Shown here one piece after another: positions 1 through 64,000 of a stretch of DNA of 64,000 nt. Position 1 is the stretch's first letter. Every line of letters starts with the position of its first letter. The stretch covers positions 62,001 to 126,000 of the forward strand of contig NZ_VCDI01000004.1 in the NCBI RefSeq assembly GCF_005844085.1. The letters run 5' to 3'. Below the pieces are notes generated by a model. That model was not told the origin of the DNA. It was given only the letters and a program-made list of their open reading frames with translations, and did not search any database. The position numbers were made by a program, and so were the translations under genes. The stretch is from Lichenicoccus roseus. GTDB lineage: Bacteria; Pseudomonadota; Alphaproteobacteria; Acetobacterales; Acetobacteraceae.

Positions 1-2
1 CC

Positions 3-218
3 TCGGCCAACTTCGTGTTCGTCCGCCATCCGCACCATGACGGCGCGGCGCTGGCGGTGGCGCTGCGGGAGCGTGCGGTGCTGGTGCGCCACTTCGCCAG
101 GCCGCGCGTCTCGCCGTACCTGCGCATCACCATCGGCACCGACACGCAATCCGACCGACTACTGGCGGCGCTGGCGGACATCCTTGCCCGCAACCAGCCC
201 CGGGCGGCGGCCGGCTGA
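3..218 (+). CDS. hisC: Histidinol-phosphate aminotransferase-like protein, C-terminal fragment
   Basis: This is the 3' end of a gene cut by the left window edge; the frame is open from base 3 and stops with TGA at 216-218, giving 71 residues. The pattern S-A-N-F-V-F-V near the edge, then LRER-x-VLVRHF and YLRITIGT, is typical of the C-terminal small domain of HisC, a PLP-dependent class I/II aminotransferase of histidine biosynthesis. The Arg in YLRITIGT corresponds to the substrate-carboxylate-binding Arg of the fold. The Lys that binds PLP lies outside the window, so an aromatic or other HisC-like aminotransferase cannot be excluded. The next gene starts 70 bases downstream on the same strand. 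Confidence 0.75.
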   Translation, partial: SANFVFVRHPHHDGAALAVALRERAVLVRHFARPRVSPYLRITIGTDTQSDRLLAALADILARNQPRAAAG

Positions 219-287
219 GGCGCCCGGCGCTTCCCACTCCCGGCCCGGCGTCGTAATCCTGCGCCGACGACTACGGGACACCTCGCC

Positions 288-473
288 ATGCGCGCATTCG
301 ATGGACAGCACTCCGACAACCAGCCGATCCGGCGCAATACCGCCGAGAAGCAGAAGCAGCTTCGCGAGCTGAAGGAGACCCTGGCCGGCATGAAGCCGCA
401 CGTGGCGCAGACCCTGCGCGACAGCGTCAGGAAGCGCATCAAGGAGCTCGAGGCCGAGCTGAAGACGCGCTGA
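288..473 (+). CDS. Small charged coiled-coil protein, unknown function
   Basis: A 61-residue, Lys/Arg/Glu-rich protein with no recognised domain. From about residue 17 it has regular spacing of Leu and charged residues (EKQKQLRELKETL, then KRIKELEAELK), which predicts one long amphipathic helix or short coiled coil. It has no signal peptide or membrane segment. It lies between the hisC-like gene and argS, 20 bases before the argS start, and probably shares a transcript with argS. The high charge suggests a cytoplasmic or nucleic-acid-associated small protein, but nothing in the sequence identifies the function. Confidence 0.55.
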   Translation: MRAFDGQHSDNQPIRRNTAEKQKQLRELKETLAGMKPHVAQTLRDSVRKRIKELEAELKTR

Positions 474-493
474 CCGGCTGCAGGGACACCGGC

Positions 494-2218
494 ATGACCG
501 CCTCGCTGACCCGGCGCGTCGACGAGCTGCTGGCCGGGGCGTTCGCCGCCTGCGGCCTGCCGACCGAGACCGCGCGGGCATCACGTGCCTCGCGGCCGGA
601 GCTGGCCGACCTGCAATGCAACGGCGTGATGCCGCTGGCCAAGGCCGCCGGCCGCAATCCGCGTGAGCTTGCCGCCGCGATCGCGACCGCCCTCGGCGAG
701 CGGGCCGAATTCGACGAGGTCGGCGTCGCCGGTCCCGGCTTCCTGAACCTGCGCCTGTCCGCCGGCTTCCTCGCCGAATGCGCGGCGGCGCAGGCGTCAG
801 ACCATGCCCATGCCGGCATCGAGCAGGTCGACACCGGCCTGGTGATGCTGGATTTCGGCGGCCCGAACGTCGCCAAGCCGCTGCATGTCGGCCATCTGCG
901 CACGCTGGTGATCGGCGAGAGCCTGCGCCGCATCCTCGACGCGCAGGGCGTGCGTACCCTGTCCGACACCCATCTCGGCGATTGGGGCCTGCAGATGGGC
1001 ATGCTGCTGTCGGAGCTGCGCCTGCGGTTTCCCGACCAGCCGCCGGGCACCTTGCCGCCGCTCACCGAGCACGACCTGCAGGTGCTGTATCCGGAGGCGG
1101 CTGCCGCCTGCCGCGCCGATCCCGCCCGCATGGACGCGGCGCGCGCCGCCACCGCCGCGCTGCAGGCCGGCGACCCGGATGCATACAAGGTGTGGTCGGA
1201 GCTGCGCCGGATCTCGCTCGAGGCGCAGACGCGCGACTTCGACCTGCTGGGCGCGCATTTCGACCTGCTGCTGGGCGAGAGCGACGTGCAGCCACTGATC
1301 CCCGGCATGATCGCCGACCTGCGCGAGCGCGGCATCGCGGTGGAGAGCGAGGGCGCGCTGATCGTCGAGGTGGCGACGCCCGACGAAGCCAAGCCGATGC
1401 CGCCGCTGCTGCTGGCGAAGTCGGACGGCGCTGCACTCTATGCGACCACGGACGTGGCGACGCTGCTGGCGCGCAAGCGCGAGCACGATCCGGCGCGCAT
1501 CATCTATGTGGTGGACCAGCGCCAGGCGCTGCATTTCGAGCAGGTGTTCCGCGCCGCCCGGCGGGCTGGCTACGCCGATGGCATCGAGCTGATCCATGCC
1601 GGCTACGGCACCGTGAACGGCCCCGACGGCAAGCCGTACAAGACCCGCGAGGGCAATGCCGCGCAGTTGTCCGACCTGCTCGGCGATGCGATCGAGCGGG
1701 CGGCGGAGCGGCTGCCGGAAACCACCCCGGATGCCGAGCGCGAGACGCTCGCCCGCCTGGTCGGACTGGCGGCGGTGAAGTTCGCCGACCTCTCCTCGTT
1801 CCGTACCTCGGGCTACATCTTCGACGCTGAACGCATGGTCTCGTTCGAGGGCCGCACCGGGCCGTATGTGCAATATGCCTGCGTGCGCATCGGCTCGATC
1901 CTGGCAAAGGCCGCGTCGCAGGGGGCGAGTGCGGGACCGATCGCGGTGACGGCGCCGGCCGAGCGTGCGCTGGTGCTGGAATGCGCACGGCTGCCGGACG
2001 TGGTGGCATCCGCCAGCCGCAACCTCGCGCCCAACGAGATCGCCGACTACGTGTTCGCCCTCGCGCAAAGCTTCAGCCGCTTCTACAGCGAGTGCCCGGT
2101 GCTGGCAGCCGACACCGACGCCGAACGCGGCTCGCGGCTCGCGCTCTGCGCGCTGACAAGGATGGTGATGGAGAAGGCGCTCTGGCTGCTCGGCATTGCG
2201 GTGCCCGAGCGCATGTAG
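494..2218 (+). CDS. argS: Arginine--tRNA ligase
   Basis: Class I aminoacyl-tRNA synthetase that charges tRNA-Arg with arginine in the cytoplasm. The 574-residue length fits the family. The HIGH-type ATP-binding motif is HVGH at residues 131-134, preceded by GPNVAKPL. The KMSK-like loop is the degenerate KTREGN at residues 383-388, usual in ArgS. An N-terminal Arg-tRNA-synt_N-like segment precedes the Rossmann core, and the C-terminal DALR anticodon-binding domain begins around [11 protein letters not shown]. The ATG at 494 follows the small coiled-coil gene closely. About 230 bases without a clear gene separate it from the DoxX gene. Confidence 0.96.
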
Positions 2219-2446
2219 CCCACCGGTGGTCGCGTCGGCGCGCCAGGACCGGGCATGCCTCGTCCATGCGTCGCGAGCCCATGCCATCGACGGGAAAGTC
2301 ATTCCCAAATAGCACCGGTAATCCCCGCAGCAGGCGCCGCGTAGCGTGGCGGCTGCACCGAGGGAGCGCCAAGCCGTGGAAAATCGTCGACCCAAGAATC
2401 ATCTGGCGTCGCCGGGCGATCTGCACCGCCCTGGATATGACGTGCC

Positions 2447-2890
2447 ATGACGGACATGCGCTTCCTCGACCTGCCGGCGCGCCTACTGATGTCGCTGCTG
2501 TTCCTGGTCTCGGGATACGGCAAGCTGTCCCAGAACGCCGGGACGCAGGCGTACATGCAGCTCCATGGCGTTCCTGGCCTGCTGTCCGTCCCTGCCGCGG
2601 CCTGGGAACTTGTCGCCGGGCTGTCGCTGCTGCTCGGACTCTGGATTCGTCCGCTCGCGATCCTGCTGGCCGGCTGGTGCGTGCTCACCGCGGTCATCTT
2701 CCACACCGCATTCACCGACCAGAACCAGTTGATGAACTTCCTCAAGAACATGACGATGGCGGGGGGCTTCCTGCTGATCGCGAGAGCCCGCCCGTCGGCG
2801 TTCAGCGTCGATGCGTGGCGGCTGGCGCGCAGGCCGGTGCCATTGCGTCCGGCGTCCACGGCGCTGCGCGGAGACGGCTCATGGGGATGA
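2447..2890 (+). CDS. DoxX family membrane protein
   Basis: A 147-residue membrane protein with four hydrophobic segments (about residues 6-23, 45-62, 64-86 and 98-112). The N-terminal pattern [15 protein letters not shown] and the later [20 protein letters not shown] are characteristic of DoxX/DUF417-like small integral membrane proteins, often linked to quinone or thiol redox chemistry. Its stop codon overlaps the start region of the quinone oxidoreductase by 10 bases, so the two are almost certainly one operon. The exact substrate is unknown. The C-terminal tail beyond residue 115 is Arg/Ala-rich and probably cytoplasmic. Confidence 0.85.
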
Positions 2891-3858
2891 TGAAGGCGGC
2901 GGTGGTCCGCGCGGCGGGGCCGCCGGAGGTCCTGCGCATCGAGACCGTTCCCATTCCGACCCCGAGCGCCGGCGAGGTCCTCATCCGGGTGAAGGCATTC
3001 GGGCTGAACCGGTCGGAGATGTTCACCCGGCAGGGACTGTCTCCCGACGTGCAGTTCCCACGGGTCCTTGGGATCGAGGCGGTCGGTTTGGTCGAGAGCG
3101 CGCCCGGCGGGGAGTTCAGGCAAGGGGAGACGGTGGCGACCGCGATGGGCGGGATGGGCCGGCAGTTCGATGGCGGCTACGCGGAATATACCAGGGTGCC
3201 TGCATCCCAGGTGCAGGCGATCGGAACCAGCCTGCCGTGGGAGACCCTCGGCGCGCTGCCGGAAATGCTGCAGACAGCCTGGGGCTCGCTGTTCAAGGCG
3301 CTCCGGCTGCAAGCCGGCGAGCGCCTGCTCATCCGCGGAGGCACCACCTCGGTGGGTCTGGCCGCCGCCGCCATCGCAAAGCGGCACGGCGCCCTGGTCA
3401 TGGCGACGACGCGCAAGCCGGGCAACGATGTGCTGCTGCGGCGCAGCGGTGTCGACCAGGTCTTTGTCGACACCGGAACGATCGCCGAACAGGTCAGGGA
3501 GGTCTGTCCGGGTGGCGCCGACAAGGTGCTGGAGATGATCGGGGCGACGACGCTGCGGGACTCCCTGCGCTGCGCCAGGCCGCGCGGCATCGTGTGCATG
3601 ACGGGCATGGTCGGCAACCGGTGGTCGCTGACGGATTTCAGCCCGATGGAGACGATTCCCACCTCCGTGTGCCTGACCACCTACGACGGCGGCTCGGAAG
3701 ATTTCATGCTGACGCCGCTCGACGAGTTGGCCCAGCAGATTGCCGGTGGCGAACTCCAGGTGCAGATCGGCCGGGTGTTCACCCTGGACGAGATCGCCGA
3801 GGCGCATCGCTGCATGGAAGACAACAAGGCCGGCGGCAAGATCGTCGTGACGACCTGA
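2881..3858 (+). CDS. Zinc-independent alcohol dehydrogenase / quinone oxidoreductase family protein
   Basis: A 325-residue medium-chain dehydrogenase/reductase. The N-terminal GroES-like domain begins [15 protein letters not shown] and carries [16 protein letters not shown], typical of the QOR (NADPH:quinone reductase) branch. The nucleotide-binding domain has [15 protein letters not shown] in place of the classical GxGxxG; the family predicts NADPH. The Cys/His ligands of zinc-dependent alcohol dehydrogenases are absent. Possible starts are ATG at 2881, 2887 or 2890; the first overlaps the end of the DoxX gene by 10 bases. It converges on the LysR gene with only two bases between the stop codons. 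Confidence 0.87.
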
Positions 3859-3860
3859 AC

Positions 3861-4772
3861 TCAGGTCGGCAGATCCGGAAAGATCGTCTGCACCATCGTG
3901 TAGGTGAAATCCTTGAAGACGCGGACCGGCAACGGCAGCCGCCTGGTGCCGAGATGCACCAGGCACAGGTCGAAGACCGGGAAGCGCCACTCCGGCATGA
4001 TCTCCACGAGCCTGCCGTCGCGCATGAGGTCGGGCTGCACGATCGGTGGCAGATCGCCGACGCCCTGGCCCGCCAGCAGGCCGGCGGTCACCCCGGCGAA
4101 GTCGTTGATGCCGAGGTGCGGCAGGAACGAGAAGGTCTGCGTCTCCGTGCTGCCGGCCCGCGAGAACACCCACCGGTGCTCCGGCTGCCAATGCGAGAAG
4201 GCAAGGATGCGGTGGTCCTGCAGATCCTCCGGCCGCCGCGGCGGTTCGCGGTGCGCGAGATAGGCGGGACTGGCCACGAGCTGGTGGCGGTAGGTCAGGA
4301 TGCGGCGCGCGATCAGCGCCGAATCGCGCATCGGGCCGACATGGAACGAAAGATCGACGCCGTCGGCGATATGATCGATGGTGCGCTCGGTGATCATGAC
4401 CTGCACGCGCACGTCCGGATAGGACGCCTGGAACGCACCGATCAGCGGCATCAGCAGCGAGTCCGAGATGCTGGGTGGCGCAGACAGCCGCAGCGTGCCG
4501 GCAACCCGGGACAACTGGTTGGAGACGTGACCGTCCAGGGCCTCGGCGATCTCCATGATACGCAGCGCGTGCTCGAAGACGTCGGCGCCGACTTCGGTCA
4601 GGCGCAGGTTGCGCGTGGAACGTTCCAGCAGCCTGGTTCCGAGCTGGTCTTCCAGATCCGCGACGCGCCGGCTCACCGTCGAGACCGGGATCTTGAGCCG
4701 TCGTGCCGCCTGCGAGAAGCTACGTGCCTCTATGACCTTGGCGAACACGATCAGGGCGTTCAGATCGGGCAT
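3861..4772 (-). CDS. LysR family transcriptional regulator
   Basis: A 303-residue LTTR. The winged helix-turn-helix at residues 1-62 includes IVFAKVIEARSFSQAARRL and the recognition-helix region VSTVSRRVADLE; the effector-binding type 2 periplasmic-binding fold follows. It resembles the LTTR subgroup (AaeR/DmlR-like) whose members often control oxidoreductases. It lies tail-to-tail with the quinone oxidoreductase and downstream of the minus-strand SnoaL-like gene, so it is not in the usual divergent arrangement with a target. Targets could be the DoxX/quinone reductase pair or the SnoaL-like genes; this is inference from proximity only. Confidence 0.9.
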   Translation of the reverse strand: MPDLNALIVFAKVIEARSFSQAARRLKIPVSTVSRRVADLEDQLGTRLLERSTRNLRLTEVGADVFEHALRIMEIAEALDGHVSNQLSRVAGTLRLSAPPSISDSLLMPLIGAFQASYPDVRVQVMITERTIDHIADGVDLSFHVGPMRDSALIARRILTYRHQLVASPAYLAHREPPRRPEDLQDHRILAFSHWQPEHRWVFSRAGSTETQTFSFLPHLGINDFAGVTAGLLAGQGVGDLPPIVQPDLMRDGRLVEIMPEWRFPVFDLCLVHLGTRRLPLPVRVFKDFTYTMVQTIFPDLPT

Positions 4773-4867
4773 GCGCCTATGCTCTCCTCGAAACTACATG
4801 GCTGCCCGCGGGCGCCGCCTGGATCGTGGAGCAGCTCCCGACCACATGGAAGCCTGTCAGCTGGCGC

Positions 4868-5329
4868 TCAGACCTCGATCTCGTTGCCGTCCGGATCGCT
4901 CGCAATCGTCCAGCTGCCGCCGCGACGGAACGATTTCGCGGTTGCGAAACTGTCTTCCATGAATTGCAGGAAGTGACAGACACCGCCGCTCGCCTTGCAC
5001 AGCATCGCGAATGGCGACGTGACGGTCTGCGACAGCACCACAGACTCGTACGTGAAGCGTCCGAAGATCGCAGCGTTCTCGCCATCGTCCAGCTCGCTCT
5101 CGATCCGGAAGTCGACGACCTTCCAGTAATGTCCGACATCCACGAATGTCCGCACGATCGCCTCCGGGCCCTGGGAGGTACCGCACCAGGGCATGATGCG
5201 CCGGAGGTCGGGATCGTCATGGCTTAGCGAAACATACGTCACGTCCGGCGTCACCAGGGACCGCACGTGCTCCAGGTTCTTTGGATCGGCAAGGATGGAC
5301 CGGACGATTTCGAGCGCGCTCCTGGTCAT
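4868..5329 (-). CDS. SnoaL-like / NTF2-fold protein
   Basis: A 153-residue protein of the NTF2-like superfamily, judged by MTRSALEIVRSIL, then VTPDVTYVSL, the acidic EAIVRTFVDVGHYW segment and FGRFTYESVV. Such proteins are small cone-shaped folds acting as isomerases, hydrolases or ligand carriers; the reaction here cannot be read from sequence. The ATG at 5329 is chosen because the longer upstream frame has low coding character. It is transcribed divergently from another NTF2-fold gene starting at 5528, with a perfect 11-bp inverted repeat in the shared promoter region. The LysR gene lies 95 bases downstream on the same strand. Confidence 0.75.
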   Translation of the reverse strand: MTRSALEIVRSILADPKNLEHVRSLVTPDVTYVSLSHDDPDLRRIMPWCGTSQGPEAIVRTFVDVGHYWKVVDFRIESELDDGENAAIFGRFTYESVVLSQTVTSPFAMLCKASGGVCHFLQFMEDSFATAKSFRRGGSWTIASDPDGNEIEV

Positions 5330-5413
5330 GGATTGCGGTCTCTCCAGGTTATGCGTCCGCGGGCCGATGCACCGCGGAGAGCGCGCATCGAAGCCTGGCT
5401 GCGGTGCCGGAGG

Positions 5414-5456
5414 TAGCCGCCAAAGCTGGAAATGACCTTCCCGGATTTGGCGGCTA
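5414..5456. promoter_or_regulatory. Perfect 11-bp inverted repeat in divergent promoter region
   Basis: TAGCCGCCAAA at 5414-5424 and its exact reverse complement TTTGGCGGCTA at 5446-5456 are separated by 21 bases, a centre-to-centre distance of 32 bp or about three helical turns. It sits between two divergent SnoaL/DUF4440-type genes, so a dimeric regulator binding both arms is plausible. A cruciform or RNA hairpin is the alternative reading. The regulator is not identified; the nearby LysR protein at 3861-4772 is a candidate by proximity only. Confidence 0.5.
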
Positions 5457-5527
5457 ACGCTCCGGATGCGGACGACGTAGCGGTTGTGCCACGGCAGAAA
5501 GCTGCGATGGACCGGAAGGTGACTGCG

Positions 5528-6028
5528 ATGAACATCAGACCGCTGCTGGGCGCAGCACTCGGCGCCCTGGCTGCAACGACGCTCTGCCTGGTGTCTGGCA
5601 GCGTCACGCCCACGGCGGCGCGCGCCGCGACCGCGTCGGCTAGATCCGGCATCGAGCACACGATGGCGGCCTACAACGTGGCGCTGAATGGCGGCGACAC
5701 GCGGGCCGTGCTGCCGCTCTACACGCCGGACGGCGTCTTCATGGCACCGTACAGCCAGTCCTTCGTCGGCCGGGATGCGATCAGGACCGCCTACGACAGG
5801 GTATTTTCGGAACTGAAGTTCGACGTGAAGTTCCATATCGCCGAGATCGTCACGATGGCGCCGCGCTGGGCGTTCGTGCGAACCAACTCCGCCGGCGAGA
5901 CACTGCATCACTCGACCGGAAGCCGCACGTCGGAAGCCAACCAGGAACTGTTCCTGCTGGAAAAGAGCGACGACGGCGTCTGGCGCATCGCGCGCTACAG
6001 CTTCTCGCCGACCAACCCGCCTGGCTGA
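5528..6028 (+). CDS. Exported SgcJ/EcaC-type (DUF4440) NTF2-fold protein
   Basis: A 166-residue protein starting at ATG 5528, preceded by a GGAAGG-type ribosome site. An in-frame ATG at 5432 also exists, but only the 5528 start puts a signal peptide at the N-terminus: MNIRPLLGAALGALAATTL followed by an Ala-rich cleavage region near residues 28-35. The mature part shows the DUF4440/SgcJ pattern IEHTMAAYNVALNGGD, LYTPDGVFMAP, FVGRDAIRTAYDRVF, and ends WRIARYSFSPTNPPG. Members are small ketosteroid-isomerase-like proteins of mostly unknown reaction. It is divergent from a second NTF2-fold gene (4868-5329). Confidence 0.78.
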   Translation: MNIRPLLGAALGALAATTLCLVSGSVTPTAARAATASARSGIEHTMAAYNVALNGGDTRAVLPLYTPDGVFMAPYSQSFVGRDAIRTAYDRVFSELKFDVKFHIAEIVTMAPRWAFVRTNSAGETLHHSTGSRTSEANQELFLLEKSDDGVWRIARYSFSPTNPPG

Positions 6029-6049
6029 ACCGGCATCCGCGGGGGTCGC

Positions 6050-7774
6050 CTACCGCAGCGCAAGCGACGCCAGCAGGGCCAACGCCAGCAGTGCGCTAAC
6101 GATCTGCCAGGTGCGCAGCGGGTCGCGTGCGAGCAGCGGCACGCGCTCGGGCGGGCGGGCCTGCAGATCCGCCTCGCCATGCTCCAGCGCGAACAGCAGC
6201 TCGATCGCATCGCCGGGCCGGTCGGCGGGGGCCACCGCAACCGCCCGCATCACCACGCGGTCCAGCCACGGCGGCAGGTCCGGCCGCAGCTTGAGCAGCG
6301 GTCGCGGCGTGGCGAAGCGCGGGTTCGAGAACGGTTCGATCTCGCCGTAGGGATAGTCGCCGGTGAAGGTCCGGTACAGCGTCACCCCGAGCGCATAGAT
6401 GTCGGTGGCGATGCTCCCCGCGTCCCGCCCGGCAAGCATCTCCGGAGCCCGGAAGCTGGCGGTGCCCGGCGCGACAGCGGCCGCCGGCGCTTCCTCCTCC
6501 GCTTCCAGGCGGGGCAGCCGGGCGACGCCGAAATCGATCAGCCGCAGGCCGCCGCCCCCGGTCAGCACGATGTTCTCCGGCTTGATGTCGCGATGGATCA
6601 CGCCGGCCCGGTGCAGCGCAGCCACCGCCTTGCACAGCCTGGCGCCGATCGCGATGCCCTCCGGCGCCGATACCCGCGGCGGCCGGCTCAGCCGGCGTTC
6701 CAGGGTCTCGCCGGCATAGAACGGCATCGCCACGTAGAGCACGCTGCGCCGCTCGGGCGGCAGGTCGATCACCTCGCCCAGCCACGGGCTGCGCACCGAT
6801 GAGCCGATCCAGGCCTCGCGCGCCAGGGCGGACAGCAGCAAGGGGTCGACCTGCCGGGGCATCTTGAGCACGAGGGTCGATCCCTCGGCCTGGGTGTCGC
6901 GCGCGACGAACACGCGCGTGTCGCGGCCGGCCGGGAGCGCCCGTTCAAGCCGGTAGCCGTCGATGGAGTCTCCGGCGCTCAACTCGGGCGCGCACGGCAA
7001 CCCCGCCAGGCCGGCAGCAAGATCGTCCTGCCCGGCCGCTGGCAGCGACAGCACGTCGAGCACGCAGGCGGTGAGGTTGTCGGTGCTGCCGGCCGTCTCG
7101 GCGGCACGCACCAGCCGCGAGGCCGCCCGGTCCGGTGCATCGCTCGCCAGCAGCCGCGCGATGTCGCCGTCGCGCAGGACCCCGTGGATGCCGTCGCTGC
7201 ACAGCATGTAGCGGTCGCCGTCCTGCGCCGGCACTGCCTCGCAGCCGACGGCAAGATCCGGCTGCAGGCCGATCGCCCGGGTCAGGATGTGCCCGCGTCC
7301 GGCCCCGGACAGGACGTCGTCGCTGGTCAGGCGCTGCAGGGTTCCGGCCCTCAATCGATAGAGCCGGCTGTCGCCGACATGCACCACGAAGGCTTGCCGG
7401 CCGCGCAGCACCAGTGCGGTGAAGGTGCAGGCCATGGCTTCCAGTTCGGCATCGACCCGACCGATGGCATGGATCCAGCGATTGACCGGATCGATGGCGC
7501 GGCCGACGGCATGGCGCACACCGAGCGCCTGGCTTTGCGCCAGGAAGCCATCCAGGAACAGGCGCACCGCCAGTTCGGCAGCGACCCGGCCGCCACGATG
7601 GCCGCCCACCCCATCGGCGACGACCGCCACCGCCAGGGCGGTGTCGTTCGGCCCGTCCGACTGGCTCACTTCCTGCAAAGCGGCAGCCGGCGAGACGGCG
7701 ACGTAATCCTCGTTGCGGTCCCGCTTGCCGACCTCGGAACAGAACCCTGCCTGCAGCCTCATCATTCCGCCCAC
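6050..7774 (-). CDS. Bifunctional PP2C protein phosphatase / Ser-Thr protein kinase
   Basis: A 574-residue fusion. Residues ~5-235 form a PP2C phosphatase with RDRNEDY, VVADGVGGHRGG and CSDGIHG metal-binding motifs. A Hanks-type kinase follows (~255-530), with VLKMPR (ATP Lys), HRDIKPENIVL (catalytic loop), DFGVARL (DFG) and FRAPEML. A single hydrophobic segment near the C-terminus (WQIVSALLALALLASLAL) would tether it to the inner membrane with both enzymes in the cytoplasm. The frame opens at GTG 7774, with ATG at 7765 and 7762 as alternatives. It is divergent from narK; kinase genes of this type are known beside nitrate-assimilation genes in other proteobacteria, which suggests control of nitrate uptake or reduction. 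Confidence 0.92.
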   Translation of the reverse strand: MGGMMRLQAGFCSEVGKRDRNEDYVAVSPAAALQEVSQSDGPNDTALAVAVVADGVGGHRGGRVAAELAVRLFLDGFLAQSQALGVRHAVGRAIDPVNRWIHAIGRVDAELEAMACTFTALVLRGRQAFVVHVGDSRLYRLRAGTLQRLTSDDVLSGAGRGHILTRAIGLQPDLAVGCEAVPAQDGDRYMLCSDGIHGVLRDGDIARLLASDAPDRAASRLVRAAETAGSTDNLTACVLDVLSLPAAGQDDLAAGLAGLPCAPELSAGDSIDGYRLERALPAGRDTRVFVARDTQAEGSTLVLKMPRQVDPLLLSALAREAWIGSSVRSPWLGEVIDLPPERRSVLYVAMPFYAGETLERRLSRPPRVSAPEGIAIGARLCKAVAALHRAGVIHRDIKPENIVLTGGGGLRLIDFGVARLPRLEAEEEAPAAAVAPGTASFRAPEMLAGRDAGSIATDIYALGVTLYRTFTGDYPYGEIEPFSNPRFATPRPLLKLRPDLPPWLDRVVMRAVAVAPADRPGDAIELLFALEHGEADLQARPPERVPLLARDPLRTWQIVSALLALALLASLALR

Positions 7775-7816
7775 AATATAGGCAGACTCTTATTTCTCTG
7801 AAGTCTCTTGTCAAAT

Positions 7817-7863
7817 CTGCACGGCGGCAGTGCAATGGCGCTGGTCAGAAGTCGCAGCCTGAC
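7817..7863 (+). promoter_or_regulatory. Candidate structured leader upstream of narK
   Basis: Two small inverted repeats precede narK. CTGC/GCAG at 7817-7830 encloses the hexaloop ACGGCG, which has A at position 1 and G at position 4 as in ANTAR-binding hairpins of NasT/NasR-type antiterminators. GTCAG at 7844-7848 pairs with CTGAC at 7859-7863. The stems are only 4-5 bp and the second loop is 10 bases, so the match is weak. No nasT or nasS gene is in the window. Confidence 0.22.
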
Positions 7864-7883
7864 ACCGCCAGCGAGGCTCCCTG

Positions 7884-9095
7884 ATGATCAACCGGGCATT
7901 CCTGAAGGCGGGTCACACTCCGACCCTGCTCAGCGCCTTCTTCTATTTCGACATGGCCTTCATGGTCTGGGCGCTGCTTGGCCCGCTCGGCGTGCAGCTC
8001 TCGCACCTGCTGCACCTGACCCCGAGCCAGAAGGGCCTGATGGTGGCGCTGCCGATCCTGTCCGGGGCGCTGCTGCGGGTAGTATTCGGCGTGCTGGTCG
8101 ACCGGCTGCATCCGCGCCTGACCGGCATCATCACCCAGTGCATCGTGCTCGCAACCCTGGTGGGCGTCTGGCTGATCGGCATCCATTCCTATGGCGAGAT
8201 GCTGATCCTGGGCCTGCTGCTCGGCGTCGCCGGCGCCTCGTTCGCGGTGGCACTGCCGCTGGCCTCGCGCTGGTATCCGCCCGAATACCAGGGGATCGTG
8301 CTCGGCATCGCCGGCGCCGGCAATTCCGGCACCGTGCTTGCCGCCTTGTTCGCACCGTTGCTGGCGGCGCATTTCGGCATCGGGACCGTCTTCATCATCG
8401 CCGCCATACCGGTGGCGATCGCCTTCGCGACCTATCTCGCTTTCGCCCGCAACGCCCCGTCGCAGCCACCGCCGAAGCAGCTCGGGGAATATGCCGCCGT
8501 GCTCGGCCATGGCGATGCCTGGTGGTTCATGCTGTTCTACGGCGTGACGTTTGGCGGCTTCTCGGGCCTCGCCTCGTCGCTCACCATCTATTTCAACGGC
8601 CAGTACGGCCTCTCCGCGATCACCGCCGGCTATTGCACCGCCGCCTGCGTCTTCGCCGGCTCGATGGTGCGGCCGGTCGGCGGCGCGCTGGCCGACCGCA
8701 TCGGCGGCATACGCGCGCTCAGCATCATGTACCTGGTCGCCGCGGCGGCGCTGATCATCGTATCGGTCGGGCTGCCGGTGTTCTGGATGGCGCTCGCCGT
8801 CTTCGTGGTGAGCATGCTGGCGTTCGGCATGGGCAACGGCGCGGTGTTCCAGCTGGTGCCGCAGCGCTTCCGTCGCGAGATCGGCGTGATGACCGGCCTG
8901 GTCGGCATGTGCGGCGGCGTCGGCGGGTTCTTCCTGGCCTCCTCGCTCGGCTTCGCGCGCCAGCATACCGGCTCGTATGGCGCCGGCTTCCTGATCTTCG
9001 CGGGGTTGGCGCTGGTCGCCCTGCTCGGCCTGACCAGCGTGAAGTCGCGCTGGCGCACGACCTGGGGTGCCAGCGCGGACGTCGCCCGGGTGTGA
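7884..9095 (+). CDS. narK: Nitrate/nitrite transporter (MFS, NarK/NasA type)
   Basis: A 403-residue inner-membrane transporter with about 12 hydrophobic helices. The N-terminus (FYFDMAFMVWALLGPLGVQL) and the two Gly-rich nitrate-signature helices (IAGAGNSGTVLAALFAP around residue 145, and MGNGAVFQLVPQRF with TGLVGMCGGVGGFFL around residues 315-350) identify the nitrate/nitrite porter branch of the major facilitator superfamily. It imports nitrate for the reductases encoded downstream. Its TGA overlaps the ATG of the nitrate reductase by one base, so translation is probably coupled. It starts 109 bases from the divergent kinase gene. Confidence 0.94.
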   Translation: MINRAFLKAGHTPTLLSAFFYFDMAFMVWALLGPLGVQLSHLLHLTPSQKGLMVALPILSGALLRVVFGVLVDRLHPRLTGIITQCIVLATLVGVWLIGIHSYGEMLILGLLLGVAGASFAVALPLASRWYPPEYQGIVLGIAGAGNSGTVLAALFAPLLAAHFGIGTVFIIAAIPVAIAFATYLAFARNAPSQPPPKQLGEYAAVLGHGDAWWFMLFYGVTFGGFSGLASSLTIYFNGQYGLSAITAGYCTAACVFAGSMVRPVGGALADRIGGIRALSIMYLVAAAALIIVSVGLPVFWMALAVFVVSMLAFGMGNGAVFQLVPQRFRREIGVMTGLVGMCGGVGGFFLASSLGFARQHTGSYGAGFLIFAGLALVALLGLTSVKSRWRTTWGASADVARV

Positions 9096-11185
9096 TGTTG
9101 GACGCGCTCGCCATCACCCGCACCGAAACCCACTGCCCGTACTGCGCCCTGCAATGCGGCATGACGCTGGAGCGTGGCGGCGACGGCCATTTCACCGTGC
9201 AGTCGCGCGACTTCCCGACCAACAAGGGTGGCATGTGCCGCAAGGGCTGGACCGCGGGCAGCCTGCTCACCCATCCCGAGCGCCTGACCACTCCGATGCT
9301 GCGCGACGCCAAGGGTGCAGCGCTGCGGCCGGCCTCGTGGGACGAGGCGCTGGACCGCATCGTCGACGGCATCCGGCTGCTGCAGGGTATGCATGGCCGC
9401 GACAGCATCGCGGTATTCGGCGGTGGCGGGCTGACCAACGAGAAGGCCTACCTGCTCGGCAAGTTCGCGCGCGTCGTGCTGGGCACCGCGCATATCGACT
9501 ACAATGGACGCTTCTGCATGGCGTCCGCCGCGACAGCCGGCCTGCGCGCATTCGGGATGGATCGCGGGCTGCCGTTCCCGCTCGACGATATTCCCGGCGC
9601 CGAGGCCGTCCTGATCGCGGGCGGCAATCCCGCCGAGACGATGCCGCCGATCATGCAGTATTTCGAGGCGCAGCGGGATCGCGGCGGCAAGCTAATTGTA
9701 AGCGATCCGAGACGCACCGCGACTGCGAAGCTCGCCGACCTGCATCTGCAGCTGACCCCGGGGACGGACGCGTCATTGGCCAACGGGCTGCTGCACGTGG
9801 CGGTGCGCGACAAGCTGATCGATCCGCATTTCATCGCCACCCGCACCACCGGCTGGGATGCGGTGCGGCGCACCGTGGCGTCGTACTGGCCGGACCGCGT
9901 CGAGCGCGAGACCGGCGTGCCGGCGCTGCAGATCGAGCGCGCCGCGCACATGCTGGGCGAAGCCGCCACCGCGATCATCCTGTCCGGACGCGGCGCCGAG
10001 CAGCAGAGCCAGGGCGTGCAGAACGCGCTCGCCTTCATCAACCTGGCCCTGGCACTCGGGCAGGCCGGGCGGATGCATTGCGGCTGGGGCTGTCTCACCG
10101 GCCAGGGCAACGGCCAGGGCGGTCGCGAGCATGGCCAGAAGAACGACCAGCTGCCCGGCTACCGGCAGCTCGCCAATCCGAGGCATCGCGCCGAGGTCGC
10201 CGCCGTCTGGGGGGTGCCTCCGGAAAGCCTGCCGCAGCCCGGCCTGCCGGCGGTCGGCATCCTGGACGCGCTCGGGCGCGAGGGCGGCATCCAGGGCCTG
10301 CTGCTGATGGCCTGCAACCTGCTGTTGTCTGCGCCGGACACCGCGACGCTGGCGCAGCGGCTCTCCGACCTGCCGCTGTTCGTCGCCTGCGACCAGTTCC
10401 TGGGCGAGACCTCGTCGCTTGCCGACATCGTGCTGCCGGTGACGCAATGGGCCGAGGAGAGCGGCACCATGACCAATCTCGAGGGCCGCGTGCTGCATCG
10501 CCGGCAGGCGGTCGAACCGCCGCCCGGCGTGCGCAGCGATCTCGACATCATGGCGGATCTCGCCGCACGGCTCGGCCATGGACGGCATATTCCATCGAGC
10601 GATCCCGAGCAGGTGTTCGACGAGTTGCGGCGCGCCTCCAGCGGCGGCCCTGCGGATTATGCAGGCATTTCTCTGGGGCGCATCGACCGCGAGCAGGGCG
10701 TGTTCTGGCCCTGTCCGGACGAGAGCGGCGACGACCATCGCCGCCCCTACCTGACGCGGTTCGCGCACGAGGATGGCCGCGCCCGCTTCCATGCGGTGCA
10801 ACGTCGCACCTCCGCCGAGGAGCCGGATGCGAACTATCCGCTCTACCTCACCACCGGTCGGGTGCTCAGCCACTACCAGACCGGCGCGCAGACCCGGCGC
10901 GTACCGGAGCTGGCCGCGGCCGAGCCGGAGGCGTTTGCCGAGATCCATCCCGATACCGCGCGCCTCGCCGGCATCGTGCAGGGCAGCATGGCGCTACTCA
11001 CCACGCGCCGCGGCAAGGCACGTTTCAAGGCCAGGCTGACGCCCGACATCAGGCGCGACACGATCTTCGTGCCGTTCCATTGGGGCGGCGCCTCCAACGC
11101 CAACCTGCTGACCAACGACGCCGTCGATCCTGTCTCGAAGATTCCGGAGTACAAGATCTGCGCCGTGCATCTCGCGCCTGCGTAA
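9095..11185 (+). CDS. Assimilatory nitrate reductase, molybdopterin catalytic subunit
   Basis: A 696-residue molybdopterin oxidoreductase of the NasA/NasC/NarB type, reducing nitrate to nitrite in the cytoplasm. The N-terminal [4Fe-4S] motif is C14-x2-C17-x3-C21 with C48. The molybdopterin core follows (GGGGLTNEKAYLLGKFAR, DYNGRFCMASAATAG, IAGGNPAETMPPIMQ), then the molydop-binding C-terminal domain from about YLTTGRVLSHYQTG to the VPFHWGGASNANLLT segment. The start at 9095 overlaps the narK stop. Length matches the small assimilatory class that lacks the C-terminal [2Fe-2S]/FAD extensions. The electron donor subunit is not evident in the window. Confidence 0.95.
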   Translation: MLDALAITRTETHCPYCALQCGMTLERGGDGHFTVQSRDFPTNKGGMCRKGWTAGSLLTHPERLTTPMLRDAKGAALRPASWDEALDRIVDGIRLLQGMHGRDSIAVFGGGGLTNEKAYLLGKFARVVLGTAHIDYNGRFCMASAATAGLRAFGMDRGLPFPLDDIPGAEAVLIAGGNPAETMPPIMQYFEAQRDRGGKLIVSDPRRTATAKLADLHLQLTPGTDASLANGLLHVAVRDKLIDPHFIATRTTGWDAVRRTVASYWPDRVERETGVPALQIERAAHMLGEAATAIILSGRGAEQQSQGVQNALAFINLALALGQAGRMHCGWGCLTGQGNGQGGREHGQKNDQLPGYRQLANPRHRAEVAAVWGVPPESLPQPGLPAVGILDALGREGGIQGLLLMACNLLLSAPDTATLAQRLSDLPLFVACDQFLGETSSLADIVLPVTQWAEESGTMTNLEGRVLHRRQAVEPPPGVRSDLDIMADLAARLGHGRHIPSSDPEQVFDELRRASSGGPADYAGISLGRIDREQGVFWPCPDESGDDHRRPYLTRFAHEDGRARFHAVQRRTSAEEPDANYPLYLTTGRVLSHYQTGAQTRRVPELAAAEPEAFAEIHPDTARLAGIVQGSMALLTTRRGKARFKARLTPDIRRDTIFVPFHWGGASNANLLTNDAVDPVSKIPEYKICAVHLAPA

Positions 11186-11206
11186 GCACCAGAGGACGGA
11201 ACCACC

Positions 11207-11557
11207 ATGATCGAAGCAACGCCCAGGATCATCACCGGCATCTTCACCTTCACCGGGGCCGGGTTCGGCAACCCCGTCGTGCTGTCCGGGCTCGAAGCCT
11301 ATAAAGTGCCTGCCGACAGACGGTCGCAGCTGGTCTATCTGCGCGCCGGCAATTCCGCCGACGAGATGGTGAGCCTGGTGCTGCTGCGCGATGGCTCGCC
11401 GATGCGGCTGTTTCCGCTCGGCGCGAAATCCGGTCAGCACGTGCCGCTCGCGGTGGTCGAGGATCTGTTCCCGGAGACGACGATCGAGATGCGCGTCGCC
11501 GCCCCCGAGGGCGTGTCCGGCACGGTGGTGATCGATATGGGGCTGATGGAAATCTGA
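11207..11557 (+). CDS. Conserved-looking hypothetical protein of the nitrate operon
   Basis: A 116-residue soluble protein of unknown function between the nitrate reductase and nirB. It has no Cys, no signal peptide and no membrane segment. Alternating hydrophobic residues and regular Gly/Pro turns (IITGIFTFTGAGFGNPVVL, LVYLRAGNSADEMVSLVLL, MRLFPLGAKSGQHVPL, TIEMRVAAPEGVSGTVVI) predict an all-beta sandwich. It starts 21 bases after the reductase stop with a GAGGACGGA-like ribosome site, and its TGA overlaps an ATG of the nirB frame. The position argues for a role in nitrate or nitrite reduction, such as a maturation factor or accessory subunit, but I recognise no family. Confidence 0.7.
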   Translation: MIEATPRIITGIFTFTGAGFGNPVVLSGLEAYKVPADRRSQLVYLRAGNSADEMVSLVLLRDGSPMRLFPLGAKSGQHVPLAVVEDLFPETTIEMRVAAPEGVSGTVVIDMGLMEI

Positions 11558-11571
11558 TGGGAGAAGCGGCC

Positions 11572-14019
11572 ATGACGCGACAGAGGCTGGTTGTCATCGG
11601 AAACGGCATGGCCGGCGCCCGGGCGGTCGAGGAGGTGCTCGCGCGCGGCGGCGCCGACATGTTCGACATCACCATGTTCGGTGACGAGCCGTACGGAAAC
11701 TACAACCGCATCATGCTTTCGAACGTGCTGAGCGGCGTGCAGGACGCCAGCGAGATCTATATCAATCCGCTCGACTGGTATGCGGACAACGCCATCACGC
11801 TGCATACCGGCTCGCCGGTCACCGAGATCGACCGCGCCGCGCGCGTGGTGATGTCGGAAGCAGGAGTGAAGGCGCATTACGACGTGCTGCTGATCGCCAC
11901 CGGCAGCCGCGCCTTCATCCCGCCGGTCGAGAATATCCGCAACGACAAGGGCGAGCTCCGCGAGGGCGTGTTCGGGTTCCGCTCGATCGACGACTGCACC
12001 GGGATCATGGCAACCGCGAAGCGCAGCAAGGTCGCGGCGGTGATCGGCGGTGGGCTGCTCGGTCTGGAGGCGGCGCGCGGCCTGCTGAACCATGGCTGCG
12101 AGGTGCATGTCATCCACCTGTCAAAGCACCTGATGAACGCCCAGCTCGACACCCAGGGCGGCGCCATCCTGCGCCGCCAGATGGAGGAGATGGGCGTCGT
12201 GATCCATCTTGGAAAGAGCACCGAAGCCGTTCTGGGTGACGGCCGCATCACCGGCCTGCGCTTCAAGGACGGTGATACGCTCGCCTGCGACATGCTGGTG
12301 GTGTCGGCCGGCATCCGTCCGAATGTCGAGGTCGCGCAGCGTGCCGGCCTCACGGTGGAGCGCGCCATCGTGGTCGACAACCACATGCGCTGCCTGGACG
12401 ACCGCCGCATCTTCGTGGTGGGCGAATGCGCACAGCATCGCGGCAAGGTCTACGGACTGGTGGCGCCGCTCTGGGACCAGGCGAAGGTGTTCGCCGATCA
12501 CGTCACCGACCGCAACTTGGATGCCGCCTATCACGGTTCGAAGCTTGCCACCAAGCTCAAGGTCATGGGTGTGGAATTGGCCTCGATGGGCATCACCGAT
12601 CCTGTCGATGAGCGCGACGAGGTGATCCAGTTCAGCGAGCCGGGCCGCGGCACCTACAAGAAACTCATCGTGCGCGAAGGGCGCCTGGTCGGCGGCATCC
12701 TGATGGGCGACATCTCCAAGGCCGCCTACCTGATGCAGGCGTTCGATCGCGACAGCAAGCTGCCGGAGGAGCGCCTCGGACTGCTGTTCGATCTGGGCAC
12801 GCCGTCGCAGAAGATCACGCTCGACGAGATGCCTGCCGACCAGCAGGTGTGCAACTGCAACGGCGTCACCAAGGAGGCGATCGGCGCCTGCGTGAAGTCG
12901 GGCCGCAAGACCACCAAGGCGGTGATGGATGCAACCCGCGCCGGCATGGGATGCGGCTCCTGCAAGAGTCTTGTCGGCGAGGTGGTGGCCTGGTTCGCCG
13001 GCGGCGCGGTCGAGGAGGACCCGTCGATCCACTACTACGTACCCTGCATTCCGATGACCAAGCCGGAGCTGGTGGCCGCCGTGCGCGACCAGGAGCTTCG
13101 CTCGGTATCGTCGGTGTTCCGGGCGCTTTCTGGCGGCATCGAGGACGCCGCCAGCAAGCCGGCGCTGGCATCGCTGCTGATCACGATCTGGGCCGGAGAG
13201 TATGAGGACGAGCGCGACGCCCGCTTCATCAACGACCGTGTGCACGCCAATATCCAGAAGGACGGCACCTTCTCGGTGGTGCCGGAAATGGCGGGCGGCG
13301 TCACCAGCCCGGACGACCTCATCCGCATTGCCGAGGTGGCCAAGAAATACAACGTGCCGTTGGTCAAGCTCACCGGCGGCCAGCGCATCGACCTCGTCGG
13401 CATCAGCAAGGAGGACCTGCCGAAGGTGTGGGCCGATCTCGGAATGCCGTCCGGGCACGCGTACGGCAAGAGCTACCGTACTTGCAAGAGCTGCATCGGC
13501 ACCGAGTTCTGCCGCTTCGGGCTCGGCGACAGCATGGGGCTGGCGACGAAGATCGAGAAGCGTTTCCGCGGCGTCGACAGCCCGGCCAAGCTGAAGCTCG
13601 CCACCGCCGGCTGTCCGCGCAACTGCTCTGAGGCGATGGTGAAGGATATCGGCGCGGTCGCGATCGGCAACGACAAGTGGGAGATCTACGTGGGAGGCGC
13701 AGCGGGGGCGCATATCCGCAAGGGCGACGTGCTGTGCACCGTCGATGGCGAGGATGCAGTCATGCAGATCACCGCGCGCTTCATGCAGTACTACCGCGAG
13801 AACGCGAAGTGGAAGGAGCGCACCTACACCTTTGTCGAGCGTGTGGGCATCGAGCGCCTTCGTGCGGTGGTGGTGGACGACAGCGACGGTATCGTGGAGG
13901 CGCTCGATGCCGCCATGCAGCGTTCGGTCGATGCCGCCTACGACCCGTGGCAGGAGGCCGTGCATCCACGTACGGCAAACCAGTTCAGCGACCTGCTCGT
14001 CGCCGACGGAGCCGGATAA
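11572..14019 (+). CDS. nirB: Nitrite reductase [NAD(P)H], large subunit
   Basis: An 815-residue flavoprotein that reduces nitrite to ammonium in the cytoplasm. The N-terminal FAD/NAD(P)H pyridine-nucleotide-disulfide oxidoreductase domain begins RLVVIGNGMAGAR. The BFD-like [2Fe-2S] domain uses C427, C429, C461 and C464. The C-terminal nitrite/sulfite reductase ferredoxin-like and siroheme domains carry the [4Fe-4S]-siroheme ligands C641-x5-C647 and C681-x3-C685. ATG 11572 is preferred because GGGAGA lies 8-10 bases upstream; the same frame has an ATG at 11557 overlapping the previous stop. Its TAA overlaps the ATG of nirD. Confidence 0.95.
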   Translation: MTRQRLVVIGNGMAGARAVEEVLARGGADMFDITMFGDEPYGNYNRIMLSNVLSGVQDASEIYINPLDWYADNAITLHTGSPVTEIDRAARVVMSEAGVKAHYDVLLIATGSRAFIPPVENIRNDKGELREGVFGFRSIDDCTGIMATAKRSKVAAVIGGGLLGLEAARGLLNHGCEVHVIHLSKHLMNAQLDTQGGAILRRQMEEMGVVIHLGKSTEAVLGDGRITGLRFKDGDTLACDMLVVSAGIRPNVEVAQRAGLTVERAIVVDNHMRCLDDRRIFVVGECAQHRGKVYGLVAPLWDQAKVFADHVTDRNLDAAYHGSKLATKLKVMGVELASMGITDPVDERDEVIQFSEPGRGTYKKLIVREGRLVGGILMGDISKAAYLMQAFDRDSKLPEERLGLLFDLGTPSQKITLDEMPADQQVCNCNGVTKEAIGACVKSGRKTTKAVMDATRAGMGCGSCKSLVGEVVAWFAGGAVEEDPSIHYYVPCIPMTKPELVAAVRDQELRSVSSVFRALSGGIEDAASKPALASLLITIWAGEYEDERDARFINDRVHANIQKDGTFSVVPEMAGGVTSPDDLIRIAEVAKKYNVPLVKLTGGQRIDLVGISKEDLPKVWADLGMPSGHAYGKSYRTCKSCIGTEFCRFGLGDSMGLATKIEKRFRGVDSPAKLKLATAGCPRNCSEAMVKDIGAVAIGNDKWEIYVGGAAGAHIRKGDVLCTVDGEDAVMQITARFMQYYRENAKWKERTYTFVERVGIERLRAVVVDDSDGIVEALDAAMQRSVDAAYDPWQEAVHPRTANQFSDLLVADGAG

Positions 14020-14333
14020 TGGCAGGCGCGATCAGGATCGCCCATCTCTCCGACATTCCCGAAGGCGAAGGCAGACTGGTGGAAGCGGCGGGGATGCATC
14101 TTGCCGTGTTCCGCACCAGGGCCGGGGTGTTCGCGACCCAGCCGGAGTGTCCGCACCGGCAGGGCCCGCTCGCAGATGGGCTGACCGGCACCCACACCAT
14201 CATGTGTCCGCTGCACGACCGCACCTACGACCTGCGTACCGGCGCCGGCGTCAACACGGAGTGCAGCATCACCACGTATCCGCTCACGGTGGGCGAGGAT
14301 GGGGCGATCATGCTCGCGGCGGCTGCGGGCTGA
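14019..14333 (+). CDS. nirD: Nitrite reductase small subunit, Rieske-like
   Basis: A 104-residue partner of NirB with a Rieske-type fold, starting on an ATG that overlaps the last base of the nirB TAA. It contains CPH and, 18 residues on, CPLH: the CxH...CxxH ligand pattern of a Rieske [2Fe-2S] cluster. Some NirD proteins, including that of E. coli as I recall, have lost these ligands, so this version probably binds a cluster. It probably mediates electron transfer within, or assembly of, the NirBD complex. It closes the nitrate operon; the next gene starts after a short gap and has an unrelated function. Confidence 0.9.
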   Translation: MAGAIRIAHLSDIPEGEGRLVEAAGMHLAVFRTRAGVFATQPECPHRQGPLADGLTGTHTIMCPLHDRTYDLRTGAGVNTECSITTYPLTVGEDGAIMLAAAAG

Positions 14334-14384
14334 CATGCGTGCGGGTTGCGGAACGGCTCACGGCAGGCTCTAACACCCGGCGGA

Positions 14385-16388
14385 TTGACTTGGGTAAAAG
14401 CAGTGGCGAATGGGCGATCGGTTCTGGCGGTAGCGATGATGCTGGGGGCGTCGCAGACCGGGGCGGCGATGGCGCGGGAGGCCCCGGACCCGCCTCCCGC
14501 ATCGACATCGAAGACGGTAGCTGCAGGCGGCGATATCCCTGCGCATTTCAAGCCGATGCTGAGCACCTACGACTACGACAAGCGCGACGTCATGATCCCG
14601 ATGCGCGACGGTGCCCGCCTGCATGCGGTCATCATCGTCCCGCACACCGTGAAGCACGGACCGATCATGCTCGATCGCACGCCGTACAGCGCAGACAAGA
14701 TGACCGGCAAGGTGGAGTCGCCGCTCGTCGACGAGACGATGCGCTACGTGTTTCGCGACCTGGTCGAGGACGGCTACATCGTCGTGGCCGAGGATGTGCG
14801 CGGCAAATACAAGTCCGACGGCGACTACGTGATGAACCGGCCGCTGGTCGGGCCGCTGAACCCCACGAAGGTCGATCACACCACCGACGCCTACGACACG
14901 ATCTCATGGCTGGTGCGGCACGTCCCGGAATCGAACGGCCGTGTCGGCACGATCGGCACCAGCTACGACGGGTTCACCACGCTGATGAGCCTGATCAACC
15001 CGAACCCGGCACTCAAGGCGGCGGTGCCGATCAATCCGATGGTCGACACCTGGGTTGGTGACGACTGGTTCCATCATGGAGCGTTCCGCCAGGAGATGAT
15101 GGACTACGTCTATGGCCAGACCGCCTCGAAGGATTCGAGCTCCGAGTGGTGGGCCACCGGACACGACGATTTCACCGTCTACATGCGCCACGGCTCGGCC
15201 GGAGCGTTCGGGCGGTCGATGGGAATGGAGCAGTTGCCGTTCTGGCGGCGCCTGGAGGCGCATCCCGCCTACGACGCGTTCTGGCAGGGACAGGCGGTGG
15301 ATAAACTCCTGGCACGCGCGCCACTGACGGTGCCGACGCTGTTCGTGCAGGGACAGTGGGACCAGGAGGACATCTACGGCGCGATGGCCGCCTACGAGGC
15401 GACGGCCGCCAAGGGGGATGCGTCGAACCGGTTCCTGGTCATGGGGCCGTGGTTCCACGGCCAGGCCAATACCAAGGGCACGGCGCTCGGGCCGTTCGAG
15501 TGGGGCGAGGATACCGGCGCGTGGTTCCGCCACCACGTCATGCTGCCGTTCCTCGATGCGCGGCTGAAGGACAACGGGTCGCCCGCGCGCATCGCACCTG
15601 TCACCGTATTCCAGACCGGCAGCAACACCTGGCGGACCTATCCCAACTGGCCGCAGGCCTGCGCCGCATGCGCCGATACCGGTCATGCGCTCTACCTGCA
15701 GGCGAATGGCGGGCTGTCGTTCGACAAGCCCGCGGCAGATGCGCCCGGCTTCGACGAATACGTGTCCGATCCGGCCAAGCCGGTGCCGTACCGACCACGA
15801 CCGATCCGGCCGACCTACGCCGACGATTCGACCTGGCACAACTGGCTGGTCGACGACCAGCGCTTCGCCGACGGGCGCACGGACGTGCTGAGCTACAGCA
15901 CGCCCCCGCTGAAGGCGCCGGTCACCATAACCGGAGCCCCGGTCGCGCATCTGTCGGCGTCCACCACCGGCACGGACGCGGACTGGGTGGTCAAGCTGAT
16001 CGATGTCTATCCTGACATCGTGCCGGAGCAGCCGGAACTCGGCGGCTACGAGCTCGGCATCGGCATGGACATCCTGCGCGGGCGCTACCGCGACGATCCG
16101 GCGCATCCGAGCGCGATCCCGGCGGGCAAGGTGGTGTCCTACACGCTGGCGCTGCCGAACGTGAACCATGTCTTCCTGCCGGGGCACCGGATCATGGTGC
16201 AGATCCAGTCGAGCTGGTTTCCGCTCTACGACCGCAACCCGCAGAGCTACGTGCCCAACATCTTCTTTGCCAGGCCCGGCGACTACATCAAGGCGACCGA
16301 CCGGGTGTTCCATACGCCCGATGCTGCCAGCTACGTGCAGCTTCCGGTGGTGGCGAGCGCCGACGGAACGGAGGTTGCGGGACCTTGA
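14385..16388 (+). CDS. Exported CocE/NonD family serine hydrolase (alpha-amino-acid ester hydrolase-like)
   Basis: A roughly 667-residue alpha/beta hydrolase of the X-Pro dipeptidyl-peptidase S15/CocE family. The nucleophile Ser lies in GTSYDG (codon at 14961). The likely acid Asp is in GQWDQED and the His in GPWFHG. A jelly-roll C-terminal domain follows, ending near SYVQLPVVASADG. Motifs resemble the alpha-amino-acid ester hydrolases known from acetic acid bacteria. The start is uncertain: TTG 14346, TTG 14385 and GTG 14403 are in frame and no ATG precedes the hydrophobic signal segment SVLAVAMMLGA. The Ala-rich AAMA site before REAP predicts periplasmic export. The physiological substrate is unknown. 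Confidence 0.85.
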   Translation: MTWVKAVANGRSVLAVAMMLGASQTGAAMAREAPDPPPASTSKTVAAGGDIPAHFKPMLSTYDYDKRDVMIPMRDGARLHAVIIVPHTVKHGPIMLDRTPYSADKMTGKVESPLVDETMRYVFRDLVEDGYIVVAEDVRGKYKSDGDYVMNRPLVGPLNPTKVDHTTDAYDTISWLVRHVPESNGRVGTIGTSYDGFTTLMSLINPNPALKAAVPINPMVDTWVGDDWFHHGAFRQEMMDYVYGQTASKDSSSEWWATGHDDFTVYMRHGSAGAFGRSMGMEQLPFWRRLEAHPAYDAFWQGQAVDKLLARAPLTVPTLFVQGQWDQEDIYGAMAAYEATAAKGDASNRFLVMGPWFHGQANTKGTALGPFEWGEDTGAWFRHHVMLPFLDARLKDNGSPARIAPVTVFQTGSNTWRTYPNWPQACAACADTGHALYLQANGGLSFDKPAADAPGFDEYVSDPAKPVPYRPRPIRPTYADDSTWHNWLVDDQRFADGRTDVLSYSTPPLKAPVTITGAPVAHLSASTTGTDADWVVKLIDVYPDIVPEQPELGGYELGIGMDILRGRYRDDPAHPSAIPAGKVVSYTLALPNVNHVFLPGHRIMVQIQSSWFPLYDRNPQSYVPNIFFARPGDYIKATDRVFHTPDAASYVQLPVVASADGTEVAGP

Positions 16389-16404
16389 CACAACCGCACG
16401 CGGA

Positions 16405-17040
16405 TCAGTCGAACTCGGTCGCCAGGGCCGGCTCGCGATGGTGCGCAAACAGGCGGGCAATCTGGTGCGGCAGGGTGCGGCCGGTGGAGAGGTCGGCGGG
16501 GATCTCGTGCTCGCCAAAGAAACGTACCTCGCTGGTCTCCAGGCTCCCACGGGCCACGCCGCCAGTCAGGGTGCAGAGGAAAAACAGCTTGTAGATCGAC
16601 CATAGCCCGGCCGGCTGGTGTCCCTGCCTGGCCCGGTCGTGCAGCAGGGCGAGCTTGACGATGCGGGCCTCGTAGCCGCTTTCCTCGCGTATCTCGCGAA
16701 GTACGCACTCGGAGGCGGTCTGGTTCACGTCGGCCCAGCCGCCCGGCAGGGTCCATCGACTGTCGTCCGCGGTCTCGCGCACCATCAGGAGGCGATGGTG
16801 CTCGTCGAACACCGCCCCGCGCACATCCACCTTCGGCGTCGCGTAGCCCTGCTCCACCTCGAACAGGGCACCCAGCGCCAACTCGTTGCCGCCAACGCGG
16901 TCGGCCAGCATGCGTGCGGCAAGCGCCCGCAGCGCCTCGTAGCGCTCTCGATCGTACGGGTCCCGCGTGAAGGCGAGCCCGGTCTGCGCGATCGCCTGCA
17001 GCCCGCGTACCTGCCGCAACCATTCCGGCTCATCCTGCAT
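16405..17040 (-). CDS. NUDIX hydrolase with Nudix_hydro_N domain
   Basis: A 211-residue enzyme starting at ATG 17040. The N-terminal helical segment (WLRQVRGLQAIAQTGLAF, then YDRERYEALRALAARML) matches the N-terminal extension of a NUDIX subfamily acting on nucleotide sugars or ADP-ribose-type substrates. The NUDIX box reads GGWADVNQ, then seven residues, then REIREESGY: the REUxEExGU metal-binding half is intact, but the first Glu of Gx5E is Gln. That position is, to my recollection, also not Glu in several relatives with this N-terminal domain, so activity is not ruled out. It is divergent from thiM and tail-to-tail with the CocE gene. Confidence 0.86.
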   Translation of the reverse strand: MQDEPEWLRQVRGLQAIAQTGLAFTRDPYDRERYEALRALAARMLADRVGGNELALGALFEVEQGYATPKVDVRGAVFDEHHRLLMVRETADDSRWTLPGGWADVNQTASECVLREIREESGYEARIVKLALLHDRARQGHQPAGLWSIYKLFFLCTLTGGVARGSLETSEVRFFGEHEIPADLSTGRTLPHQIARLFAHHREPALATEFD

Positions 17041-17154
17041 CGCGCGCCCCGCCTCGCTTACCCCGGCCGCCCTCGAATTGGACGACCGGCGGCGAGCGGA
17101 CGATACAGATTGCGGCTGCCCGTACCCAGGCAGCGAAGCAACCAAAGGCCGACG

Positions 17155-17997
17155 ATGTCCCTGCCCGCCCACGAACCGACTCCGGCAACGATTGGCGCCC
17201 TGCTCTCGACCCTGCGGGCGCGCACGCCCCTCGTGCACAGCATCACCAACCTGGTGGTGACCAACAGCACCGCGAACGCGCTGCTCGCCCTCGGCGCCTC
17301 GCCCGCCATGGTCGAGGGGGGCGAGGAGGTGGAGGAATTCGCTGCCGTTGCGGGTGCCCTGGTCATCAATCTCGGCACCATGGACGAGGCGCGGGCGCAG
17401 GCGATGCGGCTGGCTGCCGCGGCGGCGCGCACCGCCGGAACGCCGTGGATCCTGGATCCGGTCGCGGTGGGCGTGCTGTCGTACCGGTCGCGCATCGCAG
17501 TCGAGCTGCTGCAACACGGCCCGGCGGTGGTGCGCGGCAACGCCTCCGAAATCCGGGCCATCGCCGGCATGCTCGGCATCGCGGACCAGGCCGGCGGCGG
17601 CCGGGGCGTCGACAGCACCCTGCAGTCGGATGCCGCGCGCGAGGCCGCCGGCGCCCTCGCCAGGCACCTGCACTGCGTCGTGGTGGTCAGCGGCGCCGTC
17701 GACTACGTCACCGATGGCGCCATCACGGCCGCCATCAGCAACGGCGATGCGATGATGAGCCGGGTGACCGGACTAGGCTGCACCGCCACCGCGCTGATAG
17801 GCGCCTGCCTGGCCGTCACGCCCGACCCGCTCACCGCCGCCGTCGCCGGCATGGTGTTCACCGGGCTGGCCGGAGAAATGGCGGCGGAGCTCGCCTCCGG
17901 GCCGGGCACCCTGCAGGTTGCGCTGATCGACGCGCTCTACATCATGGATGCCGACCTGGTCGCCCGGCGCGCGCATCTGGTGGTCCGGGGCGGCTAG
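17155..17997 (+). CDS. thiM: Hydroxyethylthiazole kinase
   Basis: A 280-residue ribokinase-like enzyme that phosphorylates 4-methyl-5-(2-hydroxyethyl)thiazole for thiamine salvage. ThiM motifs are clear: TPLVHSITNLVVTNSTANALLALGASPAM near residues 20-48, NLGTM, WILDPVAVG, VVRGNASEI and the catalytic-site VTGLGCTATAL near residues 203-213. A Cys in GLGC is typical of ThiM. I saw no TPP-riboswitch pattern in the 114 bases upstream. The gene is divergent from the NUDIX gene, and its last four bases overlap the end of the minus-strand HIG1 gene. Confidence 0.94.
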   Translation: MSLPAHEPTPATIGALLSTLRARTPLVHSITNLVVTNSTANALLALGASPAMVEGGEEVEEFAAVAGALVINLGTMDEARAQAMRLAAAAARTAGTPWILDPVAVGVLSYRSRIAVELLQHGPAVVRGNASEIRAIAGMLGIADQAGGGRGVDSTLQSDAAREAAGALARHLHCVVVVSGAVDYVTDGAITAAISNGDAMMSRVTGLGCTATALIGACLAVTPDPLTAAVAGMVFTGLAGEMAAELASGPGTLQVALIDALYIMDADLVARRAHLVVRGG

Positions 17998-18188
17998 CGC
18001 CGGAAGATCGTCAGCAGCAGGACGAACAGCAGGATGGCGGACGCCTGCAGGATGACCCGCCAGCGCATCAGCCGGTTCGACCGGCGCGGGTCGCCACCGC
18101 CGCGCACGAAGCCCACCACGCCGGCAGCCAGGACTCCCACCGTCCCGATCATCGCGAAGACCATCAGCAACGTCAGCAGCGTGCGCAT
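17994..18188 (-). CDS. HIG1 domain twin-transmembrane protein
   Basis: A 64-residue inner-membrane protein starting at ATG 18188 (the open frame runs further upstream, but the extra residues look non-coding). Two hydrophobic helices, LLTLLMVFAMIGTVGVLAAG and VILQASAILLFVLLLTIF, flank the conserved loop GDPRRSNRLMRWRV. That loop is the signature of the HIG1/RCF family of small proteins, linked to cytochrome oxidase assembly or stability in mitochondria and alphaproteobacteria. It is tail-to-tail with thiM with a 4-base overlap and divergent from the MscS-family gene. Confidence 0.82.
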   Translation of the reverse strand: MRTLLTLLMVFAMIGTVGVLAAGVVGFVRGGGDPRRSNRLMRWRVILQASAILLFVLLLTIFRR

Positions 18189-18276
18189 GCCCTTCACATA
18201 GGGACATGTCGCCGCATTTGACAGCCGCCTCCTGCGCGTGGTTGCACACGCGCCTGAGTTGTCGGGGGCAGGCCAC

Positions 18277-20760
18277 ATGCACGTCGAAGGGAATGATCAA
18301 CCCGCGATGCAGGTCGGCCGGCTGCTCCGGGGGGTGTTGCCGGCCCTGCTGATGTGGCTGCTGCTGCCTGCGTGGCCGGCCCTGGCGGGACCCGCCGCAT
18401 CTTCCAGGGGCACATCGGACGCCACCGCCCCGGGCAGCGCGACCGCGACGCCGATCACCGCGGCCCAGGCGCAGCAGGTCCTCGACGTATTGAACGACCC
18501 GCAGAAGCGCGCAGCCTTCAGCAGGACCCTGACCGCCATGGCCCGCGGTCTGCCGGCGGCGACGGTCGCCGCACCGGCCGCACCTGCCAAGGCGCTGCCG
18601 TCGAAGGTCACCCTCGCTCCCGACAGCCTGGGCAGCGAGCTGCTCTCCGAGGTCGGCTCGGCGCAGCTGCTGGTGCTGACGCAGGCGCGGGCCTTTGGCC
18701 GCATGTTCGGCGACACCGTGCTGGTGACGCGCTGGCTCAGCCACGAACTGCGTGATCCGGCGAGCCGGCTGGTGCTGTATGACGCCGCGTGGCGGGCGGC
18801 GCTGGTCTTTGTCGGCAGCTTGATCGTCGAGCGACTGCTGGCGCTGCTGTTACGGCGTCCGTTGCGGGCGCTGTCGCGCGATGCGCGGGTGACCCAGGAA
18901 GAGGATCTGGCGGGACGGGGCATTGCGGCGCCGGCGCCCACCGGGGTCCCGCACCCGCCCGCCTCCATGCCCGGCGATCCCGCGGACGTCGCGCGGGAGG
19001 AAGCTGAACAGCAGGACGCCGCGGAGCACCGGCAGCGCGACGCGCGGCATCGCTGGCGCACGCTGCGGACCCTGAAGCGGCTGCCGTTCGCGCTGCTGCG
19101 CCTGCTGATCAAGCTGGTGCCGGTGGGTACGGTGCTGGCGATCGGCAACATCGCAGGCACCGGCTGGGCGCAGCAGCCGGTCAGCCAGCTGGTCATCGTG
19201 ACCATCACCAACCTGTACGGCTTCGGCCGGCTGCTCTACCTGCTGCTCGACATGCTGGTTGCCCCCGACGCGCCCGGCGTCCGCCTGCTTTCCGTCACCG
19301 ACAGCACCGCGGTGCTGCTGTGCCGCTGGTGGACCTGGCTGATCGCCGTCCCGGTGGTCGCGGTCGCGGTGACCGACATCGGCGGCCTCATCGCCCTGCC
19401 GCAGCGCGCCGCGCAGTCGATCATCCGGGCCATCGTGCTGATCGAGCATATCCTGCTGGCCGGCCTGATCTGGCGCACCCGGGTGCGGGTCGGCAACGCA
19501 CTGCAGCCGCCGCGCCGCCTGCGTGAGACCGCCACCGGTGCGGTGCTGGCCCGGCTGGCGCATCGCTGGTGGATCCCGGCGATGTTCTTCGACTTCGCAC
19601 TCTGGCTGGTCTGGGCGGCGCAGGTGCAGAACGGCTACCAGCGCATCTGGCGGCTGTTCGTGATGACGGTGGTCATCATCGTGGTCTGCCGCTTCGTCGC
19701 CCTCACCCTGCTCGGGCTGCTGGACCGCCTCTTCCGGGTAAGCCCGGAGCTGGAGCAGCACTATCCCGGGCTGGAGATGCGCGCCAACCGCTGGTACCCG
19801 CTGCTGCGCCGGGTGGTGAACGCCATCATGCTGGCCGCCGGCGCCGTGCTGCTCCTGCAGAGCTGGGGGTTGCCTGCGCTGTCCTGGTTCACCCAGGGCC
19901 GGCTCGGCACCCGCATGGTCTCGGCACTGCTTTCCGTCCTGGTCGCGCTGATCCTGGGGGTGGTGGCCTGGGAGGGCGTGAATGCGGCTCTGGACCGGCA
20001 GATCGCAAGCTTCGGGCGCAGCGCGCAGACCGCCCGCGCGGTGCGGCTGCAGACCCTGCTGCCGATCCTGCGCACCGTGCTGCTGATCACGCTCGGCGCC
20101 ATCGTGCTGCTGACCATCCTGAGCGAGATCGGCATCAACGTGGCACCGCTGCTGGCCGGTGCCGGCATCCTGGGCGTCGCCATCGGCTTCGGCTCGCAGA
20201 AACTGGTGCAGGACTTCATCACCGGCATCTTCCTGCTGGTGGAGAACGCCATGCAGGTCGGCGATACCGTCACCGCGGCCGGCGTCACCGGCACCGTCGA
20301 GCATCTGTCGATCCGCACGCTGCGGCTACGCGGCGGCGACGGGTCGGTGCAGATCATCCCGTTCTCGTCGGTCACCACGGTCAGCAACCAGTCGCGCGAT
20401 TTCGCGGTGGCGGCGATCGCGCTCACCATTGCAGTCGCCGAGGACACCGACCGGGTCTGCGTCATCCTCAAAGAGGTTGGCGCCGGCCTGCGCGCCGATC
20501 CCTCGTACACGGACTTCGCCCTGGCCGACTTCGCACTCAATGGCGTCGACAGCATCAACGAGTATTCGACCGCCATCAGCGGCACGATGAAATGCACGGT
20601 CGGCGGACGCTGGGCGATCCAGCGCGAATTCTATCGCCGGCTGCGCATCGCGCTGCAGGAGGCTAGGGTGGCGCTGCCGTCGCGCCCGCTCTCGATCCCG
20701 GACCTGCACCTCGCCGCGGGGCCTACCCCCCCGAGCACGCCGACACCGGAGACCGCATGA
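18277..20760 (+). CDS. Mechanosensitive ion channel family protein (MscS-like, large)
   Basis: An ~827-residue inner-membrane channel from ATG 18277 (GTG 18238 and ATG 18307 are in-frame alternatives). It begins with a signal-like hydrophobic stretch (LPALLMWLLLPAWPALA) and a ~150-residue periplasmic domain. Many transmembrane helices follow, then the MscS core: pore helix TM3 around GAGILGVAIGFGSQKLVQDF and the beta domain from VENAMQVGDTV with NQSRDF. Such channels release solutes on hypo-osmotic shock. A charged, Pro-rich insert (about residues 215-260) separates membrane segments. The TGA overlaps the start of the 2OG-Fe dioxygenase (ATGA), so the two are co-translated. Confidence 0.9.
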   Translation: MHVEGNDQPAMQVGRLLRGVLPALLMWLLLPAWPALAGPAASSRGTSDATAPGSATATPITAAQAQQVLDVLNDPQKRAAFSRTLTAMARGLPAATVAAPAAPAKALPSKVTLAPDSLGSELLSEVGSAQLLVLTQARAFGRMFGDTVLVTRWLSHELRDPASRLVLYDAAWRAALVFVGSLIVERLLALLLRRPLRALSRDARVTQEEDLAGRGIAAPAPTGVPHPPASMPGDPADVAREEAEQQDAAEHRQRDARHRWRTLRTLKRLPFALLRLLIKLVPVGTVLAIGNIAGTGWAQQPVSQLVIVTITNLYGFGRLLYLLLDMLVAPDAPGVRLLSVTDSTAVLLCRWWTWLIAVPVVAVAVTDIGGLIALPQRAAQSIIRAIVLIEHILLAGLIWRTRVRVGNALQPPRRLRETATGAVLARLAHRWWIPAMFFDFALWLVWAAQVQNGYQRIWRLFVMTVVIIVVCRFVALTLLGLLDRLFRVSPELEQHYPGLEMRANRWYPLLRRVVNAIMLAAGAVLLLQSWGLPALSWFTQGRLGTRMVSALLSVLVALILGVVAWEGVNAALDRQIASFGRSAQTARAVRLQTLLPILRTVLLITLGAIVLLTILSEIGINVAPLLAGAGILGVAIGFGSQKLVQDFITGIFLLVENAMQVGDTVTAAGVTGTVEHLSIRTLRLRGGDGSVQIIPFSSVTTVSNQSRDFAVAAIALTIAVAEDTDRVCVILKEVGAGLRADPSYTDFALADFALNGVDSINEYSTAISGTMKCTVGGRWAIQREFYRRLRIALQEARVALPSRPLSIPDLHLAAGPTPPSTPTPETA

Positions 20761-21497
20761 CCGAACAGGATACGCTACCCACAGACGGGTCCGGCTCGCT
20801 GGAGCGGGAGCTGGGCGGACAAGGCTTCGCCCTGGTCCGGCGGCCGGCGATGCTGGCATTGCTGCAGCCGTATGGCCTGAGCGACTGGGACGGGTTTGCC
20901 GGAAGCTGGGGCGATCTCGGGATGGATCTCTACATGGCCGATGGCGGCCGCTACCGGCGGCGGCGGCATGCGAACTACGCGGTGACCGGCGGCGAGATCC
21001 GGCGCAAGCCGCACCAGCCGCACTACCAGAGCCGCGACTACAACATGCTGAACGGCGGCCTCGAACGCTGGTTCAGCCCGGTCACCGAGGAGATCGGCCA
21101 CCATCCCGCGCTGCTTTCGATCCTGCGCCTGTGCGATGCCACCTTCACCGCGCTCACCCCGCCGGCGCTGAGGCCGGACACCTGGCATGTCGAACTGCAC
21201 CAGTTCCGCATCGAGGCGCGTACGGACGAGGCTGGCCAGCCGACGCCGGAGGGACTGCACCGCGACGGCGTCGACTGGGTGCTGGTGCTGCTGGTGTCGC
21301 GGCTCAACATCGCCAGCGGCGACACCAGCATCCACGACCTGCAACGCCAGAAGCTCGGCAGCTTCACGCTGACCGAGCCACTGGATTCCGCTTTCGTCGA
21401 TGACAGCCGGGTCTATCACGGGGTGACGGCGGTGCGGCCGCTGGATCCCGGACACCCCGCCTGCCGCGACGTGCTGGTGGTGACGTTCAGGCGCTGA
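20757..21497 (+). CDS. 2OG-Fe dioxygenase family protein
   Basis: A 246-residue non-heme iron dioxygenase of the 2OG-Fe_dioxy_2-like family, relatives of which hydroxylate free amino acids such as isoleucine. The facial triad is visible as H168-R-D170 in LHRDGVDW and H221 in VYHGVTAV. Other family features are HYQSRDYNMLNGG, WHVELHQFRI and LVVTFRR at the end. It overlaps the MscS-family stop by four bases. The substrate is unknown. A lipoprotein gene follows tail-to-tail within four bases. Confidence 0.88.
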   Translation: MTEQDTLPTDGSGSLERELGGQGFALVRRPAMLALLQPYGLSDWDGFAGSWGDLGMDLYMADGGRYRRRRHANYAVTGGEIRRKPHQPHYQSRDYNMLNGGLERWFSPVTEEIGHHPALLSILRLCDATFTALTPPALRPDTWHVELHQFRIEARTDEAGQPTPEGLHRDGVDWVLVLLVSRLNIASGDTSIHDLQRQKLGSFTLTEPLDSAFVDDSRVYHGVTAVRPLDPGHPACRDVLVVTFRR

Positions 21498-21500
21498 GTG

Positions 21501-21824
21501 CTACTGCACGAGGGTCCAGGCGCCGTTGACCTGCTTGAAGGAAAGCTGTGCGGTGTTGGTCTTGTTCTTGGTGATCGCGGTGACCGCGCAGCTGTAGATG
21601 CCATTATCCTTGGCGGTGCAGTCCGCGTTGGTGACGTCGAAATCGTTCACGTCGTATGGGCCGCTGAAGATGCCGAGCGTGTTCGCCGAAGTCTGCGCGT
21701 TGGCCGCCTGCATGCGTGTCTGGATCACCTGCTTGATGTCTGCCTTGGTTGGCGCGCCGGACTGGCTGCAGGCTGCCAGGAGCAGCAGGGCCGCTCCCAT
21801 CGAAGTCAGAATTGAGACGCGCAC
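21501..21824 (-). CDS. Small secreted lipoprotein, unknown function
   Basis: A 107-residue protein with a classical lipoprotein signal: MRVSILTSMGAALLLLAAC, lipobox LAAC with the lipidated Cys at residue 19, then SQSGAPT. The mature domain of about 88 residues has two further Cys (NADCTAKD and YSCAVTA) that could form a disulfide, and alternates hydrophobic residues as in a small beta-rich fold (TAQLSFKQVNGAWTLV). The KADIKQVIQTRM segment predicts a helix near the N-terminus. No family is recognised. It faces the 2OG-Fe dioxygenase gene tail-to-tail. Confidence 0.75.
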   Translation of the reverse strand: MRVSILTSMGAALLLLAACSQSGAPTKADIKQVIQTRMQAANAQTSANTLGIFSGPYDVNDFDVTNADCTAKDNGIYSCAVTAITKNKTNTAQLSFKQVNGAWTLVQ

Positions 21825-22113
21825 GGCATGGTTCTCCGCAGTTGTTGGCTTGCGGTAACGACGCAGCGCGGATTTTGTTCAATCCCGCGTTGCGGCCGCA
21901 ACCGGGGCACGCGAAGCGCTGGTCCGCGGCGCAATACACCACTTGCGAGGCCGGGCGGAGCTGGCCAGTCCACGACCGGCCGGCGGATACCGTCGCATCG
22001 TGAAGCCGTGCGATGTCACCGTGGGTGCCTGGCGACGCACTGGGAATTGTCCGGCGCCGCTTTTCCAGACATGATCGACGGTGCCAGCGATGCCTGACCA
22101 TGAGGAGACGGCC

Positions 22114-22980
22114 ATGACCGGAATCGAGCATCTCGACATCGCGGTGAACGGCACCACGCTGCATGTCGCGCGCTGCGGAGAGGGCGCGCCGCTGTTGCTG
22201 CTGCATGGCTGGCCGGAATTCTGGCTGACCTGGGAGCCGGTGATGACACGGCTCGCCGATCGGTATCAGCTTATCGCGCCCGACCTGCGCGGCTTCGGCG
22301 ACAGCGGCAAGCCGGACGGTCCGTACGGCGCTCCGGAGCACGCCGTCGACATGCTGGCGCTGCTCGACGCGCTCGGCCTGCAGCGCGTCGGACTGGTCGG
22401 CCACGATGTCGGCGGCGGCGTGATGCAGGCGATGGCGCGCCTGGCGCCGGACCGCCTTACCGGCCTGTTCTTCTTCGACTTCATGTATCCCGGTATCGGA
22501 CCGCGCATGGCGCTGCCCGACCGGCTGATCCACATCTGGTACACCTCCTTCCACCTGACCGATCTCGCGCCGGCGCTGGTCGGCGCCTCGCCGGAAACGG
22601 TGCGGATCTACTTCACGCATTTCCTGCGGAACTGGGCCTACCGCAAGGAGGCGTTCGATGGCGTGCTGGATGCCTTCGTCGCCAACTTCCAGAAGCCCGG
22701 CAATGTCGAAGGCGGCTTCGCTGCCTACCGCGCCACCGCCGCGTCTCGGATCGCCATGCTGAAAGGCGAGGCACCGGTACTGCCGCCGATCACGCTGCCG
22801 ACCTGCGTGCGCTGGGCCGAGCACGATCCGCTGTTTCCGGTGAGCTGGACCGACCGCCTGCACGAGACCTTCCCTGATCTCGATCTGCAGATATTCCCGG
22901 GCGTCGGCCATTTCCCGCATGTCGAGGACCCCGATCGCGCCAGCGTCGAGATCGCGTCGTTCTTCAACGGGCGGACATAG
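22114..22980 (+). CDS. Alpha/beta hydrolase (epoxide hydrolase / haloacetate dehalogenase-like)
   Basis: A 288-residue alpha/beta hydrolase starting at ATG 22114 with a GAGGAGA ribosome site. The oxyanion-hole motif is HGWPEFWLTW. The nucleophile elbow GHDVGGG carries Asp rather than Ser, which points to epoxide hydrolases and haloalkanoate dehalogenases. The acid is probably in WAEHDPLFP and the His is in GVGHFPHVEDP. A cap domain with conserved aromatic residues lies between DFMYPGIG and NWAYRKE. The exact substrate cannot be called. It converges on the class II aldolase gene with ten bases between them. Confidence 0.87.
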   Translation: MTGIEHLDIAVNGTTLHVARCGEGAPLLLLHGWPEFWLTWEPVMTRLADRYQLIAPDLRGFGDSGKPDGPYGAPEHAVDMLALLDALGLQRVGLVGHDVGGGVMQAMARLAPDRLTGLFFFDFMYPGIGPRMALPDRLIHIWYTSFHLTDLAPALVGASPETVRIYFTHFLRNWAYRKEAFDGVLDAFVANFQKPGNVEGGFAAYRATAASRIAMLKGEAPVLPPITLPTCVRWAEHDPLFPVSWTDRLHETFPDLDLQIFPGVGHFPHVEDPDRASVEIASFFNGRT

Positions 22981-22990
22981 CCGCCCCGCC

Positions 22991-23806
22991 CTACTCGAAC
23001 ATGTCGGGCTGCTGTGCAGCGATCTGGTTGTACAGCGTCTGGAAATGCAGCCAGCCGATGAAGTCGTTGCCGACATGCTTGCGGCTGTATTCGGCGCTCT
23101 TTTCCGAGACCATCTGCGGCTTCACACCCGACGCTTCCACCAGCAACTGCACCTGGCAGCAGCGTTCCAGCGCGATGAACCAGAACGCGGCATCGTCGAT
23201 GCTGTGGCGGCTTGCGGTCAGCAGGCCATGGTTCTGGTGCAGCGCCGCGCGAGCCCTGGTGAAGTAGCTCGCCACCGAGTGCCCCGACTCGCGCTCGACG
23301 GCAACGGCACCGGCGGACGCACCGATCACCACATGATCGTCATAGAAGCAGGCGGCATCCTGGCTGATCATGTCGAGTGGCCGCCCGGTCGCGCACCAGG
23401 CGGTGCCGTAGGTGGTATGGGCGTGGCACATCGCGATGATGTCGGGATGCGCCTCGTGCACCGCCGAATGCAGCACGAAGCCGGCCCGGTTGATCGCATG
23501 CGTGCCCTCGACGACGTTGCCGGCATGATCGGCAAGCACCAGGTTCGACATCCGGACCTGCGAGAAATGCACGCACATCGGATTGGTCCAGTACAGCTCG
23601 GGCCGTTCCGGATCGCGCACCGTCAGGTGGCCTGCGAAACCGTAATCGAAGCCGTGCAGGGCGAAGGCGCGGACGGCGGCGACCAGATGCTGCTTGCGGT
23701 AGGTGCGCTCCTCCTCGTACGACGCGAATTGCGGGATCTCGGGGAATACCAGGCCTGGCTGCTCCGGCTGGTAGATGGAAACCCTGCTGTCGGCTGCATC
23801 GAGCAT
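22991..23806 (-). CDS. Class II aldolase/adducin family protein
   Basis: A 271-residue protein with the class II aldolase/adducin head domain. The metal ligands are seen as His in CHAHTTYG and in HQNHGLL, and the loop GFAGHLTVRDPE is characteristic of the family. Relatives include fuculose- and ribulose-phosphate aldolases and decarboxylases; a more exact reaction cannot be read. It is divergent from a GcvA-type LysR gene with 145 bases between starts. That spacer contains an inverted repeat GCACCG/CGGTGC (23838-23843 and 23856-23861), so the LysR protein is a plausible regulator. Confidence 0.85.
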   Translation of the reverse strand: MLDAADSRVSIYQPEQPGLVFPEIPQFASYEEERTYRKQHLVAAVRAFALHGFDYGFAGHLTVRDPERPELYWTNPMCVHFSQVRMSNLVLADHAGNVVEGTHAINRAGFVLHSAVHEAHPDIIAMCHAHTTYGTAWCATGRPLDMISQDAACFYDDHVVIGASAGAVAVERESGHSVASYFTRARAALHQNHGLLTASRHSIDDAAFWFIALERCCQVQLLVEASGVKPQMVSEKSAEYSRKHVGNDFIGWLHFQTLYNQIAAQQPDMFE

Positions 23807-23951
23807 GTCGAAACCTCTCCCCGGTCGATTTGATGCTGCACCGCGGCAAAGGCGCCGGTGCGATTACTTGCCATTTCTCTGCGCGCGGCCGGCTTGATTG
23901 ACAAACGACGAGTTTTCATCGTTCCTGAGAATGCAATTCATGGGTTGCCTG

Positions 23952-24848
23952 ATGCGACGCCTGCCCAGCCTCCCTGCCCTGCGTGCGTTCGAGGCGGCGG
24001 CGCGGCGCGGGTCGTTCACGATGGCAGGCGAGGAGCTGCACCTCACCCCATCGGCCATCAGCCACCAGGTGCGTGCGCTCGAACGCCATTTCGGCCAGAA
24101 GCTGTTCCGCCGCGAAGGCATACGGGTCGAACTCACCGCCGACGGCGCCCGCCTCGCCGGGCGCCTGCAAACCGCCTTCGACACCATGGAGAAGGCATGT
24201 TCCGAACTGGAGCGCATCCCTCCGGACCGGCGCCTGTCCGTCCTGTGCGCGCCGAGTTTCGCCTCGAAATGGCTGGGGCCGCGCCTGCCGCACTTCATGC
24301 GGGCCTGTCCGTCGGTCGCCCTGCGTCTTACCGCCGAAGCGGGCGCGATCGACCTCACCCGGCACGATGAGCTGGATATCGTGATCTCCTACGGCGCCCC
24401 CCTGAGCCGAGCCGGGCTCGTCGTCGAGCCGCTTGGCGTGGAGGAGATCGTGGCCCTCTGCGCGCCTGCCCTGGCCGAGCGCTTCGATCCGCTGGATCCG
24501 GCGGTGGGCAGCCTGCTGATCGAGTCTTCGGTCAATCCGGTGCGCTGGTCCGACTGGTTTGCGCTGAACGGGCTACCGGAACCCGCCCCGGCGTCCAGGC
24601 CATCCTTCGACCGCGGCGCGCTGGCGGTATCGGCCGCAGCGCAGGGCATCGGTGTCGCGCTGGAAGGAAGGCGGTTCGCGCAGTCGGAGCTTGCCTCGGG
24701 AGAGCTGGTCGAGCCGGCTCCGGGACGCTACCGCGGCGTTCGTCGGGACATGCACTTCCTGTCCTGCCGCGAGGCTGCATTCGGCGAACCATCCATCACC
24801 GCATTCCGCACGTGGCTTCGTGCAGCGCTGCACGAGGCGCCGGGCTAG
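23952..24848 (+). CDS. LysR family transcriptional regulator, GcvA-like
   Basis: A 298-residue LTTR. MRRLPSLPALRAFEAAARRGSF followed by HLTPSAISHQVRALE is typical of the GcvA subgroup, with a C-terminal substrate-binding domain. ATG 23952 is preferred over the TTG at 23898 and the ATG at 23940 because GcvA-type proteins usually begin a few residues before LPSL. It is divergent from the class II aldolase gene and tail-to-tail (three-base gap) with the nitronate monooxygenase gene, so either may be a target. Confidence 0.9.
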   Translation: MRRLPSLPALRAFEAAARRGSFTMAGEELHLTPSAISHQVRALERHFGQKLFRREGIRVELTADGARLAGRLQTAFDTMEKACSELERIPPDRRLSVLCAPSFASKWLGPRLPHFMRACPSVALRLTAEAGAIDLTRHDELDIVISYGAPLSRAGLVVEPLGVEEIVALCAPALAERFDPLDPAVGSLLIESSVNPVRWSDWFALNGLPEPAPASRPSFDRGALAVSAAAQGIGVALEGRRFAQSELASGELVEPAPGRYRGVRRDMHFLSCREAAFGEPSITAFRTWLRAALHEAPG

Positions 24849-24851
24849 CGT

Positions 24852-26270
24852 TCAGCGCCCGGTGAGAATGCGCTCGACCAGTTGCTTCACGCTCGGCACG
24901 AAACCGTTCGAGTAGAACGGATCGCTCGCGAACCGGGTCGCATTCTGGCCGCCGAACATCAGGTTGTGCTCGGTCGCCTCCACATCGTCGGGCGCCGCGT
25001 GGCTGATCGATTGCAGCGTCTTCTGGATGCAGAACGAGCGCGGATCCGCCTTGCGGCCGTTGCTGAAATCCGGACCGTGCTGGCTCCAGTTCGAGAACCG
25101 GCACTCCGACAGGCAGCCCATGCAGGCCACTTGGTCGGCCATGATCTCGGCGGCCCGCTCGCGTGTCTCGAACACCAGCGTCGAGTCCGGCGTGCGCAGC
25201 GCCTCGGTGAAGCCCTCCGCCTCCCAGGCCTCGGCCCGCGCCAGATCGGCCGGGGCGAGATACACCAGACGCTTGCGAGCGCCGACACCGAACGGCGCCA
25301 CATGTGCGCCCAGCGGCTCGCCGGAGAATGCGACCTGGCGTTCGGACCGCTCGCGCAGCCCGCGCATGAAGCTGTTGTTCACCGCCGAGGAATAGAAGCC
25401 GGTCGGGCTGAACTTGTTCAGGTAGACGTCGCCCGGCTTCAGGTGCAGCAGGGTCTGCTTCCAGGTTTCGGGAATCGGACTCTCGCGGGTCAGCAATGGC
25501 CGGGTGCCGAACTGGAAGGCGACCGGACCGAGATCGGGATTGTCGATCCAGTCCTCCCACTCCTCAAGCCACCAGACGCCGCCCGCCATGATGATCGGGG
25601 TGTCGCCGAGGCCGAAGGTGCGCATCAGCCGGCGCAACTCCAGCACGCGCTCGTACGGAGCCTGCGGCTTGGTCGGATCCTCGCCGTTCGACAAGCCGTT
25701 ATGGCCGCCCGCCAGCCACGGATCCTCATAGACCACGCCGCCGAGAAGGTCGGCCGCCTTGGAGTAGGCGCGCTTCCACAACGCGTTGAAGGCACGTGCG
25801 GAGGAGACGATCGGGTAGTAGTGGACGCCGAACCGCATTGCGATGTCGGCTAGCCGGTACGGCATGCCGGCACCGCAGGTCAGGCCGCTGATCAGGCCCT
25901 TCGCGCCCTCCAGCACTCCGGTGATGATGCGCTCGGCAGCACCCATCTCCCACAGGATGTTGGCGTGGATGCGCCCCTGCCCGTCGGCAAGATCGTATGC
26001 CGCGCGCGCCTGGGTGATGCCGCCCGAGATCGCGTAGTTGATCAGCTCCTCGTGGCGCTCCCGCCGGGTGCGGCCATGGTAGACCTGCGGGACCACACGA
26101 CCCTGGTCATCGTAACTGTCAGCATTCACCACGCTGATGGTGCCGACGCCGCCCGATGCCGCCCAATGTCCGGAGGATATCCCGGTCGAAACCGAGACGC
26201 CCTTCCCGCCCTCGACCAGCGGCAGGATTTCCTGTCCCGCCATCCTGATCGCATTGATCGTCTTCATCAC
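24852..26270 (-). CDS. Nitronate monooxygenase family flavoprotein with C-terminal Cys cluster
   Basis: A 472-residue FMN TIM-barrel protein of the nitronate monooxygenase / 2-nitropropane dioxygenase family: GVSVSTGISSGHWAASGG near the N-terminus, ISGLTCGAGMPYRLADIA, and the FMN-phosphate-binding PIIMAGGVWW and FQFGTRPLLT. It is about 120 residues longer than simple members. The extra C-terminal part has four Cys arranged C383-x2-C386-x3-C390 and C414, which could bind a metal or Fe-S cluster. Family members oxidise alkyl nitronates, but the true substrate here is open. A 7-bp hairpin lies in the 5' leader. Confidence 0.85.
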   Translation of the reverse strand: MMKTINAIRMAGQEILPLVEGGKGVSVSTGISSGHWAASGGVGTISVVNADSYDDQGRVVPQVYHGRTRRERHEELINYAISGGITQARAAYDLADGQGRIHANILWEMGAAERIITGVLEGAKGLISGLTCGAGMPYRLADIAMRFGVHYYPIVSSARAFNALWKRAYSKAADLLGGVVYEDPWLAGGHNGLSNGEDPTKPQAPYERVLELRRLMRTFGLGDTPIIMAGGVWWLEEWEDWIDNPDLGPVAFQFGTRPLLTRESPIPETWKQTLLHLKPGDVYLNKFSPTGFYSSAVNNSFMRGLRERSERQVAFSGEPLGAHVAPFGVGARKRLVYLAPADLARAEAWEAEGFTEALRTPDSTLVFETRERAAEIMADQVACMGCLSECRFSNWSQHGPDFSNGRKADPRSFCIQKTLQSISHAAPDDVEATEHNLMFGGQNATRFASDPFYSNGFVPSVKQLVERILTGR

Positions 26271-26296
26271 GGCGTGTTCGCTCCGTTCCGGCCCTG

Positions 26297-26315
26297 CTTC
26301 CGGATGCTCCGGAAG
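26297..26315. repeat. 7-bp perfect inverted repeat in nitronate monooxygenase leader
   Basis: CTTCCGG, loop ATGCT, CCGGAAG, 27 bases upstream of the nitronate monooxygenase start on the minus strand. A second, longer imperfect hairpin, GGATGGC (26344-26350) with GCCATCC (26369-26375), lies between it and the pnp stop. Neither is followed on the minus strand by a T-run, so a factor-independent terminator for pnp is not well supported; a leader structure or protein-binding site is equally possible. Confidence 0.35.
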
Positions 26316-26416
26316 ATTTGTCTTATTCGGTTACAGATCGTGAGGATGGCACGCCCGTGCAAGAGCACGCCATCCCGAACCCGGTGCTGGAGCCGGTGCG
26401 GCCGAGATTGTCGACC

Positions 26417-28570
26417 TCAGGCCGCATCGTCGGGACGACGCTCACGGCCCTTCGACCCGACGCTCTCGCTGATATCGGCGCCGGTGGCCTGGTCCACCAC
26501 GCGCATCGACAGCTTCACCTTGCCGCGATCGTCGAAGCCCAGCACCTTCACCTTCACGGCGTCGCCCATCGAGACCACGTCGGCGGTCTTGTTGACCCGC
26601 CCCTGCGCCAGCTCGCTGATATGCACCAGGCCGTCGCGCGCGCCGAGGAAGTTCACGAAGGCGCCGAAATCGGCCACCTTCACCACCTTGCCGGTGTAGA
26701 TCACGCCGATCTCCGGCTCGGCCACGATGCCGCGGATACGGTCGATCGCCTTCTGTGCCTGCTCGTCCGAACTCGCCGCGATCTTCACCGTGCCGTCGTC
26801 ATTGATGTCGATCTTGCAGCCGGTGGTCTCGACGATCTCGCGGATCACCTTGCCGCCGGTGCCGATGATGTCGCGCAGCTTCTCCTTCGGCACGTTGATC
26901 ACGGTGATCTTCGGCGCCGTCGCCGACACGCCCGAGCGGTTCTCGGTCAGCGCCTTGGCCATCTCGCCCAGGATGTGGATGCGGCCCTCGCGCGCCTGCT
27001 CCAGCGCCACCTGCATGATCGCCGGGGTGATCGAGGTGATCTTGATGTCCATCTGCAGCGAGGTGATGCCCGCCTCGGTGCCGGCCACCTTGAAGTCCAT
27101 GTCGCCGAGATGGTCCTCGTCGCCAAGGATGTCGGAGAGCACCGCATAGCCGCGATCCTCCTTGATCAGGCCCATGGCAATGCCGGCCACCGGACGCTTC
27201 AGCGGGACGCCCGCATCCATCAAGGCGAGCGAAGTGCCGCAGACGGTCGCCATCGAGGACGAGCCGTTGCTCTCGGTGATCTCGCTGACCACGCGCAGGG
27301 TGTACGGGAACGCTTCCTTGCCCGGCAGCAGCGGGTGGATGGCGCGCCAGGCGAGCTTGCCGTGGCCGATCTCGCGACGGCCCGGCGAGCCCATGCGGCC
27401 GGCCTCGCCCACCGAGTACGGCGGGAAGTTGTAGTGCAGCATGAAGTTCGAACGATACTCGCCCTCGAGTGCGTCGATCACCTGCTCGTCCTGGCCGGTG
27501 CCCAGCGTGGTGACCACCAGCGCCTGGGTCTCGCCACGGGTGAACAGCGACGAGCCGTGGGCACGCGGCAGGATGCCGACCTCGGCCACGATCGGACGCA
27601 CGGTGCGCAGGTCGCGGCCGTCGATGCGCAGGCCGGTGTCGAGCACGGCGCCGCGCACGATGTCGGCCTCGAGCTCCTTCAGCAGCGGCTTTGCCTTGTC
27701 GGCGTCCAGCCCCTCCGCCTTCAGTGCCTCGATGACCTGCTTCTTGGCGGCACCCACCTTCTCGTAGCGGGCCTGCTTGACGCGTTCCTGGTATGCCTCG
27801 GCGATCGAGGCACGACCCAGCGCGTCGATACGGCTGTGCAGCGACACCAGTTCGGCATCCGGCTCGGCCAGCGTCCAGGGCGTCTTGGCGGCATGCTCGG
27901 CAAGCTCGATGATCGCCTGGATCACCGGCTGGAACGCCTCGTGGCCAAAAGTGACAGCACCCAGCATCACCTCCTCGGTGAGCTCGGAGGCCTCGCTCTC
28001 GACCATCAGCACGCCCTCGGTGGTGCCGGCGAGCACCAGGTCGAGCTGGCTGGTCTTGGTCTCCGCCAGTGTCGGGTTCAGCAAATACTGGCCGTTCTCG
28101 TAGCCGACCCGGCAACCGGCGATCGGGCCGAAGAACGGGATGCCGGACAGCGTGAGGGCCGCCGAGCAGCCGATCATCGCCACGATGGCAGGATCGTTCT
28201 CGAGATCATGGCTGAGGACGGTGGCGACCACCTGGACCTCGTTGCGGAAATTGTCCGGAAACAGCGGCCGGATCGGGCGGTCGATCAGGCGCGAGTTCAG
28301 GATCTCGGCCTCGGACGGCCGGCCCTCGCGCTTGAAGAAGCCGCCCGGGATCTTGCCGGCGGCGAACGCCTTCTCCTGGTAGTTCACGGTCAGCGGGAAG
28401 AAATCCTGGCCCGGCTTGACGTTGCGGGCGCCGACGGCGGTGCACAGCACGATGGTGTCGCCATACGACACCATGACGGCGCCATCGGCCTGGCGGGCGA
28501 TCTTGCCGGTCTCGAGGACGAGCTTGCGGCCGCCCCAGTCGATTTCCTTGCGATAGAAGTCGAACATCAT
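26417..28570 (-). CDS. pnp: Polyribonucleotide nucleotidyltransferase (PNPase)
   Basis: A 717-residue 3'-5' phosphorolytic exoribonuclease, trimeric in the cytoplasm and part of the RNA degradosome in many bacteria. Domains in order: RNase PH domain 1 ([21 protein letters not shown]), the helical linker, catalytic RNase PH domain 2 ([16 protein letters not shown]; later [27 protein letters not shown]), the KH domain ([13 protein letters not shown]) and S1 ([27 protein letters not shown]). ATG 28570 is chosen because AGGGGAA lies just upstream. It follows truB and rpsO on the same strand, the conserved order in bacteria, with a 246-base leader. Confidence 0.97.
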
Positions 28571-28816
28571 GTTCCCCTTTTGCGTGTTGGCCGGGGGACG
28601 GAGGGCATCAGGCGCATCGGCTGCGGCGTCTCGGACGGCATGGAGCAGCACCCCATGTGGCCTGAAACGCCGGGCGACCCCTGGTGGTCTCCGGACCCGG
28701 GCTAGAAATGCCTCCAGGGACGAGCGCGGCAGGCAGGGGATGGTCCCCCGACGCCACGATCATCCCCGGATGCGAACCCATGGTGTCTTAGTGGACCCGG
28801 CTCGGCGCCGCCATGC

Positions 28817-29086
28817 CTAGCGACGCAGCCCGAGGCGTCCGATCAGGGTCTCGTAGCGGCCCTGGTCCTTGCGCTTGAGGTAGTCGAGCAGGCGGCGGCG
28901 GCGGCCGACCAGCATCAGCAGTCCGCGGCGCGAGTGGAAGTCCTTCGCGTGCGTCTTGAGGTGCTCGGTCAGGTTGACGATCCGCTCGCTGAGCAGCGCG
29001 ACCTGCACTTCCGGCGAACCGGTATCGTTGGCGGCATTGGCGTAATCGCCGACAAGCGCCGTCCGGCGCTCGGCTGTAATCGACAT
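28817..29086 (-). CDS. rpsO: 30S ribosomal protein S15
   Basis: An 89-residue ribosomal protein, the usual S15 length. It binds 16S rRNA early in assembly of the 30S platform. Conserved segments are [35 protein letters not shown] and [11 protein letters not shown]. It starts 22 bases after truB on the same strand and precedes pnp. In other bacteria S15 represses its own translation and pnp mRNA is processed by RNase III; no such element is confidently visible in the 246-base rpsO-pnp spacer. Confidence 0.97.
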
Positions 29087-29108
29087 CGTGATGCTCCGTA
29101 GGACTGGG

Positions 29109-30029
29109 TTAAAGCAGGCGCTCCGGACGCAGCCACCCGTCTTCGAGCCGGCAGAGTCCGATCACGCGCCCCCCGTCCATGGCCCGCGCGATACCCCCTG
29201 CGGGGTTCGCGCTGTCAGGGATCCGGCCCATCATGGTAACCAGGCTGATCGCCTGGCCGTGTGAGAGGCTTTCCGCTTCGCTCTCGGTCAAGGCCAGCGC
29301 CGGGATGTCGGCCAGCGCGGTCGCGACCGGACGCAGAAGCGCCGGTGAGGTGGGCGCGTTGTCCGCTCCCTCGAGAATTTTGTCCAGGGAAATCGCGTCC
29401 TCGATCAGGAACGGCCCCACCCGAAGCCGGCGCAACGCTGCCACGTGGCCCACGGTGCCGCAGACCCGGGCGAGATCGCGTGCCAGGCTGCGCATGTAGA
29501 CGCCCTTGCCGGACTGCACCGCGAACACCGCGCTGTCGGCATCGGGCCGGTCGATCAGCTCGAAGCGGTCGATCCTGGCCGGGCGCGGCTCGAGCACCGG
29601 CGGCCTGCCCTCGCGGGCCATGTCGTAGGCGCGCTCGCCTGCCACCTTGATGGCCGAGAAGATCGGCGGCACCTGCATGATGTCGCCCTGGAAGCCGGCA
29701 AGACCGGCCCGGATCCGGTCGTCGTCCGGCCGCTCGCCCGAGGTCTCGATCACCTCGCCATCGGCGTCGTCGGTGTCGCGCGCCTCGCCGAAGCGCAGGG
29801 TGAAATGGTACAGCTTGGTGCCGTCCATGATGTACGGCACCGTCTTGGTTGCCGCCCCGAACGCCACCGGCAGCAGCCCGGTCGCCAGCGGGTCCAGGGT
29901 GCCGCCATGCCCTGCCTTCTGGGCATCGAAGCCGCGCCGCACGCGGTTCACCACGTCGGTGCTGGTCGGGCCGGTTGGCTTGTCGACCAGCAGCCAGCCA
30001 TCGAGGGCGCGTCCGCGCTTGCGTCGCAT
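29109..30029 (-). CDS. truB: tRNA pseudouridine(55) synthase
   Basis: A 306-residue enzyme making pseudouridine 55 in the T-loop of tRNAs. The catalytic Asp is D46 in [16 protein letters not shown], and [14 protein letters not shown] marks the N-terminus. Other TruB motifs are [41 protein letters not shown] and [15 protein letters not shown]. It heads the truB-rpsO-pnp group. The gene usually found upstream, rbfA, is not there: truB instead starts next to the divergent dhaK with 151 bases between them. Confidence 0.95.
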
Positions 30030-30180
30030 GGGTCAGTCAGCCTCTGTCAGTGTGCGCCGCGTGTAGACGAGGCGGTTGCCGCCGGCAAACCGGCCCCCCG
30101 GCTTTACCCGGCACCCGCGCAGGATATGCTGTGGCCCAGCAGGTTTGAGGCGACGACAGATCGCCCGCACGGGAGGCCGG

Positions 30181-31200
30181 ATGCAACGCGTCAAGAAGAT
30201 CCTCAACGACACCGCCGACGTGGTGGCCGAGACCGTCGAGGGCCTGGTGCTGGCCTCCGACGGCACCACGCGACTGATGGATGGGCACCGGGTGATCGTG
30301 CGCCAGCCATCGGCCAGGGAGGCCGGCCGCAAGGGCAAGGTCGGGCTGCTGGTCGGCGGCGGCAGCGGGCACGAGCCGCTGTTCTCCGGCCTGGTCGGAC
30401 AGGGCCTCGCGGATGCGGCGGTGTGCGGCAACGTGTTCGCGGCGCCCAGCCCGGACGCCATCGCCGCCGCCACCCAGGACATCGATGACGGCGCCGGGGT
30501 GCTGTACGTCTATGGCAACTACGCCGGCGACGTCATGAACTTCGACATGGGCGCCGAGCTCGCAGGCGACGAGGATATCACCGTGCGCAACGTGCGGGTA
30601 CGCGACGACGTCGCCGCCGCCCCGAAGGAGCGCATCGACGATCGCCGCGGCATCGCCGGCGACCTGTTCGTGGTCAAGATCGCCGGCAGCGCCTGCGAGA
30701 GTTGTGACACCCTGGACGAGGCGTGGCGCATCACCGCGAAGGCGGAAGCCAACACCCGCTCGATCGGTGTCGCGGTGTCGGCGGGCTCCATTCCCGAAAC
30801 CGGCAAGCCGACCTTCGAGCTCGGCGACGACGAGATCGAGATCGGCATGGGCGCCCATGGCGAGCCCGGCGTGAGCCGGCAGAAGATCGGGCCGGCGGAC
30901 GCCGTCGTCGACCAGATGATGGCCGCCCTGCTGCCGGACCTGCCGTTCGAGCGCGGCTGCGAAGTCGCGCTGCTGATCAACAACCTCGGCGCGTCCACCA
31001 TGATGGAGCTGCTGATCGCCAACCGGCGCATCCGGCACTGCCTGGACCAGGCCGGCGTCGGGGTGCATCGCACCGAGATCGGGCATTTCCTGACCACGCA
31101 GGAGATGGCCGGCTACTCGATCACCTTGCTGAAACTCGACGACGAGCTGAAGCACCATCTCGACGCACCGGCGCGCTCCGTCGCCTACAGCAGGGGATAG
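30181..31200 (+). CDS. dhaK: Dihydroxyacetone kinase subunit DhaK
   Basis: A 339-residue protein of the DhaK/Dak1 family, the subunit that binds dihydroxyacetone (or a related C3-C4 ketose). The two active-site histidines are visible: H64 in GGGSGHEPLF and H226 in GMGAHGEPG, the latter equivalent to the His that forms a covalent hemiaminal with the substrate. YGNYAGDVMNFDMG and LINNLGASTMMEL are further family signatures. ATG 30181 is preceded by GGGAGG. DhaL follows seven bases later. No DhaM phosphotransferase is nearby, so the phosphate donor is uncertain. Confidence 0.93.
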   Translation: MQRVKKILNDTADVVAETVEGLVLASDGTTRLMDGHRVIVRQPSAREAGRKGKVGLLVGGGSGHEPLFSGLVGQGLADAAVCGNVFAAPSPDAIAAATQDIDDGAGVLYVYGNYAGDVMNFDMGAELAGDEDITVRNVRVRDDVAAAPKERIDDRRGIAGDLFVVKIAGSACESCDTLDEAWRITAKAEANTRSIGVAVSAGSIPETGKPTFELGDDEIEIGMGAHGEPGVSRQKIGPADAVVDQMMAALLPDLPFERGCEVALLINNLGASTMMELLIANRRIRHCLDQAGVGVHRTEIGHFLTTQEMAGYSITLLKLDDELKHHLDAPARSVAYSRG

Positions 31201-31207
31201 CACCGGC

Positions 31208-31849
31208 ATGGCCGACGAACTCGACGCAGTCGCCGTCCGCGCGATGCTGCTGCAGGTCTGCACGCGGATGATCGAGAATACCGACCGGCTGACCGAGGCC
31301 GACCAGGCCGTCGGCGACGGCGATCATGGCATCGGCATGCGGCGCGGCTTCACCGCCGCGCGCGACAAGCTCGAGGCGCTCGAGCCCGCCAGTGTCGCCG
31401 AGGTGTTCAAGACGGTCGGCACCGCGGTGATGGCGCAGACCGGCGGCGCGTCTGGCGCGGTGTTCGGCACGCTCTACCGCGCCGGCGCCACCGCCTGCGG
31501 CGACCATGCGCTGGATGCCGCAACGTTCCTGGCGTTCCTGGAACAGGGCCTGGCGGCGGTGCAGAAGCGCGGCGGCGCGGTGCCGGGTGCCAAGACCATG
31601 ATCGACGCCCTCGCCCCCGCCGCCGAGGCCGCGCGGGCCGCGCAGGCGGATGGTCTGGCGGCGATGATCCGCGCAGCAGCCGACGCTGCGCAGCAGGGCG
31701 TGCAGGCGAGCCGCGACATGATCGCGACAACCGGCAAGGCGCGCACGCTCGGCGAGCGCTCGCTCGGCCATCCGGATCCGGGGGCGATCTCGATGCAGAT
31801 CCAGCTCGCGGCGATGCAGGACTACGTGGCAGGGCAGCGCGAGGACTGA
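31208..31849 (+). CDS. dhaL: Dihydroxyacetone kinase subunit DhaL
   Basis: A 213-residue all-helical nucleotide-binding subunit. The Asp cluster in ADQAVGDGDHGIGM coordinates the Mg-nucleotide, and GGASGAVFGTLYRA binds its phosphates. ERSLGHPDPGAIS and MQIQLAAMQDYV close the fold. It forms one operon with dhaK; together they transfer phosphate to dihydroxyacetone or a related ketose. In PTS-linked systems DhaL keeps a bound ADP re-charged by DhaM, while in others ATP is used directly; the sequence does not settle which. It converges on ynfA. Confidence 0.92.
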   Translation: MADELDAVAVRAMLLQVCTRMIENTDRLTEADQAVGDGDHGIGMRRGFTAARDKLEALEPASVAEVFKTVGTAVMAQTGGASGAVFGTLYRAGATACGDHALDAATFLAFLEQGLAAVQKRGGAVPGAKTMIDALAPAAEAARAAQADGLAAMIRAAADAAQQGVQASRDMIATTGKARTLGERSLGHPDPGAISMQIQLAAMQDYVAGQRED

Positions 31850-31863
31850 GGTCACCCGCTGCT

Positions 31864-32208
31864 TCATTGTGGGGCGGCAATGATGATCATGGCGCCAAGC
31901 AGGCAGACCGCCGCGCCGGCCAGGTCCCAGCGCCCGGGCTGCACATGCTCCACCAGCCTGAGCCAGGCCAGCGATGCGACGATGTAGACGCCGCCATAGG
32001 CCGCGTAGGCCCGGCCGGCCGCAGCACTGTCTATCAGCGTCAGCAGGCAGGCGAAGGCTGCGAGCGACGCCAGGCCGGGCAACACCCACAGCACGCCTCG
32101 ACCCAGGCGGAGCCATGCCCAGAAGGAGAAGCAGCCGCCGATCTCGGCCAGTGCCGCGGCTGCGTAGATCGCGCCGTCACGCAGCAGCGATGGCCACGAA
32201 CTGGTCAG
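31864..32208 (-). CDS. ynfA: YnfA family (UPF0060) membrane protein, probable CTG start
   Basis: A 114-residue, four-helix inner-membrane protein resembling small multidrug resistance transporters. The family pattern is complete: [62 protein letters not shown] and a final hydrophobic helix. The conserved first helix has no ATG, GTG or TTG in frame before it; the nearest standard codon, GTG 32094, would delete that helix. CTG at 32208 overlaps the egtD TGA as CTGA and gives a start [12 protein letters not shown] of the expected length. The CTG start is inference; the reading frame and family are clear. Function of YnfA proteins is poorly known. Confidence 0.75.
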
Positions 32209-33173
32209 GTCGCCAGCAGGGCGTGCAGGCCGAAACGGCCGTCGGGGTCGGTCCAGAACTGCTCCGACCGCCAGCCGGCCTGCGCCGCCAGCGCCGCGAA
32301 ACCCTCGCGCGTGTGCTTGTAGCTGCTCTCGGTGTGGATGGTCTCGCCACGCGCGAAGGCGATGCTGCGCTCGCCCAGTGCGATGGTCTGCGCAGCGCTG
32401 CTGACCAGATGCATCTCGATCCGGCCGGCCTGCTGGTTCCAGACCGCGCGGTGGGCGAAATGATCCGGATCGAAGTCGGCGTCGCAGATGCGGTTCACGT
32501 GACGCAGGATGTTTCGGTTGAACGCCGCCGTGACGCCCTCGGCATCGTCATAGGCCGGGATCAACTCGGCGCGGTCCTTGAACAGGTCGGTGCCGATCAG
32601 GAACCGGACCGGAGCGCCGTCCAGCCCATCGGCCAGGTCCTCCCGCGTCTGCCGGAGGAACCGCAATACCATCTCGGGCTCGAAATTGCCGATCGTCGAG
32701 CCCGGGAAGAAGCCAAGACGCCTGCCGCCCCCTGTGCGCGGCAGTTCCACCGGACCGGTGAAATCGGCCTCCACCGGCTCCACCCGCAAGGCCGGATGGC
32801 TGCGCCGCAGCCGCTCCGCCAGGGCTGCAAGGGCCGGACCGGCGATGTCGATCGGCACGTAGGTGACGAGGGTCCCGGGTGCTGCGTCGATCAGGGCCAC
32901 ACCCTTGCGCTCGTCGCTGGCGCCGTACTCGATCAGGCTGGTGCCCGGCTCGACATCGGCCACGATCTCACGCGCATGGTGGTCGAGTAGCGCCGTCTCC
33001 GCGCGGGTGACGTAGTATTCGGGCAGTCCGGTGATGCGGCCGAACAGTTCGCAGCCCGCCTCGTCGTAGAACAGCCGGGCCGGAAGCGTCTTCTGCGACG
33101 CCGTCAGGCCGGCCAGGATATCCATGCGATCGAGCTCGCGCTGCGATGGTTGGGCGCCAAACTGGTCAGGCAT
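32205..33173 (-). CDS. egtD: L-histidine N(alpha)-methyltransferase (ergothioneine biosynthesis)
   Basis: A 322-residue SAM-dependent methyltransferase that converts histidine to hercynine, first step of ergothioneine synthesis. EgtD signatures are [40 protein letters not shown] (SAM binding), [12 protein letters not shown] and a C-terminal [16 protein letters not shown] with the substrate-binding Glu/Ser. It lies just downstream of egtB on the same strand (24 bases apart), and its stop overlaps the proposed ynfA start. No egtC or egtE was seen, as is common in alphaproteobacteria, where other enzymes supply those steps. Confidence 0.95.
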
Positions 33174-33197
33174 GCGGAGTCCTAGCTTGTCGTGATC

Positions 33198-34412
33198 TCA
33201 GCGATCCTGGGCGAGCCGCAGGCCGGTGACCTGCCAACGCTTCTCCGGCTGGAAGAAGTTGCGGTAGCTGGTCCGCTCATGGCCCGGCGAGGTGGCGTAG
33301 GAGCTGCCGCGCAGCACCATCTGGTTGATCATGAACTTGCCGTTGTATTCGCCGATCGCGCCAGGCACCGGCTTGAAGCGCGGATAGGCCAGGTAGGCGC
33401 TGCCGGTCCATTGCCAGGCATGGCCGAAGAACTCGGGCAGGTCCGGTTGCGCCGCCTCCAGCTCGGCCTCGGTCGGAAGCCGGGCGCCGGCCCAGCGCGC
33501 GTAGGCGTCGGCCTCGTACCAGCTCACATGGGTGACCGGGGCGTCGGGGTCGACCAGGGTGCAGCCACCCGGGTTGACCTGCCGCCAGCCGCCGTCGCCA
33601 TCCGGCCGCCAATGCAGCGGCGCGTTCCAGCCCTGCTCCGAGACCTGCCCCCAGCCATCGGACATCCAAAGGTCGGCGCGGGCATAGCCGTCGTCCCGCA
33701 TGAACTCCAGCCACTCACCGTTGCGCACCAGCCGGTTCGCAAGCGCGTGCGGCAGCAGGATCTGCTGGTGGCGCGGATACTCGTTGTCGAAGCCGAAGCC
33801 GCCGCCGGTATGGCCGATGCCGACCAGGCCGCCGCTGCGCTCGATGAACCGGGTCGGGCCCGGATGCCGCGCGGGCGGGGTCCAGCCGGGCAGGACCGCG
33901 AAGCCGTCATCCACCCAGGCCAGGGGGTTCTGCGCCAGCGCATGCAGCGCGTCGGTGATCAACAGCTCCTGGTGCTGCTGCTCGTGGTGCAACCCGAGTG
34001 TTACCAGTTCGTCGAGCGAGGGGTCGTCCACGCTCTGCAGCAGGGTCTCCAGCGCCGCATCGACATGGGCGCGATAGGCGCCGACATGCGCCGCGTCCGG
34101 GCGGGTCAGCAGGCCCCGCATCGTTCGCGGATGACGCGGGCCCACGGCGTCGTAGTACGAGTTGAACAGGAACGGGAAGGCCGGGTCGAAGGCACGGTAG
34201 CCCGGGAGGTTCGGTCCCAGCACGAACTGCTCGAAGAACCAGGTGGTATGCGCGCGGTGCCACTTCGCCGGGCTGGCATCGGGCATCGATTGCACGCACT
34301 GATCCTCGGGCGACAGGCCGCTGGCGAGGTGCTCGGTATGGGTCCGCACTGCCCGGCATCGTTCGGCGAGGTCCTGGCGGAGGCTGTTCGGACGGGACTG
34401 GGGCTGGGACAT
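33198..34412 (-). CDS. egtB: Ergothioneine biosynthesis protein EgtB (sulfoxide synthase)
   Basis: A 404-residue non-heme iron enzyme joining hercynine to a thiol (gamma-glutamylcysteine or cysteine) as the sulfoxide. The DinB-like N-terminal domain carries iron-binding His residues in AKWHRAHTTWFFE and LHHEQQHQELL. The C-terminal FGE-sulfatase domain shows EYPRHQQILLPHALANRLV, PVTHVSWYEADAYARWAGARLPTEAE and the GSSYAT...RNFF end. ATG 34412 (MSQPQSRP) is preferred to the earlier in-frame codon at 34442. It is upstream of egtD in a two-gene pathway operon. Confidence 0.95.
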   Translation of the reverse strand: MSQPQSRPNSLRQDLAERCRAVRTHTEHLASGLSPEDQCVQSMPDASPAKWHRAHTTWFFEQFVLGPNLPGYRAFDPAFPFLFNSYYDAVGPRHPRTMRGLLTRPDAAHVGAYRAHVDAALETLLQSVDDPSLDELVTLGLHHEQQHQELLITDALHALAQNPLAWVDDGFAVLPGWTPPARHPGPTRFIERSGGLVGIGHTGGGFGFDNEYPRHQQILLPHALANRLVRNGEWLEFMRDDGYARADLWMSDGWGQVSEQGWNAPLHWRPDGDGGWRQVNPGGCTLVDPDAPVTHVSWYEADAYARWAGARLPTEAELEAAQPDLPEFFGHAWQWTGSAYLAYPRFKPVPGAIGEYNGKFMINQMVLRGSSYATSPGHERTSYRNFFQPEKRWQVTGLRLAQDR

Positions 34413-34444
34413 GCCATGCTCGCGAATGAGGGGGTGCAACACGA

Positions 34445-36076
34445 TCAGATCGCGATGGTTGCCTCACCTTCGAGTAGTCGTATCAGGATGTCGAGTCGGT
34501 CGGCCTCGGCCGGCGGCTTGTCGGTACGCAGGCGCGACACCCTCGGGAAGCGCAGCGCGACGCCTGATTTGTGCCGGGTGGAACGCTGCGCCGCATCGAA
34601 GGCGATTTCGAGTACTATTCCGGCGTCCCGTCCGTGCGCGACCTCGCGCACCGGTCCGAAGCGCGCGGTGGTGTGGTTGCGGATCCAGCGATCGAGCATG
34701 GCGAGTTCGGCGTCGGTAAAGCCGGAATAGGCCTTGCCGACCGGCACCAGTTCTTCCGAACCGCCCTCCAGTTGGCGCCACAATCCAAAGGTATAGTCGG
34801 AATAGAACGAGCTGCGCTTGCCGTGGCCGCGCTGGGCATACATCAGCACCGCGTCGATGGTGAGCGGGTCGCGCTTCCACTTCCACCACAGGCCTTTCGG
34901 ACGCCCCGGCACATACGGGCTGTCGCGCCGCTTCAGCATCAGCCCCTCGATCGAGGCGGCGCGGGCACCGTCGCGCAGCACCGACAGCGCCGGCAGGTCG
35001 GGGACGTCGATCAGTTCCGACAGGTCCATGCGGGCCGGCGCCGCGCGGGCGAACCAGTCCTCCAGCCGCCGGCGGCGCGCGTCGAACGGCAGCGGCCGCA
35101 GGTCCTCGTCCGCCTCGAACAACATGTCGTAGAGGCGGATACCCACGGGAAACTGTTGCATCATGCGCCCGGTCGGCGCCTTCCGGTTCAGCCGCTGCTG
35201 CAGGTCGGCGAACGGTGCCACGACCACGCCGTCCGGGCCGTCGCGCAGCACCAGCAGCTCGCCATCCAGCACGGCGTCGAACGTCATCGCCTCGACGATC
35301 TCGGGGAACGCCGCCGAGATGTCCTCCGAGCCGCGCGAGTACAGCCGCCGGCCGCCCGGGGTGGAGACCAGCTGCACGCGTATGCCGTCCCACTTCCACT
35401 CGGCGACGTAGCGCGCATAGTCCAGCACCGCGAGGTCCTGCACCTCCAGCGGATGCGCCAGCATGGGCGGCCGGAACACCGGCGCGCCGGCCGGATCGGG
35501 CTTGTCGCCGCGCCCCTCCAGCCAGGCGAACAGCTCCGTATACGGCGGCGACAGCCCGTGCCAGACCTCCTCGATATCGTCGGCGGCGATGCGGCCGCCG
35601 CTGAGTTCGGCAAGCGCGATCTTGGCGATGCGCACCGAGGCGCCGACCCGCAGGCCGCCGGTGATCAGCTTGAGGATGGCGAGCCTTACCGGGGCCGGCG
35701 AGGCATCCAGCCAGCCCGCCACCAGCGCGCCGAGCTCGCTCTTCGGCGTGGTCGCCAGCGACTGCACCACCTCCATCAGCAATGGCGGCGGCGCGTTCAC
35801 CCGTCGCTCCGGCCACATCAGCGCGACGGTCTCGGCGAGGTCGCCGACATAATCATACGACCAGGCGAACAGCACCGGATCGGTGCGGCTCTCGGCGAGC
35901 TGGCGGATCAGTGCCGGCTTGGCGGCATCGAAGGCAAGTTCGCCGGTCAGCGCCGCAAGCCCGATGCCGCGATCCGGGTCCGGCTCGGTCTCGAAGAAGC
36001 GCCGCAGCAGGGCGATCTTGGCGAGCCGCCCAGGCGTCAGTGTCAGCCGTTCGAGCAGCTCGGCGAAAGCGATCAC
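34445..36076 (-). CDS. ATP-dependent DNA ligase (ligase-associated damage-response set)
   Basis: A 543-residue ligase. The adenylated Lys is K228 in AEWKWDGIR (KxDG motif I). LYSRGSEDIS, DGELLV, EGLMLKRRDSPYVPG and WWKWKRDP correspond to motifs Ia to V. The N-terminal helical DNA-binding domain and C-terminal OB domain (RSSFYSDYTFGLW ... GIVLEIAFDAAQRSTRHKSGVALRFPR) are complete. It starts at GTG 36076, which overlaps the exonuclease stop as GTGA, so the two are coupled. The combination matches the bacterial cassette of exonuclease, ligase, DEXH helicase and phosphoesterase implicated in DNA damage response; here the helicase is at 62.0 kb. Confidence 0.92.
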   Translation of the reverse strand: MIAFAELLERLTLTPGRLAKIALLRRFFETEPDPDRGIGLAALTGELAFDAAKPALIRQLAESRTDPVLFAWSYDYVGDLAETVALMWPERRVNAPPPLLMEVVQSLATTPKSELGALVAGWLDASPAPVRLAILKLITGGLRVGASVRIAKIALAELSGGRIAADDIEEVWHGLSPPYTELFAWLEGRGDKPDPAGAPVFRPPMLAHPLEVQDLAVLDYARYVAEWKWDGIRVQLVSTPGGRRLYSRGSEDISAAFPEIVEAMTFDAVLDGELLVLRDGPDGVVVAPFADLQQRLNRKAPTGRMMQQFPVGIRLYDMLFEADEDLRPLPFDARRRRLEDWFARAAPARMDLSELIDVPDLPALSVLRDGARAASIEGLMLKRRDSPYVPGRPKGLWWKWKRDPLTIDAVLMYAQRGHGKRSSFYSDYTFGLWRQLEGGSEELVPVGKAYSGFTDAELAMLDRWIRNHTTARFGPVREVAHGRDAGIVLEIAFDAAQRSTRHKSGVALRFPRVSRLRTDKPPAEADRLDILIRLLEGEATIAI

Positions 36077-37140
36077 GCGACCACCTTGCCGCCCAAGGCA
36101 GTCTCGCCCGGTACCGCCTCGACCCCGGCATCGTCCTCGTCGCCGTAGCCGACCAGGCGCAACGCCCGGCCACGCCGTCCCTGCTGCTCGGCGGCGTGGA
36201 TCAGCGCCTCCTCGCGGCCGTGGGTGACCCAGATTTCTGGAGCGTCCACCTCGGTGAGCGTCGCGCACAGCTCGTCCCAGTCGGCATGGTCGGAGATCAC
36301 CAGCGGCAGCTCGATACCCTTGGCCTTGGCCCGCTGGCGCACCCGCATCCAGCCCGACGCCAGGCAAACCACCGGGTCGGCGAGGCGACGCGCCCAGCGG
36401 TCGGCGATGGCCGAAGGCGGTGCCAGCACGATGGCGCCGGCCAGCTCGGCCTTGGCCGCGACGGTCGCCGGACGCAGCTCGCCGAGTGGTATGCCCATGC
36501 GCTCGTAGGCCTGGCAGAGCGGGATCAGCGCGCCGTGCAGGTGGATCGGGCCATCCCAGCCGGCCTGGCGCAGCAGGGCGATCAGGCGCTGGCACTTTCC
36601 GAGCGCGTAGCAGCCGATGACATGGGTTCGCTCCGGGAACAGCCGCACACTGTCAAGCAGCCGCGCCGCCTCGCCGAGCGCCGGCGGGTGGCGGAACACC
36701 GGCAGCCCGAAGGTGGCCTCGGTGACGAACACGTCGCAGGCGATCGGCTCGAAGCCCATGCAGGTCGGGTCGGCCACGCGCTTGTAGTCGCCGGACACCA
36801 CCGCCCGGCTGCCCTGCCACTCCATCGCCACCTGGGCGCTGCCGAGCACATGGCCCGCCGGCTGCAGCCAGACCCGTACGCCGTCGAGAGTGATCGGCTC
36901 GCCGTACGGCAGCACCTGCCGCTGCGCGCCGGAGCGGCCCTCGCCCATGCGCACGTCCATCAGCGCCATGGTCTCCGGACTTGCCAGCACGGCGCCGTGG
37001 CCGGGGCGGGCATGGTCGGCATGGGCGTGGGTGATGATCGCGCGCGGCACCGGTCCGGGCGGATCGATGAAGAAGCCGCCGGGTTCGCAGAACAGGCCCT
37101 CGGGCAGCACCTTGAGCCAGGTTTCGGGGTGTGGCGGCAT
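36073..37140 (-). CDS. Ligase-associated DNA exonuclease (metallo-beta-lactamase/beta-CASP fold)
   Basis: A 355-residue metallo-hydrolase. The zinc motif HAHADH is at residues 38-43, with GHVLGSAQV and SGDYKR as later beta-lactamase motifs. The beta-CASP part includes VFVTEATFGLP, GCYALGKCQRL and the late His motifs ISDHADWDEL and WVTHGREEALI. It resembles SNM1/Artemis-type DNA nucleases and is found beside ATP-dependent ligases in many bacteria. Its stop overlaps the ligase start by four bases. Upstream, 36 bases separate it from the sterol-desaturase family gene on the same strand. Confidence 0.92.
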   Translation of the reverse strand: MPPHPETWLKVLPEGLFCEPGGFFIDPPGPVPRAIITHAHADHARPGHGAVLASPETMALMDVRMGEGRSGAQRQVLPYGEPITLDGVRVWLQPAGHVLGSAQVAMEWQGSRAVVSGDYKRVADPTCMGFEPIACDVFVTEATFGLPVFRHPPALGEAARLLDSVRLFPERTHVIGCYALGKCQRLIALLRQAGWDGPIHLHGALIPLCQAYERMGIPLGELRPATVAAKAELAGAIVLAPPSAIADRWARRLADPVVCLASGWMRVRQRAKAKGIELPLVISDHADWDELCATLTEVDAPEIWVTHGREEALIHAAEQQGRRGRALRLVGYGDEDDAGVEAVPGETALGGKVVA

Positions 37141-37176
37141 CGGATCTGCAGACGCGCCAGCGGATAGGCGGGTTGC

Positions 37177-38145
37177 CTATTCGGCGGCAACGCCGCGCGG
37201 CCGCCGGTGCCGCCGCGCCAGCCGCCAGGCCAGCAGCAGCCCGTCGCGCTGCTGCTCCCACCAGCTGCCGGTCGCCAGCGTCTCGGCGGCGCGCGGGTCG
37301 CCGGTCTCGACCACCGCGTGGGTGAAGTCGGCAGTGCCGAGCATCATGTCCCACCAGGGAAACACGCCACCGTAGTTGCAGGAATTGCGACCGGCGGCAC
37401 GCAGGCCGTGATGCGCGCGGTGGAACTGCGGCGAGATCAGCAGCCGCTCACCCAGCCAGCCGAACCCGACCCGCGTATTGGCGTGCGACAAGCTTTCCAC
37501 CAGGCGCAGGCTCAGCACCAGCAGCGGGAACTGCATCGGCGGCACGCCGATCAGCAGGCCGGCGGCGATGAACCAGACATAGGAGATGACGTCGTCCAGC
37601 ACGTGGTTGCGGTCGTCCGACCAGAAGGTCATCTGCCGCTGGGCGTGATGCAGCGCATGCAACCCGTACCACCAGCCGAAGGTGTGCGAGAAGCGGTGCC
37701 GCCAGTAGTCTGCGAAGTCCAGCACCACCGCATAGATGAAGAAGCTCAGCACCGGCATGCCCATGAGCGCCGGCACCAGCGTCTCCAGCGTCGGCGGCAC
37801 GTAGCCATGGTCGGCCAGCGCGCCGTTGATCCAGGTCTGCATCTCGTAGAAGCCGAAGAATGTCACCACCGGGAAGATGCCGATCCGCGCCAGCAGCGTG
37901 TAGACGATGTCCATGGTCACCGCGCGGCGATGCCCAGGCCCCTTCAGCGTGGACTGCACCGGCCACCAGGCCTCCAGCGGCATGCAGAGCGCGCAGTTGA
38001 GCGCCACCTGCAGCACGCCGTAGACGGCGAACAGCACCCACATGAAGGAGACGTCTTCCCACTGCATCCAGCCGAGCTGCCACAGCATCGGGATCAGGAC
38101 GGTCTCGTGGATCCAGCCGGCGATCCAGGCGAACGGGTCTATCAT
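37177..38145 (-). CDS. Sterol desaturase / fatty acid hydroxylase family membrane protein
   Basis: A 322-residue integral membrane di-iron enzyme. Three His-rich motifs typical of the fatty acid hydroxylase superfamily are visible: HRFSH, HALHH and HRAHH, the first two separated by GWWYGL. About five hydrophobic helices surround them. Substrates in this superfamily include sterols, sphingolipids, carotenoids and hopanoids, so a lipid or hopanoid modification is plausible in an alphaproteobacterium, but none can be assigned. It lies upstream of the exonuclease-ligase pair on the same strand and is divergent from the response regulator. Confidence 0.88.
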   Translation of the reverse strand: MIDPFAWIAGWIHETVLIPMLWQLGWMQWEDVSFMWVLFAVYGVLQVALNCALCMPLEAWWPVQSTLKGPGHRRAVTMDIVYTLLARIGIFPVVTFFGFYEMQTWINGALADHGYVPPTLETLVPALMGMPVLSFFIYAVVLDFADYWRHRFSHTFGWWYGLHALHHAQRQMTFWSDDRNHVLDDVISYVWFIAAGLLIGVPPMQFPLLVLSLRLVESLSHANTRVGFGWLGERLLISPQFHRAHHGLRAAGRNSCNYGGVFPWWDMMLGTADFTHAVVETGDPRAAETLATGSWWEQQRDGLLLAWRLARRHRRPRGVAAE

Positions 38146-38270
38146 GCTCTTTTCATTAGCACGTTATCGTGCGCGCCGCATCGTGCCGGCGTTCCCGGCT
38201 TGACCGGCATGCCGATCCGCACTGGAACATCACGGGTTGCATCGATTCTGGATCGGATAAGCAGAAGTTC

Positions 38271-38633
38271 ATGGCTGCGCATCGCCTGCTGCTCGTCGAG
38301 GACGAGTTCCTGATACGCATGACGCTCTCCGAGGTATTGGCCGACGACGGGTTCGAAGTACTCGAGGCCGAGGATGGTCCCGGCGCCCTGGCGCTTCTCG
38401 CGGCCGAAGAGAATATTGCGCTGATGCTGACCGACATCCAGCTCCCGGGGGGTATCGACGGCAAGGGGCTGGCCGGCAAGGTGCGCGAGAGCAGGCCGGA
38501 CCTGCCGGTGATCTTCATGAGCGGCCGCTCGGAGACGCAGCCGGACCCGAACCCGCTCAACAGCTACGTCAACAAGCCCTACTCGCCGATCGCCCTGTCC
38601 GCCCGGGTGCGCCAGATCCTCGATGGGGGCTGA
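38271..38633 (+). CDS. Single-domain response regulator
   Basis: A 120-residue CheY-like receiver with no output domain, starting at ATG 38271. The acidic pocket is E10-D11, the phosphorylated Asp is D55 in LMLTDIQLPGG, the conserved Ser is in FMSGRSE and the Lys in NKPYS. It resembles the many orphan receivers of alphaproteobacteria that accept phosphate from HWE/HisKA_2 kinases. No histidine kinase is nearby. Its last 11 bases overlap the start of the TPR/glycosyltransferase-like gene, so the two are probably co-translated and functionally linked. Confidence 0.9.
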   Translation: MAAHRLLLVEDEFLIRMTLSEVLADDGFEVLEAEDGPGALALLAAEENIALMLTDIQLPGGIDGKGLAGKVRESRPDLPVIFMSGRSETQPDPNPLNSYVNKPYSPIALSARVRQILDGG

Positions 38634-40242
38634 CGGGGGAGCGCCCGAGCAGGATCGGCATAGCAGCCTGCGCGCCGGCCTGGAGGCGCTGCATTCCGGA
38701 CGGTTCGACTCGGCTGCGGCGCTGACGGCGCCATTCGCGACCGATGCCGACATCGAGGGAAGGCTGTTGCACGGGCTGGCGCTGGCCGGCTGCGGCGCGG
38801 TGGAAGAAGCCGCTCCCCTGTTGTGCCGGATCGCTGAGGAGAGGCCGCAGGCCCTGCATCCGGTGCAGGATTTCGCCACTCTCCTCGCCGCACGGCAGCG
38901 TGGCAGCGAGGCGGCTGCGATGTTCCGCGCCGCCCTTGCGCTGACGCCGGACGAGCCGCGCCTGCTGCTGGCTTACGGCGAACATCTGGCGGCGTGGCAC
39001 CAGCCGGACGCGGCCGAGACGGTGCTGGAGCGCTGCCTGCACCTGCGGCCACGCGACCTCTCGGCGATGAACCAGCTCGGCATCGTCAAGGCGGCGCTCG
39101 GCCAGACCGGGACTGCGCTCGGCCTGTTCCGGGACGTGGTGGCGATCAATCCGGCCAATCACGCCGCCTGGGCCAATCTCGGCTGCGCGCTTGCGAACGA
39201 AGGCTTCTTCGAGGACGCGCTGGCGAGCTACCACCGGGCGATCAGGCTGCGGCCCAACGAGGCGCAGATCCGCCTGAATCATTCGATCTGCCTGCTCAAG
39301 GCCGGGCGCATGACCCAGGGCTGGGCCGAGCACGAATGGCGGCTGGCGCTGCCCGGCCATACCGACCTGCCGCGCGCACGGATGCTGCCCAACCTCAGCG
39401 AGCCGATGGACCTCTCCGGGCGCACGGTGCTGGTGACGCAGGAAGAAGGCCTCGGCGACAGCCTGATGTACCTGCGCTACGTGCCGCTGCTGGCACAACG
39501 CGGCGCCCGCGTGGTGCTATGGGTGCCGGAAGCACTGCGCCGGCTGGCGGCGCGGGTGGAGGGTGTCCATGAGGTCCTGAGCGGCGACGTGCACGGCATC
39601 GGCTTCGACTGGCACTGCCCGTTCATCAGCCTGGCACGAGCCTTCTCCGGCACCACCCAGCCCTATGGCGCGCCGGTGCCGTATCTGCGCGCCGACCGGC
39701 ACCGCATCGACGCCATGCGCGCCCAGCTGCCACCTGCCCGGTCCGGCGTGCTGCGCGTGGGCCTGGCCTGGGGCGGCGCGCCGCGTTCGCACGACCCGGT
39801 GGCGCACGGCATCGATCTCAGGCGCAGCATCGGGCTCGCCGCCCTCGCCCCGCTCGCCGGCCTGGAGGGCGTGCAGCTGGTCAGCCTGCAGAAAGGTCCG
39901 TACGCCGACGAGCTTGCGAGCGCCCCGGAGGGTTTGCAGATCCACGATCCGATGCCGGCGGTGGAGGATCTCGACGACACCGCCGCGCTGATGATGGATC
40001 TCGATGTCGTGGTCAGCGTCGACACCTCCGTGGTGCATCTCGCGGGCGCCCTCGGACGGCCGACGCTGCTGCTCGATCGATGGGACAATTGCTGGCGCTG
40101 GCTGCACGGCCGCGACGACAGCCCCTGGTATCCGACGGTGAGCATCCTGCGGCAGAGCCGTCCGGGCGACTGGAGCGGGGTTGTCGACCGGCTGCTGCCG
40201 ATGCTGGAACTCGCGCGCACCGCCAGCCCGCGGGGCGGGTGA
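38623..40242 (+). CDS. TPR protein with glycosyltransferase-9-like C-terminal domain
   Basis: A 539-residue protein. Residues ~15-230 are tetratricopeptide repeats (for example NHAAWANLGCALANEGFFEDAL and ASYHRAIRLRPNEAQIRL). From about residue 265 the chain resembles the GT-B fold of heptosyltransferase/GT9 enzymes: LVTQEEGLGDSLMYLRYVPLL, VGLAWGGAPRS, VVVSVDTSVVHLAGALGRPTLLL and WRWLHGRDDSPWYPT. Such proteins are common in alphaproteobacteria and may transfer sugars to proteins or surface polymers, but the activity is not established. It overlaps the upstream response-regulator gene. Confidence 0.82.
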   Translation: MGADGGAPEQDRHSSLRAGLEALHSGRFDSAAALTAPFATDADIEGRLLHGLALAGCGAVEEAAPLLCRIAEERPQALHPVQDFATLLAARQRGSEAAAMFRAALALTPDEPRLLLAYGEHLAAWHQPDAAETVLERCLHLRPRDLSAMNQLGIVKAALGQTGTALGLFRDVVAINPANHAAWANLGCALANEGFFEDALASYHRAIRLRPNEAQIRLNHSICLLKAGRMTQGWAEHEWRLALPGHTDLPRARMLPNLSEPMDLSGRTVLVTQEEGLGDSLMYLRYVPLLAQRGARVVLWVPEALRRLAARVEGVHEVLSGDVHGIGFDWHCPFISLARAFSGTTQPYGAPVPYLRADRHRIDAMRAQLPPARSGVLRVGLAWGGAPRSHDPVAHGIDLRRSIGLAALAPLAGLEGVQLVSLQKGPYADELASAPEGLQIHDPMPAVEDLDDTAALMMDLDVVVSVDTSVVHLAGALGRPTLLLDRWDNCWRWLHGRDDSPWYPTVSILRQSRPGDWSGVVDRLLPMLELARTASPRGG

Positions 40243-40259
40243 ACGAAGGTCCGGGCCGG

Positions 40260-40484
40260 TCAGCGGGTGATGAAGGTCCAGGCCAGGAACGAGAACGGCA
40301 GCAGCGCGAGGGTGAAGCCGCCGGCGGCGTCCAGCAGGTGATCGAGCGCCCACTCGTTGATGCGCATCGAGGCCAGCTCGAACCGGGCCGCGACCTGGCG
40401 GGATGCGGTGGAGACCGACGCGGGCACCAGGGTGCCGAGGCCGGTGCCGGAAACGGTGGCGGCATTCATCACGAAAGTGGTCAT
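40260..40484 (-). CDS. Small protein with one C-terminal membrane segment, unknown
   Basis: A 74-residue protein from ATG 40484, preceded by GAGGAAG at good spacing (a longer frame to 40538 exists). MTTFVMNAATVSGTGLGTLVPA begins it, a short amphipathic region around RQVAARFELASMRINEW follows, and a hydrophobic segment LALLPFSFLAWTFI ends it. No family is recognised. The upstream 200 bases are unusually AT-rich for this window (around 40570-40610), which may be its promoter. It converges on the TPR gene. Confidence 0.5.
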   Translation of the reverse strand: MTTFVMNAATVSGTGLGTLVPASVSTASRQVAARFELASMRINEWALDHLLDAAGGFTLALLPFSFLAWTFITR

Positions 40485-40687
40485 GGCTGGCTTCCTCTGC
40501 GGTTCCGGAAGCCGGATTGGCCTCCGTGCCAGCGACATTGCAGAGGTCGTGCCAGCAGGATCGGCACGCTTAACTACTTGTAAACAATAAGAATTCTAAT
40601 TCAGAACCATTGGCTTGGCGGCTGTAGTTGGCGCGGAGCCACGACTTCTGGCCGAGCCCGCCGCTATGTGGCGGGATCGGCCAGATC

Positions 40688-41644
40688 TTACCCATTGCCT
40701 ATCAGAATGCCCGCCGCCAGCACCAGCGCACCGCCCAGCATCACCTTGGCGGCGGCCGAGAACGGCGGCGTCTCCATGAAGCGGAACTGGATCCAGGCGA
40801 TGATCGCGAGCTCGATCACCACCACCACGCCGGCGATGGCGGTCGCGGTCCAGAAGTCCGGGATCAGATACGGCAACGTGTGGCCGATGCCGCCGGCGAT
40901 GGTCATCAGCCCGCAGACCAGGCCGCGCAGGAACGGCGTGCCGCGTCCCGAGAGCTTGCCGTCATCGGCGAGCGCCTCGGCGAAACCCATGCTGATGCCG
41001 GCACCGATGCTGGCGGCGAGGCCGACCAGGAACGCCTTGTGCGGATCGTGGGTCGCGAACGCCGCAGCGAACACCGGTGCCAGGGTCGAGACAGAGCCAT
41101 CCATCAACCCGACCAGGCCGGGCTGGATCACCTGCAGCACGAAGCGCTTGCGGGCGTCCTCGTCCTCGCGGTCGCGGACGTTGCCGGGCAGGCGGGTCTC
41201 CTCGATGCGGCCGGCGGTCTGCACGTGCTCCGCCTCGGCCGCCGCCAGGTCACCGAGCAACCGCCGGATCGCCGGATCGGAAGCACGCGCCGCAGCCTGC
41301 AGGTAGAACCGGCTGGCATCCGCCTCCATCTGCCGCGCCTGCCGGCGAACCACGTCGATACCCTTCGGCACGATCTGCCAGGCCGGCTTCGGCACCGGCG
41401 CACCCTTGATGTCATGCCGGCGGATGTCGGGGATGTGATCGCCGAAACGGTTCTCGAACAGGTCGATCAGCGCCCGGCGATGGCCGTTCTCCTCGGCTGC
41501 CATGTCGTCGAACAGCTTCGCGCTGTCCGGGTGGGTGTCGCGCAGGCTGCGGGCGAAGTCGGCATAGGTGCGGCCGTCCTCCTCCTCGTTGGCGATGGCG
41601 AGGGCAAGCACCTCGCGCTCGGTCAGGTCTTTGAACATTCGCAT
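40688..41644 (-). CDS. mbfA: Membrane-bound ferritin-like/VIT1 iron transporter (MbfA type)
   Basis: A 318-residue fusion. Residues 1-150 form a ferritin-like four-helix domain (LTEREVLALAIANEEEDGRTY, MAAEENGHRRAL, MEADASRFYLQAA, AAAEAEHVQ) with di-iron Glu/His ligands. The remainder is a VIT1/CCC1 membrane domain starting QPGLVGLMDGSVSTLAPVFAAAFA, with about five helices. MbfA of rhizobia exports iron and protects against iron and peroxide stress. ATG 41644 (MRMFKD) or 41638 (MFKD) are possible starts. It is divergent from an M1 peptidase; the intergenic region has a TGCAA-N5-TTGCA palindrome resembling alphaproteobacterial Fur/Mur sites. Confidence 0.9.
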   Translation of the reverse strand: MRMFKDLTEREVLALAIANEEEDGRTYADFARSLRDTHPDSAKLFDDMAAEENGHRRALIDLFENRFGDHIPDIRRHDIKGAPVPKPAWQIVPKGIDVVRRQARQMEADASRFYLQAAARASDPAIRRLLGDLAAAEAEHVQTAGRIEETRLPGNVRDREDEDARKRFVLQVIQPGLVGLMDGSVSTLAPVFAAAFATHDPHKAFLVGLAASIGAGISMGFAEALADDGKLSGRGTPFLRGLVCGLMTIAGGIGHTLPYLIPDFWTATAIAGVVVVIELAIIAWIQFRFMETPPFSAAAKVMLGGALVLAAGILIGNG

Positions 41645-41710
41645 GCAGCATCCTGAGCCTGGAACCACAAGAAAGTCAAAAGGGCTGCCGCAATCTATAC
41701 TGAGAATTGT

Positions 41711-41740
41711 TTGCACTCTACTTGCTGCAAGCCGTTTGCA
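41711..41740. promoter_or_regulatory. Candidate metal-regulator sites (TTGCA/TGCAA repeats)
   Basis: TGCAA-GCCGT-TTGCA at 41726-41740 is a perfect 5-bp palindrome with outer halves identical to the alphaproteobacterial Fur/Mur consensus TGCAAAT-N-ATTTGCA. TTGCA at 41711-41715 pairs with TGCAA at 41726-41730 as an overlapping second palindrome, and the 10-mer GTTTGCAYTC occurs twice 25 bp apart. The placement upstream of an iron exporter gene supports metal-dependent control. A -10-like TATACT lies at 41696-41701 on the plus strand. Confidence 0.42.
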
Positions 41741-41804
41741 TTCGCAACGCCGGATGGCCGCAGCACCTGCTTGCCGGCTGCCGCAAAGCCGTCGACCATG
41801 CGGC

Positions 41805-43820
41805 ATGATCCAGCGCCTCCAGCCCCGCCGCTCCCCACCCTTTTGCGTATTGGCCGCGCTGTCGCCGATCGCCGCATTCCTCCCTGCAGCGGCTGCCGAG
41901 CCGGTGCCGCCGGCAAGGGAGATCTTCGCCCCGTATCCGCAGCAATATCCGGTCAATGCCTATCGGTCTGCCAGCGGCGCTCCTGGCCCGATGTATTGGC
42001 AGAACCGGGCCGACTACCGGATCAGGGCGACGCTGCTCACCGCGACAAGGAGCCTCTCCGGCGACGAGACGATCCGCTACACCAACAACAGCCCGGACGC
42101 GCTCGACGCGCTGTGGGTGCAGCTCGACCAGAACATCTATCGCGCCAACGCGAGGGCTGCCACCGTGTCGCGCTATTTCGGCCGCCAGCACACCGAGGGC
42201 GATGTGATCGAGGCGGTGTCGGTCCAGGAGGGTGGCCGCGACATCCCGGCCGCGTTCGTCGTCAGCGACACCCGCATGCGCGTCGCCCTGTCGCAGCCGC
42301 TCGCGCCGCACGGCGGACACATCGCCCTGCACATACGCTGGCATTACGCAGTGCCCGGCCCATGGGGCGGCCGGACTGCGGTGACACCGACACGCAACGG
42401 CGACATCTGGGAGATCGCGCAATGGTTCCCGCGCATGGCGGTCTATGACGATCTGCGCGGCTGGGACACGTTGCCCTATCTCGGCAACGAGTTCTATCTG
42501 GAATATGGCGACATCGATTATCGCGTGACGGTGCCGACGAACTTCATCGTGGCCGGTTCCGGTGCGCTGCAGAACCCCGACGAGGTGCTGTCCATGGTCG
42601 AGCGCCAGCGTCTCGCCCGGGCAGGTCGCAGCGATCGGACGATCATGATCCGCACCGCGGACGAAGTGAAGGCGGACGCGGCGGCGGCGCCGCCCTCCAC
42701 CACGCGTACGTGGCATTTCCTCATGCACGATACGCGCGACGTCGCCTTCGCCGCTTCCCCCGCCTTCGTCTGGGATGCGGCGCACATGCATCTGCCCGAC
42801 ATCGGCGGCCAGCCGCGTCTCGCGATGTCGGTCTATCCGGTGGAAGCGGCGCAGGACGGGCGCTGGTCGCGCTCCACCGAATATGTCCGCGCCGCCATCG
42901 AATATTTCTCTGGAAAATGGTACCCGTATCCATGGCCGAACGCCATCAACATGGCCGGGCACGGCGCCAACATGGAATATCCGGCGATCGTCTTCGACGG
43001 CATCGCCGATGCCGGCAAGAAACTCTACTGGGTCACCACGCACGAGATCGGACACACCTGGTTTCCGATGATCGTCGGTTCCAACGAACGACGCGCCGCC
43101 TTCATGGACGAAGGATTCAACACCTTCATCGACACCTACGCGTCTGACGACTTCAACCACGGTGAATACGCGCCGAAACGCGACTCCGAATACGCCCCGG
43201 GCGGCGGCAACCCGGTGGAGGAGATCGTGCCGTTGCTCAGGCAGCCGGATGCACCCACCATCCTCGACGAGGCCGACCTGGTGCCATATCGCTGGAGCCA
43301 TACGGTGCAGTATTTTAAGGCGGCACTCGGCCTGCGGCTGCTGCGCGAGCAGATCCTTGGTCCGCAACGCTTCGACCTGGCCTTCCGCCGCTACATCGCT
43401 CTGTGGGCCTACAGGCATCCGTCGCCTTCGGACTTCTTCCGCACCATGGATAGCGAGGGCGGTGAGGACCTGTCCTGGTTCTGGCGCGGCTGGTTCGCGA
43501 ACAACTGGCCGCTCGATTTCGGCGTCTCCTCGATCGACGACAAGGCCGGCACCGTCACGCTGGTGAGCAAGGGCGGCCTGGTGATGCCGGCGACGTTGCG
43601 CATCGACTACGCCGACGGCAGCAGCAGGCGGATGCGACTGCCGGCCGAGCTGTGGCAGCAGGGCTCGCCGGTGACGGTAGGCGTTGCCGGTGCGGCACGC
43701 ATCGTCGGCGTCACCATCGATCCCGACCATGTTCTTCCGGACGTCGACCGCTCCGACAACATGCTGATACGGCCGATCCAGCCGGCTGCAACGGCACCCA
43801 CACCTGCCGAGGGGCACTGA
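41805..43820 (+). CDS. Exported M1 family metallopeptidase
   Basis: A 671-residue zinc aminopeptidase-like enzyme. Zinc motif HEIGH is at residues 413-417, with the third ligand Glu following 18 residues after the second His in MDEGFN. The exopeptidase-type GxMEN motif appears as GANMEYP. A signal peptide (PFCVLAALSPIAAFLPAAAAEP) from ATG 41805 targets it to the periplasm. An N-terminal beta domain (YRIRATLLTATRSLSGDETIRY) precedes the catalytic domain. It starts an apparent operon with the AIM24 gene (two-base gap) and the CreA gene, and is divergent from mbfA. Peptide specificity is unknown. Confidence 0.9.
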   Translation: MIQRLQPRRSPPFCVLAALSPIAAFLPAAAAEPVPPAREIFAPYPQQYPVNAYRSASGAPGPMYWQNRADYRIRATLLTATRSLSGDETIRYTNNSPDALDALWVQLDQNIYRANARAATVSRYFGRQHTEGDVIEAVSVQEGGRDIPAAFVVSDTRMRVALSQPLAPHGGHIALHIRWHYAVPGPWGGRTAVTPTRNGDIWEIAQWFPRMAVYDDLRGWDTLPYLGNEFYLEYGDIDYRVTVPTNFIVAGSGALQNPDEVLSMVERQRLARAGRSDRTIMIRTADEVKADAAAAPPSTTRTWHFLMHDTRDVAFAASPAFVWDAAHMHLPDIGGQPRLAMSVYPVEAAQDGRWSRSTEYVRAAIEYFSGKWYPYPWPNAINMAGHGANMEYPAIVFDGIADAGKKLYWVTTHEIGHTWFPMIVGSNERRAAFMDEGFNTFIDTYASDDFNHGEYAPKRDSEYAPGGGNPVEEIVPLLRQPDAPTILDEADLVPYRWSHTVQYFKAALGLRLLREQILGPQRFDLAFRRYIALWAYRHPSPSDFFRTMDSEGGEDLSWFWRGWFANNWPLDFGVSSIDDKAGTVTLVSKGGLVMPATLRIDYADGSSRRMRLPAELWQQGSPVTVGVAGAARIVGVTIDPDHVLPDVDRSDNMLIRPIQPAATAPTPAEGH

Positions 43821-43822
43821 GC

Positions 43823-44581
43823 ATGCAGACGAGCATCATCGGCACCATCCTGCCGGTCCTGAATGTCGGGCTGGATGCCGGCGAGGTACTGCTGTCGGAA
43901 ACCGGCGAATTGTCCTGGAAGAGCCCTAACGTGAGCCTGCGCACCGGGATTGCGGCCGGCGGCGCCGGTGGCTTCCTCGGTGCGGTGAAGCGGTCGCTCG
44001 GCGGCGGCGGGCTGTTCATGACCGAATACGTCGCCGAGGGTGGCCCCGGCTTTGTCGCCATCGCCGCCAAGGTGCCCGGCCATATCGAGGAGCATGCGGT
44101 ACAGCCCGGGCGCTCCTACCTGGTGCACCGGCATGGCTTCCTGTGCGGCACCCAGGGTATCAGCCTCTCGGTGGTGCTGCAGCGCAGCCTCGGCGCCGGC
44201 ATCTTCGGTGGCAACGGTTTCCTGCTGCAGCAGGTCTCGGGCCAGGGCCGGTTCTGGGTCGAGCTCGGCGGCGAGATCGTCAGCCACACGCTGGCCGCGG
44301 GCGAGCAGATCGACGTGCATCCCGGCCATGTCGGCATGTTCGAGGACAGCGTGAATTTCGAGATCACCATGCTGCCCGGCCTGCGCAACAAGCTGTTCGG
44401 TGGCGACGGCTTCTTTCTCGCAAGGCTGACCGGACCCGGCCGGATCTGGCTGCAGACCCTGACGCTTCCCAACCTCGCCCACGCCCTCTCGCCCTATCTT
44501 GGCGGCGGTGCGGTCGCAGGTGCCGAGACCGGCGCCGCGGCTGGGCTCGCCGGCCAGTTCATACGCAAGGTGTTCGAATGA
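43823..44581 (+). CDS. AIM24 / TIGR00266 family protein
   Basis: A 252-residue all-beta protein. Gly-rich, evenly spaced strands such as GGLFMTEYVAEGGPGFVAIA, GRSYLVHRHGFLCGT, GGNGFLLQQVSGQGRFWVEL and GLRNKLFGGDGFFLARLTGPGRIWLQTL are characteristic of the AIM24 family, which is widespread but poorly characterised (the mitochondrial homologue affects inner-membrane architecture). The end, GGGAVAGAETGAAAGLAGQFI, is Gly/Ala-rich. It starts two bases after the M1 peptidase stop, and its TGA overlaps the creA ATG. Confidence 0.85.
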   Translation: MQTSIIGTILPVLNVGLDAGEVLLSETGELSWKSPNVSLRTGIAAGGAGGFLGAVKRSLGGGGLFMTEYVAEGGPGFVAIAAKVPGHIEEHAVQPGRSYLVHRHGFLCGTQGISLSVVLQRSLGAGIFGGNGFLLQQVSGQGRFWVELGGEIVSHTLAAGEQIDVHPGHVGMFEDSVNFEITMLPGLRNKLFGGDGFFLARLTGPGRIWLQTLTLPNLAHALSPYLGGGAVAGAETGAAAGLAGQFIRKVFE

Positions 44582-45057
44582 TAAACCGATTGACGATCGC
44601 AAGCCTGCTTGCCCTGACGGCGGGACTATGGAGCCCCTCCGCCCACGCCGATGGCCAGAAACGCATCGGCGCGGTGAGCACCACCTTCCGGCTGCTCGGC
44701 CGCAACGACCAGATCGCGGTCGACCGCTACGACGACCCGCGCGTCGACAACGTGTCGTGCTACATGTCGCACGCCGAGACCGGCGGCGTGCGTGGTTCGC
44801 TCGGTGTCGCGACCGACCCGAGCCGCTTCTCGATCGCCTGCCGCGCCACCGGCAAGCCGGTCGTGCATGGCGACCTGCCGGCCAGCGAGGTGGTGTTCGA
44901 CCAGTCCAGCAGCTTCTTCTTCAAGGTGATCCGGGTGACGCGGATGTACGATCCGGAGAAGCACGTGCTGCTCTACCTGGTCTGGTCCACCAGGGCGATG
45001 ACCACCGGCGGCAGCCCGTACAACAGCATCACCGCCGTACCGCTCGACGCGCCGTAG
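44578..45057 (+). CDS. creA: CreA family periplasmic protein
   Basis: A 159-residue exported protein from ATG 44578, which overlaps the preceding stop (ATGA). A signal peptide (MINRLTIASLLALTAGLW, cleavage near AHA-DG) is followed by the CreA pattern RIGAVSTTFRLLGRNDQIAVDRYDDPRVDNVSCYMSH and FSIACRATG; two Cys could form a disulfide. CreA is encoded with creBCD in enterobacteria, but its role is unknown. Here it ends an operon with an M1 peptidase and an AIM24 protein, and converges on a LysR gene. Confidence 0.88.
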   Translation: MINRLTIASLLALTAGLWSPSAHADGQKRIGAVSTTFRLLGRNDQIAVDRYDDPRVDNVSCYMSHAETGGVRGSLGVATDPSRFSIACRATGKPVVHGDLPASEVVFDQSSSFFFKVIRVTRMYDPEKHVLLYLVWSTRAMTTGGSPYNSITAVPLDAP

Positions 45058-45072
45058 GACCGGGCTGCGCTT

Positions 45073-45972
45073 TCACGCCAACCTTGGCGGCAGCTGTTCC
45101 ACCAGGTAGTCGACCAGAGCACGTGTCGCGGGCAGCATCCAGCGTCGGCTTGGAAAAGCGAGATGCGCGATGCCTTCCCGCGAACGCCATCGTGGCAGGA
45201 CGCGGACGAGGGAGCCGGCGGCGATTGCTTCATGGCAGTATCCTTCGGCAACAAGCGCGATCCCCACGCCGGCGATGGCGGCACCGCGCAGGGCCACGAA
45301 ATCACCGACGACAAACCGGGGCTCGAACTCGATCGCGACCTCCTTGCCGTCGTTGCCGATCAACTCCCAACGCTGACGGCCGAAATCGTTGCCCAGAGCG
45401 AGAAGCGGTCCGTCGGCCAGGTCCGCGACACGGTCGACAGGGCTACGCGCGAGAAGATGGCGCGGATCTGCCACCAGGATGCGGCGGGTCATGCCGAGGC
45501 GACGGACGATGACGGTCGGGTCGTCCTGCAGTTGTTCCCTTGCCCGGATGGCCAGATCGAAGCGTTCCTCGACCAGGTTGACGAAGCGGTTCGAAACGTC
45601 GAGCGCGAGCCGGATTTCCGGATACCGCAGCAGGAACCCCGGCAGGACGTCCATGACGACGTCATGCAGCAGGCCGGGTGGACAGGCGACGCGTAGCGAG
45701 CCGCGGGGCGCCGCTGCGGCAATGGCGGCGGCGGCGCTGGCTCCCTCCGCCCCGGCGAGCATCGCCTGGGCTTCGACATATACGGCGTTGCCGACTTCGG
45801 TGACGCGGAACGCCCGGGTGGAACGCTCGATCAGGCGTACTCCGAGAACCTTCTCGAGGCGCGCGACCCGCTTGCTGACCGCCGACTTCGTCGTGCGAAG
45901 CGCACGTGCGGCAGCACTGAAACCCCGCTGCTCGACGACGTGGGCGAACGCCGCCAGATCATTCAGATCCAT
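45073..45972 (-). CDS. LysR family transcriptional regulator
   Basis: A 299-residue LTTR. From ATG 45972 the protein starts MDLNDLAAFAHVVEQRGFSAAARAL with the recognition region TTKSAVSKRVARLE; an upstream in-frame codon at 46008 would add 12 residues. The C-terminal effector domain follows from about residue 90. It is divergent from a glutathione S-transferase-like gene 123 bases away. The spacer holds two perfect palindromes with 3-base centres, one fitting the LysR T-N11-A box, so this GST gene is its likely target. Confidence 0.91.
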   Translation of the reverse strand: MDLNDLAAFAHVVEQRGFSAAARALRTTKSAVSKRVARLEKVLGVRLIERSTRAFRVTEVGNAVYVEAQAMLAGAEGASAAAAIAAAAPRGSLRVACPPGLLHDVVMDVLPGFLLRYPEIRLALDVSNRFVNLVEERFDLAIRAREQLQDDPTVIVRRLGMTRRILVADPRHLLARSPVDRVADLADGPLLALGNDFGRQRWELIGNDGKEVAIEFEPRFVVGDFVALRGAAIAGVGIALVAEGYCHEAIAAGSLVRVLPRWRSREGIAHLAFPSRRWMLPATRALVDYLVEQLPPRLA

Positions 45973-45989
45973 CGACTGTTTCCTAATCG

Positions 45990-46034
45990 CGAACGATGCG
46001 TTCGTCAATCAGGGGCTTCTGCCGATACGGCAGA
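45990..46034. promoter_or_regulatory. Two palindromes, probable LysR operator, between LysR and GST genes
   Basis: CGAACG-ATG-CGTTCG at 45990-46004 and TCTGCCG-ATA-CGGCAGA at 46018-46034 are perfect inverted repeats with 3-base centres, 29 bp apart centre to centre. The second contains T-N11-A (46020 to 46032), the standard LysR box geometry. Two sites on one face of the helix suit an LTTR tetramer that controls both its own gene and the divergent gene. Confidence 0.55.
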
Positions 46035-46095
46035 CGGTCGAAATAGCAGCCATGCCGAAGCCGAGGTTTCTCGTGCAGAGCCAGGAGCTCATACG

Positions 46096-46701
46096 ATGCG
46101 ACTCTACTACCTGCCCGCTTCCTGCTCGATGTCAGTGCACATCGCAGCTCTCGAAGCCGGTATCGATCTGGAAATAGCCATGGTCGAGCTTCATCCGGAC
46201 GGCACCAAGACGGCTGGTGATCGCGATTACTTCGAGATCAATCCGAAAGGCAAGGTGCCCCTGCTGGAAGTTGCCGAGGGCAGGCTGACGGAGACCCAGG
46301 TCATCCTGCAATATGTCGCATCGCTCGCGCCCGGGAGACTCCCGATGCCCGCCGAAGGATTCGATCGCTACCGCTTCCTGGAAACCCTGAACTTCATTGC
46401 CTCCGAGATCCATCGCGGCTTCGGGCCCATGTGGAGCCCGCTCATAGCGCCCGCACACAGGGCAGACACGGTTGCCGCGATCGGCAGGGCCTTCGGGATC
46501 CTCGAGCGGATCATCGGAGATCGGGGCTTCGTGTTCGGCCATCACTTCACCATCGCCGACGCCTATGCCTTCGCGATAACCGGATGGGCTCCGATGTTCG
46601 ACATGGACCTCCGGCAATGGCCGGTCCTGGCGTCCTGGCGGGAGCGGATCGGCGCACGCCCCGCCGTCGTGCAGGCGATGCGCGAGGAAGGCCTGATCTA
46701 G
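46096..46701 (+). CDS. Glutathione S-transferase family protein
   Basis: A 201-residue GST starting at ATG 46096 with a CAGGAG ribosome site. The thioredoxin-like N-terminal domain reads MRLYYLPASCSMSVHIAALEAG, with Cys/Ser residues at the usual glutathione-activating position of beta-class GSTs. NPKGKVPLLEV gives the cis-Pro, and LTETQVILQYVA the glutathione-gamma-Glu contact. The all-alpha C-terminal domain includes HHFTIADAYAFAI, the N-capping box Asp motif. It is under probable control of the divergent LysR protein. A decayed oxidoreductase gene follows. Confidence 0.91.
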   Translation: MRLYYLPASCSMSVHIAALEAGIDLEIAMVELHPDGTKTAGDRDYFEINPKGKVPLLEVAEGRLTETQVILQYVASLAPGRLPMPAEGFDRYRFLETLNFIASEIHRGFGPMWSPLIAPAHRADTVAAIGRAFGILERIIGDRGFVFGHHFTIADAYAFAITGWAPMFDMDLRQWPVLASWRERIGARPAVVQAMREEGLI

Positions 46702-46757
46702 GCGGGATGATTTCACCGAGAGGCGGACAGCCGTGATGAGCGTCAGGCGGAAAATGC

Positions 46758-47259
46758 ATCTCGCGGCGTTATGTCGGGCGGGTCCTGTCGACCGCGCTGG
46801 TTGCCGGCGACGATTGCAGCCTCGGGTCGGTCAGCAGGTCCAACAGCTACATGCTCGATCCGGAGAACGGCGCCAATCCGCTGACCGTCCATGGTGGGCA
46901 TTTCCTGGACACCCTGTTCAGTCTCGGCGAGTTCGAGGAACTCGCAGCCCGCACCGCGACCAGTATCCCCGAGGTAACCATCCGCTATACTGGCGAGACG
47001 ATCGGGGATCGAAGGGCGGCGCGGCAGCGCTCCGCTCGAACGCCTGGATCCTCCGGAAGTGCTTCGTGCCTTGCCGGCCGGTGCCGGTCCGCTCGCTGAT
47101 CCGGTGGCAAACATCGCGCGGAACTATGCAGCCCTGGCACAAGACATCCTTGACCACACCCATCACCCGCCGGGTTTCGACGTGGCCGTGTCGCGCCATC
47201 GCATGCTGGACGCCATCACACGTTCAGCGAAGTCGGGAACGGTGCAGAGCTACTTCTGA
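46758..47259 (+). pseudogene. Remnant of a Gfo/Idh/MocA (Gal80-like) oxidoreductase, truncated and frameshifted
   Basis: Two frames together spell the C-terminal half of a Gfo/Idh/MocA protein. Frame one from about 46770 reads YVGRVLSTALVAG, then YMLDPENGANPLTVHGGH, FLDTLFSLGEFEEL and a run ending TIRYTGETI near 46995. The homology then continues in another frame from about 47020: RLDPPEVLRALPAGAG, ANIARNYAALAQDIL and AVSRHRMLDAITRSA, ending in TGA at 47257-47259. The NAD(P)-binding Rossmann half that should precede it is missing, because the GST gene lies directly upstream. One frameshift near 46995-47020 plus 5' truncation make a functional product unlikely. Confidence 0.72.
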
Positions 47260-47281
47260 CTTCGGCTGGGGAACGAACATC

Positions 47282-47992
47282 ATGACGGAAAGCCTGCGGG
47301 GCCAGCGCGTGCTGGTGGTGGGGGCGGCCGGAGGCATCGGCCGGGCGACCGCAATGGCCTTCGCGTCGGCCGGTGCTGCAGTGAGCGCGGCCGGTCGGAC
47401 GCCTGGACAGATCGCCGCGGTGGCCGAGGCGGTCGGCGGTGAGAGTGTCGCGCTGGATGTGCTGGACAACGACGCCATCGAGCGGTTCTTCGCCGGCCAC
47501 CCGGCATTCGACCACGTGGTGGTCGCCGCCGCCAGCACGACCGGCGGTCCGGTTGCCAGACTATCCCTCGACGATGCGAAGGCCTCGATGGAGAGCAAGT
47601 TCTGGGGCGCCTACCGCGTGGCGCGTGCCTGCAGGATCAGCGAGCACGGCTCGATCACCTTCGTGTCCGGCATGCTGTCGCAGCGCCCCTCCGCCGCCTC
47701 GGTGTTGCAGGGCGCGATCAACGCGGCGCTGGAGGCGCTGGCCCGCGGACTGGCGCTCGAGCGGGCGCCGGTCAGGGTCAACACGGTGTCGCCCGGCATC
47801 ATCGACACGCCGCTGCACGACCGCATGCCCGAGGCGTCGCGGGCGGCGATGTTCGATCGGATGCGGTCCGGCCTGCCGGTCCGGCGACTGGGCCAAGCCG
47901 AGGATGTGGCCCAGGCCATCCTGTTCGCGGCATCGAACCCGTTCGTCACCGGCTCGACCATCAACGTCGATGGCGGCGGCCGGATCATGTGA
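47282..47992 (+). CDS. SDR family protein lacking the YxxxK catalytic motif
   Basis: A 236-residue short-chain dehydrogenase/reductase fold. The NAD(P)-binding GAAGGIGRA is at residues 14-22, DHVVVAAAS replaces the NNAG motif, and VRVNTVSPGIIDTPL and a C-terminal GSTINVDGGG are standard. Where YxxxK should lie, the sequence reads SVLQGAINAALEALARG, i.e. Q-x3-N, so the classical Tyr/Lys pair is absent. I recall a conserved SDR subgroup with this same VLQGAINAAL sequence, so it is probably not decay. It follows the oxidoreductase remnant by 22 bases and converges on tamB. Function is unknown. Confidence 0.82.
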   Translation: MTESLRGQRVLVVGAAGGIGRATAMAFASAGAAVSAAGRTPGQIAAVAEAVGGESVALDVLDNDAIERFFAGHPAFDHVVVAAASTTGGPVARLSLDDAKASMESKFWGAYRVARACRISEHGSITFVSGMLSQRPSAASVLQGAINAALEALARGLALERAPVRVNTVSPGIIDTPLHDRMPEASRAAMFDRMRSGLPVRRLGQAEDVAQAILFAASNPFVTGSTINVDGGGRIM

Positions 47993-48019
47993 CGGATCGC
48001 GGCGCCGCACCCGTCCGCC

Positions 48020-51000
48020 TCAGTACTGGAACTGGTATTTCAACCCGACGCTGCTGCCGGGATCGTTCTCCGGCGTGGTGGTGCCGGTGACCTGGCCGCC
48101 GGTACCGACCACCGTCTCGAGCTTGAGGCGGCGGGTGAGGTCGATCTGCACCTGCGCCTGGGTGCCGGCACCGGAGGTGGACTGCTTGGCGCCGACATAG
48201 ACGCCGCGGGCGACATACTTGCCGGCTTCCACGCTGGCGCCGCTCGTGTTGGCGCCACCGCTGCCGACCGAGAGCCGGTCCAGCCCCAGCGTGCTGCGCA
48301 CCGTCCCAAGCACGCCGCCGCCGCTGCCGCCGGCGCCGCTCAGTTCGGCGAGGGCGGCGGTGAGGCTGACGATCTGCGCCGTCGACAGCTTGGTGGTGGT
48401 CTGCTGGAACAGGATCAGCGCCAGGACCTGGTCCTGCGGCAGCGGCGGGTTGGACGACAGCGTGATCTTCGGGGCCGACGCATATCCGCCGACATGGAGC
48501 CGGGCGACATCGTTCTCAACGAAGCTCTCGGCGGTGAAGTCGAGCGACGGGTCGATCGCGTTGGTGACGCCGGCGCCATCGAAGCCGACCCGGCCCTTGG
48601 TGAAGGTGAGCGATACGCCGGCCAGGCTGAAGGTGCCGCGACGCATGTCGAAGCCGCCGCTCACCTGCGGCGCGGTGGTGGTCCCGCCGACGTGCAGCTT
48701 GCCAGCCATCTCCGCGTCCAGCCCGTGGCCGCGCACGAAGATCTGGCCCGGCGACCGCACGGTCATGTCGAGGCCGACGATGCGCGCGGGAGCCACGGCG
48801 GCCTGCGTCGCCCGCGTCTCGCCCGGGCGGATCACGTCCAGCGTCGCGACCGATGGCGGCAGGCCATTCGGGATGTTGATGGCCGCGCTGTCGATGGTCA
48901 CCGTGCCGGCAACGTCGAGGCGGGACTGCACCTGCCCCTTCACCGTGAGGTCCATGTCGAGCACCGCGGTCAGCAGGTCGCTGGCCAGCGGCTTGGCCTT
49001 GTGCGCTGTGAGATGCAGGTCGACCGGCAGGCCGGGCACAAGGGCGCCGACGCTGCCGGAGGCGTTCAGCGTGCCGTCGCCGGCATGCGCCACGAAGCTG
49101 TCGATGCCGATGCTCTGGCCGCGCGCGGTGATCAGGGCGGAGATGTCGGTCAGCCGCACCCCTTGCGCGAAATCCTGGATCTGGCCGTGATCGAGCCGGA
49201 TGGCGCCATCCAGCCGGGGCGCCTTCGCGGTGCCGCTGACCCCGAGATCGAGGCCGAGCTGGCCGCCGGCCTGGCGCCCCTCGGCGCCGAGCACGGCATT
49301 GGCCACCGCGAGATCGATGTTGCCGCGTGCCCGCAGCCCGAGCGCGCCATCGGCGCCGACCGGCGCGGTGCCGGAGAGCGCCAGCGCGATCTCCCGGCCG
49401 GCATCGAGATGGGCATCGATGCGTGCCGAACCCCCGACCAGCACCGCCCTGGCATCCAGCACCGCCGGCGGCAGCGAGGCGGCGGGTCCGGTGCGCAGGT
49501 GCATGTTGCGCGCGGTGAGCGTCACGCTGCCGCTCGGCTTCGCGGTGGTGCCGGTCAGGCGCGCCTGCGCGGCGATCACCCCGGTGGCATCCAGGGTGGG
49601 GGCAAACGGCCTGGCAAGTGCGGGCGTGACGTTGGCGAGCGACGCGGTGAGATCGAGGCGCGGGCTGACCGTGCCGGCGACATCGAGCAGAGCCCCCGTT
49701 GTCGCACCCGCCGGCGCCAGACTGGCCCGCAGCCGGTCGACCTCGATCGCCGGACCGAAGCCGATGCGGGCCGGCGCCAGCAGGCGCAGCGTCTCGCCCT
49801 TCGCGGTCCCGGCGAGACGCTGCACCCGCACATGCTTGCCGGGCAGGTCGAGCAGCAGGGCGGCATCCAGCGTGGCGGGAGCGCCGGCGACATGCTCGAA
49901 CGCGCCGCGCGCCGTCACCGCGAGCGCCGTCTGCGGCCCCTTCGCCGTCACGCTGGCGTTGCCGGTGATGCCGCTGGCGGCAATCTGGTCGGCGCGCAGG
50001 GCAAGGTCGAGGGTGGGTGTCCCGGCCGGATCGACGACGGTGCCGGCGAGCGCCAGCCGGCCGACGCTGGCAGGCCGGGCGCCGGCCGATCCGCTGACGT
50101 CGATGCGCGCCACCGGATGCGCGCTCCCGGCGGGCTGCGAGGTGGTGACCACCGCCTTCAGGCTGCCGGTGATCGCCTGCCCGGCCACCCGGCTGAGATC
50201 GGCAAGCCGGGCCATGCGCAGGTCGACCGAGCCGAGCGGCAGCCTGGCCCCCGCCGGCAGCGTCAGGTCGGCGTGGCCGCTGGCGCTCTTCCAGCCAAGC
50301 CGGTCGAGCGTCACGTGGGTCGAGCCGTCTGCCAGCCGCGCGACGTTGGCCGCCAGCGTCAGCGGCGCCCGGTCGAGGGTGCCGTCCAGGGTGATGTGAC
50401 CCTGCGGCGCCTTCGGCAGATGGTCGGCATCGAGCGCCAGGGTCAGCGGCCCGGCCGGGATGATGTCGGAGCCGATGTTGCCGTTCGCACGCACCGAGGC
50501 GGCGAGATCGTCGAGCGGTCCGTGCACGCTGGCATCGAGGCCGAGTGTGCCGCGCAAGGTAGGCAGCGCCGCCTGCAGGTTCGGCAGGCGCAGGCTGGTA
50601 TGCAGGTCGAGGGTGTTGGACAGGTCGCTGCCGGACGCATCCAGGTGCAGCGCGCGCCCGTCCAGCTTCAGGCCGTAGATCCGCACGTCGTGGCCGGCGA
50701 GGGAGGCGGTCAGCGACACCTGCCCGGCATCGCCGATCAGCCCGACCGCCTGCGGCTGGCCGCCGGTGATGGCGACGGTACCGCCGAGGCCCACGATCTC
50801 GGCGCCGTTGCGGAGTTCGAAATCGGTGCCGAGGGCGGCATGCCCGGCGAGCGTCACGCCGCCGGCCTCGGCCAGGGGCGCCAGCTGCGGCAGGGTGATG
50901 CCGAGATGGCCGTGCAACGCCGATCCACCCGGCTGGGTCGCCGCGGTGAAGATGCGGCCCTGGATCTGCGCGAGGTCGTGGAACAGGGTCAGGTCGACCG

Positions 51001-52231
51001 GCCGCCCGGGCTGGTCGCCGTGCAGGGTGGCCTCGAGCATCACCGGCGACTGCGCGAGCAGCGCCGGGCGCGGGCCGGGAATGCGCAGCCCGTCCAGTAC
51101 CGCGTGCAGCGTCGCCGGTCCGCTGGCGGCGCCGTCGGCCGCCTGTCCGGTGAAATCGGCGGTCAGGCGGCTGAGCCCGACGCCGGGCGCGGTCAGGTTG
51201 TCGAGCACGAGACGGCCGCTGCCGGCGGGTGCCGCCGGGGTGCCGGAAACATGCGCGTTCAGCGATACCCCGTTCCAGGCGATGCCCGGGCGCGGCTCCA
51301 TCGCCGGCGCGCTGCCGGTTGTGCTCAGGTCGAAATGCCGCGTCATCAGGTCGGCGGTGCCCTGCGCGTCCAGCACCACCGGGCCTGCCTTCAGCGCAAG
51401 CTTCACCGCACTGGCCTCGCGCGGACCATCGAGATCCAGCGACAGGGTCAGCGGATCGAGCATCGGCATCGCAGCGAGCGCAGTCACCAGGCCGCCCTGC
51501 GGGTCGTGTGCATGCAGGTGCAGCCCGAGGCGTTCCGCGTTGGTCAGCGCGGTGAGCGACACCGTGCCAGGATGGTCGAGACGCTTCACGTCGAGCGCGA
51601 TGTCGCTGTCCGGCAGCGTCGCCACCGAGACACCGTTGAGCAGCGGCGCGATGCCCGCCACGCGCACATGGCCGTCGAGGCCGAGATCGGCGGCGAGCCC
51701 GGTCACCGGGGCGGCGATGGCGAGTTCGCCGACATGCAGGCGTGCGATCTCGATGGCGAAGTTCGGGATCGAGCTGCCACCCGATTTCGACGGCGGCGAC
51801 GGTCTGGCGTCCGGATCGGCCACCGGCAGGCGCGCCACCGCGATGCGGTCGATCGAGGCGAGGTCGATGCGCGCGGTGCGGCCGATCAGCGCCAGCGGGT
51901 GCCAGTCGAGCCGGATGCCGTCGATGGTGAGCCAGGTGCCGAGATGGTCGTGCACCGCGACATGGGCGACGCGAAGACCGTCGGGGAATCGGCCGGCGAG
52001 GCCGTCCAGCGTCACCAGGCCGCCGCTCAGCGACGCCGCCTGCCGCTCGATCAGCCGTCGGCCGGGACCGGTGTTGGCGCCGATCAGCAGCACCGCCAGC
52101 ACCAGCACGACCAAAGCGAGCGGTGCGCCGACCAGCAGGCCGACGGTCCAGAGCAGGATGCGCCTGGCGCGGCGGCTTCTGGCGGGTGCTGGGTCGGCCA
52201 TCGGCCCTCCGGGCGGCCTTGCGGCCGGCAT
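48020..52231 (-). CDS. tamB: TamB-like translocation and assembly module protein (DUF490)
   Basis: A 1403-residue inner-membrane-anchored periplasmic protein. One N-terminal helix (ILLWTVGLLVGAPLALVVL and on) is followed by a very long beta-rich region of repeated amphipathic strands, as in TamB/AsmA-type bridge proteins that span the periplasm and move lipids or help outer-membrane protein assembly. The C-terminal TamB/DUF490 domain (about the last 350 residues) ends in LKYQFQY, a beta-signal-like terminus. The ATG at 52231 overlaps the tamA TGA (ATGA). ATG 52201 is a possible internal alternative. The pair tamA-tamB is a conserved operon. Confidence 0.91.
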   Translation of the reverse strand: MPAARPPGGPMADPAPARSRRARRILLWTVGLLVGAPLALVVLVLAVLLIGANTGPGRRLIERQAASLSGGLVTLDGLAGRFPDGLRVAHVAVHDHLGTWLTIDGIRLDWHPLALIGRTARIDLASIDRIAVARLPVADPDARPSPPSKSGGSSIPNFAIEIARLHVGELAIAAPVTGLAADLGLDGHVRVAGIAPLLNGVSVATLPDSDIALDVKRLDHPGTVSLTALTNAERLGLHLHAHDPQGGLVTALAAMPMLDPLTLSLDLDGPREASAVKLALKAGPVVLDAQGTADLMTRHFDLSTTGSAPAMEPRPGIAWNGVSLNAHVSGTPAAPAGSGRLVLDNLTAPGVGLSRLTADFTGQAADGAASGPATLHAVLDGLRIPGPRPALLAQSPVMLEATLHGDQPGRPVDLTLFHDLAQIQGRIFTAATQPGGSALHGHLGITLPQLAPLAEAGGVTLAGHAALGTDFELRNGAEIVGLGGTVAITGGQPQAVGLIGDAGQVSLTASLAGHDVRIYGLKLDGRALHLDASGSDLSNTLDLHTSLRLPNLQAALPTLRGTLGLDASVHGPLDDLAASVRANGNIGSDIIPAGPLTLALDADHLPKAPQGHITLDGTLDRAPLTLAANVARLADGSTHVTLDRLGWKSASGHADLTLPAGARLPLGSVDLRMARLADLSRVAGQAITGSLKAVVTTSQPAGSAHPVARIDVSGSAGARPASVGRLALAGTVVDPAGTPTLDLALRADQIAASGITGNASVTAKGPQTALAVTARGAFEHVAGAPATLDAALLLDLPGKHVRVQRLAGTAKGETLRLLAPARIGFGPAIEVDRLRASLAPAGATTGALLDVAGTVSPRLDLTASLANVTPALARPFAPTLDATGVIAAQARLTGTTAKPSGSVTLTARNMHLRTGPAASLPPAVLDARAVLVGGSARIDAHLDAGREIALALSGTAPVGADGALGLRARGNIDLAVANAVLGAEGRQAGGQLGLDLGVSGTAKAPRLDGAIRLDHGQIQDFAQGVRLTDISALITARGQSIGIDSFVAHAGDGTLNASGSVGALVPGLPVDLHLTAHKAKPLASDLLTAVLDMDLTVKGQVQSRLDVAGTVTIDSAAINIPNGLPPSVATLDVIRPGETRATQAAVAPARIVGLDMTVRSPGQIFVRGHGLDAEMAGKLHVGGTTTAPQVSGGFDMRRGTFSLAGVSLTFTKGRVGFDGAGVTNAIDPSLDFTAESFVENDVARLHVGGYASAPKITLSSNPPLPQDQVLALILFQQTTTKLSTAQIVSLTAALAELSGAGGSGGGVLGTVRSTLGLDRLSVGSGGANTSGASVEAGKYVARGVYVGAKQSTSGAGTQAQVQIDLTRRLKLETVVGTGGQVTGTTTPENDPGSSVGLKYQFQY

Positions 52232-54159
52232 CAGAACGTCTCTCCGAGGCCGACATAAAGCTCGAAGCTGTCACCGCCCTGCGGCTTGTTCAGCGGCACC
52301 GCGACGTCGACCCGGATCGGCCCGATCGGCGTGTAGTAGCGCGCACCGACGCCGGCGCCGACCCGCAGCGTGCCCTCGAGCGGCGCCGACCGGCTCGACA
52401 CCTGGCCGGCATCCACGAAGGCGGCGGCGCCGAAGCTCTTGAACAGGCGCTGGCGGAACTCGAAGGTGGCGGCGTCTAGCGAGGTGCCGCCGACCGGGTA
52501 GCCGTCGGCGAATTGCGGCCCGACGCCCTGGTACTTGAAGCCGCGCACGGTGGAGCTGCCGCCGGCATAGAGCCGCTGGTCTGGAGGCAGCTGGAAGGTG
52601 GACGCTCCCTGCACCGAGCCCACGGTGGCGCGCACCGCGATCACGCTGCGGCCGGGACTGGCGAGGCCGACCCGCGCGAGATCGAAGTAGGTGGAGCCGG
52701 TCGCCTGCAGGATGGTGAAGAAGGCGCTGCCGCTGACGAAGCTCTCCGTCGGCGTCGCACCGAGGGACGCCCGTATGCCGTGCGTCGCGGCGTCCAGCGG
52801 ATTGGCGAGGTCGGTGCTGTCGTAGCTGGCGCTGAGCGGGATCGAGGCCAGGGTGTAGTCGCGGGTGACGCCCTCCTGGTCGATCTGCTCCTGCTCGGCG
52901 GCAATGCCGGCGGCGACGCTCCAGTCCTTCGACAGCTTGCGGTTCAGGCCGACGCGGACCAGCAGCGCGGTCTGGTCGTAGGCCTGCAGGTTCTGCTTGA
53001 GGCCCTCGATGCGCACCACCAGGCTCTGGTCGCGATGCCAGAAGTCCGGCTTGGTGAGGTTGGCGAACACGTCGTAGCCGAGCCCCTGCTCGGCAGTACC
53101 GCCGATGCCGGTGGCAAGCGCCGTGAGGTCGAGCTGCTCGGCGTTGCCGAACAGGTTGTGGTGCGTCCACGTAACGCCGGCGCTGCCGCCGAGGTCGGTC
53201 GAATAGCCGGCCTGCGCCGAGACGGTGTGACGCAGCCCCTCGGTGAAGTCGAAGGTCAGCGGAATGCGGCCGTCGGGCTGCAGCTGCCTCGGATCGCTGC
53301 CGGATCCGCCGAGGCCGGTGCGCACCGCGACGTCGGAGAACACGCCGAGCCCCGCCAGGTCCTGCCGCGCCGCCTCGATGGCGCTGGGCTGGTAGAGCTG
53401 GCCCGGATGCAGCAGCAGGTGGCGACGGATGAAGTCTTCATGGACCCGCTTCAGCCCGTCCAGGCTGATGGTTCCGATATCCACGCGCGGGCCTTCATGC
53501 ACGGTGTAGGCGACGTCTATGGTGTGATCCTGCGGCCGGAGCGTCGCCACCGGCGGCTTCACGTCGGCCAGCGCATGGCCCTCCTCGCGGAGCGCGCTCA
53601 GCAGGCGACCCTGCGCCGCCAGCACGTCCGACGCGATCGCCGGCTGTCCGGTCTTCAGGCCGAACGCATCGAGGGCGACAGGCGACAGCACCTCGTGCCC
53701 CGGGTCGGTAAGGGTGACGCGGCCAAGGGTGAACAGCGGGCCCAGCGTGAAGGAGAGCTTCACCGGCGCGGTCCGGCCCTTGGGGATCGCCGCCAGCACG
53801 TCCGGGAGGGTGGCGTCATCGCCCGCATGGCCGGCGACGCTGATGCTGACGGTGCCGGCGTAGTACCCGAAGCTCTCCAGCGCGGTCTGCAGCCTTGCAT
53901 AGTCGGCGCGCGCCCGGCCAGCGAGCGCGAAAGGTCCGATTGGATGCAGCTTCTGCAGCGAGATCAGGCTGGACGAGCCGGCCAGCGCCGCGTCGAGAGA
54001 GGGATTGCCGGTCTTGGCGATGGTGGTCTTGTAGGGTTGCGGATCGGCCGCCAGCGCCGGCTGCACCCAGAGCAGGGCGGCGACCCAGGATAGCCGGACG
54101 GAGCGTGCGCGGCGCAGGACGGCACGGTGGTGGAAGAGGCAGGCCGGCAGGATCGTCAC
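52231..54159 (-). CDS. tamA: TamA-like outer membrane protein of the BamA/TamA (Omp85) family
   Basis: A 642-residue Omp85 protein. A signal sequence (VRLSWVAALLWVQPALA then ADPQ) is preceded by a charged N-terminus. POTRA-like domains occupy about residues 45-300 (for example GPLFTLGRVTLTD and GPRVDIGTISLDGLKRVHEDFIRRHLLLHPGQLY). A 16-strand beta barrel follows with the Omp85 motif around VRGFKYQGVGP and ends in an aromatic residue, ELYVGLGETF. It probably inserts outer-membrane proteins with TamB. Its promoter region is shared with the divergent acyltransferase gene and contains two palindromes. Confidence 0.91.
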   Translation of the reverse strand: MTILPACLFHHRAVLRRARSVRLSWVAALLWVQPALAADPQPYKTTIAKTGNPSLDAALAGSSSLISLQKLHPIGPFALAGRARADYARLQTALESFGYYAGTVSISVAGHAGDDATLPDVLAAIPKGRTAPVKLSFTLGPLFTLGRVTLTDPGHEVLSPVALDAFGLKTGQPAIASDVLAAQGRLLSALREEGHALADVKPPVATLRPQDHTIDVAYTVHEGPRVDIGTISLDGLKRVHEDFIRRHLLLHPGQLYQPSAIEAARQDLAGLGVFSDVAVRTGLGGSGSDPRQLQPDGRIPLTFDFTEGLRHTVSAQAGYSTDLGGSAGVTWTHHNLFGNAEQLDLTALATGIGGTAEQGLGYDVFANLTKPDFWHRDQSLVVRIEGLKQNLQAYDQTALLVRVGLNRKLSKDWSVAAGIAAEQEQIDQEGVTRDYTLASIPLSASYDSTDLANPLDAATHGIRASLGATPTESFVSGSAFFTILQATGSTYFDLARVGLASPGRSVIAVRATVGSVQGASTFQLPPDQRLYAGGSSTVRGFKYQGVGPQFADGYPVGGTSLDAATFEFRQRLFKSFGAAAFVDAGQVSSRSAPLEGTLRVGAGVGARYYTPIGPIRVDVAVPLNKPQGGDSFELYVGLGETF

Positions 54160-54187
54160 TCGAGTTCTCAGAGGAGGCCGGAAGGTG

Positions 54188-54236
54188 CCGGTTCAACCGG
54201 TTCCGGTGCAAGAACTACCGTCATGACAGAATGACG
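54188..54236. promoter_or_regulatory. Two palindromes in the tamA/plsC divergent promoter region
   Basis: CCGGTT-C-AACCGG at 54188-54200 is a perfect 13-bp palindrome. CGTCAT-GACAGA-ATGACG at 54219-54236 is a perfect 6-bp inverted repeat with a 6-base centre. Both lie in the 108 bases between the divergent starts of tamA (54159) and the acyltransferase (54268), where an envelope-stress or lipid regulator could act on both genes. No regulator is identified. Confidence 0.38.
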
Positions 54237-54267
54237 CCCGATTGTCGGCCCTCACGGTAACGGCTAT

Positions 54268-55371
54268 GTGGCAACGATGCAGGCAGCTCCACGCCGGCTC
54301 GGCAGAAGAACCGGGCAGCACGGCGTCTCCGACATCCCCCTGAAAATTCAGGCCAAGGCGCACGGACGCGTCGGCACGCCGCCCAGCTTCGACCATCCCG
54401 GCGATCATCCGGTCCGGCTGCCGCCCGCCCGGCGCCTGCTGCGGCGGATCCGGGTGATCCGGCGCGGCCTGGTCATCATCTCCTGGACCGGCATCGGCTG
54501 CCTCGTGCAATCGGCGCTGCTCGGCCTGCCGGGGCGCGGCAAGGCGCGGTTCGCACGCACCTACTGGGCCATGGTCTGCAGGTTGCTCGGCCTGCAGGTG
54601 CGCGTCATCGGCGAGCCGGTCGGCGGCACCGGCGAGCGTCCGGTGGTATATGCATCGAACCATTCATCCTGGCTCGACGTGCCGGTGCTGGGCGGCCGTC
54701 TGCTGGCCTGCTTCGTGTCCAAGGACGACGTCAGCCATTGGCCGGTGGTCGGCCAGGTGGCGCGTCTCGGCCGGACCATCTTCGTCAGCCGGCAGCGCGG
54801 CACCACCGGACGCGAGCGCGACGCGATGCGCCACAGGTTGGGCGCCGGCGACGACCTGATCCTGTTTCCCGAGGGCACCAGCTCGGACGGCTGCCGCGTG
54901 CTGGCGTTCCACTCCTCGTTCTTCGCCGCCGCCAAGCCGAGCGGCGTGCAGCCGCCGGGCGCGATCCGGCCGCTCGTGCAGCCGGTGTCGGTGGTCTACG
55001 ACCGGCTGGCCGGGCTGCCGGTCAACCATGCGCGCAGGCCGGTGTTCTCCTGGTATGGCGACATGGATCTGGCCTCGCACTTCTGGCAGCTGGCGCAGTG
55101 GCGCACCATGCGGGCGACCGTCCTGCTGCATCCGCCGCTCGATCCGGCCGATTTCCCAACCCGCAAGGAGCTGGCCCAGGCGACCTGGGACGCGGTCGCT
55201 GCCGGCGCCGCCGAACTGCGCCAGAACCGGCCGGTGCTGGTGCCGGCACGCCTGCCCCGGCCAGCCGTTGCCGCCGGGACACCGTCGCCTGCGGAACGGC
55301 CGGGCCATCCGGTGCATCCCCGGCCGTCCGGGCACTCGGTGCTTGACAAGCCGACTGCTTCCTTTGCCTGA
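54268..55371 (+). CDS. plsC: 1-acyl-sn-glycerol-3-phosphate acyltransferase family protein
   Basis: A 367-residue membrane-associated acyltransferase (GTG start 54268; ATG 54277 is equally possible). The PlsC motifs are the catalytic NHSSWLD (HX4D), the substrate-binding FPEGTSSDG and a hydrophobic anchor LVIISWTGIGCLVQSALLG. It acylates lysophosphatidic acid, or lyso-ornithine lipid if it is OlsA-like; sequence alone does not decide. The N-terminal 60 and C-terminal 60 residues are Pro/Arg-rich extensions without recognised domains. It precedes miaB, as in many alphaproteobacteria, after a 182-base gap. Confidence 0.87.
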   Translation: MATMQAAPRRLGRRTGQHGVSDIPLKIQAKAHGRVGTPPSFDHPGDHPVRLPPARRLLRRIRVIRRGLVIISWTGIGCLVQSALLGLPGRGKARFARTYWAMVCRLLGLQVRVIGEPVGGTGERPVVYASNHSSWLDVPVLGGRLLACFVSKDDVSHWPVVGQVARLGRTIFVSRQRGTTGRERDAMRHRLGAGDDLILFPEGTSSDGCRVLAFHSSFFAAAKPSGVQPPGAIRPLVQPVSVVYDRLAGLPVNHARRPVFSWYGDMDLASHFWQLAQWRTMRATVLLHPPLDPADFPTRKELAQATWDAVAAGAAELRQNRPVLVPARLPRPAVAAGTPSPAERPGHPVHPRPSGHSVLDKPTASFA

Positions 55372-55553
55372 TCGTTGCGAACTCGAGACCGGGACAACCG
55401 CCGACGCATGATGTCGCCTGACCTCCTTGGCGCATGACCCCCGTCTCTTGCGGGTGCATGACTCTGTGAGGGGCCCTTGACCGGCGACCGGCCAGACCGG
55501 ATTGCTCTGGCGCAACGCGGGACCTGCCCGCCGGCCGCCGGATTGCTGCTCAG

Positions 55554-56932
55554 ATGAACCTGCCCTCTTCCCCCATCGCCTCGAGGCGCCTGCACGTGAT
55601 CACGTGGGGCTGCCAGATGAATGTCTATGACAGCGCGCGGATGACCGACGTGCTGCGTCCGCTCGGCTACGCCCCGGCCGACAGTGCCGAGACGGCGGAC
55701 ATGGTGATCCTCAATACCTGCCATATCCGCGACCGCGCTGCCGAGAAGGTGTTCTCCGAACTTGGCCGGCTGCGTGTCATCAAGCAGGCACGCGCCGAGG
55801 CCGGCCAGGACACCATCCTCGCGGTGGCCGGCTGCGTTGCCCAGGCGGAGGGGCGCGAGATCCTGTCCCGCGCGCCCTATGTCGACATCGTGCTCGGGCC
55901 GCAGACCTACCACCGGCTGCCGGAGATGGTGGCGCGAGCCGCCCGGGCCGGCGGCGCGGTGATCGAGACCGACTTTCCGGCGGAACAGAAATTCGACTTC
56001 CTGCCCGACGCCACCGGGCCGCAGCTGCCGGGCGGCGTCACCGCCTTCCTCACCGTGCAGGAAGGCTGCGACAAGTTCTGCTCGTTCTGCGTGGTGCCCT
56101 ACACGCGCGGCGCCGAGGCCAGCCGGCCGGCTGCCTCGGTGCTGGCGGAGGCCCGGCTGATGGTGGGGCAGGGCGTGCGCGAGATCACCCTGCTCGGCCA
56201 GAACGTGAACGCCTACCACGGCGACGGGCCGGACGGGCGGACCTGGGGCCTGGCCGGGCTGCTCCATGCGCTGGCCGAGATCCCCGGCCTGGCGCGGCTG
56301 CGCTACACCACCTCGCACCCGCGCGACATGGACGAGGCGCTGATCGAGGCGCACGCCGCGCTGCCGGCGCTGATGCCGTTCCTGCATCTGCCGGTGCAAT
56401 CCGGCTCGGACCGCATGCTGGGCGCGATGAACCGCGGCCATGACGCGGCCGCCTACCGCAGCCTGGTCGAACGGCTCAGGGCTGCCCGTCCCGACCTCGC
56501 GTTGTCGTCGGACTTCATCGTCGGTCATCCCGGCGAGACCGAGGCGGATTTCGAGGCGACGCTGGCGCTGGTGCGCGACATCGGCTTCGCGCAGGCCTTC
56601 TCGTTCAAATACTCCCCGCGCCCCGGCACCCCCGCATCCGGCGCCCCCAACGCGGTGCCCGAACCGGTCAAGGACGAGCGGCTGCAACGCCTGCAGGCGC
56701 TGATCCGCGAGCAGCAGGACGCCTTCAACGCGGCCAGCGTCGGCATGACGATGCCGGTGCTGTTCACCGGCCATGGCCGCAAGCCCGGCCAGATCGGCGG
56801 CCGCTCCCCCTACCTGCAGGCGGTGCACGCCGCGGGCTCCGAAACGCTGATCGGCACCGAAGTGATGGTGACGATCGAGGCCATGCTCACCAATTCACTG
56901 ACCGGTACCCTCTTACGGGAGAGAGCCTTCGC

Positions 56933-56936
<4 letters not shown>
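55554..56936 (+). CDS. miaB: tRNA (N6-isopentenyl adenosine(37)-C2)-methylthiotransferase
   Basis: A 460-residue radical-SAM enzyme adding a methylthio group to i6A37 in tRNAs reading UNN codons. The N-terminal UPF0004 domain has cluster Cys in [10 protein letters not shown] (C20), NTCHIRD and VAGCVAQ. The radical-SAM motif CDKFCSFC follows with [10 protein letters not shown]-terminal TRAM domain is near [19 protein letters not shown]. It overlaps the phoH start (TTGA), so translation is coupled. This is the expected head of the phoH-ybeY-corC cluster. Confidence 0.96.
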
Positions 56937-58061
<1,125 letters not shown>

Positions 58062-58078
<17 letters not shown>

Positions 58079-58592
58079 ATCCTCCCTCGCGGGAGCGACA
58101 CCATCCAGGGGCGACGCCGCGGTAGCCGGGGGCGCCGAGATCATCATCATCGACGCACGCTGGCGCCGGCTTGTGCCCGGAGCCGAGCGCATAGCCAGGC
58201 GTGCCGTCGCCGCGGCGGGCGGCGCGGGATCGGTGGTCCTCGACCGCGACCTGCGTGTGAAGCGCCTGAATGCGCGCCATCGCGGCCGCAACAAGCCGAC
58301 CAACGTGCTCACCTTCGAGACCCATGTCGACGCAGGCAGCGGCGACATCGTGCTGGCGCTGGAGACGGTGCGTCGCGAGGCGCAGTCACAGATCCGGCGG
58401 CCGGCGCATCACCTGGCGCATCTCATCGTGCATGGCGCGCTGCACCTGCGCGGCCATGACCATCACCTGGCCGGCGACGCGCGCCGCATGGAGATGCAGG
58501 AAGCCCGCATCCTGCACCGCCTGCGCGTCCCGAACCCCTGGAAGACGCGCCCCGCCGTCACCGCCTCCTCCGTATCGGCCGCACCGGGATGA
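58062..58592 (+). CDS. ybeY: rRNA maturation RNase YbeY
   Basis: A 176-residue metal-dependent endoribonuclease that matures the 16S rRNA 3' end. The zinc motif is [15 protein letters not shown], preceded by the substrate-loop [13 protein letters not shown] 58062 is used because CGGGAG lies upstream and the frame overlaps phoH by 17 bases. About 25 residues before the conserved start are Ser/Arg/Gly-rich, so a later start cannot be excluded. The stop overlaps the corC ATG by four bases. Confidence 0.93.
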
Positions 58593-59518
58593 GCCAGATG
58601 CCGGACGACGTTCCCGAACCGCAGGCGCCGTCGCCACGGCGCGGACTGATCTCGTTCTTCGGCCGCAGGCGTGTCGAGCAGGGGCGGCTGCGCTCCTCCA
58701 TCGCGGCCCTGGTGCAGGAGGCGGCCGAGGCGCCGCAATCCGGCGAGGAGCCGCCGGAGCTCGACCGACAGGAGCGCGCGCTGATCGCCAACGTGCTGCG
58801 CCTGCGCGGAATCACCGCCGACGACGTCATGGTGCCGCGCGCCGACATCGTGGCGATGGCGGCGGGCACCACCCTGGACGAGGCGCTGACCTTCCTGCGG
58901 CGCGAGAACCATTCCCGCCTGCCGGTCTATGGCGAGCAGCTCGACGACATCCTCGGCATGGTCCACATCAAGGACCTGCTGGCCTTTTCCGGCGATCCTG
59001 CCGGCTTCAGCCTGAAGTCGATCCTGCGCCAGCCGCTGATGATCGCGCCGCAGATGCCGGTGCTCGACCTGCTGCTGCAGATGCGACAGCGCCGCGTGCA
59101 TCTTGCTCTGGTGGTCGACGAATACGGCGGCATCGACGGCCTGCTCACCATCGAGGACCTGGTCGAGACCATCGTCGGCGACATCGCCGACGAGCACGAC
59201 GAGCCGGCGGTGGTCATGCTGGTCGAGCGCCAGGACGGCACCTTCGATGTCGATGCGCGCCTCGAGATCGAGGAGTTCGAGGCCCGGCTCGGGCCGGTGC
59301 TGACCGAGGACGAACGCGAGAGCGACATCGAGACGGTCGGCGGCCTGGTGTTCATGCTGGCGGGCCACGTGCCGACGCGGGGCGAGGTGCTGACACACGA
59401 GGGCGGTATCGAATTCCGGGTGCTCGACGCCGATGCCCGGCATATCCGTCGCGTGCGGGTGCGGCTGCCCGAGGCAGCCGCCCGCACCGCAGATGCGGCC
59501 AGCGCGGACCAGGCCTGA
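58589..59518 (+). CDS. corC: CBS/CorC_HlyC domain protein (hemolysin C / CorC family)
   Basis: A 309-residue cytosolic protein. The CBS pair spans about residues 75-190 ([51 protein letters not shown]). The CorC_HlyC transporter-associated domain follows ([36 protein letters not shown]). The DUF21 membrane domain of longer relatives is absent. E. coli CorC is tied to Mg/Co resistance, although the molecular role is debated. Its ATG overlaps the ybeY stop (ATGA). The usual next gene, lnt, is not present downstream. Confidence 0.92.
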
Positions 59519-59653
59519 GGCAATCGGGCGATCGCACAACGTTAACGGGCGAGACAAGCGCGGGTGCCGGGTCTAACATCCATTGGCGAAACGACTGGTG
59601 CGTTTCCCGCATCTGTCCGGACCGATGGCCGCACCCAGAGTCCCGAGGCTGCC

Positions 59654-61183
59654 ATGAGCCTTTTTACCCAACCGGGCCACGCCAGCGCCGCCGACCTGCT
59701 GCTGGATGACCCGCGCGTCGCCGGCGCGGTCAGCATCGAGAGCGCCACCACCACGGGCGGCGCCGGCCGGCGGCACAGCGTGCGCGTGCTGCCCGAGGCG
59801 CGCTGGCTCGAAGCACAGACCCGGCATGCGGCGGCTGCCGCCAGCCGGTCGTTGCTCGGGTGGCATAACACCTACGAGCTGGACCGGACCGTGGACGCCG
59901 GGATCATCCCGGACCGGCGAGTGCCCGACGGCGTCGAAGCCGTCACCGGCAGCCTGCTTGCCCTGCCGCATGAGCGGGTCCGCGAGACCGGCTGCGGCGA
60001 CGGGCTGCTGCTGCGCGAACTGGCGCCGCACTGCAGGTCCTATGCGGCATCCGATGTCTCCGCCGTCTCGCTGGCCCGGCTGCGGGCCTGGCTCGAGGCG
60101 CGGCCGTCACTCGATCACGTGCAGGTTCTACGGCAGGCGGCGCATGAGACCGGCGGGACCGGCAAGGCCTCGCTCGACCTCGTGGTGATCGACGCCAGCG
60201 CGCAGCCATTTCCGGATGTCGATTATCTGGTCCGCGTGCTCGATGCCAACTGGAGTCAGGTGGCGCCCGGTGGCCATCTGTTCCTGCGCAACGTGCGCCT
60301 GCTGGGCCTGCAGACCACCGGCATCGCGGCCGCCGCGCTGGCTTACGCGCCGGACGACATGACGGTGGCGGCGCTGCGGCAGTCGATCCACGCCGGCTGG
60401 CTGGCGCAGTCCGAGCTGGCGCTCGATCCGGCCTTGTTCCACCGGTATGCCGGCTCTCGCGGCGCCACGGTGAGCGTGCGGCTCAGGCGCGGATGGTCCG
60501 TCTCCGACCCGATGCGCACGAGCTTTGACGTGCTGCTCGGCAAGGCGGCCGCTGGGCAAGCCGGACCGCCGCCGCCCGCCCTGCTGGACACCGTCCCGGC
60601 GCTGCGGCGCTGGCTCGCCGGTCCGGACCAGGGCAGCGCCCTGCTGCGCGCGCAACCTGATGCCCGGCTGGCCGGCGATGTGGCCACCTACCGCCTGCTC
60701 AGCACGGCGGCCGACAGCATGCGAGCGGTCGAGGTGCGCCGGTTGGTCGCGCTGCGGATGACCGCCGGGTGGCCGGAATTTCACCCGCTGCCGCGCCCCG
60801 CCCTGCCCGAGGCGCGTGGCATCGATCCGGATGCGATCGCAGCGCTATGTGCGGCATCCGGCTGCGGTGCGGTGATACTCGCAACGCCGCATGCTCGCGA
60901 CGGCCGGTTCGACGTACTGGTCGAGCGCGCTGGTTCCGCCGGGCCGCCGCGGGGAATGCAGCCTGGTCTGGCGGACGGTCCGCTCGACGACCCGGCGATG
61001 GCGAACCATCCGCTGCTGCTGCAGTCACTGCGCAAGCTGTCGCAGTCGCTGCATAACGAACTCGCCCGCCTGCTGCCGGAAGCCGACATGCCGGCACGGA
61101 TCCTGCCGGTGACCCGGCGCGACCAGCTCGTCCTCGGGGCGCCGGACTACGACGGCAGCTGGACGCTGACGGGCCGGCTTTAA
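59654..61183 (+). CDS. NRPS-type SAM methyltransferase-like protein, stand-alone
   Basis: A 509-residue protein from ATG 59654 (the frame is open back to 59564). It has the pattern of the methyltransferase domain found inside nonribosomal peptide synthetases: WHNTYELDRTVD, the SAM-binding RETGCGDGLLLRELAPHC, ASDVSAVSLARLRAWL, then VIDASAQPFPDVDYLVRVLD and PGGHLFLRNVRLLGLQTT. No adenylation, condensation or carrier domain is attached. The last ~170 residues resemble the segment following such methyltransferases only loosely (RRGWSVSDPMRTSFDVLLG, then RFDVLVERAG). Substrate unknown. It lies where lnt would be expected. Confidence 0.68.
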   Translation: MSLFTQPGHASAADLLLDDPRVAGAVSIESATTTGGAGRRHSVRVLPEARWLEAQTRHAAAAASRSLLGWHNTYELDRTVDAGIIPDRRVPDGVEAVTGSLLALPHERVRETGCGDGLLLRELAPHCRSYAASDVSAVSLARLRAWLEARPSLDHVQVLRQAAHETGGTGKASLDLVVIDASAQPFPDVDYLVRVLDANWSQVAPGGHLFLRNVRLLGLQTTGIAAAALAYAPDDMTVAALRQSIHAGWLAQSELALDPALFHRYAGSRGATVSVRLRRGWSVSDPMRTSFDVLLGKAAAGQAGPPPPALLDTVPALRRWLAGPDQGSALLRAQPDARLAGDVATYRLLSTAADSMRAVEVRRLVALRMTAGWPEFHPLPRPALPEARGIDPDAIAALCAASGCGAVILATPHARDGRFDVLVERAGSAGPPRGMQPGLADGPLDDPAMANHPLLLQSLRKLSQSLHNELARLLPEADMPARILPVTRRDQLVLGAPDYDGSWTLTGRL

Positions 61184-61217
61184 CCTCCTGGTTACTTCCG
61201 CAGCCTAGACTGGCTGG

Positions 61218-61700
61218 ATGGCGGACGTGGTACCCCTCGCAGCGGTCCAGCAGCCGGCGGCGGCAACGCATGCCGGAGCTTCCACGTCTGGCCACGGCGG
61301 GCTGTTCCACGAAATCCTGTCCGACCTCAACCCGCTGCAGTACATCCCTGTAGTCGGCACGCTGTACCGCGCCATCACCGGGGACGAGGGCAACAGCACG
61401 CTGCGCAACATCGTGGCCCTCGGAACCAGTTTCGCGCTGGGTGGTCCGGTCGGCGTCGCCGTCACGGCGGTGGAGGAGGCAACCGGCATCGATCCCGCCC
61501 GCATGGCGCTCACCGCCGCGCTGCACCTGTTCCATGCCGGTCACGGCGACACCGGCGCCAAACCCGCCAGCGGTCCGTCCGGACCGGACGACGGCACCGC
61601 GCTGCTGGCGCAGGTACAGCCGTTTCCGCAACTGCCCGCCGGACAGACCTACGACGCGGAGACGCTGAACATGATGGAGCTGCAGCGGCTGCGCGGGTGA
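61218..61700 (+). CDS. Hypothetical protein, unknown function
   Basis: A 160-residue protein 34 bases after the methyltransferase-like gene and probably co-transcribed with it. The central part is the best ordered: HEILSDLNPLQYIPVVGTLYRAITGD, then TLRNIVALGTSFALGGPVGVAV and ATGIDPARMALTAALHLFHAG. The Gly/Ala-rich hydrophobic stretch around residues 65-80 is short for a membrane helix. The N- and C-terminal parts are Ala/Pro/Gly-rich and low in complexity. No signal peptide or catalytic motif is evident and I recognise no family. Confidence 0.6.
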   Translation: MADVVPLAAVQQPAAATHAGASTSGHGGLFHEILSDLNPLQYIPVVGTLYRAITGDEGNSTLRNIVALGTSFALGGPVGVAVTAVEEATGIDPARMALTAALHLFHAGHGDTGAKPASGPSGPDDGTALLAQVQPFPQLPAGQTYDAETLNMMELQRLRG

Positions 61701-62030
61701 GCGGAGCCGGAAATTGACCGCAAGCTGGTAGTCCGTGCTCCCGCAGCGGCCGTTGGCGAGGATCACCTCGACGGTCAGCAGGCCCGGGCCGACATATCCG
61801 GACGTGCAGAACTGGGCGACGCCGTCCTGCGGCTCACCCAGCGAGCAGCAGCTGCGTGCAAGCAGATATCCGCTCCTCATCGCCGCCCCCGGCTCGTCTT
61901 GCCGACGATGGTCCCGGGAGAGCTTCGAAGGCGCGCCGGTTTACGCAACACCGTTACCTCAGGTCACGATCCCGCCCCCACCATGCGCCAGCCTTGCGGG
62001 ATGGGATCGGCGGTCTATTGTGAACAGAGT
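61701..62030. other. 330-base intergenic region without a confident gene
   Basis: No convincing gene was found. On the minus strand a frame starting at ATG 61880 has a plausible beta-strand pattern with four Cys (CCSLGEPQDG, FCTSGYVGPG, NGRCGSTDYQLAVNFRL), but it runs on into the antisense of the 160-residue gene, so it may be a remnant or a chance frame. The right end, from about 62010, is AT-richer and holds the promoter and LexA-like box of the helicase gene. Confidence 0.4.
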
Positions 62031-62036
62031 ATGAAC
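62022..62036 (+). promoter_or_regulatory. LexA (SOS) box overlapping the helicase start codon
   Basis: GAAC-AGAGTAT-GAAC is an exact match to the alphaproteobacterial LexA operator (GTTC-N7-GTTC read on the other strand). It spans the ATG at 62031 of a DNA-damage helicase, where bound repressor would block transcription. One other exact match occurs in the window inside the kinase gene (6323-6337), so a chance hit is possible; the position and gene function raise the likelihood. Confidence 0.6.
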
Positions 62037-64000
62037 GCGTCCCTCCCGGCCCCTTTCGTTGCCTGGTTCGCTCGGCGCGGCTGGATGCCGCGGGCGCACC
62101 AGATCGCGGTGCTGGACGCAGCGTCCCGGAACCAGGACGTGCTGCTGATCGCGCCCACCGGCGGCGGCAAGACCCTCGCCGGCTTCCTGCCGAGCCTGGT
62201 CGAGCTGGGGCGGCAACCGGCAGACGGGTTGCACACCCTCTATGTCAGCCCGCTCAAGGCGCTGGCCACCGATATCGCCCGCAACCTCACCGCACCGGTC
62301 GAGGAGATGGGCCTCGCCATCGCCATCGAGACGCGCACCGGCGACACCCCCGCCGACCGGCGCGCCCGGCAGCGTGAACGTCCGCCGCAGATCCTGCTCA
62401 CCACGCCGGAGAGTCTGGCGCTGCTGCTGTCCCGGCGCGACGCCGGCAGCTTCTTTGCCGGCCTGCGCCGCATCGTGATCGACGAGGCGCACGCGCTCGC
62501 CGGCACCAAGCGCGGCGACCAGCTCGCCCTGTGCCTGGCCCGGCTGTCGCAGCTGGCACCGGCGGCGCGGCGCATCGGATTGTCCGCCACCGTCGCCGAT
62601 CCGGACCTGCTGCGCCGCTATGTCGGCCTCGACACCCCTGCCCGGCTGATCGAGGCAGAGCCGGGCGCAGCACCGCGCATCGGGCTGATGCTGCCGCAGG
62701 AGCGGGTGCCGTGGTCTGGGCGCATGGGCCTCGCCGGCGCATCCGCCATCCTCGATCGCATCGGCCAGGCCGGCATGACGATCGTGTTCGTCAACACCCG
62801 GGCGCAGGCCGAGCTGCTGTTCCAGGCGATCTGGCGCATCAACGAGGCGACGCTGCCGATCGCACTGCATCACGGCTCGCTCGACATCAACCAGCGCCGC
62901 CGCGTCGAGGCGGCGATGGCGCGCGGCGGTGGCACGAAGGACGGGCTGCGCGCGGTGATCGCCACCTCGTCGCTCGATCTCGGCATCGACTGGGGCGGCA
63001 TCGACCAGGTGATCCAGGTCGGCGCGCCGAAAGGGGTGTCGCGCCTGCTGCAGCGGGTCGGCCGCGCCAACCACCGCATGGACGAAAGCTCGGCAGCGCT
63101 GCTGGTGCCGGCCAACCGCTTCGAGGTGCTGGAATGCGAGGCGGCGATCCAGGGGGTCGCCGCCGGCGAGCTGGACGGCGATCCGCCGGTGCCGGGTGGC
63201 CTCGACGTGCTGGCGCAGCACCTGCTGCTGATGGCCGCCTCCGGACCGTTCGGCGTCGAGGCGATGTATGACGAGGTGCGGCTGGCGCAGCCCTATGCCG
63301 AGCTGAGCCGGCGCGACTACGACGACGTGCTCGGCTTCGTCGAGGATGGCGGCTACGCGCTGGCCGCCTACGACCGCTACCGCAAGCTGTTCCGCGACGC
63401 CGAGGGGCTGGTCCACATCCGTGGCGAACGGGTGGCGCGGCAGGCACGGATGAATGCCGGCACCATCGTCGAGGCGCCGGTGCTGAAGGTGCGCCTCGGC
63501 GGTCCGCGTGGCCTGGTGCTGGGCGAGATCGAGGAGAGCTTCGCCAACCATCTGCGCGAGGGCGACGCCTTCATGTTCGCCGGCCGCAAGCTGCGCTTCC
63601 TGCGCCTGCGCGAGGTCAACGTGGAGGTGTCCGACGGCGCCAGCGGCGATCCGCTGGTGCCCACCTGGGCCGGCTCCAAGAACCCGCTGACCTCGGGGCT
63701 CGCGGCCCGGGTGCGGCGCATGCTGCACGATCCCGAGGCGCGGCTGCTCTATCCCGAGCCGGTGCAGGAGTGGCTGCGGCTGCAGCTCGAGCATTCGGTG
63801 CTGCCGGGGCCGGACGATCTGCTGGTGGAGATCTTCCCGCGCCACGGCCGGATGTTCCTGATCGCCTACTGCTTCGAGGGCCGGCTGGCGCACCAGACGC
63901 TGGGCATGCTGCTGACCCGCCGGCTGGCACGCGCCGGTGCGCAGCCGCTCGGCTTCGTCGCCAGCGACTATGCGATCGCCATCTGGTGCGCCGAGGCGCC
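62031..64000 (+). CDS. Ligase-associated DNA damage-response DEXH box helicase (partial)
   Basis: The first 656 residues of a large superfamily 2 (Lhr-like) helicase, cut by the right window edge. Motif I is APTGGGKTLAGF, Ia YVSPLKALA, II DEAH in IVIDEAHAL, III GLSATV, IV TIVFVNTRAQAELL and VI LLQRVGRANHR. The winged-helix and Lhr C-terminal domains follow (GGYALAAYDRYRKLFRD). The type usually sits with an ATP-dependent ligase, a beta-CASP exonuclease and a phosphoesterase; here the ligase and exonuclease are at 34.4-37.1 kb on the opposite strand. A LexA-like box spans its ATG, suggesting SOS control. Confidence 0.93.
   Translation, partial: MNASLPAPFVAWFARRGWMPRAHQIAVLDAASRNQDVLLIAPTGGGKTLAGFLPSLVELGRQPADGLHTLYVSPLKALATDIARNLTAPVEEMGLAIAIETRTGDTPADRRARQRERPPQILLTTPESLALLLSRRDAGSFFAGLRRIVIDEAHALAGTKRGDQLALCLARLSQLAPAARRIGLSATVADPDLLRRYVGLDTPARLIEAEPGAAPRIGLMLPQERVPWSGRMGLAGASAILDRIGQAGMTIVFVNTRAQAELLFQAIWRINEATLPIALHHGSLDINQRRRVEAAMARGGGTKDGLRAVIATSSLDLGIDWGGIDQVIQVGAPKGVSRLLQRVGRANHRMDESSAALLVPANRFEVLECEAAIQGVAAGELDGDPPVPGGLDVLAQHLLLMAASGPFGVEAMYDEVRLAQPYAELSRRDYDDVLGFVEDGGYALAAYDRYRKLFRDAEGLVHIRGERVARQARMNAGTIVEAPVLKVRLGGPRGLVLGEIEESFANHLREGDAFMFAGRKLRFLRLREVNVEVSDGASGDPLVPTWAGSKNPLTSGLAARVRRMLHDPEARLLYPEPVQEWLRLQLEHSVLPGPDDLLVEIFPRHGRMFLIAYCFEGRLAHQTLGMLLTRRLARAGAQPLGFVASDYAIAIWCAEA

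Follow-up and report, generated by a model that had tools for sequence, protein, structure and literature searches.

The window, that is the whole 64,000-nucleotide stretch of DNA analysed, contains a stand-alone methyltransferase gene whose ATG lies 135 bases (59519-59653) beyond the stop codon of corC. The features of this locus are as follows.

58589..59518, + strand: corC, given for context and outside the feature under study
59654..61183, + strand: stand-alone methyltransferase gene, ATG start, 509 amino acids (product P0001); from profile and model, the whole gene reads as a headless interrupted adenylation subdomain with its embedded methyltransferase
59678..59845, + strand: putative N-terminal remnant of the adenylation C-subdomain, approximately residues 9-64, assigned by fold only
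59846..60553, + strand: methyltransferase domain, approximately residues 65-300, with a shortened lid
59984..60004, + strand: SAM-binding motif I, E111-x-G-x-G-x-G117, retained
60191..60214, + strand: motif DASAQPFP, residues 180-187, changed (NSVVQYFP in both Acidiphilium proteins)
60287..60298, + strand: motif RNVR, residues 212-215, changed (GDVR in both Acidiphilium proteins)
60554..61183, + strand: C-terminal region, comprising the NRPS segment located after the methyltransferase and the last part of the adenylation subdomain
61218..61700, + strand: 160 amino acid open reading frame 34 bases 3' of the gene, given for context; its link to P0001 is a candidate one

An earlier reading of this DNA, made from the sequence alone, described a free-standing gene 135 bases past corC, and both the spacing and the 509 amino acid frame are borne out. 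A GTG at 59564 is a possible earlier start, which would give a product of 539 amino acids. GC content at codon positions 1, 2 and 3 is 0.776, 0.548 and 0.855, a coding-type pattern that resembles that of the neighbouring genes. When the bases of the stretch were shuffled 500 times, an open frame of at least 509 was never obtained, the longest being 471. A promoter and terminator scan of the region identified no terminator-like site and a single promoter-like site, which is on the opposite strand within the gene. The 160 amino acid frame at 61218-61700 was considered as a conserved partner of P0001 and set aside, having no convincing family match (best 12.1 bits against a cut-off of 370) and no match in the plasmid collection.

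The Pfam matches of P0001 are to generic methyltransferase families and are weak, with Methyltransf_11 at 26.3 bits (cut-off 21.2) and Methyltransf_25 at 27.7 bits (cut-off 27). In a sequence comparison with solved structures, P0001 is most similar to the NRPS enzyme TioS (5wmm), whose adenylation domain is interrupted by a methyltransferase, with an E value of 7.5e-23; that of the runner-up is 0.0047. A profile made from 57 embedded NRPS segments, each spanning motif a8, the methyltransferase and motif a10, replaced an earlier one made from just 2 sequences. It matches P0001 over residues 60-486 with 211 bits, and matches two free-standing proteins from Acidiphilium with 333 and 318 bits. The sequence-only reading had called the domain NRPS-type and had named ordinary class I methyltransferases as the best homologues that would speak against this; instead, 5wmm leads in both sequence and fold.

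The predicted structure of P0001 has a pLDDT of 80.7, falling below 50 at residues 65-89, and its N-terminal 60 or so residues form two strands and two helices. The structure prediction proposed in the sequence-only reading, here of the whole protein including its C-terminal part, places model residues 2-503 on residues 415-902 of 5wmm (Z 32.7, rmsd 4.5, 444 aligned residues), the model having been built on an alignment that already contained NRPS segments. The next structure, at Z 15.3, aligns with the methyltransferase part only. For the Acidiphilium protein, the model (pLDDT 87.5) aligns with residues 422-901 of 5wmm over 447 residues with Z 41.3, followed by 21.1. These Z values come from re-alignments of Foldseek hits, and the absence of a structure from the lists carries no meaning.

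Taken alone, the tail scores 57.5 bits against the profile in P0001 and 55.9 and 47.3 bits in the Acidiphilium proteins, compared with a maximum of 8.3 for shuffled controls (1200 made, 1136 reported). Tail sequence and model thus agree that, in P0001, the remainder of the adenylation C-subdomain comes after the methyltransferase. The a8 part ahead of the methyltransferase is present in the model. The score of the head (residues 1-62) against the a8 region does not exceed that of shuffled sequences; homology of the head by sequence was accordingly dropped, and its assignment is kept on structural grounds. The model suggests that the first 60 or so residues belong to the adenylation subdomain. 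No AMP-binding match to an adenylation core was found in P0001 or within the window; the gene begins at the subdomain, with corC upstream. The lysine of motif a10 (NGK) is catalytic in adenylation domains. This motif is lost in all three free-standing proteins, being replaced by RDQ (489-491) in P0001 and by AAR and ASR in Acidiphilium. The most fitting description of P0001 is therefore an interrupted adenylation domain reduced to its C-terminal subdomain and methyltransferase, without the core. The methyltransferase had been described as standing alone, which is true of the gene, but the probable adenylation-subdomain flanks suggested by the profile, tail score and model had been overlooked.

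A search of 397 genomes of the family identified six with a match at an E value of 1e-7 or better: the window genome, two with free-standing proteins of about 500 amino acids, and three with frames of 1064 to 2587 amino acids. Of 385 genomes of the class, 12 have a match at 1e-10 or better, these being the window genome and 11 with frames of more than 1100 amino acids. Three candidates were scored per genome in both searches, and members may be missed. The free-standing relatives are from Acidiphilium sp. PA and A. rubrum ATCC 35905; they are the only full-length ones besides P0001 among the family genomes at three scored candidates each, and the gene is present in 2 of 13 Acidiphilium genomes. 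The genus of the window organism is represented by one genome. A further short generic match in A. rubrum (residues 105-214, in a 263 amino acid frame, E 8e-8) was not counted as a family member. When P0001 alone was used to scan the species collection, no relative was confirmed. An alignment scan of the same collection using patterns around QYFPD found 142 relatives, and among the best 80 of these 142 (79 loci) the sole full-length free-standing members are again the two Acidiphilium genes. In the plasmid collection 87 records match P0002, none across more than 80% of its length.

P0001 and the two Acidiphilium proteins form one clade with support of 100/99 in a tree of 71 rows, made up of the 57 embedded segments, the three stand-alone proteins and 11 hand-named frames, two of which (L036 and L037) have very long branches. 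The three proteins have a common origin. The P0001 branch is 0.97 long, and P0001 is identical to the Acidiphilium proteins at 147 of the 349 sites where those two agree. This small related group, with its informative Acidiphilium gene neighbourhood, had escaped the sequence-only reading. Free-standing methyltransferases of the same kind, 386-400 amino acids long and with NSVVQYFP intact, are also seen in two Acidobacteria MAGs (L073:8013-9215 and L075:7983-9143), a few genes away from a frame that by eye resembles an A domain. Given their different tree position, these are possibly a second escape from an NRPS.

In Acidiphilium sp. PA, the methyltransferase gene (L025 9084-10559) overlaps by four bases an upstream gene (8098-9087) whose product, P0004, matches the amino acid--[acyl-carrier-protein] ligase 4h2w over residues 45-321 with an E value of 4.7e-71. 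A carrier gene of 83 amino acids (82 in A. rubrum), with a partial PP-binding match of 24 bits against a cut-off of 20.8, begins 22 bases past the methyltransferase and is followed by a gene for a 385 amino acid protein without a Pfam match. On the other side of the cassette are a 153 amino acid open reading frame and then a 1007 amino acid protein with two glycosyltransferase regions. Adjacent ligase and carrier genes are present in both Acidiphilium genomes (L024 in A. rubrum, L025 in Acidiphilium sp. PA). When five candidates per genome were scored, the ligase was found at 1e-20 in 22 of the 397 family genomes, and it is paired with the free-standing methyltransferase in the two Acidiphilium genomes only. 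The association of ligase, methyltransferase and carrier is seen in two related species. In another genome (G337), a ligase and a methyltransferase frame of NRPS size are on different contigs.

Ligases of this kind (Bll0957 type; 4h2w, 3mey) have been reported, in a note added in proof, to neighbour carrier, redox enzyme and liposaccharide genes, with the prediction that a modified amino acid is passed on to a surface sugar (PMC2922099). The Acidiphilium relatives of P0001 belong to a cassette of this type, with glycosyltransferase genes close by. In the neighbourhoods described there the redox enzyme is the modifier (PMC2922099), whereas in Acidiphilium the position of a modifier is taken by the NRPS-type methyltransferase. 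The cassette probably N-methylates a carrier-bound amino acid: the ligase would activate the amino acid and load it onto the carrier, and the clamped methyltransferase would then N-methylate it. A description of this ligase paired with an NRPS-type methyltransferase was not found in searches of the open-licence literature.

The window genome differs from these systems, as no match to an amino acid:carrier-protein ligase was found in it, nor a PP-binding carrier match near the P0001 gene. SAM motif I is present in P0001 (E-x-G-x-G-x-G, residues 111-117), but its acceptor pocket is altered. Nine residues of TioS have been singled out in the literature, including those of the substrate pocket, W526, M540, W543, S632, Q635, D664 and R666 (PMC6670151). 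In TioS numbering, P0001 keeps Q635 and R666 of the nine and has S632A, D664N, proline for L738, and also M540V and W543G, two less sure assignments because confidence in both model and alignment is lowest at these positions. W526 is retained in the large alignments but missing from three alignments of four sequences, and G525 is likewise alignment-dependent. The Acidiphilium proteins keep seven of the nine (W526, M540, W543, S632, Q635, D664 and R666), a set that is incomplete in P0001. They have methionine for L738, as do 11 of the 57 embedded rows, and serine for G525.

To assess the conservation of these sites, 23 embedded rows were collected through their similarity to P0001, with no use of motif patterns. 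All 23 have S632; N631 and G663 are found in 22 each, M540 in 21, D664 and R666 in 19 each, Q635 in 18 and W543 in 16. P0001 is changed at S632, N631 and G663, all nearly invariant. Other differences occur among the embedded rows themselves (D664N in 3, E292D in 4, Y298F in 6 and a residue other than tryptophan at 543 in 7), so some of the changes in P0001 may be tolerated. The 57 segments were chosen from 118 frames by their a8, QF-type and a10 motifs, so that conservation there is partly built into every count that uses these segments; of 76 conserved sites, P0001 keeps 40, each Acidiphilium protein 57 and the embedded rows 65-76. A narrower set, the 39 sites at which both Acidiphilium proteins and 95% or more of the embedded rows are conserved, was divided into regions drawn by the analyst, with small numbers in each. 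In the SAM half P0001 retains 7 of the 8 sites, in the tail all 6, in the acceptor half 13 of the 20, and in the lid 2 of the 5, both of these being tryptophans of uncertain alignment. This unevenness, with the SAM half and tail kept, looks more like a changed acceptor site than like even decay.

No condensation or AMP-binding domains were found in the window, in agreement with the earlier statement that it holds no NRPS module; the matches in the genome are on other contigs or outside C21:62001-126000. The proposed search for NRPS genes lacking a methyltransferase did find one such line, a hybrid NRPS/PKS line on contig C2 (C2:74237-88107, L177), which is the sole line found in the genome by a condensation-domain search. 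It begins with a loading A-T protein, followed by KS-AT-T-aminotransferase-C-A-T and then C-A-T-TE; genes for a cupin-like protein and a 4'-phosphopantetheinyl transferase are close by. None of its three proteins has a methyltransferase domain at 1e-5.

The P0001 gene would be an escaped piece of an NRPS, an adenylation C-subdomain with an inserted N-methyltransferase, from which the core has gone. The common ancestor of P0001 and its few Acetobacteraceae relatives probably acted on aminoacyl thioesters of a free carrier protein, N-methylating an amino acid that a class II aaRS-like amino acid:carrier-protein ligase had loaded, and this still appears to be the case in Acidiphilium. The subdomain remnant could then be a clamp that holds both ends of the methyltransferase together. 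In the bassianolide system, a methyltransferase construct that retained a small part of its A domain handled Phe- and Leu-SNAC as the complete synthetase does, which the bare methyltransferase domain failed to do (PMC6670151). The architecture of P0001 is similar to this construct, so a clamp is the best reading of the remnant. In the window copy, the ancestral aminoacyl N-methylation has probably been lost, judging from the residue changes, and the methyltransferase would have been redirected. It is on balance probable that P0001 is a folded, SAM-binding protein that has moved past the ancestral reaction, most likely as a methyltransferase with another acceptor.

A somewhat unlikely alternative, though one to be taken seriously, is that P0001 is a relic in decay which has lost its partners and activity and makes no useful product, its frame being open by chance or because the loss is recent. 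The loss of ancestral pocket and lid residues, the lack of a ligase match, the retention of only 40 of the 76 conserved sites, the long branch and the occurrence of the gene in one genome of its genus would all fit with this. Against it are the 509 open codons with coding-type base use, the uneven losses that spare the SAM half and the tail, and the identity to Acidiphilium at 147 of 349 agreed sites. A changed acceptor is tentatively favoured over decay. That P0001 is still the ancestral enzyme, with its aminoacyl-carrier loaded by some other activating enzyme such as an AMP-binding protein on C6 or C20, is improbable. These contigs have carriers in frames of 94 and 98 amino acids at a distance of up to about 5 kb from AMP-binding matches, and the SAM motif is retained, but S632, N631 and G663 are changed, the lid is shortened, and nothing links P0001 to either locus.

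The sequence-only reading had proposed methylation of a small metabolite, which may be the case, or action in trans on a distant assembly line. The genome does have such a line, on C2, whose three proteins gave no methyltransferase match at 1e-5. However, this line is on a different contig with no connection seen, and the residues proposed to hold the carrier-bound amino acid are partly lost from P0001. A free methyltransferase co-expressed with a synthetase devoid of its own is also reported to have left methylation unrestored (PMC6670151). Action of P0001 on the C2 line is quite improbable. It is hardly conceivable that P0001 has no relationship to NRPS enzymes and is an ordinary class I methyltransferase. 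The Pfam matches are indeed to generic families, but 5wmm is far ahead of all other structures in sequence and fold, and the tail is homologous to the segment after the methyltransferase in NRPSs; with the 211-bit profile score, these led to its rejection.

With P0001 read as an escaped methyltransferase that has changed its acceptor, its closest known counterpart is TioS A4aM4A4b (5wmm), which has the same order of subdomain, methyltransferase and subdomain, the same fold over the 444 aligned residues, and the SAM motif. P0001 differs in being free-standing, in lacking the adenylation core and a10 lysine motif, and in its altered acceptor pocket and lid. The laboratory construct aMT-BSLS also keeps the methyltransferase with a small portion of bassianolide synthetase A2, cut from the remainder (PMC6670151). 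In P0001 the arrangement belongs to a natural gene, and the a10 motif is gone. The class I fold is shared more widely. MtfA (3g2p) and CcbJ (4hgz), which are presumably free-standing natural-product N-methyltransferases, give weaker fold matches (Z 14.4 and 15.0) that cover the methyltransferase part only, with no adenylation remnant in the aligned range. The domains are known ones, in an arrangement that was not found described as a natural gene in the open-licence literature.

This suggests that an embedded NRPS methyltransferase can depart from its parent enzyme together with the adenylation subdomain, retained as a clamp, and go on to serve as an independent gene, in a natural escape that resembles the laboratory construct. 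In Acidiphilium, an aaRS-like carrier ligase would be teamed with an NRPS-type methyltransferase, and the purpose of the amino acid loading by such ligases becomes directly testable with three small proteins. It is possible, and is put forward tentatively, that the cassette represents a minimal module in which a headless interrupted adenylation domain has had its core swapped for a free aaRS-derived ligase. The amino acid would be activated by the chemistry of tRNA synthetases, held on a free carrier and N-methylated by an NRPS fragment in the clamp of a dead adenylation subdomain, perhaps so as to decorate a cell-surface sugar. The surface-sugar role is suggested because the cassette adjoins a glycosyltransferase gene. 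P0001 would then be a second step, having kept the clamp and SAM site for an acceptor that is no longer carrier-bound.

The methyltransferase gene had been said to stand in place of lnt. It is true that lnt is absent from this spot, but a full-length lnt match is found elsewhere in the genome (C20:89284-90447). The proposed comparison of the region downstream of corC, covering flanks of about 1.5 kb, found lnt in 4 of 16 relatives from the family, each represented by its best corC locus, and in 9 of 12 more distant relatives from the class. The other 12 family relatives have other open frames there. The loss of lnt from beside corC is therefore wider than the P0001 gene and probably separate from it, and displacement of lnt by the P0001 gene is unsupported. 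The frames 3' of corC (from 59519 onward in the window; L128-L143) vary widely among the 16 family relatives, with lnt in four, the start of an SMC-like frame, judged by eye, in two, and various frames in the remainder, as if the region downstream of corC were a site of frequent rearrangement.
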